Program-made: the position numbers and the translations under genes
Notes under the pieces: generated by a model
Databases searched by the model: none
Seen by the model: the letters and a program-made list of their open reading frames with translations, nothing else
Told to the model about the DNA's origin: nothing
In this document: positions 1 to 34,572 of the stretch, one piece after another
How positions within the stretch are numbered: position 1 is the stretch's first letter
Layout of the letters: every line of letters starts with the position of its first letter
NCBI GenBank assembly: GCA_040754395.1
Contig: JBFMCL010000030.1
Coordinates: forward strand, 1-34,572
Origin: Nitrospirota bacterium
GTDB lineage: Bacteria; Nitrospirota; Thermodesulfovibrionia; Thermodesulfovibrionales; SM23-35
DNA length: 34,572 nucleotides
Direction of reading: 5' to 3'

Positions 1-100
1 GGTATTCTTGATCTGTCTTTTTCTTTCGCAAAGCCTGCTCCTTTCTTCTTGGTGATGAGGGTTACCAATTATAAAGGTTCAGGCTTTTTTTTCGTATTAA

Positions 101-292
101 ATCCTTCCGCAACAGAAACTAGGTAATTTGATTATCGCCGGTCTATCTGGTTCCTCAATTCCGATTTTCATGAAAGCAATAGGGCTCGATCCAGCTCAAT
201 GCTCCAGTATCATATTGACAACAACGACTGATGTAATGGGTTTTTTTGCTTTCTTGGGTTTTGCAGTACTATTCCAGAATTATCTCATGTGA
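101..292 (+). pseudogene. mgtE: 3' remnant of a MgtE-type magnesium transporter gene
   Basis: Translation from about 128 to the TGA at 290-292 gives the last transmembrane part of MgtE: a GLSGSSIPIFMKAIGLDPAQ-like stretch, then the diagnostic TTTTDVMGFFAFLG segment, ending in YLM. In MgtE this TDxxGF helix lines the Mg2+ pore. A stop codon lies in frame at 98-100 and no MgtE-like sequence is readable further upstream in any frame, so the gene is 5'-truncated or frameshifted at its left side. It lies just outside the left repeat of the tRNA-Glu island, so it belongs to the chromosome rather than to the island. The window edge at base 1 limits how much of the upstream part can be judged. Confidence 0.7.
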
Positions 293-330
293 AGCAGGAA
301 CGTGCAGGAAACCTCTAAATCCTTGCTTTA

Positions 331-376
331 ATTGGCGGTCCCAACGGGAGTCGAACCCGTGTTTTAGCCTTGAGAG
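331..376. repeat. Distal attachment repeat of the tRNA-Glu island (3' end of tRNA-Glu)
   Basis: These 46 bases match 4609-4654 with a single difference (G at 350, T at 4628). They cover the 3' end of tRNA-Glu on the minus strand: CCA end, T arm, variable region and the anticodon loop. The remaining 5' half of the tRNA is absent to the right of 376. A displaced tRNA 3' end, with the intact gene at the other border, is the classic product of site-specific integration by a tyrosine recombinase. Confidence 0.85.
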
Positions 377-683
377 TATCGAAGTATTCCTTATAATTAA
401 ATAGGTTATAAACATCGCACTACAAAACTACTGCACTTACAGAGAGCTAAAAATCTGTTATCTTATTCTTTCTGTTAAGATTTGTACACGCGTTCAGGCT
501 TAGCAATCTTGTATTCTCACAGTAACAAATGCGCCTGACGGTACTGGTCATGCTAATAAGTACAAACGGAATCTATCGTTTTATGTCGCTCAATGGCTGG
601 TGAGGTTATACGGACTATTTTGTGTTAAAGCCTAAAATTGTAAGATTTCAGAATAGTCTATCCGAAGGAATTGTCACCATGCC
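377..683. other. Island left end, no gene seen
   Basis: This AT-rich stretch lies between the distal repeat and the stop codon of the DUF262 gene. I find no reading frame with recognisable protein similarity on either strand, and no clear terminator. It does hold a 17-base motif at 419-435 that is nearly repeated at the other end of the island. Confidence 0.5.
419..435 (+). repeat. Possible recombinase arm-type site, left copy
   Basis: ACTACAAAACTACTGCA here matches ACTGCAAAAGTACTGCA at 4467-4483 at 15 of 17 positions and in the same orientation. Each copy lies inside the island, near one end, and is itself made of two ACTRCA half-motifs. Paired short repeats near both ends are expected of arm-type binding sites for a lambda-type integrase, but a chance match in AT-rich DNA is possible. 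Confidence 0.3.
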
Positions 684-1799
684 CTATCTATCTCCTTTTA
701 TCTTACCGCCATATTTTAAATAGAAGTCAAAGTAATCTTCTAAGAATTTTTGACGATTCTCGATGGCATATTTTTCAACCGCAGCCTGAGAAATGTACGT
801 CTGAAACTTTAACAAGTCCCGATATCTTGTTTCAATATCGATGCCTTTTTCAACCTGGCTCTTTAATCTCTTCAAAAATTCGCTCAAAAATTTCAAAAAT
901 GATCTTATATTTCGTTCATTGCCACTCTGAATTAGATCGTTTAAAAAGAAAAAAACAGTAACACCTATCGCCCTATTCTTCAGAACAATCGCGCTGTTTT
1001 CCAGATAGCGGTATACCTCATCGAGGCTTTCCTTTAGAAGAGTGGCCACTTTCTTGTCTTCTGCGGTAAACCTCAGATTCTTCTTGAAAAAATCTTGCAA
1101 GTCTACAAACCTAGCTCTTCCATATGAATTATCTTTGTTAAGCGAAAAGAAATTTAAGGCAATTTGCGCTGCAGTAAGTTCTTTTGAAAACCTTTTCTTC
1201 GGGATACGAAGAAAATCAAAATATTCATGTTTGCCTAATTTCTTGAAAACAAATTCTTTCATATCCCCTACCATTGCATTCAATTTCTCTCCAGCATTTA
1301 AAGGAGCACCTAGCTGAAGTCTTAAAAACATCAAATTTAATTCTTCCTCATCTTTATCGATGTCAGTAATTTCTATCACATTAAAAATATAGTTCAGGAG
1401 TTTCTCCTTGTGTTGCCGCTTATTCAAGAAGTCCTCCCATGTCTTGTTGTCGTATGCGCTAAGTATGCTTCCTCCCAACAATTCATCTGAGCTCTTAAAT
1501 ACAAACTTATTATCGTATTTGTTATGGTCGTCCTCGTTCTCCTCCTTACCCTCATTGAGTCCAAGGAAAGAAAGAATTGCATTAATTCGTTGGCGTCCAT
1601 CTATACATTCATAAATTCCATCATCACGCTTATGTAAATAAATGCTCGCAATGTCAAAATTCCGAAGAATAGAGTCAATGAGCTTTCGTTTCTTATCGAG
1701 ATCCCACACCGTAGGCTCCCGTTGAAATTCAGGGAACTCTATCGCCTTATATCTTCGTTGGAGGTCTTCTATTGACCATTCAGCATTTTTCTTTTTCAT
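684..1799 (-). CDS. DUF262 domain protein (GmrSD/ParB-like N-terminal fold), island operon gene 3
   Basis: The protein has 371 residues. The N-terminal DUF262 motifs are clear: FPEFQR at 22-27 with W32, and DGRQR at 67-71, the variant of the DGQQR signature seen in GmrS, SspE and related defence proteins, where this domain binds or hydrolyses nucleotides. The C-terminal 170 residues look helical and charged. I see no HNH/DUF1524 nuclease motif there, although GmrSD- and SspE-type proteins usually carry one. The ATG overlaps the stop of the SIR2 gene by four bases (ATGA at 1799-1796), so translation is coupled. A role as sensor or NTPase switch for the SIR2 partner, or as a DNA-modification reader, is inferred. 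The family assignment is firm; the function is not. Confidence 0.85.
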   Translation of the reverse strand: MKKKNAEWSIEDLQRRYKAIEFPEFQREPTVWDLDKKRKLIDSILRNFDIASIYLHKRDDGIYECIDGRQRINAILSFLGLNEGKEENEDDHNKYDNKFVFKSSDELLGGSILSAYDNKTWEDFLNKRQHKEKLLNYIFNVIEITDIDKDEEELNLMFLRLQLGAPLNAGEKLNAMVGDMKEFVFKKLGKHEYFDFLRIPKKRFSKELTAAQIALNFFSLNKDNSYGRARFVDLQDFFKKNLRFTAEDKKVATLLKESLDEVYRYLENSAIVLKNRAIGVTVFFFLNDLIQSGNERNIRSFLKFLSEFLKRLKSQVEKGIDIETRYRDLLKFQTYISQAAVEKYAIENRQKFLEDYFDFYLKYGGKIKGDR

Positions 1800-2887
1800 G
1801 TTTTATAGTAAAAATTATGGACAATATTTTGAGGTGGTGTTTTTATATCCAATTTGAAGCGATCTATCAGATAGCCGATTTTTGCATCCAACCACTCTTG
1901 AAACGGATTTGTCTTGTCTTTATCAAGAAATTTAGCAGTGATCTCAGCAATTAGTTCGCCGGGAGATGCTGAAGGAAAGAACTTTTTATAGTAGTATAAA
2001 ATTTCGGGCATATCTATCAAAGACTGAAAATCCAAATATTCATAATTATGGGTTATGGCCGTCGCTACTGATGGATAATCGATTATTTCAATCTTGATCA
2101 TTTTCCCCGTATGATTAAACCGCTGAACTGTATACAATATTGGAATTAATCCCCAATCATTTCTACTGAGCGAGCATCCAATAATCCTCAGTATATCACA
2201 CCGCATCAAAATTTCTGAGGCCTGTCCCCATAAAAGATTGAAGGGGTAATTGTCCTTCTTCTTTTCTACACCCGGCGGAATCCAGAGCGAATCTGAAGAT
2301 TTTGTTGCAGTCATGCTTTTTACCGTAACAGGTCGTGTATTTTGCCAATTAAAAGAACCATGCAGTTTCAAAATTTTTATAGCCTTCGTGCGTGGCCTTG
2401 ATGTGTCTAAATGCAACGAGTAATCGATGGCAAACCCCAAAGGCGCTTTTATTGTTCTTTCAAGAATATCCTCATAATTAAGAGTAATAAAGCATAATAA
2501 CTCTTCATCGAAGCTGTTCACGTTATTGTGCAGATCAATTAAAACCGTATACAAATTCTTGGCAGGCAATTTCTTCAATTCCGGGCTACTCCTTATGATA
2601 TCAACGATTGCGTTTCTATAGTATTCTCTAATTATTTCAGAGGCAAAATAGTGATGCTGAGATTCCAGCACTGATATTAAATGTTCAATATCTTGTACTG
2701 TAATTAACTCACTCCATATCTTATCACTCAGCCGTTTCGAAGGGTATTTGCGGTGGTTGCGCGCCATTCTTTCCTGAATGTCTTTCGTAAGAAGGCTAAG
2801 GGTAGGACTAATCGATTTAAGCACGGCGTGTGTTGCGCCCGCACCAAATAAATAAACCACTTTTTTCTTATCACGTCTATTAACCAT
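1796..2887 (-). CDS. SIR2-like protein, probable NAD+-consuming defence effector, island operon gene 2
   Basis: The protein has 363 residues. The SIR2-like signatures occur in order: a nucleotide-binding loop FGAGAT at 14-19, FITLNYED at 133-140 (the TTNYD equivalent), KLHGSFNW at 174-181 with the catalytic-type His at 176, and IIGCSLSRNDWGLI at 235-248 (the GYSLxD equivalent). This pattern is that of SIR2 domains in bacterial immunity proteins such as ThsA, DSR2 and SIR2-Argonaute/HerA partners, which degrade NAD+ when phage is sensed. A deacetylase is less likely because the zinc-binding cysteines of classical sirtuins are absent. No transmembrane segment is evident. The start lies three bases after the methyltransferase stop and is preceded by a GGAG ribosome site inside that gene. 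The NADase role is inferred from motifs and context. Confidence 0.85.
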   Translation of the reverse strand: MVNRRDKKKVVYLFGAGATHAVLKSISPTLSLLTKDIQERMARNHRKYPSKRLSDKIWSELITVQDIEHLISVLESQHHYFASEIIREYYRNAIVDIIRSSPELKKLPAKNLYTVLIDLHNNVNSFDEELLCFITLNYEDILERTIKAPLGFAIDYSLHLDTSRPRTKAIKILKLHGSFNWQNTRPVTVKSMTATKSSDSLWIPPGVEKKKDNYPFNLLWGQASEILMRCDILRIIGCSLSRNDWGLIPILYTVQRFNHTGKMIKIEIIDYPSVATAITHNYEYLDFQSLIDMPEILYYYKKFFPSASPGELIAEITAKFLDKDKTNPFQEWLDAKIGYLIDRFKLDIKTPPQNIVHNFYYKT

Positions 2888-2890
2888 AGA

Positions 2891-4099
2891 CTACTTTCTC
2901 CAAACAATCAAACTTTCGCGGGCTGGCTCACGCTTGTGCCTCGACATTTGCTGGGAGCTATTGCCACGATATCGCAAGACATAGATGCCTTTCAGGCTTA
3001 ATCCAATCTGTTCACCGATTTCAGCCAATATTTTATCTACAGAAATCATGAGACCGGAGAAACGCACATTACTAACAACGAGTCCGATATGGCCTCCAAG
3101 CTTCAAAACACTCGACATTTCTTTCAGAGATAGGAACATATCCTCGAAATATCCAATAATTGTTGCAATAATTCTAGGGTTATTCATCTTACGGTTATAT
3201 AATTCATTTACCGTTTCCTCAAGGATTACAGGCCTCACATAGCCGACCGCTTTATATTTTTCCTTAGCTTCAACATGCGACCTCAAAGTCTCATACCGGA
3301 GTTTTTTGAGGGTATCATTATCCTTTATGAACCCGACCAGTAATTCAAGCTCATATATCCTCGTATAGTCGTGTCTATTTGGATATGGTGGAGAAGTCAA
3401 AATGGCATCATACTCATGAGCTTTTACTTCATTGGGAAGTCCCCTTGCGTCACCAATTACTGCTATAGATTGAGCGTCTGTGTATTTGAAATGCGATAGA
3501 GAGTCTATATATTTTTCTGACGACTCAATAAACATTTTCTTAAATACTGCAATAGGAACTCTTCTCTGTCCCGTAATGCGGAGGAATCCACCGGCTTTCT
3601 TTGCTTTACTCGCATTATCAAGAACACTAAGCAAACAAAAAAGAAAGAAATCTTTCTCTGGAGATGACAAAAGATTAATTGAGTCTCGTAATGAAAACAT
3701 GTATTTCAACGTGTCATTTGAAAATGATTTCATAAGAATGGCAACATCCGGAATATTTACTCTGGGGTTAACCGCATGTGAAATTTTGCTGATGGTTCTT
3801 TTAAGTTTATCCCCATTAAATGTTTTAGTTAGAGTATTCGCCAAGAAAACAGAAAAAGGAGAAATATCTACGCCCACTGAATTATATCCATCCATTCTTG
3901 CTTTGATAAGAGTGGTGCCTCCACCGCTATAGATGTCGAGCACCTTATCTCCTTTAGTCAGTCCGAAAGAATCAAAGATCTTCGAAACCAGTTCACTGCC
4001 AAATCGATGCTTAAATGCATACCAGTTGAAAGGGGCAGCATTCCTGTCAGACAGTGGAGAAACAAACTTACCCCATTCTAATTTTTCGACTATTTCCAT
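2891..4099 (-). CDS. DNA methyltransferase (N4-cytosine/N6-adenine type), island operon gene 1
   Basis: The protein has 402 residues. The AdoMet-binding motif I is VLDIYSGGGTT at 53-63, followed by VGVDIS at 75-80 (acidic motif II). The catalytic motif IV is TSPPY at 235-239, continuing NRHDY. The order I then IV with about 170 residues between, and the C-terminal ESLIVW ending, fit the TSPPY group of amino-methyltransferases rather than cytosine-5 enzymes. The intervening region, about 100-230, is mostly helical and may hold target recognition. No restriction endonuclease domain is fused or adjacent. It is the first gene of the operon and has no visible Shine-Dalgarno sequence; an inverted repeat sits where one would be expected. 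It probably marks host DNA for a SIR2/DUF262 partner pair. Confidence 0.85.
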   Translation of the reverse strand: MEIVEKLEWGKFVSPLSDRNAAPFNWYAFKHRFGSELVSKIFDSFGLTKGDKVLDIYSGGGTTLIKARMDGYNSVGVDISPFSVFLANTLTKTFNGDKLKRTISKISHAVNPRVNIPDVAILMKSFSNDTLKYMFSLRDSINLLSSPEKDFFLFCLLSVLDNASKAKKAGGFLRITGQRRVPIAVFKKMFIESSEKYIDSLSHFKYTDAQSIAVIGDARGLPNEVKAHEYDAILTSPPYPNRHDYTRIYELELLVGFIKDNDTLKKLRYETLRSHVEAKEKYKAVGYVRPVILEETVNELYNRKMNNPRIIATIIGYFEDMFLSLKEMSSVLKLGGHIGLVVSNVRFSGLMISVDKILAEIGEQIGLSLKGIYVLRYRGNSSQQMSRHKREPARESLIVWRK

Positions 4100-4107
4100 A
4101 TCATATT

Positions 4108-4122
4108 ATGTGAGCATCACAT
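4108..4122. promoter_or_regulatory. Perfect inverted repeat ahead of the island operon, possible operator
   Basis: ATGTGA-GCA-TCACAT is a perfect 6-bp inverted repeat with a 3-base spacer. It ends eight bases before the methyltransferase start codon at 4099, where a ribosome site would be, and lies downstream of the predicted promoter. It could be an operator, perhaps for a regulator or for the methyltransferase itself, or a small translational hairpin. The TGTGA/TCACA halves resemble a CRP site but the spacer is too short. Confidence 0.4.
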
Positions 4123-4161
4123 TTTTGATTACAATTTCCTTGTTGCTTCTAGTTTGCCTGA

Positions 4162-4170
4162 ATTATATCA
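4162..4170 (-). promoter_or_regulatory. Extended -10 promoter of the MTase-SIR2-DUF262 operon
   Basis: On the minus strand the sequence TGATATAAT gives a consensus TATAAT preceded by TGn, the extended -10 form that can work without a good -35 box. No close -35 match is seen 16-18 bases upstream. Transcription would start near 4155, giving a leader of about 55 bases that contains the inverted repeat. Confidence 0.5.
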
Positions 4171-4608
4171 CATGGATATGTTCTATGTCTCGGGGCAAGC
4201 CAGTTGACAGGAATAATAAGGGATTTTCAAGGAAGATATCGAGAAACATGCACGGACTCCTGAGTGCAACAGATATCTTTGGAATTCATCACCTATGGCG
4301 AGAAGTACGCACTGCTGGTTATCAGGTGAACCGCTTACACCTTGCAATTCCTAATTGTCGTATGGGATATTGGAAGTATTTTTTTTAGCATCTTGAACAC
4401 CAATCGTATATTTCAGCCAATAACAGTGCTGAGTCAATTTATCAAAAACAATTGGTTACATTTTTTACTGCAAAAGTACTGCAATTCAACACTTATTAAC
4501 AACACTTTCAGCCACTTATAGCCATTTTCAGCCATAATTGCTAATTTTGAAGAATGCCCGCAGAACGGCTCCCGGCAAGGTAAAACCATAGAATTTAAAA
4601 GAATTTTT
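4171..4608. other. Island right end, no convincing gene
   Basis: About 440 bases separate the operon promoter from tRNA-Glu. An open frame on the plus strand (about 4185-4388) has no ribosome site and no family I can name with confidence. The rest is AT-rich. The only structure noted is the ACTGCAAAAGTACTGCA motif at 4467-4483. Confidence 0.45.
4467..4483 (+). repeat. Possible recombinase arm-type site, right copy
   Basis: This is the partner of 419-435. It contains two direct ACTGCA units separated by AAAGT. It lies inside the island about 125 bases from the tRNA-Glu border. See the left copy for the comparison and the caveat. Confidence 0.3.
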
Positions 4609-4654
4609 ATTGGCGGTCCCAACGGGATTCGAACCCGTGTTTTAGCCTTGAGAG
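4609..4654. repeat. tRNA-proximal attachment repeat of the island
   Basis: These are the 3' 44 bases of tRNA-Glu plus two flanking bases, repeated at 331-376 with one mismatch. The homology stops in the anticodon loop, the usual crossover place for integrases that use tRNA genes. The tRNA is complete here, so the element restored the gene on insertion. Confidence 0.85.
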
Positions 4655-4686
4655 GGCCACGTCCTAGGCCTCTAGACGATGGGACC
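4611..4686 (-). tRNA. tRNA-Glu (CTC)
   Basis: Read on the minus strand, GGTCCCA pairs with TGGGACC to form the acceptor stem, followed by discriminator G and an encoded CCA (4613-4611). The T arm has GGGTTCGAATCCC. The anticodon stem TGGCC/GGCTA encloses the loop CTCTCAA, giving anticodon CTC. The gene is 76 nt with CCA. It is the integration site of the island to its left and follows tRNA-Gln in the same orientation. Confidence 0.95.
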
Positions 4687-4700
4687 AGCAACTACAGTAA

Positions 4701-4792
4701 ACAGTTAATAGTGATTAGTGAATAGCTGTGAGAAAAGGAACTTCCGATATTTCGTTTTTACTGTTCACTTTGTACTATTCACTGATAACTGT
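4701..4792. repeat. Imperfect inverted repeat between tRNA-Gln and tRNA-Glu
   Basis: The arm at about 4701-4725 (ACAGTTAATAGTGATTAGTG...) is largely the reverse complement of 4775-4792 (CTATTCACTGATAACTGT). The arms are built of short AGTGA/ATAG units. A run of five T follows the right arm on the plus strand. It could fold in the tRNA precursor or be a small repetitive extragenic element. Confidence 0.4.
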
Positions 4793-4797
4793 CTTTT

Positions 4798-4871
4798 TGG
4801 CTGGGGAGAGAGGATTCGAACCCCTGTAAGCAGATCCAGAGTCTGCCGTCCTGCCACTGGACGACTCCCCA
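4798..4871 (-). tRNA. tRNA-Gln (CTG)
   Basis: On the minus strand TGGGGAG pairs with CTCCCCA, followed by discriminator G and encoded CCA (4800-4798). The anticodon stem GCAGA/TCTGC encloses CTCTGGA, giving anticodon CTG. The T arm contains GGGTTCGAATCC. The gene is 74 nt with CCA and precedes tRNA-Glu with a spacer of about 110 bases. Confidence 0.93.
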
Positions 4872-5156
4872 CCAGGATTTTCAAGGTTTGTATTATACCA
4901 TATCACAAAATTTCCGGGCCCTTCAACAATAGCTGCAATCCAAATGACGATCATGGCACGCTGTGTTCTTGTGCAGATTATTTCCCCCCCGAAGAACCCA
5001 CGGATTTTCCGACAATCTGACACTTCGATTCCGGCTGATTTCTGCCTGAATGAGGTCTGTCTTTTGTTTTTTTCACGCTCGATATTTTTCGAGAAACACT
5101 GCCATTTTCCCGCTGTATACATAGGATTGTCATGGTATTACAGTGGTTGTGTGTTG
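4872..5156. other. Divergent intergenic region, tRNA-Gln / clpC
   Basis: This region separates the minus-strand tRNA pair from clpC on the plus strand. Open frames seen here overlap the tRNA on the opposite strand or lack ribosome sites, and I do not support any as genes. The tRNA promoter should lie here, but I could not pick a clear -35/-10 pair for it. Confidence 0.5.
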
Positions 5157-5185
5157 TTGACTTTAAACGCCAAAAGAAGTATCAT
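5157..5185 (+). promoter_or_regulatory. Predicted sigma-70-type promoter of clpC
   Basis: TTGACT at 5157-5162, a 17-base spacer and TATCAT at 5180-5185 make a good vegetative promoter. The predicted start near 5192 leaves a leader of about 16 bases that contains the AGAGAGG ribosome site. I see no CIRCE-type inverted repeat or other heat-shock operator. Confidence 0.55.
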
Positions 5186-5207
5186 TTAATTAAACAGAGA
5201 GGATAAA

Positions 5208-7655
5208 ATGTTCGAGAAGTTTACAGAGCGTGGCAGAAAGGTAATCATCTATGCAAAGGAAGAAGCAGAGAAGCGGCAGAATGATTATCTTGGCACAGAG
5301 CATCTCCTGCTCGCGGTTCTCAAAGAAGAAGACGGCCTCCCGATAGCAATTCTGAAAAGGATGGGCATAACGCCCGAAGAAGTCCGGCTGGAAGTCGAAA
5401 GAAACCTGCCACAGGGCACCAATATCATGACGTTCGGGGATATTCCGTTTACTCCGAGGGCAAAGAAAGTGCTTGAACTTGCCGTTGAGGAAGCGCGGCT
5501 TCTCGGCCATAATTATATCGGAAGCGAGCACATCTTCCTCGGCCTGATACGTGAGGAGGAAGGCATAGGCGGCAAGATACTGCGGAGCTTCGGCGCAAAC
5601 CTTCTTGGAGCACGGCAGCTCACCATTAATTTTTCGATACGGGCTCACTCGAACGTCAAGGAAAAACGGAGCACCACTCCTGCGCTCGATGAGTTCGGAA
5701 GAGACCTGACTGTCCTCGCAAAAGAGGGAAAGCTGGACCCGGTTATCAGCAGGGAAGATGAGATAGAGCGTCTCGTACAGATACTCGGCAGGAGAATCAA
5801 GAACAACCCGGTGATTATCGGCGAGCCGGGCGTCGGAAAAACCGCCATTGTCGAGGGTCTCTCCCAGAAGATTGTCTCGGGGAATATCCCTGACAGCCTA
5901 CTCGGCAAACGCATCGTATCGCTTGATCTCGGTGCGCTGATCGCCGGCACCAAATACAGGGGTCAGTTCGAGGAAAGACTCAAGATCGTGATGAAAGAGA
6001 TCGTGCAGTCCGACAATGTCATCCTGTTTATCGATGAACTGCACACCTTAATAGGAGCCGGAGCTGCAGAAGGCTCTGTTGATGCGTCCAGCATGCTCAA
6101 GCCTGCCCTCTCCCGCGGGGAGATCCAGTGCATCGGGGCAACAACTCCCGATGAATACAGGAAGCATATAGAGAAAGACGGGGCCCTCGAACGCAGGTTT
6201 CAGCCCATCTACATACAGCCGCCGAATGTCGATAACACGATAGACATTCTGAAAGGACTGAAGTCGAGATATGAATCCTTTCATAAGGTCAAGATAAGCG
6301 AAACCGCGATAGAGGTTGCCGCCAAGCTTTCGGACAGATACATCTCTGACAGATATCTCCCGGACAAGGCAATTGATGTGATCGATGAGACCGGCTCCAG
6401 AATCAAGCTCAAGAAGTACACACCGCCGCAGGAACTGAAAGAGCTTGAAACCGATATTCAGAGATTCTCAAAAGAGAAGAACCTCTACATCAAGCTCCAT
6501 GATCTTGAAAAAGCATCATCAATCCGTTTGGAGGAAGAGAAGCTCAAACGGCTTCATGAACAGCTCCATAAACAGTGGATCGATAATCTCAATAAGGAGA
6601 TTCCTGTGGTCAGCGAAGAGGATATCGAGTATACCGTTTCCAAGATGACCGGTATCCCGCTCTCAAAGCTTGAAGAAAAAGAGTCAGAAAAACTGATCAG
6701 GATGGAAGACAACCTTCACTTGAGGATAATCGGCCAGGAAGAAGCGATAAAGGCTGTCTCGAAGGCGATCAGAAGGTCGCGGGCCGGCCTGAAATCAAAC
6801 AAAAAGCCGATCGGCTCGTTCTTTTTCCTCGGACCGACCGGGGTCGGCAAGACCGAACTCGCAAAGGCGCTTGCATGGTTCCTGTTTAACGATGAAAGCT
6901 CCCTCGTAAAGATCGATATGTCAGAATACATGGAGCGCTTTAATGTCTCCAGACTGACGGGAGCCCCTCCGGGCTATGTCGGATATGAGGAAGGCGGGCA
7001 GCTGACCGAAAAGATCAGGAAAAAGCCTTATTCGGTCGTGCTCTTTGACGAGATAGAAAAGGCACATCCCGATGTCTTCAATATTCTCCTTCAGGTGCTC
7101 GATGAAGGGACGCTTACCGACAGTTACGGACGCAAGGTCGATTTCAAAAATACCGTGATCATCATGACCTCCAACCTCGGGGCGCGTCTGATAGAGAAGG
7201 CAACTCCCCTCGGTTTCCAGCGGAACATATCGGGGATGATATATGAGAAGATCAAGGAAAACGTGCTGAATGAGCTGAAGAAGACGTTCAACCCGGAATT
7301 CCTGAACCGGGTTGATGAGACAGTGGTGTTCCATCCTCTTGAAAAAGAGCATCTGCTGTCAATTATCGACCTGCTTGTTGAAGAGACGAACAGGGTGCTC
7401 ATCGAACAGCAGGAGCTTATTATTGAAGTGTCTGACGATGTGAAGGAATGGATCATAAAGCATTTCTATCAGCCTACATATGGTGCGCGGCCGATGAGAA
7501 GGGCTGTGCAGAAGGTAATCGAGGACCCGCTCTCCGAGGAACTGCTAAGGGGAAGATTCAAAAATATCCACAAGATACAGGTGATCCTCGAAGGTGACTC
7601 CCCGGCGTTTATCGAAGCCGAAGAGGCTGTCCCCATCTTTTCCAGCACGAATTAG
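5208..7655 (+). CDS. clpC: ClpC-type AAA+ protease regulatory ATPase
   Basis: The protein has 815 residues, the usual ClpC size. An N-terminal double Clp repeat domain (about 1-145) begins [11 protein letters not shown]. The first AAA module has Walker [10 protein letters not shown] near 205 and Walker [14 protein letters not shown] near 275. A charged coiled segment with a UVR-like motif lies at about 420-455, which separates ClpC from ClpA and ClpB. The second AAA module has GPTGVGKTE near 543 and [14 protein letters not shown] near 610. The enzyme unfolds proteins and feeds them to ClpP in the cytosol. No adaptor (mcsA/mcsB) or ctsR lies next to it, unlike in Firmicutes. A promoter and ribosome site precede the ATG; a thioredoxin-like gene follows after six bases. 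Confidence 0.95.
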
Positions 7656-7661
7656 CATACA

Positions 7662-8189
7662 GTGAAATACAAGACCCTTATTCTCCTGATACTGCTGATC
7701 GCAGGTCTGATAATCGGGTTCATTTCAATAAAGCCCTCCCACGTCACAAAGATAATCACCATCGGAAGCGCTGTTCCCGATTTCGAACTTGTGGACGCAG
7801 AGGATAACAGAATCCGTTTGCATGATATGAAAGGGTCCGTCGTGCTGATCAATTTCTGGGCTACGTGGTGTGCCTCATGTATCGAGGAACTTCCGTCTAT
7901 TGAGAGGCTTTACCGTTATCTTTCTGCAGAGTCACGTTTCAGGGTAGTGACTATTCTTTACCGCGACGATGGCAGCAGAGCCCTGAATTTTATGAAACAG
8001 AACGGCCTCACATTCCCTGTCTACGTGAATCCCGACAATTCTGCCGCGAAATATTTCGGCATCACAGGAGTTCCTGAGACATTCCTGATAGATAAGAAGG
8101 GGGTTCTGCGGCATAAGGTGATAGGGCCTGCTGAATGGGATGCTCCATACGCGATCGAAAAAATCCAGGCCATTCTTAACGAACCATAA
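7662..8189 (+). CDS. Membrane-anchored thioredoxin-fold protein (TlpA/ResA family)
   Basis: The protein has 175 residues and starts with GTG six bases after clpC. One hydrophobic N-terminal segment (about 5-23) should anchor it with the thioredoxin domain outside the cytoplasm. The redox motif is WCASC with Cys70 and Cys73, preceded by VLINFWAT. The cis-proline loop is GVPETF, as expected for TlpA/ResA/CcmG proteins. Such proteins reduce disulfides, commonly in apocytochrome c maturation, but no cytochrome biogenesis gene is adjacent, so the substrate is unknown. No ribosome site is evident ahead of the GTG, so translation may be coupled to clpC. Confidence 0.88.
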   Translation: MKYKTLILLILLIAGLIIGFISIKPSHVTKIITIGSAVPDFELVDAEDNRIRLHDMKGSVVLINFWATWCASCIEELPSIERLYRYLSAESRFRVVTILYRDDGSRALNFMKQNGLTFPVYVNPDNSAAKYFGITGVPETFLIDKKGVLRHKVIGPAEWDAPYAIEKIQAILNEP

Positions 8190-8211
8190 CCTTGTTTTTC
8201 TGACGATATCC

Positions 8212-8742
8212 ATGGGGAAACTCAGCGCTCCGGAATCAGCAATGCTCTTTGCCGGAACACTGTATGCCGACGCCGCTGCATACCAGCACGCAAAGGAAAT
8301 TCTTCAAGACAGTTTCGGCAGCACTTTTTTCGAAACTCCCCCCACACCATGGGAGTATTCATCCTATTACCGGGATGAACTCGGATTTCCCGTTATACGA
8401 CAGTTTATCTTTTTCAACGGGATAATAGATCCGGGCATCCTCGCCGGGGTTAAAATCAGAACCAATGCAATTGAAGCAATGCTTTCCTCTGAAGGGAAAA
8501 GGAAAATAAACATTGATCCGGGATACCTGACCCTCTCGAAAGTCGTCCTCGCTTCCACCAAGAACTATGTCCACCGGATCTATCTGGGAAAAGGGATATA
8601 TGCAGAGGTTACGCTGATTTTCAGGGATAATGCGTTCCGTCCCCATCTTTTCACATACCGTGACTATCAGGACAGGGCATATACGGATATGTTTCGTGCG
8701 ATGAGGACACGACTGAAAACACTCCTCGATACGCATCCGTAA
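8212..8742 (+). CDS. DUF4416 family protein of unknown function
   Basis: I chose the ATG at 8212, giving 176 residues beginning MGKLSAPESAMLFAG. Longer in-frame starts would overlap the thioredoxin gene. The family signature is strong near the C-terminus: SKVVLASTKNYVHRIYLGKG followed by IYAEVTLIF. DUF4416 is found mainly in Nitrospirota, Desulfobacterota and Aquificota and has no established function. It has no signal peptide or membrane segment. It is the last gene of the clpC group, about 22 bases after the thioredoxin stop, and converges on proB. Confidence 0.85.
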   Translation: MGKLSAPESAMLFAGTLYADAAAYQHAKEILQDSFGSTFFETPPTPWEYSSYYRDELGFPVIRQFIFFNGIIDPGILAGVKIRTNAIEAMLSSEGKRKINIDPGYLTLSKVVLASTKNYVHRIYLGKGIYAEVTLIFRDNAFRPHLFTYRDYQDRAYTDMFRAMRTRLKTLLDTHP

Positions 8743-8829
8743 CAAACACGTTCCTGCGCACCTTGTGCGGACGTCAGCGCAGAAGCCCGTCCCGTGGGGA
8801 CTATTCGCAGCATTGTTCCTGCAAAGGAC

Positions 8830-9927
8830 TCACAGTACAACCAGATTATCCCGGTGTATCGCTTCGTCAGAATATTTGTACCCGAGAATTTTTTCTATTT
8901 CTGATGTCTTCCTACCCTTTATCCTGAGAATTTCCGTGGAAGAATAATTGATAAGCCCTTTTGCAACACGGTTCCCTTTTGTGTCCAGGCAAAAGACCGC
9001 ATCTCCGGTATCGAACGTCCCCTCAACAGAAAGAATGCCTGATGGCAGAAGGCTCTTGCCGCCTTTCAGAATTGCCAGCACGGCACCCTCATCGATCATG
9101 ATACCTCCTTTTGCCCTGCTGCTGTATGCTATCCAGCCCTTTCTTGAGGACAATTTCTCCTTCCTCGGGATAAATTCGGTGCCCGGACGTTCGCCCCTGC
9201 TGAGTGATTTCAGCAGTCCGTCCTTTCTGCCGCTGATGATATGCACCGTAATGCCGTTATTCACTGCGCGTTTTGCTGCAAGCAGCTTCGAATACATCCC
9301 CCCCGTGCCTATCACACTTCCTGCGCCTCCGGCTCTTTGTTCGAGTTCCGGCGTTATCTTCTCAACATTCCGTATCAGCCTTGCCCCGGGACTCTGTCTG
9401 GGATCTTCAGTATAGAGCCCTTCCACATCCGAAAGGATTATGAGTTTCTCAGCATCCACCAGGCCTGAAACCAGAGAGGCAAGATGGTCGTTGTCCCCGA
9501 ACTTTATTTCATCAGTCGCAACGGTATCATTTTCATTGATAATTGGAACGACTCTGTAGGAAAGCAGCGTCAGAAGCGTGTTTTTCGAGTTGATGTATCG
9601 CTTCCTGTCAGAAAAATCATCCTGTGTAAGGAGCACCTGTGCAACTTTTTTCCTGAACTCCCAGAAGCTCCTTTCATATGCCCACATGAGACTGCTCTGC
9701 CCGACTGCGGCAGCCGCCTGTTTCAGTTTTATATCCTTTGGCTTTCCCTTCAGTCCGAGTTTCTTCATTCCGGCGGCAATGGCCCCTGACGAGACAATCA
9801 CCACCTCATACCCGGCATCCTGGAGCTCAGATACATCCCTTGCTATTGACAGGATTCTCTTTGTGTCAATACCCTCTACGCCTGAGGCAAGTATGTTACT
9901 GCCTATCTTCACGACAATTCTCTTCAT
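8830..9927 (-). CDS. proB: Glutamate 5-kinase with C-terminal PUA domain
   Basis: The protein has 365 residues and catalyses the first step of proline synthesis, ATP-dependent phosphorylation of glutamate. The amino-acid kinase domain (1-255) shows VVKIGSNIL at the start, VSSGAIAAGM, the NENDTVATDEIKFGDND active-site stretch and the GTGGMYSKLLAAK motif. A PUA domain occupies about 275-355, as in most full-length bacterial ProB. The usual neighbours obg and proA are not in the window. It is alone on the minus strand, convergent with the DUF4416 gene. Confidence 0.96.
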   Translation of the reverse strand: MKRIVVKIGSNILASGVEGIDTKRILSIARDVSELQDAGYEVVIVSSGAIAAGMKKLGLKGKPKDIKLKQAAAAVGQSSLMWAYERSFWEFRKKVAQVLLTQDDFSDRKRYINSKNTLLTLLSYRVVPIINENDTVATDEIKFGDNDHLASLVSGLVDAEKLIILSDVEGLYTEDPRQSPGARLIRNVEKITPELEQRAGGAGSVIGTGGMYSKLLAAKRAVNNGITVHIISGRKDGLLKSLSRGERPGTEFIPRKEKLSSRKGWIAYSSRAKGGIMIDEGAVLAILKGGKSLLPSGILSVEGTFDTGDAVFCLDTKGNRVAKGLINYSSTEILRIKGRKTSEIEKILGYKYSDEAIHRDNLVVL

Positions 9928-10108
9928 GTATTCCCTCGTTATTGGGGCGGATATGGGAAATTATACATTGGCAGGGATTCTGTTGTCATCAGGCGGGATA
10001 CGATAGTGTGTACAAGACCTGGATATGAGGCGCATGTTCGGGACAGGGGGGAGCGTTACTTCCTGATCTCCAAGCACGTCAGCTCCTGCAGGAACGGACG
10101 ATGAAGCC

Positions 10109-11527
10109 TCAGAGCACCTTCAGTGCCGCTTCTGTTATCACGGGATCAAACTGTGTATTGTTGCACCTTTTCAGCTCCTGGTATGCGTACTCCTTGCCCG
10201 GAGCCGGGCGGTAGGGTCTGTTTGCTGTCATGGAATCAAAAGAATCTGCAACATGAAGTATTCGTGAGCAAAACGGAATTTCCTCGCCTTTGAGCCCATC
10301 AGGATACCCTTGTCCGTCAACCCTTTCGTGGTCGTGTCTGATAATGGGTATGATGTCTTTGAGCTGTTTCACTTTTTCGAGCACGGAAACTCCGAGAAGA
10401 GGATGCCTCCTGATCACTTCGAACTCTTTTTCTGTCAGTTTCTCCGGTTTGTCAATGAGCTGGTCATACTGAATCTGCCCGATATCGTGCAGAAGCGCGG
10501 CCAAGCGCAGTTTTTCCATGTCATCGTTTCCGAGACCCATCTCTTTTGCAATTTTCAGGGAATATGTAGTCACCCGCTGAGAATGTCCCTTGTTCCATGG
10601 TCTCCGTTCGTCGCATGCATTTACTACTGCGGTCACAAATCCCATAAAAAGTTTTTCAAGCCTTTTGTATGAGTCGCAGATATCATCGATGATTTCAAGA
10701 AAAATCCCTTCATTTTTTTCAGCTTTTTCTGCCCACTGACGGAGATTTCGCTCATTCTCACATAAGGACTCCATTGCATGCCTCTGTCGTGTTATGTCTT
10801 CGACGGTTCCTCTGAAATACAGGAAATGATCATTGAGATCCCTGACTGCACGGATGTTTTCCGATATCCATACCCTGCTTCCGTCCTTGCGAAATGCCTG
10901 CGACTCAAAACCCGAAACTGCTTCGATCTTTTTTGCCAGTGACAAAACCTTCGGACGCTGGTCAGCCTTCACGTAGAATTTATATTCTTTCCCGTTCAGG
11001 CTTTTCAGGAGCTCATCAGGAGAATCGAATCCCAGTATCTGCGCAAAAGCACGGTTTGAGGTAATGTAATGTCCTTCAGGAGCCATAAGATAAATGCCCT
11101 CAACTGCATTGTCGAATATCGACCGGTAGATTTCTTCTTTCTTCCGCAAATGCCCGAATTCTATCGCCTTCGACAACTTCGTGAGGAGTTCCTCAGCACT
11201 GAACGGCTTCACTATATATTCAAACACATTTATTCCCATGGCCTTAATCGAGGCCTGCATCATACTTTGGTCTGTAATGATAATGCTTGCTACTTCTGGC
11301 TTGCCCGACATAGCTGCCCTGAGAAGGGCGATGCCGTCCATGTCAGGCATAACGACGTCAATAAGAAACAGGTCGTAATCATGTGTCTTGAGTGCCTCAA
11401 GGACATCTTCCCACATCGAAAAGCTGTCCGCCTGATATCCGGACTTCGCCAGAATCTCGCAAAGAGATTTCAGGAAATCGGCATTGCTGCCGAAGACCAT
11501 TATGTTTCCAAGGTTATACTTTACCAT
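10109..11527 (-). CDS. Receiver-PAS-HD-GYP protein, predicted cyclic-di-GMP phosphodiesterase
   Basis: The protein has 472 residues. An N-terminal receiver (about 8-122) has the phospho-acceptor Asp57 in LFLIDVVMPDMDG and Lys107 in VKPF, but the usual acidic pair near residue 12 is replaced by VFGSN. A PAS domain (about 132-255) ends in the EDITRQ signature. The HD-GYP domain (about 300-470) has HDIG, then HDHERVDGQGYPDGL, and ADSFDSMTANRPYRP. HD-GYP enzymes hydrolyse cyclic-di-GMP and so lower the biofilm signal. It is cytoplasmic. It lies downstream of, and in the same orientation as, the kinase-regulator pair at 11625-13705, but with a 97-base gap that may hold its own promoter. Confidence 0.92.
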   Translation of the reverse strand: MVKYNLGNIMVFGSNADFLKSLCEILAKSGYQADSFSMWEDVLEALKTHDYDLFLIDVVMPDMDGIALLRAAMSGKPEVASIIITDQSMMQASIKAMGINVFEYIVKPFSAEELLTKLSKAIEFGHLRKKEEIYRSIFDNAVEGIYLMAPEGHYITSNRAFAQILGFDSPDELLKSLNGKEYKFYVKADQRPKVLSLAKKIEAVSGFESQAFRKDGSRVWISENIRAVRDLNDHFLYFRGTVEDITRQRHAMESLCENERNLRQWAEKAEKNEGIFLEIIDDICDSYKRLEKLFMGFVTAVVNACDERRPWNKGHSQRVTTYSLKIAKEMGLGNDDMEKLRLAALLHDIGQIQYDQLIDKPEKLTEKEFEVIRRHPLLGVSVLEKVKQLKDIIPIIRHDHERVDGQGYPDGLKGEEIPFCSRILHVADSFDSMTANRPYRPAPGKEYAYQELKRCNNTQFDPVITEAALKVL

Positions 11528-11603
11528 AGCTCTTTCTCATGTCCTAAGAGAAAAGGATAACAAAACGGGAGCCAAAAAAAAATCATAGAACTTCAATCTT
11601 GCC

Positions 11604-11621
11604 TGTAGTATTTTTACTACA
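11604..11621 (-). terminator. Short hairpin after the NarL-type regulator, possible terminator
   Basis: TGTAGTA and TACTACA form a perfect 7-bp stem with a 4-base loop just downstream of the regulator stop codon. A run of nine T on the minus strand occurs only some 20 bases later, so it is not a standard intrinsic terminator. Confidence 0.3.
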
Positions 11622-11624
11622 ATA

Positions 11625-12257
11625 TTATTCAACCAGTCCATATTGCACCGCATAACGGATGACTTCAGCGATGGAATGCATTCCCATTTTGTCGAGTATA
11701 CGGGTTTTGTAGGTGCTGATTGTCTGGATACTCAGGGCAAGCTCTTCTGCGATTTCCTTCAGTGTTTTTCCTGAAGCAAACATGCACATGACCTGGTATT
11801 CCCGGTCAGAAAGCATCTGATGACGTGGCTTGTCATTATAAGGTTCCAGTTCATAGACCAGCCTTTCGGCGAGTGAGGCATTTACAAATTTGCCACCCTT
11901 CGAAATCTTTCTTATCGCTGCAATCAGTTCGTCCGGAGCACTCCCTTTGGTGAGATATCCGGATGCGCCTGCCCTGAAAGACCTGACCGCATATTGCTCC
12001 TCAGGATGCACACTCAGCATGAGAATGGGAAGTTTAGGGTTCTTTCTTTTGATCTGTTTGAGGATATCAAGTCCGTTCTTTCCGGGCATCGAGATATCCA
12101 GAAGTATCACATCATAATTATTCTCCTCCACCTTCTGTATGGCTGCATAACCGCTTTCCGCCTCGGCAGCAACAAGCATATCCGGTGTTTCCGAGATTAT
12201 CTCCTTCAACCCTCTCCGCACAATTGCATGATCATCAGCGATAAGTATCCTGATCAT
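11625..12257 (-). CDS. NarL/FixJ-family response regulator
   Basis: I chose the ATG at 12257 (210 residues, MIRILIADDHAIVRRGL) because it forms an ATGA overlap with the kinase stop; the longer frame adds ten residues with no family match. The receiver has the DD pair in ADDH, the phospho-acceptor in VILLDISMPGKNG and a KG motif in YLTKGSAP. The C-terminal LuxR-type helix-turn-helix contains LSDREYQVMCMFASGKTLKEI and SIQTISTYKTRI. It should be phosphorylated by the HisKA_3 kinase encoded immediately upstream and bind DNA as a dimer. Its target genes are unknown; the HD-GYP gene next door is the first candidate. Confidence 0.95.
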   Translation of the reverse strand: MIRILIADDHAIVRRGLKEIISETPDMLVAAEAESGYAAIQKVEENNYDVILLDISMPGKNGLDILKQIKRKNPKLPILMLSVHPEEQYAVRSFRAGASGYLTKGSAPDELIAAIRKISKGGKFVNASLAERLVYELEPYNDKPRHQMLSDREYQVMCMFASGKTLKEIAEELALSIQTISTYKTRILDKMGMHSIAEVIRYAVQYGLVE

Positions 12258-13705
12258 AATAGCTGCTCCTCTTTGCACGGGATGCATGCCAGTACCGCAG
12301 TCCCCCCTCCCTTCAAGCCTTTGATTCTTACTTCTCCCCCAAGCAGATGGGCACGTTCACGTATACCGATAAGACCGAACGATCTGGTCCGTAACATCTC
12401 TTCATCGGTAATGCCTTTTCCGTTGTCAATAACCATCAGTTCTATCCTGTCGCCGGTATGTTCCAGTCTGATCCTTACGTCCGTCGCCTCTGCGTGCCTG
12501 GCAACATTCGTCAGCGCCTCTTGAAGAATGCGGTATATTGCCGTAGACCGGTCCTGGTCCAAAAAAATCTCCTCAGGATGTCGTGTCAGTTCGCAGCGAA
12601 TTCCGGACCGCTTCTCAAATTCCCCTACCTGCCATTCAATCGCATCCGCAAGGCCAAGGTCATCAAGCAGTCCCGGTCTCAGCTCTGCGGATATCCTCTG
12701 CACCGTCCTGACAGCATCGTCGATAAGATCAGCCATTGAATTTGTCTTGAGAAGGAGTGCTTTCTGGTCTCCCGGAAGCTTGCTGTTCAGCCATGAGACG
12801 TCCAGTTTCAGCGCTGTCAGCATCTGTCCCAGCTCATCGTGTATCTCACGGGCGATGTACATGCGCTCTTTTTCCCTTGCTGACTGGAGATGTGCTGAGA
12901 GGTTGCGCAGTTGCTCCCGGGACCTTTTCAACTCCTCTTCTGCGCGTTTCCGTTCTGTGATGTCCTCAATCGTGCCTTCATAAAACAGGGTCTTCCCGGC
13001 GGTATCGTGAACAGCGTGGGCGTTTTCAGAAATCCATATCTTTGTACCATCCTTCTGGTATATCTCTGATTCGAATCCGGTGATGCCGCTTTGTTCCTCG
13101 ATCAAACACACCAGTTCAGTGTAGCGGTCGGAATTGACGTGCACCTGGTTCCCTATGTCTGTGATCCCCCGCACAAGCTCTTCTGTTGTTGCATATCCGA
13201 GGATCCTGGCGAGGGCGATGTTGGCTGTGACATATCTCCTTTCGGTGCTCATCTGATAAATGCCACCGACTGCGTTCTCGAATATGGAGCGGTACTTATT
13301 TTCAGCCTCCCGCAACCTCCGGACACTCATCGCACGATACAAAATCTGCCTGAGCATCTCAATGTCGAGAGGTTTCAGCACATAATCAAACGCGCCTATC
13401 TTCATCGCCTTCACCGCTGATTGTATGGTGCCCCTCCCTGTAACGATTATGCCGATAAGAAACGGATCTATTTCGAGCGCTTCTCTCAGCAGGGTTATTC
13501 CATCCATTTCAGGCATCACAAGATCTGTCAGGAGGAGATCGAAACTCTGCCCCTTCATTTCCCTCAGCGCATCCCTGCCCGAAGTATATCCTGCCACAAG
13601 ATATCCGTACCTGGACAGCAGGTCGCAAACCGGGGTAAGCGAGTCTATATCGTCATCGACTACCATTAAGCGCCCATAGTCTGACATTCTTGTCAATCCC
13701 TGCAT
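12254..13705 (-). CDS. Hybrid sensor kinase: receiver-PAS-HisKA_3-HATPase (NarX/DegS type)
   Basis: The protein has 483 residues; a start at residue 7 (MSDYGRL) is equally plausible. The receiver at about 12-125 has DDD at 17-19, Asp61 and Lys111. A PAS domain spans about 135-255. The HisKA_3 dimerisation region carries the phospho-acceptor His289 in AREIHDELGQ. The HATPase domain follows, with an N-box in LQEALTNVARHA, DNGKGI, and the GLIGIRERA motif typical of NarX-like kinases. There is no transmembrane segment, so it senses cytosolic input, either through PAS or by phosphotransfer to its N-terminal receiver. It is coupled by an ATGA overlap to its NarL-type partner. Confidence 0.94.
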   Translation of the reverse strand: MQGLTRMSDYGRLMVVDDDIDSLTPVCDLLSRYGYLVAGYTSGRDALREMKGQSFDLLLTDLVMPEMDGITLLREALEIDPFLIGIIVTGRGTIQSAVKAMKIGAFDYVLKPLDIEMLRQILYRAMSVRRLREAENKYRSIFENAVGGIYQMSTERRYVTANIALARILGYATTEELVRGITDIGNQVHVNSDRYTELVCLIEEQSGITGFESEIYQKDGTKIWISENAHAVHDTAGKTLFYEGTIEDITERKRAEEELKRSREQLRNLSAHLQSAREKERMYIAREIHDELGQMLTALKLDVSWLNSKLPGDQKALLLKTNSMADLIDDAVRTVQRISAELRPGLLDDLGLADAIEWQVGEFEKRSGIRCELTRHPEEIFLDQDRSTAIYRILQEALTNVARHAEATDVRIRLEHTGDRIELMVIDNGKGITDEEMLRTRSFGLIGIRERAHLLGGEVRIKGLKGGGTAVLACIPCKEEQLL

Positions 13706-13766
13706 ATATAATATATTATATTAAGCATATGCTTCAAGCTATTATGGAACATTTCTTTTGCAGCCA

Positions 13767-13798
13767 GCACATCTGCGGAAAAGATGTGCACTTTTTTT
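13767..13798 (+). terminator. Strong intrinsic terminator on the plus strand with no upstream gene
   Basis: GCACATCT (13767-13774) and AGATGTGC (13782-13789) form a perfect 8-bp stem with a 7-base loop, followed by AC and seven T. The orientation is plus, yet the nearest gene to the left (the kinase) is on the minus strand and starts at about 13705. It either ends a short RNA starting in the AT-rich stretch at about 13720 or protects the scpB group from read-through. Confidence 0.6.
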
Positions 13799-13973
13799 GG
13801 GCAGCCGATGCAGCAGGAAGCGTTTCTTATCCCCTGCATTTCATGCACGACCACGGAAATTCCTGTATGAAAAACGCGGTTATCATATAGCAAATGATAA
13901 TTTCATGACAATAACTATTTCCGCACCATGCACTGCCCTGCGTGTTCTGCGGTACCTGATGAACCGGCGTGTT

Positions 13974-13981
13974 GCTATAAT
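13974..13981 (+). promoter_or_regulatory. Extended -10 promoter ahead of the small basic protein and scpB
   Basis: TGCTATAAT (TG at 13973-13974, TATAAT at 13976-13981) is an extended -10 element; no good -35 is seen. The predicted start is near 13988, giving a leader of only about 8-14 bases. Confidence 0.45.
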
Positions 13982-13995
13982 ATCTGACAGGGACC

Positions 13996-14187
13996 ATGTA
14001 CATGAAAGGCAAAAGAAAGAAGAAACCAAAACCTCGCCTTCCGATAGATGCCGTGCTGAAACTCGGAAGCCATCCGGTCACCACCAGAAAAGGCGAGAAA
14101 GGATACGACAGAAAGCGCCTGAGCAAGCAAAACCGTAAAATCATAAGAGAAGCAATGCTGAATAAAATTACTGAACAAAACAATTGA
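13996..14187 (+). CDS. Small basic protein of unknown function
   Basis: The frame encodes 63 residues (MYMKGK...), or 61 if the second ATG at 14002, better spaced from ACAGGGA, is used. It is rich in Lys and Arg at both ends, with a central LPIDAVLKLGSHPVTTRKGEKGYDRKR. Short, basic proteins with a GxKxYDRKR-like centre are found in related genomes, but I cannot name a function. It lies 41 bases upstream of scpB in the same direction and behind a plausible promoter. No membrane segment or cysteine is present. Nucleic-acid binding is suggested only by charge. Confidence 0.6.
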   Translation: MYMKGKRKKKPKPRLPIDAVLKLGSHPVTTRKGEKGYDRKRLSKQNRKIIREAMLNKITEQNN

Positions 14188-14228
14188 TATTTTCGGTTTT
14201 TTTTGGTAAATTTATAAGGGTTTCGCAA

Positions 14229-14759
14229 ATGGAAGACAGAGAGAAAAAATATGCACTTGAAGCGATACTCTTTCTTTCAGGAGACGTAATCACTGTCTCT
14301 TCACTCAAAGACATAATGGAGACCCCGGAGGCCGACATTCAAAGACTTATGGCTGAACTGATTGCAGAATACCACGAGAGAAATACCGGAATGCTTATTG
14401 TGGAAATCGCAGGCGGATACCAGATGGTCACAAACCCTGCCTATGCCGAATGGGTCAGAAAATTCAAGAGCACTCATGCATCAAGCAAACTCTCTCTCCC
14501 TGCGCTCGAAACTCTTGCGATCATTGCATACAAACAGCCGATTATAAGGGCTGAAATCGAACAGATCAGGGGTGTCAACTCTGACAGTGCTATCAGAACC
14601 CTTTATGACAAGCGGCTGATAAAAATTATGGGCCGCAAGGAAGCGCCCGGCAGACCGTTTCTTTATGGTACGACAAGGGATTTCCTCCAGTATTTCGGAC
14701 TGAAGGATCTTACCGAACTTCCCACGCTGAAAGACCTTATTCGTGAGGAAGCAGCCTGA
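14229..14759 (+). CDS. scpB: Segregation and condensation protein B
   Basis: I chose the ATG at 14229 (176 residues, MEDREKKYALEAILFLSG), which follows an AAGGG ribosome site; the upstream in-frame extension has no family similarity. Two winged-helix domains are expected. The hallmark segment is LPALETLAIIAYKQPIIRAE, then EQIRGVNSDSAIRTLYDKRL, and KEAPGRPFLYGTT near the C-terminus. ScpB joins ScpA and SMC to form condensin for chromosome segregation. ScpA is not adjacent in this window. The next gene, a LysM hydrolase, begins 14 bases downstream. Confidence 0.95.
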   Translation: MEDREKKYALEAILFLSGDVITVSSLKDIMETPEADIQRLMAELIAEYHERNTGMLIVEIAGGYQMVTNPAYAEWVRKFKSTHASSKLSLPALETLAIIAYKQPIIRAEIEQIRGVNSDSAIRTLYDKRLIKIMGRKEAPGRPFLYGTTRDFLQYFGLKDLTELPTLKDLIREEAA

Positions 14760-14773
14760 TTTCAGGAGGTAGT

Positions 14774-15904
14774 ATGAAAAAGACAGCGTTGATTGTTTCT
14801 GCTGCGATTATGATGCTTTTCCTGCTTGCGGGCATCAGTTATGCCGACAGGACATATGTAATAAAAAAGGGTGACAACCCTTATGATATTGCAAAAAAAT
14901 TCAAAGTCGATCTGCAGGATCTGATTAAGGCAAACAAACTGGACCCCTCACACCTCAGACCCGGAAGGAAGATAAGAATTCCTTCCGACAACAAAGGGCA
15001 TACTGCCGGGACCAAAGTGGCAAAAGAGAAAAAGAGCACACAGGTGAATGAAGCGGTCTCAGATCATGCAACAGAAAGACAGGGATTTGCCCATAGCAAC
15101 GCGCAGTTCCATACAGTTCGCAAGGGCGACACGCTTCTGGCCATTGCAAGGAAACATTCAGTGCCAGTCGACGAACTGAAGGAAATGAATAACATAAGGT
15201 CATCCAGGCTGAAAATAGGCCAGAAGATCATCCTCAGGCAGGACGATTCGGAAGATTACACAGTCAGAAAAGGAGATACGGTATGGAGTATCGCAAGAAG
15301 ATTCGACCGTGATCCGGACGAACTGATGGAAATCAACGGGCTTGAAACCGACTCTCTTCAGGTTGGCCAGAAAATCCTTCTGAAGTCTGCTCAGGACGCA
15401 AAAGAACAAAAAGTATATGACGCAATACTTTCGCAGGCCCGCATTAGTGCTCATGAAACAGAAAGATTCTCGCCATCTGAAAAGCTCAATGAAATGAGCA
15501 TGCAGGACCGTCTCATCCTCTTCGCCAAGAGGCTTCTCGATATCCCCTACCGATTCGGCGGGAACAGTGTCATGGGTATTGACTGTTCCGCTTATGTAAA
15601 AAAGGTATACAGTCTAATAGGTGTAGACCTCCCGCGTTCCGCGAGGCAGCAGTTCGAGGAAGGAGAGCCGGTCGATGCAGACAAACTATCGATCGGTGAT
15701 CTCGTATTCTTCAGAACATATGCATCGTTTCCCTCCCACGTAGGAATCTATCTCGGAAACAACCTTTTCATCCATGCCTCGTCAAAAAGCAAGAAAGTGA
15801 CGATAGACAGTCTTGATACACCATATTACATCAAGAGGTTTATCGGAGCTAAAAGGCTGCTGGAGGGCGATCAGGCACAAAAGGATTCCGGATCGGACGG
15901 ATAG
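14774..15904 (+). CDS. Secreted LysM x3 / NlpC-P60 peptidoglycan endopeptidase
   Basis: The protein has 376 residues. A signal peptide (1-24) ends near ISYA. Three LysM repeats lie at about 27-70, 113-155 and 162-204, each with the YTVRKGDT-type start and a GQKI end. The NlpC/P60 catalytic domain (about 243-365) has Cys271 in GIDCSAYVKK, His322 in SHVGIYLG and His334 in FIHASS. It should cleave peptide cross-links in the periplasmic murein. A strong AGGAGGT ribosome site precedes the ATG. It follows scpB closely and meets the moeA-like gene tail to tail with no intergenic space (stop at 15904, opposite stop at 15905). Confidence 0.94.
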   Translation: MKKTALIVSAAIMMLFLLAGISYADRTYVIKKGDNPYDIAKKFKVDLQDLIKANKLDPSHLRPGRKIRIPSDNKGHTAGTKVAKEKKSTQVNEAVSDHATERQGFAHSNAQFHTVRKGDTLLAIARKHSVPVDELKEMNNIRSSRLKIGQKIILRQDDSEDYTVRKGDTVWSIARRFDRDPDELMEINGLETDSLQVGQKILLKSAQDAKEQKVYDAILSQARISAHETERFSPSEKLNEMSMQDRLILFAKRLLDIPYRFGGNSVMGIDCSAYVKKVYSLIGVDLPRSARQQFEEGEPVDADKLSIGDLVFFRTYASFPSHVGIYLGNNLFIHASSKSKKVTIDSLDTPYYIKRFIGAKRLLEGDQAQKDSGSDG

Positions 15905-17884
15905 CTAATTCTCGAACATCACCTTGCCCATGTCCGAGACATCATAGCCTCCGAGCTCTTTTACGGCGTTCCTGAACTCACTGTCTGCCTTTACAATTCT
16001 CAGAAGGCGCTGCAGCAGATCTGTTGCAAAAAACTCCCGGGCAATTGCAAGGTCATATCTCTCCTGCGCCACAGGGATAAAATCCAGGTTTAACGCCCGT
16101 GCAGAAGCGAGAATGGCCAGCCCTGTGTCGGCGATTCCAGTCAAAACCGCTGACGCAACTCCCATGTGGGTGTATTCCTCTCTCTCATACCCACTGACAT
16201 CTCCCGGCTTTATGCCAAGTTCTCTCAGGCACTTGTCTGTAAGGAGCCGTGTTCCCGCGCCCGACTGTCGGTTCACAAACACCACGTCTCCTCTTGTCAG
16301 GTCCTCAAAGCCCCTGATATTTTTGGGATTGCCCTTCGGGACAAGGAGCCCCTGCTCACGGTATACCAGATTCATCAGCACAATCCTTTTGTCAGAGAGC
16401 AATCTGTTAATAAAGGATATGTTATATTCACCGGTATTCTCATCCAGAAGGTGGGTACCAGCCAGATGAGCTTCTCCTTTTTTTAACGCTACCAGACCTC
16501 CCATGGAACCGACATGGGCGGACGAGAGAGATGTCCCCGGATATCTCTTCCTCAGACTGTTGGACAGCAGATCAAGGGCATTGTCATGACTCCCGATACA
16601 GACTATCGTATTCTCGATATCGTGCCTGGTCCTCATCAGTTCAACCTCTATCTCGGCTCCGGCACCTATCCCTTCGGACATTGCCGGTATCCTTACAAAA
16701 CCGTCAGCACGGACAAGAGACATGAGCACTCCTGCGCCCCGGCTGACCGGTGTCGCGATAAAATTCTCTCCGACCTTCCCGACCTTTACCCTGAGGAATT
16801 CCTCCATACCGAGAGGAGATGCAACCTGCCTTGAAAGCAGTGCCCTGAGAATCTGGGGCTCTTCAATGTCGAGTCCCTGCCATCGGTACAGAAGCGGCCT
16901 GGCAAATAATGTGAAGGTAATGTAAGCAGATACAGGATACCCCGGGATGCCGATGACGGGTTTGCCCTTCACGATTCCAAGGATAACAGGCTTTCCCGGC
17001 TTTATACTGACTCCGTGAAGTATCACCTCGCCGATTTCCCTGATAACCTCTGCGGTGAAATCTTCAGAACCGGCAGATGCACCCGCGTTCACAATGATCA
17101 TATCTCCGGTTTCATGGGCTTCGAGAATCGCTTTCTTGAGTGCTTCAGGGTCATCAGGAACGATCCCGAACCTGACAGGTTCGCACCCCCATTCAGCAAC
17201 AAGGCCGCCCAGTATCCGGGTGTTGAATTCGATAATATCCCCTGTCTTCAGCTCCGAGCCCGGTTCAACAATCTCGTTGCCCGTCGGAATGACTACGACT
17301 CTCGGTTTTCTTCTGACCGACACGCCGGCATGTCCTCCGCCAAGCATTGCCCCGATATCCACAGGCCGTATCCGCTGATTTTCAGGGAGGATCAGCTCGG
17401 TTGCCACAATATCTTCGCCGATTACCCTCACATGCTGCCACGGCGTGGCAGGAGAGATGATCTCGATACATTTCTCCCCTTTCTGTCCTCTTTCAGGCAG
17501 GGAGGATATGGAAGGGTCTACCTGCTGCTGGTACACGACATTTACATCCTCGACCATTATGACGGCATTGAAGCCCTCAGGGATCGGGTCTCCTGTATCA
17601 ACATACACAGCCTTTTCTCCTGTCTTCAAACGTATTGGCGTCCGTTCAGAGGCCCCGAAGGTCTCCGCAAACCGCACGGCATATCCGTCCATTGCTGACG
17701 AATGATAAAAAGGTGATGAAATTCTTGCGGTTACTGCTTCAGCGGTTACTCTTTGAAGAGAATCTTTTACTGCGGTGCTTTCTCCGGGAAAAGGCTTGAG
17801 AATGCCTTCTGATTCAAGCCTTCCAAGCCACTTTGAGAGCGCTTCCCGCAAAGGGGTACTCTCAAGATATATCTCCCGCTGCAT
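15905..17884 (-). CDS. MoeA molybdopterin molybdotransferase fused to a periplasmic-binding-like domain
   Basis: The protein has 659 residues. Residues 1-410 are MoeA-like: SSAMDGYAVR near the start, the VVVIPTGNEIVEPG stretch, then GASAGSEDF, and KPGKPVILG with IGIPGYPVSAYITF. Residues about 425-650 match the PBP_like (LysR-substrate-type) domain found after MoeA in many anaerobes: GSHDNALDLL, SSAHVGSMGG, AGTHLLD, FVNRQSGAGTR. MoeA inserts molybdate or tungstate into adenylylated molybdopterin; the PBP part may bind the oxyanion or the cofactor. The start codon overlaps the receiver-gene stop (TAATG), so it is translated with the two-component pair. Confidence 0.93.
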   Translation of the reverse strand: MQREIYLESTPLREALSKWLGRLESEGILKPFPGESTAVKDSLQRVTAEAVTARISSPFYHSSAMDGYAVRFAETFGASERTPIRLKTGEKAVYVDTGDPIPEGFNAVIMVEDVNVVYQQQVDPSISSLPERGQKGEKCIEIISPATPWQHVRVIGEDIVATELILPENQRIRPVDIGAMLGGGHAGVSVRRKPRVVVIPTGNEIVEPGSELKTGDIIEFNTRILGGLVAEWGCEPVRFGIVPDDPEALKKAILEAHETGDMIIVNAGASAGSEDFTAEVIREIGEVILHGVSIKPGKPVILGIVKGKPVIGIPGYPVSAYITFTLFARPLLYRWQGLDIEEPQILRALLSRQVASPLGMEEFLRVKVGKVGENFIATPVSRGAGVLMSLVRADGFVRIPAMSEGIGAGAEIEVELMRTRHDIENTIVCIGSHDNALDLLSNSLRKRYPGTSLSSAHVGSMGGLVALKKGEAHLAGTHLLDENTGEYNISFINRLLSDKRIVLMNLVYREQGLLVPKGNPKNIRGFEDLTRGDVVFVNRQSGAGTRLLTDKCLRELGIKPGDVSGYEREEYTHMGVASAVLTGIADTGLAILASARALNLDFIPVAQERYDLAIAREFFATDLLQRLLRIVKADSEFRNAVKELGGYDVSDMGKVMFEN

Positions 17885-18234
17885 TACTCTTTGTCGACCA
17901 GCTTCTTTATCATGGACTTGAGCTCATCGAGGTCTGATGACTTAACAATATACGCCTCGGAAGCCCATACCGCAAAATCGTCCCGGTAATCATATGCAGT
18001 CGACATGATAATGGGGACTTTTGCATTCTTCTCTTTCATCTGGCGAAGAATACGGATGCCGTCAACGTCCGGCAAAAGGATATCGAGCGTAACGATATCC
18101 GGGTTCTCCTTCTCGAACATCTCCATCGCCTCCTGTCCGTTGGAGGCAACAACGACTTCATAGCCCTCGTCCTCGAATTCCTCTTTATACAGCCGCTGAA
18201 TATGCAGATCGTCGTCAACAACAAGTATTTTCAT
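17884..18234 (-). CDS. Single-domain response regulator (CheY-like)
   Basis: The protein has 116 residues and consists of only a receiver: VVDDD at 5-9, phospho-acceptor Asp51 in IVTLDILLPDVDG, and STAYD for the conserved Ser/Thr. The usual KP is replaced by VKSSD near the end. With no output domain it must act by protein contact or pass phosphate on. Its ATG overlaps the kinase stop by four bases and its stop overlaps the moeA-PBP start by one base. The kinase upstream is its obvious partner. Confidence 0.94.
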   Translation of the reverse strand: MKILVVDDDLHIQRLYKEEFEDEGYEVVVASNGQEAMEMFEKENPDIVTLDILLPDVDGIRILRQMKEKNAKVPIIMSTAYDYRDDFAVWASEAYIVKSSDLDELKSMIKKLVDKE

Positions 18235-20693
18235 GTCTGTCCTCCCTTATCTGTATCATTTCTTTTTTGCAATGGAATTACCACCCTGAAGGTGCTTCCC
18301 TCCCCCGGCCTGCTCTCCACTTCGATGCTCCCGTCGTGTTCCTCGATAATCCTGTGAGTAATGGTAAGACCAAGTCCGGTACCGGATTTCTTGGTCGTAA
18401 AGAAGGGATCGAATATATATGCAAGGTCATCTTCGGAGATTCCGGGTCCGGTATCTTTTATCTCAAAAATGCATGAGCCATTTCTGACATATGTTTTGAC
18501 TGAGATTGTGCCATTCGTCCCCACCGCCTGAACCGCATTGGTAAGAATATTGAGCAGGGCGTCCTTGACCCTGTTCGGGTCCACGAATATTTCTATGGGC
18601 AAACTGTATTCCTTTACAAGGACAATGCCACGGTCATCTATTTCGGACCAAATGAGGGATATGACTCCGTCTATGACCTCATTCGAATTCACCGTCTCTT
18701 TTATAATCCTCGTTTCCTTGACAAAACTCAGAATTTCGTTCAGGATGCCCTCAAGTCTCCCGACCTCTTTGGCAATAATATCCGCATACTCCTTCAGGCT
18801 TCCGTCCAGCTTTTTTTCGAGCCTCCGCGCAAACCCTCCGAGAGAGACAAGAGGATTGCGTATTTCGTGTGCAACCCTTGCTGCGACCTCTCCGAGAGCA
18901 GCCAGTCTGTCTGTCTTTATCACCCTCTCCCGCAGGTTTTTCAGCTCTGTGATATCACTCACGACATTCACCGTTCCGATAAATTCCCCGGAGATATCAA
19001 AAATCGGGGAACTCGAAGTAATGAATGTCCCTCCCAGATAATGGTCTTCAACTTCTTCAACAAATGCCTCCCGTCTTTCGACGGTCTTCATATGAGGACA
19101 TTCCGACAGAGGCTGTTTTGTCCCGTGGAATACCTCATAGCATTTCTTCCCGATGATATCGCCGGGAGGCATGCCCAGCCGGCTGCTGACCGCTTTATTG
19201 ATATTCTTCACGACATGGTCCCGGTCAACAAAGTACACCATGTCAGATATCGATTCAAAAATGTTCTCCATCTCCTGCTCGGCGAGCTTTACCCTTTCGA
19301 ACAACCGTGCGTTTTCTATCGCTGCGGCAACATGGTTTGAAAAAGCCGTCAGAAACCGCAGATCCTCCTCATTCACCGGCCTTCTGTTGAAATAGTTGTC
19401 CACCCAAAGCACACCGATCACCTTGTTTCGCGAAATCAGCGGCACTGCCGCATATGCCTGGGTCCCGAGCTGCTGCACAAGAACCGCATCGGAAAGAAGT
19501 TCCCTGCTCACGTCATCGATATTGAAGAGTTTTTTCTCATTTACCGCCCTCGTGAGTATAGTGTTTTCTGTAAGAGGGATCTCGATCCCCATGCTCAGCC
19601 TGTCGAAAAAAGAATCCTTTCTCAACGGCCCTATCTCAATATCGTGCATGATGTCCGGGAGAGTCTTTCTTTCGAGAGAGAGCCGGTCCCATATGTGAAA
19701 GGCCTCTTCATGGCTTGCCGGACCGACTCCCATCGCTCCCTTCAACACATTTTTTTCTTCGTCGACCAGGAAAAGGATCGCCCGGTTGAAGCCGAGCCCG
19801 TCACCCATCGTAACGGCTGTCAGCACCATCCTCAGCAGCCTGTCGAGTTCAAGGGTTCCCCTCATTGCAGAACTTATGAAAAACAGCCTCGAGAGTTCCT
19901 GATTTCTTCTGACAAGCTCCTTCTCGACATTCTTTTTCTCTGAGATGTCCCTCGATATCCCGCTGATGCCGATCACTTCGCCTGCAGTATTTTTTATCGG
20001 GGAAAGGGTAAGGCTGACCGAGATGATCGTCCCGTCCTTTCTCTTTCTGAACGTCTCGATTCTCTTCAGGACTTCTCCTGCTTTTATCCTTTTGTTGTTT
20101 TCCCATTCAGGATCGATGAGAAAATCGGGGACAAACGGCAGGAATTGCCCAATCGCCTCCTCTTTTGAGAAGCCGTATATCCTCTCCGCACCCCTGTTCC
20201 ATGAAGTAATAATGCCGTGCAGATCAGAGGAGACTATCGCATCCGCCGAATTCTCTATGATTCCCTCGAGGTAGTCCTTTGTCAGCGCAACTTCGTTGTA
20301 AAGCCTCAGGACCTCGTCATGGCAGAGCATTCTGTCGGTAATATCCTGGATAAACACCACCCCTTCAATGATATTTCCCTCGTTGTCCCTCAAAGGGTAG
20401 GCAGAAAGCTCCGCGTACCGTGCAGATTCATTGTCAGCAAGCTTTTGTGTCACTATGTACACGTTCCCTGTCTCGAAGGTCACTTCCGCTGCACAGTGCG
20501 GACACACCCAGTTGTGATGATGAAAGACTTCCCTGCAGTCCTTGTCGATAAGGTCAGCGGGGGAGATGTCTGTCCAGTTCCCGATAGCCTTGTTTACCGC
20601 CATGATCCTGAATTCCCGGTTCAGTATGATGATCCCGTCGCGGATGTTTTCAAAGAGCACTTCTGTAATCTTTTCCCTGTCAGCTATGTTCAT
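18231..20693 (-). CDS. Cytosolic multi-sensor histidine kinase (PAS-PAS-GAF-PAS-HisKA-HATPase)
   Basis: I chose the ATG at 20693 (820 residues); a TTG two codons earlier is possible. PAS1 (about 12-125) contains a His/Cys stretch HHHNWVCPHC. PAS2 lies at about 145-262 and ends in RDISEKK. A GAF domain spans about 280-465. PAS3 (about 470-590) has GKKCYEVFHG and SECPHM. HisKA carries the phospho-acceptor HEIRNPL (His611 in the longer frame). HATPase has NILTNAVQA, DTGPGI and GTGLGL. No transmembrane segment is seen. It follows glgA by 12 bases and is coupled to the receiver gene by an ATGA overlap. The Cys/His residues suggest redox or metal sensing, but this is inference. Confidence 0.94.
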   Translation of the reverse strand: MNIADREKITEVLFENIRDGIIILNREFRIMAVNKAIGNWTDISPADLIDKDCREVFHHHNWVCPHCAAEVTFETGNVYIVTQKLADNESARYAELSAYPLRDNEGNIIEGVVFIQDITDRMLCHDEVLRLYNEVALTKDYLEGIIENSADAIVSSDLHGIITSWNRGAERIYGFSKEEAIGQFLPFVPDFLIDPEWENNKRIKAGEVLKRIETFRKRKDGTIISVSLTLSPIKNTAGEVIGISGISRDISEKKNVEKELVRRNQELSRLFFISSAMRGTLELDRLLRMVLTAVTMGDGLGFNRAILFLVDEEKNVLKGAMGVGPASHEEAFHIWDRLSLERKTLPDIMHDIEIGPLRKDSFFDRLSMGIEIPLTENTILTRAVNEKKLFNIDDVSRELLSDAVLVQQLGTQAYAAVPLISRNKVIGVLWVDNYFNRRPVNEEDLRFLTAFSNHVAAAIENARLFERVKLAEQEMENIFESISDMVYFVDRDHVVKNINKAVSSRLGMPPGDIIGKKCYEVFHGTKQPLSECPHMKTVERREAFVEEVEDHYLGGTFITSSSPIFDISGEFIGTVNVVSDITELKNLRERVIKTDRLAALGEVAARVAHEIRNPLVSLGGFARRLEKKLDGSLKEYADIIAKEVGRLEGILNEILSFVKETRIIKETVNSNEVIDGVISLIWSEIDDRGIVLVKEYSLPIEIFVDPNRVKDALLNILTNAVQAVGTNGTISVKTYVRNGSCIFEIKDTGPGISEDDLAYIFDPFFTTKKSGTGLGLTITHRIIEEHDGSIEVESRPGEGSTFRVVIPLQKRNDTDKGGQT

Positions 20694-20705
20694 GGGCAAT
20701 GCCTG

Positions 20706-22163
20706 CTATAGTTTTCGTGTTTTCCGTGCACGGGTATACATTTCCAAATATTTTTTTGCCGAAACCTTCCATGAAAAATCCTTCTGCATTCCTTCTGAGA
20801 TCATCTTTCTCAGCTTTGCCCTGTCCGTAAAGACACAGAACGCCCTCTTTATGGACTCCATCATGCCGGATGAAGTGTAGTCAGAAAAAAGAAACCCTGT
20901 ACCCCTCGAAAGCAGAGGATGGTAGTCCTCCACCGTATCAGCAAGTCCTCCGGTCTTCCTCACGATCGGGACCGCGCCGTATTTGAGCGAAATGAGCTGC
21001 CCGAGTCCGCACGGTTCATACTTCGAAGGCATCAGAAAAAAGTCGGATCCGGCATAGATCATATGTGCAAGCTTATCGCTGAATCCTATGTTCACCGAAA
21101 CCCTGCCCTTATACTTTTTCGCTGCCAGGTTCAGGCCTTCATGAAATGCTTCATCTCCTTTTCCCAGAATAGCAAGCTTAACGTCAAAAGACAACAGTTC
21201 AGGCATTGCCCCTATCACAAGATCCATGCCTTTCTGCTCGGACAGCCTTCCGACTATCCCGATTAGGGGGGTCTTTTCGACAACAGCGGATTTTTCAGTT
21301 CTGAACAGCATACGGAAGATTTCCCTCTTGCACGCTTCCTTCCCCGAGAGGTTGTCATGACTGTATACTGCCGGCAGGAATGCATCCTTTGAAGGATTCC
21401 ATTCCTCATAATCCAGTCCGTTGGTAATCCCGAAGAAGTCGCTTTCCCTTGTCCGTAAAATCCCGTCGAGCCCGAAACTGTATTCCCTGCTGAAGATCTC
21501 CTTTGCATACGTACCGCTCACGGTATTCAGGAGATCGGCAGAAATGAGGCCTGCCTTCAGAAAATTCATTCTTCCGTAGAACTCTATGCCTTCAGGGGCA
21601 AAGAACTTCCACCCGAGATTCGTAAGGGGCATATCTGACGCAGGGAAAAGGCCCTGATAGCCGATGTTGTGGATAGTCAGAACCGTAGCAGTCTTCCGGA
21701 ACAATTTTTCCGCTTTATACAGGGACCGCAGATATAAGGGCACCATCCCGGTCTGCCAGTCATTGCAGTGTATGATATCCGGACTGAACTTCAGTGCCTT
21801 GCATGCTTCCAGTATTCCCCGGGAAAAAAATATGAATCTCGATGCATTATCGCCAAAGTCTCCTTCCGGAGTCCCGTAGAGTTCCTGCCTGTCAAAAAAA
21901 TCGTCACACCCGATAAAAATATTCGAATACTGGTCACTGAACAGGGCTCCCCTGAAAAGTCTGTCTCCCACAGGCACCTTGACGGTAAGACCGGTATCCT
22001 TCAGGGACTGACTGCTTTCCCTTATTTTCCTGTACAGGGGCAGAACAATCCTGGCATCATGCTTTATTTTCCTGAATTCCTTGCACAGGGCACCTGCCAC
22101 ATCAGCGAGGCCGCCAGTCTTCACATAAGGCACGGCCTCGGGTGCGGCAATAAGAATTTTCAT
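20706..22163 (-). CDS. glgA: Glycogen/starch synthase (GT5 family)
   Basis: I chose the ATG at 22163 (485 residues, MKILIAAPEAVPYVKTGGLADV); the longer frame overlaps galT without family support. The KTGGLADV loop binds the nucleotide-sugar diphosphate. HNIGYQGLFP and SKYEPCGLGQLISL with RKTGGLADTV are GT5 signatures. It extends alpha-1,4-glucan from ADP-glucose (or UDP-glucose in some lineages). It is coupled to galT by an ATGA overlap. No glgC, glgB or glgP is in the window, so the donor may come from the neighbouring nucleotidyltransferase or from elsewhere. Confidence 0.95.
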   Translation of the reverse strand: MKILIAAPEAVPYVKTGGLADVAGALCKEFRKIKHDARIVLPLYRKIRESSQSLKDTGLTVKVPVGDRLFRGALFSDQYSNIFIGCDDFFDRQELYGTPEGDFGDNASRFIFFSRGILEACKALKFSPDIIHCNDWQTGMVPLYLRSLYKAEKLFRKTATVLTIHNIGYQGLFPASDMPLTNLGWKFFAPEGIEFYGRMNFLKAGLISADLLNTVSGTYAKEIFSREYSFGLDGILRTRESDFFGITNGLDYEEWNPSKDAFLPAVYSHDNLSGKEACKREIFRMLFRTEKSAVVEKTPLIGIVGRLSEQKGMDLVIGAMPELLSFDVKLAILGKGDEAFHEGLNLAAKKYKGRVSVNIGFSDKLAHMIYAGSDFFLMPSKYEPCGLGQLISLKYGAVPIVRKTGGLADTVEDYHPLLSRGTGFLFSDYTSSGMMESIKRAFCVFTDRAKLRKMISEGMQKDFSWKVSAKKYLEMYTRARKTRKL

Positions 22164-23155
22164 ATTTTCGCCTCTCTCATGAATTTTGCTGATTCCTCGG
22201 GAGGCGTCGGATTGATATAAAAGCCTGACCCCCACTCGAATCCCGCGATTTTTGTAAGCTTTGGCACCAGCTCCAGATGCCAGTGATAATAATCATTTTC
22301 CTCTTCCGTGAAAGGCGATGTATGCAGGATAAAATTATACGGCGGGATATCGAGAATCTTGTCGGTCTGCCTGAGCACAACCTGAAGTATTTCAGCCAGC
22401 GGCATGAAGTTATTGTCGGGGGGATAAAAACTTGACTCGTGTTTTTTGGGAAGTATCCACGTCTCGAACGGCGCGCTCGGCGCGAACGGGGCGAGCGCGA
22501 CATATCGTGCATTTTCAAAGATCACTCTTTTTTTCGCTTCAATCTCCTGATTGATGACATCGCAGAAGATACATCTCTCCTTCAAATCATAATAGTGTTT
22601 CGCAGAATCCATCTCTTCCCTGACCAGCTTGGGGATAATCGGAAGGGCAATGAGCTGGGTATGTGAATGCTCGAGAGATGCGCCGGCAGCATCCCCTTCG
22701 TTCTTGAAAATAAGCACATACTTGAAACGCTTGTCTTTTTTCAGGTCTGTAAGCCTGAGATAATAGGCCCATAACGCGTCCGCAACTTTTTTCAGCGGCA
22801 TCGTCGACAGCGATTCCATGTGGTCAGGCGTTTCGACGATGACCTCATGCGCACCGACACCGCTCATCTTGTCAAAGATCCCTTCGCCGCTCTTTCCGAG
22901 TTCCCCGTAAATCTGCAGCGCCGGGAATTTGTTCGGCATTACCCTCAGTGTCCAGCCCGCAGAGTCCGGTTTGGAGCCGGGGGGACGGAACGCAATGATC
23001 TCTGACGGCGTTGTATATTCATTTCCGGGGCAGAACGGACAGAAGCCCCCTCTCTTTTTCTGGGAAGGAGAAGCAAAATCTGTCGGCCTCTTTCCTCTTT
23101 CAACAGAAATAATAACCCAGCGACCGGATATCGGATCCTTCCTAAGCTCAGACAT
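22160..23155 (-). CDS. galT: GalT-like hexose-1-phosphate nucleotidyltransferase
   Basis: I chose the ATG at 23155 (331 residues, MSELRKDPISGRWVII), four bases after a GGAGG ribosome site; the longer frame is unsupported. Zinc-site cysteines occur as CPFCPGNE and CIFCDV. The histidine-triad active site reads EHSHTQLIALP. Classical GalT has HPHGQ, so the substitution may mean a different nucleotide specificity, such as an ADP-glucose phosphorylase-like enzyme. The C-terminal HWHLELVPKL motif is also typical. It opens a five-gene minus-strand run with glgA, which supports a role in feeding or recycling the glucan donor. Confidence 0.92.
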   Translation of the reverse strand: MSELRKDPISGRWVIISVERGKRPTDFASPSQKKRGGFCPFCPGNEYTTPSEIIAFRPPGSKPDSAGWTLRVMPNKFPALQIYGELGKSGEGIFDKMSGVGAHEVIVETPDHMESLSTMPLKKVADALWAYYLRLTDLKKDKRFKYVLIFKNEGDAAGASLEHSHTQLIALPIIPKLVREEMDSAKHYYDLKERCIFCDVINQEIEAKKRVIFENARYVALAPFAPSAPFETWILPKKHESSFYPPDNNFMPLAEILQVVLRQTDKILDIPPYNFILHTSPFTEEENDYYHWHLELVPKLTKIAGFEWGSGFYINPTPPEESAKFMREAKI

Positions 23156-23376
23156 GTTTCCTCCACTCTCCAGCTTCGAGCACAGGAAAATATCGCGATT
23201 TGACTCCGTCAAAATAACGTGCTCCAGACACGTCCTTTGAACCTGCGTGGGAATCACAGGCAGTCCGGATCCCGGAGAATAATCTTTTTATATACACTGC
23301 TTTTTTCCGCTGTGCTCTAGGCTTATTCAGTACCTTAAATTTTGGTATATTATATCACAAGGATAGAGAATCACTC

Positions 23377-24354
23377 ATGAAACCTACGTTCATTCACCGT
23401 CTTGTCAATGATCCGTTCGAAGATCCCTTGCTGTATGTCAGGATCGTCAGAGAAAAAAGAGCGATGCTGTTCGACGCAGGAAATATCAACCGGCTGAAAC
23501 CCGGGGATCTGCAGAAAATCACAGACGTTTTTGTGACCCATACCCATATCGATCATTTTATAGGCTTTGACACGCTCATCCGTGCTCTCCTGCGGCGTGA
23601 AACCCCTCTCAGGGTCTACGGCCCCTCGAATATCGCAGACTGCGTTGAAGGCAAACTGAAAGGCTATACATGGAATCTCATAAGGGAATATCCGCTGAAG
23701 ATTGAAGTGTTCTCCGTAAACAGCGACAGAATATTCCTTTCCAGTTTTCTCGCGCAAAACTGTTTTGCGAGGTCGGATCATGTCTCAACCGAATTCAGTG
23801 GAACGCTTTTGAAAGAACCTCTCCTTACCGTAAAAGCGGTCCAGCTGGACCACCAGGTTCCGTGCCTCGGATTTTCGCTGGAAGAGGAATTCCACATTAA
23901 TATCAACAAGGCATCTCTGAATCAGCTGGGGCTTCCTGTAGGGCCATGGCTGTCGGAACTAAAATATGCCATCAGGGAAAAAAGGCCGGATGATACAGTA
24001 TTCATCATTGCCGGAAAAAAATATCAGCTGGGAGAACTGAAAGCAATCACAAAGACAACAGAAGGACAGAAGATTTCATATGTGACGGACATTTCAATGA
24101 ATAGTGAGAATATCGGGAAAGTCATTGATTTTGTCCGGGGGTCTGACACCTTTTACTGTGAAGCGTATTTCATGGAAAAGGACAGGGACAGGGCTGCGGA
24201 AAGATTCCATCTCACTGCACGCCTGACAGGGGTGATTGCACGGCAGGCAGGTGTGAGGAATCTTGTCGTCATGCATTTTTCGCCAAAATACAGGAACAAG
24301 ACCGAAAGTCCCAAGGACGAGGCAATTGAGGCATTCAGGAATCCCGCTGTCTGA
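23377..24354 (+). CDS. Metallo-beta-lactamase fold hydrolase, ribonuclease Z-like
   Basis: The protein has 325 residues. The metal-binding motif is HTHIDH (55-60), followed by further ligand-like sites near SDHVSTEF, LDHQVPCLGF, SYVTDIS and VMHFSPKY. The C-terminal HLTARLTGVIARQAGVRNL block is typical of RNase Z-like proteins. It differs from tRNase Z in length and in lacking a clear exosite arm, so tRNA 3' processing is only one possibility. An AT-rich upstream region with TATATTATAT suits a promoter. Its 3' end overlaps the convergent fabF-like gene by 20 bases. Confidence 0.85.
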   Translation: MKPTFIHRLVNDPFEDPLLYVRIVREKRAMLFDAGNINRLKPGDLQKITDVFVTHTHIDHFIGFDTLIRALLRRETPLRVYGPSNIADCVEGKLKGYTWNLIREYPLKIEVFSVNSDRIFLSSFLAQNCFARSDHVSTEFSGTLLKEPLLTVKAVQLDHQVPCLGFSLEEEFHININKASLNQLGLPVGPWLSELKYAIREKRPDDTVFIIAGKKYQLGELKAITKTTEGQKISYVTDISMNSENIGKVIDFVRGSDTFYCEAYFMEKDRDRAAERFHLTARLTGVIARQAGVRNLVVMHFSPKYRNKTESPKDEAIEAFRNPAV

Positions 24355-25588
24355 ACACCAGCACGGCATTCAATCCGCCGAACCCGAAGGAATGTGAGAT
24401 TGCATGTACTATCCCGGTTTTTCGCGGTTCGGTCACATAATCGAGGTCGCATTCCGGGTCCCTCTCCTGCAGGTTTATCGTCGGCGTAATAATCCCCTCG
24501 TTCATGCTCATTAACGTAAACGCAGCCTCAAGCGCACCGGATGCCGCAAGCATATGCCCTGTGAGAGACTTCACTGAGGTTACCGGAACCCGATAGGCAA
24601 GTCTTCCGAGCGAAAGCTTTATCGCCTCGGTCTCGGTTTTGTCTCCGAGAGGTGTTGAGGTGCCATGGGCATTGATGAGATGGATATCAGAGGGTTGCAG
24701 TTTCGCCTGCCTTATGGCCATGGTAATGGCCCTTGCCTCTCCCTCTGATGAAGGCATTGTCTGGTGGAAGGCATCGGTGGTATTTCCGTATCCTGTTACC
24801 TCCCCGTAGATGCGGGCACCCCGCTTTACCGCATGGTGCAGGTCTTCCAGGACAAGGATGCAGGAACCTTCTGCAAGCACAAACCCATCCCTCGTCCTGT
24901 CAAACGGCCTGCTCGCAGCCGCGTTACGGACAGAGGAAAGAGCGCCTGAAGAACCGTATCCTGCGACACAAGTCCTGCATACAGGCGCCTCTGTACCTCC
25001 GCACAGCACCGGATACCGGTACCCTGACTGTATCAGCCGGAACGCCTCTCCGATGGCATTTGTTCCGGATGCACATGCATTGGATATTCCGAGACAGTAT
25101 CCCCTGATCCCCAGCTTCTGCGCCACATAGGAAGCTGCCATGCTGATCGTCGTTGAGGGCATGAGATAGGCAGAGGTACGGACACCATGAGGAGCATTGC
25201 CTGAAGAATAGAGCTTGTGCATTTCTTTCTCCACGGTTCCTATCCCTCCGCGGCTTGAACCGATAATCACACCGGCTGATGCAAGTGCCCGGGTGTTGCT
25301 CACTTCCTGCGGTTTTCCTGTCAGTCCCGCGTCCTCCGCAGCCATCACCGCTGCAGCGACCGCATAGTGTACAAAAAGATCAAGACGGCGTATCTCCCTG
25401 TGCGCGAGATACGTCTCCGCATAGAATCCCTTCACTTCCCCGGAAACACCCCACTGCATGCACGTGGCATCGAATTTTTGAATCGGCATGATACCGGATA
25501 TCCCTGATTTTGCCGCTCCCCATGCCTCACGGAGCGAGTTTCCGATGGGGCTCACAACACCTATCCCTGTCACTACTACCCTTTTCAT
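24335..25588 (-). CDS. Beta-ketoacyl-ACP synthase, FabF-like
   Basis: The protein has 417 residues, the FabF size. Catalytic residues are visible: Cys172 in SNACASGTNAIG, His308 in NAHGTSTPLGD, Lys340 and His345 in VKSLTGHMLAASG. The C-terminal HSFGFGGLNAVLVF is a hallmark. It condenses malonyl-ACP with acyl-ACP. It stands alone, without acpP, fabG or fabD, so it may be a second ketosynthase for a special lipid or polyene rather than the housekeeping enzyme. No Shine-Dalgarno is seen, and the predicted transcription start coincides with the ATG. Confidence 0.93.
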   Translation of the reverse strand: MKRVVVTGIGVVSPIGNSLREAWGAAKSGISGIMPIQKFDATCMQWGVSGEVKGFYAETYLAHREIRRLDLFVHYAVAAAVMAAEDAGLTGKPQEVSNTRALASAGVIIGSSRGGIGTVEKEMHKLYSSGNAPHGVRTSAYLMPSTTISMAASYVAQKLGIRGYCLGISNACASGTNAIGEAFRLIQSGYRYPVLCGGTEAPVCRTCVAGYGSSGALSSVRNAAASRPFDRTRDGFVLAEGSCILVLEDLHHAVKRGARIYGEVTGYGNTTDAFHQTMPSSEGEARAITMAIRQAKLQPSDIHLINAHGTSTPLGDKTETEAIKLSLGRLAYRVPVTSVKSLTGHMLAASGALEAAFTLMSMNEGIITPTINLQERDPECDLDYVTEPRKTGIVHAISHSFGFGGLNAVLVFRQRDS

Positions 25589-25595
25589 CTGATTT

Positions 25596-25604
25596 ATAAT
25601 AGCA
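25596..25604 (-). promoter_or_regulatory. Extended -10 promoter of the fabF-like gene
   Basis: On the minus strand TGCTATTAT is an extended -10 element that ends seven bases before the ATG at 25588. The transcript would then begin at, or within a base or two of, the start codon. Confidence 0.4.
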
Positions 25605-25631
25605 CAGGGGAGACGCCTTCAATCCGCGGTT

Positions 25632-25660
25632 TTGCCCTCGCAGTACTCATATGTTATGAT
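25632..25660 (+). promoter_or_regulatory. Predicted promoter of the rodZ-like gene
   Basis: TTGCCC at 25632-25637, a 17-base spacer and TATGAT at 25655-25660 fit a vegetative promoter. The AGGAGG ribosome site follows at 25681-25686. Confidence 0.5.
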
Positions 25661-25690
25661 TATTAGTATCCTATGCGGGCAGGAGGATGA

Positions 25691-26482
25691 TTGGTCGGGG
25701 AGATACTCAAGAAACGACGGGAAGAACTGGGGCATGATCTTAGGGACATCTCCAATATCCTGAAAATCAAGCATGATTACCTGAAGGCAATCGAGGAAGG
25801 TTCGTTCGAGAAACTTCCTGAGCCTGTATATATAAAAGGCTATATCCGGAAATACTCAGAACACCTTAAGATAGATCCTGAAACCACTCTTCATGCGTAT
25901 AATCAGCAGGTATCTTCAACAGAAAAGAGAGAAGTCCCGGATCATCCGGTTACGCTGCAAAAACGTTTCAAGCTCAGGTATGTGGTAATCCCCGCTATTT
26001 TTGCCGTTGTTGTCGCAGTTTCTCTCTCTGTCATTTCCTCATTCACTTCAAAAGAACCGGCAGATACGCGCAATATTCCGGAATCCCAAAAGCAGCTTTC
26101 TTTGCCGGCTGAACCAGCGCAAAATACCCATGATACTGTTCCGCAAAGCCAGCCATCCCCTGAACCACCTCAGGTTCCCGCAAACACAGTCATTCCCGGA
26201 CCAGAAACAGCCGGAAAAACCCTTCCTGCTGACCATACGCCGCATACTCTGGAGGTAAAGGCAACCGATATTACCTGGTTCTCTGTCAGGATAGATGAAA
26301 AAAATCCCAGAGAGATTACGATAACTCCCGGTGAAACTCTGAAATTTCACGCGGAGAAAGTCTTTTCGCTTACAATCGGAAATGCGGGCGGAGTGAAACT
26401 GATTTTTGACGGCAAAGAGGTCAGGAAACTTGGAGAAAAAGGGGAAGTTGTGAAAATCACTCTGCCTGAATCCCGGTTGTAA
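25691..26482 (+). CDS. RodZ-like protein: HTH_25, one membrane segment, DUF4115
   Basis: The protein has 263 residues and starts with TTG, four bases after AGGAGG; an ATG at 25687 is out of frame. Residues 1-70 form a RodZ-type helix-turn-helix (LKKRREELGHDLRDIS, then YIKGYIRKYSEHL). One transmembrane segment spans about 97-115. A Pro/Gln-rich linker (about 120-170) leads to a DUF4115 domain (about 172-263) with ITWFSVRID and KLIFDGKEV. RodZ connects MreB to the cell-wall elongation machinery in E. coli. No mreB or rod gene is adjacent, and many phyla carry such proteins with unproven roles, so I leave the symbol empty. Confidence 0.88.
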   Translation: MVGEILKKRREELGHDLRDISNILKIKHDYLKAIEEGSFEKLPEPVYIKGYIRKYSEHLKIDPETTLHAYNQQVSSTEKREVPDHPVTLQKRFKLRYVVIPAIFAVVVAVSLSVISSFTSKEPADTRNIPESQKQLSLPAEPAQNTHDTVPQSQPSPEPPQVPANTVIPGPETAGKTLPADHTPHTLEVKATDITWFSVRIDEKNPREITITPGETLKFHAEKVFSLTIGNAGGVKLIFDGKEVRKLGEKGEVVKITLPESRL

Positions 26483-26510
26483 AGAGGAGGTTCTGAACTA
26501 TCACAGCGCA

Positions 26511-26540
26511 TTGACTCTTGTCATGCAGGCCCAATATAGT
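26511..26540 (+). promoter_or_regulatory. Predicted promoter of the PilZ-DnaJ fusion gene
   Basis: TTGACT at 26511-26516, an 18-base spacer and TATAGT at 26535-26540. The start of transcription is expected at about 26547, which is the A of the ATG, so the mRNA may be leaderless; no ribosome site is present. Confidence 0.45.
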
Positions 26541-26546
26541 TAGCTG

Positions 26547-28241
26547 ATGCAGCCAAAGAAAGACAAAAGAAGATTCACACGATACAAACACAAAACAGAC
26601 TTTTACCTTTCCTATAAAAATACCTCAATAAAAGCCTGGATTACCGATTACTCCCTGCAGGGCATCGGGTTCCTGATTGATGCTCCGCCATCAACTCCTC
26701 TTGAGACAGACGTACATTTTCATATTCATATACTTCAAGCCGATGGGGAAGGCAAAATAATATGGTCTGAGACAACCGATTCCCAGATCAGGGGAGGAAT
26801 CGAGATAAAAGAAATCCGCGGGTCTCTCAGGCACTATCCGCTGGCTGATATACTTATCGATCTGCAGAGAAGCCTGAAAACAGGGGCCCTCGACATCCGG
26901 AGCGGCCCGTTTATCAGAAGAATCTATATCAGAAACGGCGCGCTGGTTTTTGCAACTTCCAATAAGGAAGAAGACCGTTTTGTCGAAGTTCTTCTCAGGA
27001 CAGGGAAGATAACCAGCGATCAATATTATCAGATAACCGACCGTGCGCAAAAAAAGGGGAAAAGTCACAGTGAGATCCTTATTGAACTCGGATATCTCTC
27101 TTCTCAGGACATCATCCAGGCAATACAGTATCAGGTCGAGACGATAATCCTGAGCCTTTTTCAGCTGGAAGACGGAGCGGTTACTTTCGTTGAAGGCCCG
27201 ATGGTGTCCGAAAAGGCCGTGAAACTCAGGCTGAACGCAGCAGATATCATATTCCGGGGGATAAAAACAATAAAAAACCCCCAGCACATCGAAAACGTTA
27301 TGCCTCCGGCAGATACCATACCGGTAAGTTCCATCGAAAAGTCAGCTCTGCAGGAGGACATTGTTCTCGAAAAACCGGACAGGGATATTTTGGAATTAAT
27401 CGACGGGAAACGAACAATAAAAGAAATACTGTCGGCATCGCCAACAGACGCCTTCAGGACGATCAAAACCCTGTATGCCCTTCTCAGTCTTCAGATAGTC
27501 GAAATGACCGAGACAGAACCCCCCGTAGAGGAAAAACCGCATGACGATACGGTAACTGAACCGGAACTTGTGGATGACCCCGATTTCGTAAAAAGAGTCG
27601 AAGAGCTGTACGGCAAAATAGACTCCTCCGACTATTACAGTATTCTCGGGGTCGAAAAATGGGCCACGCTGGAACAGATAAAAAAAGCGTATCATAAGGC
27701 CGCCAGAGAATTCCATCCCGACAGACATTCCGGATCGTCGTCTTCTGCATTAAGAATGAAACTGAACACGACCTTTTCCCGTCTTACGGACATATACAAA
27801 ATTCTGTCCGATTCCAAACTGCGAATGGAATATGACCAGCGCCTGACACAGGGACCGGACACAATGCGGACAGACAACATCGCCATGGCAAGAGCAGCTT
27901 ACAGAGAAGGGAAGGAGGCATTTCACAGGGGAATGTATGCCGAGGCAAAAGAACTGTTTGGACGGGCTGTGTATCTTGACAGTTCGGTACCCAACTACCA
28001 TTACTACCTGGGACTTATATATCAAAAAGAGAAAAGGTTCCATGAGGCAGGGAAGATCATGACCGAGGCACTGAAACTCGACCCGAATAATTCTGAATAT
28101 CTTGCTGAACTCGGCTATCTGTACATCCACCTGGGATTTCCGCTGAGGGCAAAGTCTGCCTTCGAAAAGGCGATAAGAAATGACCCCCGCAATAAAAAGG
28201 CTCTCGAGGGACTGCAGAAAGTAAAAGCTGTTGCCGATTGA
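26547..28241 (+). CDS. PilZ-DUF4388-DnaJ-TPR multidomain protein
   Basis: The protein has 564 residues. An N-terminal PilZ domain (about 7-95) shows KRRFTRYKH and DYSLQGIGF, equivalents of the RxxxR and D/NxSxxG cyclic-di-GMP contacts. A DUF4388 domain (about 92-215) begins GSLRHYPLADILIDL. A linker leads to a J domain (about 352-420) with YYSILGVEKWATLEQIKKAY and the HPD motif at about 389-391. TPR repeats occupy about 440-560. The HPD motif predicts stimulation of DnaK. The combination suggests a cyclic-di-GMP-responsive co-chaperone or scaffold, possibly for motility; that is inference. No signal peptide is present. Confidence 0.92.
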   Translation: MQPKKDKRRFTRYKHKTDFYLSYKNTSIKAWITDYSLQGIGFLIDAPPSTPLETDVHFHIHILQADGEGKIIWSETTDSQIRGGIEIKEIRGSLRHYPLADILIDLQRSLKTGALDIRSGPFIRRIYIRNGALVFATSNKEEDRFVEVLLRTGKITSDQYYQITDRAQKKGKSHSEILIELGYLSSQDIIQAIQYQVETIILSLFQLEDGAVTFVEGPMVSEKAVKLRLNAADIIFRGIKTIKNPQHIENVMPPADTIPVSSIEKSALQEDIVLEKPDRDILELIDGKRTIKEILSASPTDAFRTIKTLYALLSLQIVEMTETEPPVEEKPHDDTVTEPELVDDPDFVKRVEELYGKIDSSDYYSILGVEKWATLEQIKKAYHKAAREFHPDRHSGSSSSALRMKLNTTFSRLTDIYKILSDSKLRMEYDQRLTQGPDTMRTDNIAMARAAYREGKEAFHRGMYAEAKELFGRAVYLDSSVPNYHYYLGLIYQKEKRFHEAGKIMTEALKLDPNNSEYLAELGYLYIHLGFPLRAKSAFEKAIRNDPRNKKALEGLQKVKAVAD

Positions 28242-28287
28242 GTCCTGAATAGTAAATAATACTGGAGAGAAAGCAGGCAAGTGAAAT

Positions 28288-29055
28288 ATGATCAGAAGTA
28301 CTTTCAGCATATTAAACGGTATCGGCGAAAGGCTTGAAAAAAAACTGTGGCGCTCGGGCATACTTACCTGGGGAGATTTTATCAATTCCCCCCGGATAGA
28401 CTTCCTGAATCCGCTCAAGAAGAATCTCTATGATTCACGTCTGTCCGAAGCCCTTACCGAACTCGCGAATGCAAATGCGGAATATTTTGCAGCTTCCGTC
28501 AAAAGAAGGGAACACTGGAGACTTTTCGAAAAATTCAGGGGAGACGCCGTCTGTCTAGATATAGAAACGAACGGCCTGATGCCCGGAAGCGGCGGGTATG
28601 TGACCATGGTCGGCATGTTCGACGGATTCGATTACAAATGTTTTCTTAAAGATGAAAACCTCTCCCCCGGGATCCTGAGAAAAGAACTCTCCGGTTACAA
28701 GTATCTGATTACATTCTATGGCGCAGGATTTGATATCCCTTTCCTCATGAGGTCGATGCCGGGATTGAAGTTCAACATTCCGCACTTTGACATCTGCTTC
28801 GGAGCCCGAAAAATCGGATTCAGGGGAGGCCTGAAGAAACTCGAAATAGAACTGGGCATTTTCAGAGACGATAGCGTCAGAGATATGGATGGATATGATG
28901 CGGTAAAACTCTGGGAGCAAAGTCAGAGAGGAAGCCGGGAAGCGCTCGATCTGCTCAGAACCTACAACAGGGAAGATACCGTTAATCTCTGCAAAATAGC
29001 CGATATCGTGTATCACAGGATGAGAGCACAAACAGGAATAGAGGAGTACCTCTAA
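28288..29055 (+). CDS. Predicted DEDD-type 3'-5' exonuclease (YprB/RNase_H_2 family)
   Basis: The protein has 255 residues. Acidic catalytic positions are Asp91 and Glu93 in CLDIETNG, Asp149 in FYGAGFDIPF, and Asp230 in YNREDTVNL. The first 35 residues (ILNGIGERLEKKLWRSGILTW) resemble a helix-hairpin-helix DNA-binding start, common in this family. It would trim RNA or DNA 3' ends in the cytosol; the natural substrate is not established. It follows the PilZ-DnaJ gene by 46 bases and precedes the cysteine-rich gene by 12 bases, so the three may be co-transcribed. Confidence 0.86.
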   Translation: MIRSTFSILNGIGERLEKKLWRSGILTWGDFINSPRIDFLNPLKKNLYDSRLSEALTELANANAEYFAASVKRREHWRLFEKFRGDAVCLDIETNGLMPGSGGYVTMVGMFDGFDYKCFLKDENLSPGILRKELSGYKYLITFYGAGFDIPFLMRSMPGLKFNIPHFDICFGARKIGFRGGLKKLEIELGIFRDDSVRDMDGYDAVKLWEQSQRGSREALDLLRTYNREDTVNLCKIADIVYHRMRAQTGIEEYL

Positions 29056-29067
29056 ATAAACCGGCCT

Positions 29068-29601
29068 ATGTACAGCATCCTGCGCAGCATCTCCCTTGCA
29101 CATATCCTTAAAGAGAGATATGCACAGGTATTGCTTAAACGCGGGGTTCTCCCCCTTCTCGAAAATCTCGACAGATGTATCGAAGCCTCGCAGAATAGCA
29201 TGATTTCAGCAGGTGTTGTTACGGAGTGTGCTGATTGTGCGCAGAACGAGGAAGGGACCTGCTGCGGACTAAGAACGGGAAACAAGTACGACAGCCTGAT
29301 TCTTCTGGTAAATCTTCTGCTGGGCAGGTCACTTCCAGAAAAAGCGCAATTCCCAGACCGTTGTTATTTTCTCACGGATAAAGGATGTGCCCTGAGAGCC
29401 CGCCACGTCATCTGCGTGAATTTCGTTTGCCAGCGCCTCAGAAACAGCATACCCATCGCTGCACTCATACGCCTTCAGGCAATTGCCGGCGAGGAGATTC
29501 ACACGCTCTTTCTCCTCGAGGAAAACATCAAAAAAATAATAGGTCATGAAATAGCAGCCATAAAAAAACAGGAACGACATGTTTTGCAGATTCGTATTTA
29601 G
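29068..29601 (+). CDS. Cysteine-rich protein of unknown function, possible metal or Fe-S binder
   Basis: The protein has 177 residues. Eight cysteines sit in a patterned middle section: Cys54, 57, 65 and 66 (CADCAQNEEGTCC), then 99, 107, 116 and 121 (DRCYFLTDKGC, VICVNFVC). The arrangement recalls YkgJ/CxxCxxCC-like putative metal-binding proteins, but the spacing differs and I cannot assign a family. The flanks are helical. No signal peptide or membrane span is evident. It lies 12 bases after the exonuclease gene and overlaps the start of the CAP gene by 23 bases. Confidence 0.75.
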   Translation: MYSILRSISLAHILKERYAQVLLKRGVLPLLENLDRCIEASQNSMISAGVVTECADCAQNEEGTCCGLRTGNKYDSLILLVNLLLGRSLPEKAQFPDRCYFLTDKGCALRARHVICVNFVCQRLRNSIPIAALIRLQAIAGEEIHTLFLLEENIKKIIGHEIAAIKKQERHVLQIRI

Positions 29602-30016
29602 TGCTTTTTTGGTCCTGATCTGCGCATCAGCGTTTGCACACGCTTCCGGCCCGGACAGCAAGACCCTTTCCTCCTCATACGAAGACGCCCTTCTGCATGC
29701 CATTAATCTGTACAGGGTCGACAAAGGATTGTCCCCCCTGTCGCCAGATACCACTCTGTACACGCTGGCAAAAAACCATAGCCGGTATATGACACAAAAA
29801 AATGCGCTCAGCCACGACTATTTTCAGGAGAGATTCAACCAGTGCCGCCGTTCTCACTGTGTCGAAAATACCGGATGGAACTATGCATCTCCGGAAGCAC
29901 AAATGGTCGCATGGAAAAGTTCCGTCGGGCATAACGCAAACCTTCTCAGCACAAAAATAAAAAATGCAGGGATTGCAAAAGTCGGTTCTTTTGTCACATT
30001 CTTCGCCTGTGACTGA
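29579..30016 (+). CDS. Secreted CAP/SCP-domain protein
   Basis: The protein has 145 residues. A signal peptide (about 1-22) ends near AFAHASG. The CAP domain follows: INLYRVDKGLSPLSPDTTL, KNHSRYM, then SHDYFQERF, ENTGWN and WKSSVGHNANLLS. These include the His/Glu/Glu/His-type pocket residues of the family. The end IAKVGSFVTFFACD is complete though short. Bacterial CAP proteins are exported and poorly understood. The ORF begins inside the preceding gene, which implies coupled translation. Confidence 0.86.
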   Translation: MFCRFVFSAFLVLICASAFAHASGPDSKTLSSSYEDALLHAINLYRVDKGLSPLSPDTTLYTLAKNHSRYMTQKNALSHDYFQERFNQCRRSHCVENTGWNYASPEAQMVAWKSSVGHNANLLSTKIKNAGIAKVGSFVTFFACD

Positions 30017-30030
30017 GCAAAGGCTTTCTG

Positions 30031-30477
30031 TTACGTGTCTTTTTTCTTTGCGGCATCTGACAGAAAGACAATGCAGTCATCACACATCTTCCCGGAGTCC
30101 CTCCTGCAAATCATCCTGTTCAGTTCCCAGCAGGGTTTTGTTTTATCTATATACGCAGAACACTTCTGTCTTTTTTCCTTGGGGCACTCCGTCATTTCCC
30201 AGCACGGAAGATAGTTGAGAAGTTTTTTTATCCCTTCAATACTTATTTTTTTGTTATGTATCAGATCTCTGAGGCATTGAAGCCACTTGATGTCGTTTTC
30301 TGAGTAAAACCTGTTTTTGTTTCTTCTGGCGGGTTTTATAAGTTCATGTTTTTCGTAAAGGCGTATTGTCTGCTCAGCGGTGCCGATCAGCTCTGCAACA
30401 ACCCCGATTGAGTAAAGGGGCATACTCTTTTTATCTTCCCAGAAAATCTTCTTTTCAGTTTTTCTCTGTTTCACCAT
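30031..30477 (-). CDS. MerR-family regulator with C-terminal cysteine cluster
   Basis: The frame encodes 148 residues; the start at 30423 (MPLYSIGVVAEL, 130 residues) is the more usual MerR beginning and has a GGAAGA site. The MerR helix-turn-helix is IGVVAELIGTAEQTIRLYEKHEL. After about residue 90 come seven cysteines (92, 98, 106, 116, 124, 132, 135) in two CW units, PCWEMTECP and PCWELNRMIC, ending CDDCIVF. CW-type repeats of this kind bind metal or Fe-S clusters in sensory proteins. It would respond to redox, oxygen or a metal. It converges on the CAP gene with 14 bases between the stops. Confidence 0.88.
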   Translation of the reverse strand: MVKQRKTEKKIFWEDKKSMPLYSIGVVAELIGTAEQTIRLYEKHELIKPARRNKNRFYSENDIKWLQCLRDLIHNKKISIEGIKKLLNYLPCWEMTECPKEKRQKCSAYIDKTKPCWELNRMICRRDSGKMCDDCIVFLSDAAKKKDT

Positions 30478-30565
30478 CTACCAGCCAGCCTGAACGGATA
30501 TCCAAAGAAGACACATTTCGGAGTATCTCGAAAAGATCCGGGATACTGCTTCTCACCCGAATCAC
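30455..30565 (-). CDS. Possible 36-residue leader ORF overlapping the MerR start
   Basis: A GTG-initiated frame (VIRVRSSIPDLFEILRNVSS...) lies just after GGAGG and ends with TGA inside the annotated start of the MerR gene, in another frame. It might couple translation of the regulator or be chance. The ribosome site is too close to the first GTG and rather far from the second. Confidence 0.25.
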   Translation of the reverse strand: MIRVRSSIPDLFEILRNVSSLDIRSGWLVDGETEKN

Positions 30566-30973
30566 CTTCCTCCCAGTTTGACGGAACACTGCCTTCTCTA
30601 TCTCCTGTTAAGGATAGCACAAAAACACAATATATCAAATTAGAATTATTAATTTACTTATTAAATATAGCTTTAGTTAATATTAATGTCAAGATATTCC
30701 TGATAATTTTGCATGACAGGTTCCTGAAGCAGCAAAAAAACCCCCGAAAACGACAGGCGATGCAGTGCTGATTTGAAATCCTGCGATCCTATTGGGGTGA
30801 TAACTGACAGCGAAGGTTCTTAATCCTTACTTGGCAATAAAGAGGGGTGATAAATTATGGTGCCCTGCTTATTTAAGAGCATAACATCTTCAAATCAGAG
30901 TCAAGAGCCGTTGGTCACTCTTTCCGTCAGCGGCATTCTGCCGGTACCAAACCGTAGCCTACGCGGTGGGCAT
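30566..30973. other. Intergenic region, no gene supported
   Basis: The part at about 30610-30690 is extremely AT-rich and suits the MerR promoter. The rest contains two similar GGGGTGATAA boxes (30794-30803 and 30844-30853). The open plus-strand frame at 30857-31255 is opposite the DUF2934 gene and has no family features. Confidence 0.5.
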
Positions 30974-31141
30974 TTACTTCCCGGAGGCAGAGGAACCGGC
31001 ATCTTTGTTTTCCTTCTCCTTATACCGCTCCATTACTATACGCTCAGCCTCAAGCCAGTTGTCGAGGTCGCGTCCCTCGATCTTTCCGCTCTTCTCATAA
31101 AGCTCACGAGCTATTCTGGCTATCTCGTCATACCATTTCAT
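30974..31141 (-). CDS. DUF2934 family small protein
   Basis: This 55-residue gene has the DUF2934 signature nearly throughout: EIARIARELYEKSGKIEGRD, then DLDNWLEAERIVMERY, and a Gly/Ser/Lys tail. A GGAGGGC ribosome site lies about eight bases before the ATG at 31141. DUF2934 proteins are small and common in soil and sediment bacteria, with no known function; they form a helix pair rich in charged residues. A longer plus-strand frame on the opposite strand is a shadow. Confidence 0.82.
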   Translation of the reverse strand: MKWYDEIARIARELYEKSGKIEGRDLDNWLEAERIVMERYKEKENKDAGSSASGK

Positions 31142-31366
31142 CGTGTCGTGCCCTCCGTTTTACAATCATTTGCATACCCCATAGAGCTCCGGACCTTCGG
31201 ATCGCACCCCGTAACAGCTGCAGGTACCGGTCCTGCTGATTCAGAACCCCGGTGAATGCATTTCAAAACAGATTTTCCTGACAATCCAGATAATTATAGC
31301 AATTAACGCTCACGAAAGAAACCGATCAGGCGTCTTCTGCAGCATACTCTTTCCGCCGCATTCTGT

Positions 31367-33013
31367 TTAGCGTATATAGAGATGCAAAAGATGATATTTC
31401 CCATCAATGATGTTGGGAACATCCCTGAGTTTCTGCCCTTTCCACTGTGATTCACTCCAGATAAAAGGTCGTCCTTTGACATGAGGTGAACCATACTTCA
31501 TCCAGAAACTGGGGTATGGCGAATTGAGATCGAATATCCCTTCAAGGTCTTTCGCGTATGAAGCCATATTCGCGGAAAACACCTTGGCATCAATCGAGCC
31601 GTCGGGCACGGTCTTCGGGGTGGGAGTCAACCCGTAGCCAAGATCCCACCTCCCGTAAATTGAAAGCGGATTGTCCGGATCGGTATAGGTAATAAGCGCC
31701 TTTGCGCTTTCAATATCGTTCAGATTGCTGATCGCCTTAAGGAACTGATACCTGCGTGCAGGACGGGTATCGATTGCATGTAAATCGTCCCTGATCTGGT
31801 AGGATACCGGATAATTGATGCCGAGGATATACTCTGCAGTGATCAGTTCCGGGTCATATCCTTTATACAGGGCATCCGGCTTTGTGATGACATCGTATCC
31901 GTTCTGGCCGTTCGGCTTGAAAAACACGAAACTCTTGTACGACATTTCTACCAGGCCTATCTCACGGGTCTTCACATCGACTATCATGTACCCGTTCATA
32001 TAGGTGCCCGAAGGTTCGAGCGAGAGATAATCGAAAAACTCATCGAGGGACCCGGAGAACTGCTCCGCGAGGGACGACCTCCATACCATCCAGAGCGCGT
32101 CTTTCTTTGGCTGACTGTAGGTGGCATGATGGGTAGTTTCGTTGAACATTATGCCCCTGTTGTTATAACCAAAATCGGTAAGAGACGAAATCAGGCCGGG
32201 AGACAAGGTGTTGAAAGTCACAAACGTATCATTGATAGAGAGATTCATTGCCATGCTCTGCGCAAGAAATCCGTACCAGGAGTTATGGGCAATATAAATA
32301 TCGTCCGCCGTTTTCTTCACAAAGGCCGAACACTTCGGCAGGCGCAAGGGGGTCGGTGCGTCAACAAGAGAAGCGATTACATCCATCAAATCGGCGCTGC
32401 CGTTAATAAAATATATGTCCATAAATGTAAGATCCGGAGTCTCGTATCCGAGCAGAAGTTCGGAAGGGCTGAAATAGCCCACATCAGGAAGCCATTCTCC
32501 GCTGAAATCAAGCGTTGCAGGAGTTTCAAGCAGTGTCCCGTGGTAGATGCCCAGCATTCTGAAAAGAAGCCGTTTCAGATTCTGCGCGGTTACAGGGTTC
32601 GGCTGTTTCCTTATATACTCAATAGTGTAGGCATAATTATCTTTCAATACTCCCAAAGCGGTCGAAAGCTCCCCCTGTGTGGGAGGTATCTGTGCAGGAA
32701 AAGCGTGAGAAGGGTCTGTAAGGTATGCAACATCCCAGTAGTTGTCTCGTGCCGAGACAATAAGGTTCCGCTGGAGCTTTCCCTGGATAAAGCCGGCATC
32801 ATACTCTGCCTTAAGGGCATTCTCGTGCTTTGAGACAATAGTCACGTTATATATGTTGTCCACGAGCTTCATGGCACCCTGCGCATTCGGTCCCAGGCTG
32901 AAAGTGTTTATTTTATTCTCTTTCCCGGAACTTCCTGACCCACCGCAGCCGACGATAAAAAAAATCGCGGAGATAAGAAATACGATACAAAGAACTTTTT
33001 GGCATGATTTCAT
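31367..33013 (-). CDS. Lipoprotein of the phospholipase B-like / Ntn-hydrolase family
   Basis: I chose the ATG at 33013 (548 residues), nine bases after AAAGGA; it creates a typical lipoprotein signal with lipobox FIVGC (Cys23). The mature part resembles phospholipase B-like (PLBD/p76) proteins: LPKCSAFVKKTADDIYIAHN with Cys228 as the likely N-terminal nucleophile after self-cleavage, then SWYGF, the block EPSGTYMNGYMIVD, and YISYP-like Tyr/Pro-rich ends. Characterised homologues are lysosomal amidase or phospholipase enzymes of eukaryotes. Bacterial members are few. The substrate here is unknown; an outer-membrane or periplasmic amidase is inferred. Upstream is tRNA-Leu, 167 bases away. Confidence 0.8.
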   Translation of the reverse strand: MKSCQKVLCIVFLISAIFFIVGCGGSGSSGKENKINTFSLGPNAQGAMKLVDNIYNVTIVSKHENALKAEYDAGFIQGKLQRNLIVSARDNYWDVAYLTDPSHAFPAQIPPTQGELSTALGVLKDNYAYTIEYIRKQPNPVTAQNLKRLLFRMLGIYHGTLLETPATLDFSGEWLPDVGYFSPSELLLGYETPDLTFMDIYFINGSADLMDVIASLVDAPTPLRLPKCSAFVKKTADDIYIAHNSWYGFLAQSMAMNLSINDTFVTFNTLSPGLISSLTDFGYNNRGIMFNETTHHATYSQPKKDALWMVWRSSLAEQFSGSLDEFFDYLSLEPSGTYMNGYMIVDVKTREIGLVEMSYKSFVFFKPNGQNGYDVITKPDALYKGYDPELITAEYILGINYPVSYQIRDDLHAIDTRPARRYQFLKAISNLNDIESAKALITYTDPDNPLSIYGRWDLGYGLTPTPKTVPDGSIDAKVFSANMASYAKDLEGIFDLNSPYPSFWMKYGSPHVKGRPFIWSESQWKGQKLRDVPNIIDGKYHLLHLYIR

Positions 33014-33179
33014 TGCATACATTCCTTTCGTACTACAAATAATTCTCTCACAGCAAGTATTGCAAAAAGGAGGTGAAGCCTCGATCTTAAAAACACACTT
33101 GTGACGATATCTATAGTTTGTACATCTTTTTTTCATAGCAATCAGGGCAGAGTCAACTGATAGCTTTGCAGACATTTTC

Positions 33180-33264
33180 TGGTGCGAGAGAGGGGAGTTG
33201 AACCCCTACGGTTTTACCCACTGGATCCTAAGTCCAGCGCGTCTGCCAGTTCCGCCACTCTCGC
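33180..33264 (-). tRNA. tRNA-Leu (TAG)
   Basis: On the minus strand GCGAGAG pairs with CTCTCGC, followed by discriminator A and encoded CCA. The anticodon stem CTGGA/TCCAG encloses CTTAGGA, giving anticodon TAG. The long variable arm GTGGGTAAAACCGTA identifies a class II tRNA. The T arm is GGGGTTCAACTCCCC. The length is 85 nt with CCA. Confidence 0.95.
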
Positions 33265-33297
33265 ATAGTTGATTTTATAGGATATTTCGGCATACGG

Positions 33298-33586
33298 TCA
33301 AACATGCCCGACCTCCGCTGTCGTAGAATTGTAGTAGTTTCTATCCAGAACCTCTACGCTTGCCCTCAAACTCTCAGGGTAATGATGGGCATACCTCATA
33401 GTCATATCTTAGACCGGTGAATCAAGAACATGCGGTGGTTGAAGTCAATATGATTCCACTCAAGGTTAAGGATTTCGCCGCGTCTCATGCCCGTATGGAG
33501 CGCCATAATGAGCAACGGCCTAAGCCATGTGGGATTTGTCGCCTTGTCGATTAGAATCTTTTCTTCTTCAAGAGCGTTAAAAAAAT
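33298..33586 (-). pseudogene. Internally deleted tyrosine recombinase (integrase)
   Basis: The minus strand reads FFNALEEEKILIDKATN..., then LIMALHTGMRRGEILNLEW with the first catalytic Arg, and stops (TGA 33404-33402) after HRSKI. Directly afterwards, in a second frame, comes TMRYAHHYPESLRASVEVLD with the catalytic Tyr context, ending at the TGA 33300-33298. The intervening catalytic HxxR box is missing, and the N-terminal half is absent upstream of the hairpin at 33587. The gene is dead. It lies 34 bases from the 5' end of tRNA-Leu. Confidence 0.82.
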
Positions 33587-33620
33587 TGATAGCGTATCCT
33601 ATTTATTGGATACGCTATCA
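33587..33620 (-). terminator. 13-bp perfect hairpin followed by a T-run
   Basis: TGATAGCGTATCC (33587-33599) and GGATACGCTATCA (33608-33620) form a perfect stem with an 8-base loop. On the minus strand it is followed by A and seven T, the form of an intrinsic terminator. It sits exactly where integrase similarity begins, so it probably marks the junction of two foreign pieces. Confidence 0.6.
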
Positions 33621-34068
33621 TCAAACCGGGATGGGTGAAGGCTTGGAAAGCCGAGAGAAGCTTTTTTACCCTTCCCTTTTTATCTTGCCTTCAAACTGCC
33701 AACAAACCTGACAGCAGAAAAATATCTTTTTGGGGAGTCCCTGGAGGGGCGGACGGGAGCAGCATCCTCCCCCTTGAGGTTCTTCCCCCCTTTGGGAGTT
33801 CCTTAACTGGAGGGGGAGACCGGAAGGGGGGTGTCCAGAGGGGGGAAGGATCGGCGGGGGAGGGCTGTCATACTCCGTATTCGGAAAACAACTTCAGTGA
33901 ACAGAGTCAATTCAGCTGATGCTAAGCAGGTTCTCTTTCTTTTTAAAGTCAATGCTCTTAGAAATAAGCAAAAAGTGTGGATGCCAGCCACAAAGATAGA
34001 ATTTTGCTATTTTTTAAAATCGTTGAATACCGGATAAAACAATGAAAACTGTAAAGACAGAACGATAA
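33621..34068. other. Non-coding stretch with G-run repeats
   Basis: No supported gene. Positions 33765-33865 hold C-runs then G-runs: G-tracts at 33812-33816, 33826-33831, 33840-33845 and 33856-33864 at 14-16-base intervals, and C-tracts at about 33770 and 33785. Open frames here are low-complexity Pro/Gly artefacts. Confidence 0.55.
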
Positions 34069-34131
34069 GCATCAGCCGCCTACCAGACCACCTCTGAATC
34101 GTGCAAAGACAATCCGAGGTCGGCTGGATGC
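34069..34131. repeat. Imperfect 10-bp-stem hairpin downstream of the truncated gene
   Basis: GCATCAGCCG (34069-34078) pairs with CGGCTGGATGC (34121-34131) with one bulged base, enclosing about 42 bases that also pair in part. It follows the stop codon of the minus-strand gene at 34151 by about 20 bases. Confidence 0.4.
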
Positions 34132-34150
34132 GCTGGTTGTGTGTCTTGTA

Positions 34151-34459
34151 TTATTTTGCATCATTGCCTTTGTCCGAGAAGTAGAGAGTCATCCCTTGGC
34201 GGGGATATTGCCCGAAATAATGAAGTCTGAAATTAGTGAATCGCTTTTTATCAAAGACATCCCGGTATTCGATACGTCCATGCAAATAAATAGCGTATTC
34301 CCTATTGGCGACTTTGATAATTTCTTCAGGCGTAAGTGGACGGTTGAACCACAACGCCTTAGACATAGTGCCGTTGCTGGCAAGGGTTGCAGAGGAAATC
34401 TCAGCCAACTTAGGCACTTCCAAATGTGGATTTTCAACCGGCCCTAGGAGTACAATCAA
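34151..34459 (-). pseudogene. 5'-truncated uncharacterised protein gene
   Basis: The frame gives 102 residues from a TTG at 34459. It matches the C-terminal half of a widespread family of uncharacterised proteins of about 200-250 residues with N-terminal membrane helices: MSKALWFNRPLTPEEI, IYLHGRIEYRDVFDKKRFTNF, and a GNDAK ending like the usual GNEAD. The N-terminal half is missing. Its 5' boundary coincides with the putative insertion sequence that begins close to 34460, so it was probably truncated by that insertion. The family call is from memory of recurring motifs. Confidence 0.5.
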
Positions 34460-34537
34460 AAAGTGTGTAAATAGATGAGTAGGCGGTGTATCCTTTTAAG
34501 GTTGAACTGGAATCAACAAAAGAAAGGAGACACCACC

Positions 34538-34572
34538 ATGAGAAAGGGTATCACCGGGGCAGTACAGCCGTC
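34538..34572 (+). CDS. Start of a gene running off the window, possibly an IS256-like transposase
   Basis: An ATG at 34538 follows the strong ribosome site AAAGGAGA and opens MRKGITGAVQP before the window ends. The region before it (about 34460-34537) contains GTGTGTAAAT, reminiscent of IS256-family terminal repeats, and the gene begins within 100 bases of the break in the neighbouring truncated gene. Eleven residues are too few to prove a family. Confidence 0.35.
   Translation, partial: MRKGITGAVQP

Follow-up and report, generated by a model that had tools for sequence, protein, structure and literature searches.

Gene and domain architecture

The DNA analysed here (the window) comprises 34,572 nucleotides of a Nitrospirota genome and carries, at positions 26547-28241 of the forward strand, an ATG-started open reading frame for a protein of 564 amino acids. 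The reading frame, Pfam, family matches and an AlphaFold2 model together describe a PilZ-PATAN-J-TPR protein, in which a PilZ domain (residues 6-91, positions 26562-26819; PF07238) is followed by a DUF4388, or PATAN, domain (residues 91-242, 26817-27272; PF14332), a J domain (residues 362-430, 27630-27836; PF00226) and three TPR repeats with a capping helix (residues 447-560, 27885-28226; three stretches matching TPR_2). This order within one chain had been proposed in the preliminary description and is borne out, all four domains scoring above the curated Pfam cut-offs: DUF4388 with 65.8 bits against 25, DnaJ with 63.5 against 27.8, TPR_2 with 58.2 against 27 and PilZ, narrowly, with 24.0 against 22.5. 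The same architecture was found again in related genomes and is therefore no artefact. The AlphaFold2 model of the full protein (alignment of 41 members) has a mean pLDDT of 89.1 and a pTM of 0.58; it folds the individual modules confidently and, at this pTM, leaves their relative arrangement and interdomain interface unfixed. The TPR helices of the model superpose on a designed TPR protein (VIA Z 20.6, rmsd 1.0, 117 aligned). Two further elements are absent from the preliminary description: an MshEN_N-like helical insertion inside the PATAN domain (residues about 144-196, 26976-27134), and a small helical stretch between the PATAN and J domains (residues about 255-322, 27309-27512), apparent from the secondary structure of the model and from family conservation, which is possibly winged-helix-like.

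The J domain carries an intact HPD motif at residues 390-392, as first described, and this motif is kept in all 70 fetched family members. Neither the zinc finger (PF00684) nor DnaJ_C (PF01556) was matched in the window protein at E 0.1, whereas a DnaJ of a relative (L083:11981-13066) matches both. J proteins with the DnaJ zinc finger or DnaJ_C belong to classes A and B; the window protein, having neither, is a class C J-domain protein. The genome holds seven J-domain matches and three HSP70 matches, one of them strong (886.7 bits) and the others at 49.2 and 19.7 bits; a J-domain reading frame about 0.4 kb from the strong HSP70 match, on the same strand, is presumably dnaJ. Given the invariant HPD and the one strong HSP70 match, recruitment of DnaK by the window protein is a sound prediction.

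Directly upstream, after a gap of 64 bases, lies a rodZ-like gene (25691-26482, forward strand; HTH_25 and RodZ_C), and directly downstream, after 46 bases, an RNase H-like gene (28288-29055, forward strand; PF13482, 96.5 bits). It is followed on the same strand by a gene at 29068-29601 with no Pfam match at E 0.1 that is conserved in synteny. Scans for promoters and terminators (8 versus 5.6 in shuffles; 11 versus 5.2) were not used for any conclusion. Elsewhere in the window, on the reverse strand, three adjacent genes at 684-4099 encode a GmrSD_N/NsnA-like protein, a SIR2-like protein and a type II DNA methyltransferase, and look like a small restriction or defence cluster. A fusion of MoeA with a PBP-like domain (15905-17884, reverse strand) adjoins a receiver-only gene and a large PAS/GAF histidine kinase, and a protein of 602 amino acids (31367-33175, reverse strand) matches Phospholipase B (PF04916, 65.0 bits), with no NCBIfam match at E 0.01.

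An MshEN_N-like module within the PATAN domain

A 2006 paper reportedly presented PATAN as a domain 'with an alpha-helical insertion'. In the preliminary description, DUF4388 figured as a scaffold domain; the domain assignment holds, and the word scaffold says too little, as the helical insertion is, judged by sequence profiles first and modelled structure second, an MshEN_N module, the fold with which pilus ATPases bind c-di-GMP. The NCBIfam model NF053729 (MshE-related c-di-GMP motif) scores 26.0 bits on the whole window protein and 28.9 on the segment, against a cut-off of 38; at E 0.01 or less it is matched by 66 of 70 PATAN segments of the family, and ten segments, selected largely among the higher scorers, all lie above the cut-off (38.3-55.9 bits). 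When the window segment alone was searched against the PDB, four hits were returned at E 10, with PilF at the top (2.5e-6), PilB (9g1w) at 0.005 and MshE (5htl) at 0.13. A profile of the 70 segments reached PilF (6f8l) at 2.1e-18 and MshE (5htl) at 5.7e-8; the best 14 of 18 matches listed in that search are pilus ATPases aligned over domains of this kind, all at E 0.014 or less; Snf7, the first non-pilus match, follows at E 0.1. Profile-profile comparison with six MshEN_N segments of the same genome gave 98.9%; none of 50 column-shuffled controls exceeded 3.3%, and other parts of the family proteins stayed at or below 2.3%.

Since TPR matches filled the list in fold searches with the whole protein, the PATAN domain was folded alone (pLDDT 91.6), giving helices at 59-118 between strands. 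Foldseek superposed this model on c-di-GMP-bound MshE (5htl) to within 0.9 A across 53 columns, at 24% identity and probability 1.00; by E value (0.27) this match ranks fourth, behind EutJ (E 0.11, probability 0.38), and no match was returned at E 0.001. In VIA, MshE came first, with Z 6.4 and an rmsd of 1.7 for 58 aligned positions (model 56-113 on MshE 7-64), a score to be read with caution, as values of Z below 8 may reflect only a common arrangement and unrelated fumarase and aspartase helices reached 4.8.

The MshEN binding site is described as two 24-residue motifs separated by a spacer of five residues (PMC5013675), and the PATAN insertion keeps this 24+5+24 length without insertions or deletions in 66 of the 70 rows; the four others (L085, L114, L177, L178) received no motif score. 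It thus shares fold and register with the MshEN domains of MshE, PilB and PilF as these are described (PMC5013675; 5htl, 8pfa, 6f8l), and differs from them in being nested in a beta scaffold, in lacking MshEN_C and in its degenerate ligand residues. PF05157 was also considered and shows no similarity to the insertion; that model represents the region following the binding motifs, and the match comes from the region in front of it. A recognisable MshEN_N profile match is absent from two other DUF4388 proteins of the same genome (L066, L068) and, at E 10, from a distant DUF4388 protein of Thermomicrobium roseum, so that a recognisable module is not kept in every PATAN domain. In the passages found on both domains, the PATAN insertion is nowhere identified with MshEN. 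Wang et al. counted over 10,000 MshEN proteins, among them 22 genes in M. xanthus, and in the sections concerned name FrgA with 'previously uncharacterized domains' (PMC5013675); some of their proteins may be PATAN proteins, and the link is perhaps implicit in their supplement. Among the MshEN proteins of the genome studied here, two (C26:16655-16918 and 18545-18808, in frames of 603 and 607 amino acids) have identical N-terminal domains and lie about 1.9 kb apart, through recent tandem duplication or an assembly effect.

In the window protein, the ligand-contacting RLG is replaced by RFV in motif I and by SHS in motif II, with three of eight scored positions kept in each. Close relatives (L081, L083, L086) have RFI together with SxG, and G11V is among the changes listed in the part of Wang et al. 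that deals with the non-binding XpsE (PMC5013675). With these contacts lost and a change of the G11V type present, the insertion of the window protein probably does not bind c-di-GMP: the contacts that mark an MshEN c-di-GMP receptor in both motifs (RLG...G...L...L..Q) are incomplete, and the segment stays below the NF053729 cut-off. The relaxed motif of Wang et al. was found at both motifs in 0 of 66 scored members of the J family, at motif I in one and at motif II in 13. A separate group of PATAN-only proteins of 348-403 amino acids, consisting of one protein of the same genome (L202:288-1421, on contig C17) and 19 relatives (L183-L201), gives a different picture: 13 of the 20 fetched members carry the relaxed tandem motif with a spacer of five residues and nine a strict motif I, against 0 of 2700 reading frames from wide loci, the J family included. 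The copy in the same genome reads RLGKVLVKKGLLREEDLRTVLDEQ, then five residues, then RMGNILVKRGIVRKEDIEEILVGQ. Such PATAN-only proteins with the relaxed tandem motif are strong candidate c-di-GMP receptors.

The PilZ domain and the history of the family

The PilZ part of the window protein, modelled with beta strands at 13-93, carries both canonical motifs, RxxxR as RRFTR (residues 8-12) and DxSxxG as DYSLQG (residues 34-39). Among the 51 PilZ-bearing members, [D/N]xSxxG is kept in every one and RxxxR in 50, the lone exception being L118, in which Glu replaces the first Arg. Identity to the window protein is only 30-49% among the 40 relatives in the first alignment, which argues that these positions are under selection rather than recently copied. 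Binding of c-di-GMP by the PilZ domain is thus a well-founded prediction from its motifs, in line with the second-messenger role first assigned to it, and the domain is the likely c-di-GMP sensor of the protein. Intact motifs do not single it out, being usual in this genome: 23 of 30 examined PilZ matches, some of them parts of tandem pairs, have both, out of 38 matches in total. With its 38 PilZ and nine MshEN matches, this genome of 3 Mb holds a large set of possible c-di-GMP receptors.

The preliminary description had called for a census of the architecture, which was carried out within the phylum. Some match at E 0.001 is present in all 61 genomes of the set (own, same family, same order), a count that takes in lone J or lone PATAN domains; full-length matches (starting no later than residue 7 and ending no earlier than 555) occur in at least 27 of the 61, own genome included, with an internal stop in two (G005, G015). 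The own genome has three full-length copies, that of the window (contig C30), C2:166846 and C5:74931, in addition to a PilZ-less copy (C4:108090) and five loci that match in the J domain only. In a sample of 295 genomes from the phylum, 119 have a match at E 1e-30 or less. Among the matches listed, the full-length ones outside the order (G202, G247, G212, G081) are all from the same class, and those in genomes graded as same phylum begin at residue 83 or later, that is, without PilZ. PATAN-J-TPR proteins without PilZ extend past the class. Plasmid records with a match number 91, none of them covering 80% of the query.

In a quick tree of 70 fetched members, a subset of all matches found from which one reading frame cut by the locus end (L101:41-1309) was left out, the PilZ-bearing rows form one side of a branch (one change versus a shuffled mean of 16.7; SH-aLRT 86). 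The PilZ columns were excluded from this tree, which was midpoint-rooted. PATAN-J-TPR would accordingly be the wider scaffold, to which PilZ was probably added once; under midpoint rooting, a single loss of PilZ is a possible alternative. The many PilZ-less relatives argue that the J-TPR part does not depend on PilZ to work. RLG in motif I of the insertion is present in 27 of 51 PilZ-bearing versus 16 of 19 PilZ-less members (Fisher p 0.026). Loss of the MshEN residues as a swap for PilZ was considered on this basis, and the association is unproven, as the tree holds one independent pair only.

Predicted role in c-di-GMP signalling and chaperone recruitment

We propose that the window protein is a c-di-GMP-responsive class C J-domain co-chaperone, an overall explanation whose chances we regard as evenly balanced. 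The PilZ domain is predicted to bind c-di-GMP through RxxxR and DxSxxG. Its C-terminal end is continuous with PATAN, and ligand binding might therefore reposition or dimerise the protein; it might also alter docking or the exposure of the J domain. PATAN and the TPRs would select or dock the client, or else a machine of the cell surface or cytoskeleton, and the J domain, as predicted from its invariant HPD, would bring DnaK to the docked client and stimulate the DnaK ATPase. The coupling of c-di-GMP binding to DnaK recruitment, suggested in the preliminary description, is plausible and remains our inference. The MshEN_N module of PATAN could itself bind c-di-GMP in ancestors or in other PATAN proteins; in the window protein its site has lost contacts, and PilZ, probably gained once, would be the remaining sensor. 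Because PATAN regulators of cyanobacteria bind PilB1, the motor of the pilus, a surface machine would be a reasonable client.

These same regulators favour a reading in which the protein acts as a polar or pilus adaptor, its PATAN and TPR parts docking on the motor of type IV pili or on some other polar machine, with c-di-GMP setting its location and the J domain bringing DnaK for assembly only, chaperone activity being unregulated. The PATAN response regulators of Synechocystis are reported, in the passages concerned, to bind PilB1, and PixG also PilC (PMC9090330, PMC12288463); PATAN holds the MshEN_N module of PilB-type ATPases; the genome has nine MshEN matches; and two PATAN proteins appear among the candidates in the relevant part of a study of pilus regulators in M. 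xanthus (PMC11580455). Against it, the scanned window genes include no pilus gene, and some orthologues share rodZ and RNase H-like neighbours instead. We regard this reading as possible, if tentative.

The neighbours themselves could speak for a housekeeping J protein of the rodZ locus that delivers DnaK to MreB/RodZ and in which PilZ plays a minor modulating part. For 42 anchors, 41 of them with a gene on both sides, a rodZ homologue lies directly upstream in six (window included), an RNase H-like homologue downstream in six (window included; at +1 in five and +2 in one) and a homologue of 29068-29601 at +2 or +3 in five (window included); rodZ is also the neighbour of L109, which belongs to another family of the order. 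It is missing in the other 36 of the 42 members, and the full-length C2 and C5 copies of the own genome sit elsewhere, by GGDEF genes: C2 is convergent with a GGDEF-EAL gene 22 bases away, and C5 has a GGDEF gene 2.5 kb upstream. We consider this role improbable. That the MshEN_N insertion of the window protein is a second c-di-GMP site seems very unlikely, in spite of a register and fold as in MshE and of the view in the pertinent passages of Wang et al. that perfect motifs are perhaps unnecessary (PMC5013675), given the lost contacts, the NF053729 score and the absence of the relaxed pattern at both motifs from all scored J-family members.

The preliminary description had pointed to the HD-GYP enzyme encoded at 10109-11527 as a natural counterpart. 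Its product is a response regulator in which Pfam finds PAS and HD-GYP domains (HDIG and GYP by eye). The pairing is not upheld: the gene lies 15 kb away on the other strand; by regex, an HD-GYP reading frame turned up within 6 kb of at least 3 of 42 members, a single gene accounting for two of these; and 24 GGDEF matches (two in one frame) are present in the genome, so that its c-di-GMP pool could be set by many enzymes. GGDEF reading frames were found near at least 4 of 42 members in the 6 kb regex scan, and with a looser pattern within 5 kb of at least 6 of 42, one of them doubtful (L090, 'FGSDEV'); these counts are lower bounds, since two genes recognised by Pfam, a GGDEF-EAL gene next to L089 and a GGDEF gene in the vicinity of L090, escaped both scans. 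The neighbourhood points to no single pathway.

A TPR region and a J domain in one chain are known from P58IPK/DNAJC3, in which we know of no sensor domain. That protein (2y4t/2y4u) is eukaryotic, and its J domain closes the chain (match over residues 372-449 of 450). For PilZ joined to an Hsp70 machine, the nearest experimental precedent found is the pair of PilZ-DnaK proteins CsdK1 and CsdK2 of M. xanthus, which are reported to enable accumulation of a PilZ client, giving an experimental link to a c-di-GMP-binding client; they contain DnaK itself where the window protein has a J domain, and the main text does not mention PATAN (PMC10313047). Likewise, four of the 24 PilZ proteins of M. xanthus combine PilZ with a DnaK or DnaJ domain, PATAN or TPR parts being undescribed in the passages concerned (PMC8316039). 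When the 24 PilZ genes were deleted, motility is reported there to have suffered only in the case of plpA, pixA and pixB, and development only in the case of pkn1 and pixB (PMC8316039). The four DnaK/DnaJ PilZ genes would thus be without reported phenotype, unless they are among plpA, pixA, pixB and pkn1, which these passages do not suggest. We count this scarcity of phenotypes against a c-di-GMP-responsive co-chaperone, along with the narrow PilZ score, the frequency of intact PilZ motifs in the genome, the Glu of L118, the numerous PilZ-less relatives, the unfixed interdomain interface and the uninformative neighbourhood. The regulators PixG, PixE and LsiR of Synechocystis share the PATAN domain, joined in them to a CheY-like receiver and not to J-TPR, and the relevant passages make no mention of PilZ (PMC7690835, PMC12288463). 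We found no co-mention of DUF4388 and PilZ in the literature searched and, in the passages on PilZ, PATAN and J proteins, met no second messenger that gates chaperone recruitment through a J protein. The joining of PilZ to a chaperone-machine domain is thus known, and the PilZ-PATAN-J-TPR combination, as a predicted architecture, is new; new as well is the recognition of the PATAN insertion as an MshEN_N module, which most deserves to be followed up.

On the doubtful side, we hold it conceivable that PATAN domains generally are, or descend from, c-di-GMP receptors in which a beta scaffold presents MshEN_N, and that one lineage coupled such a receptor to J-TPR, making DnaK recruitment c-di-GMP-dependent, before it swapped the eroding MshEN_N for a PilZ gained once. 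PATAN proteins act in cyanobacterial phototaxis, according to the passages concerned (PMC7690835, PMC12288463), and the MshEN_N identity of the insertion makes it testable whether PATAN binds c-di-GMP or pairs with the MshEN domain of PilB. If the proposed co-chaperone function is true, a second messenger would gate chaperone recruitment via a J protein, and chaperone help would be switchable by a signalling molecule.
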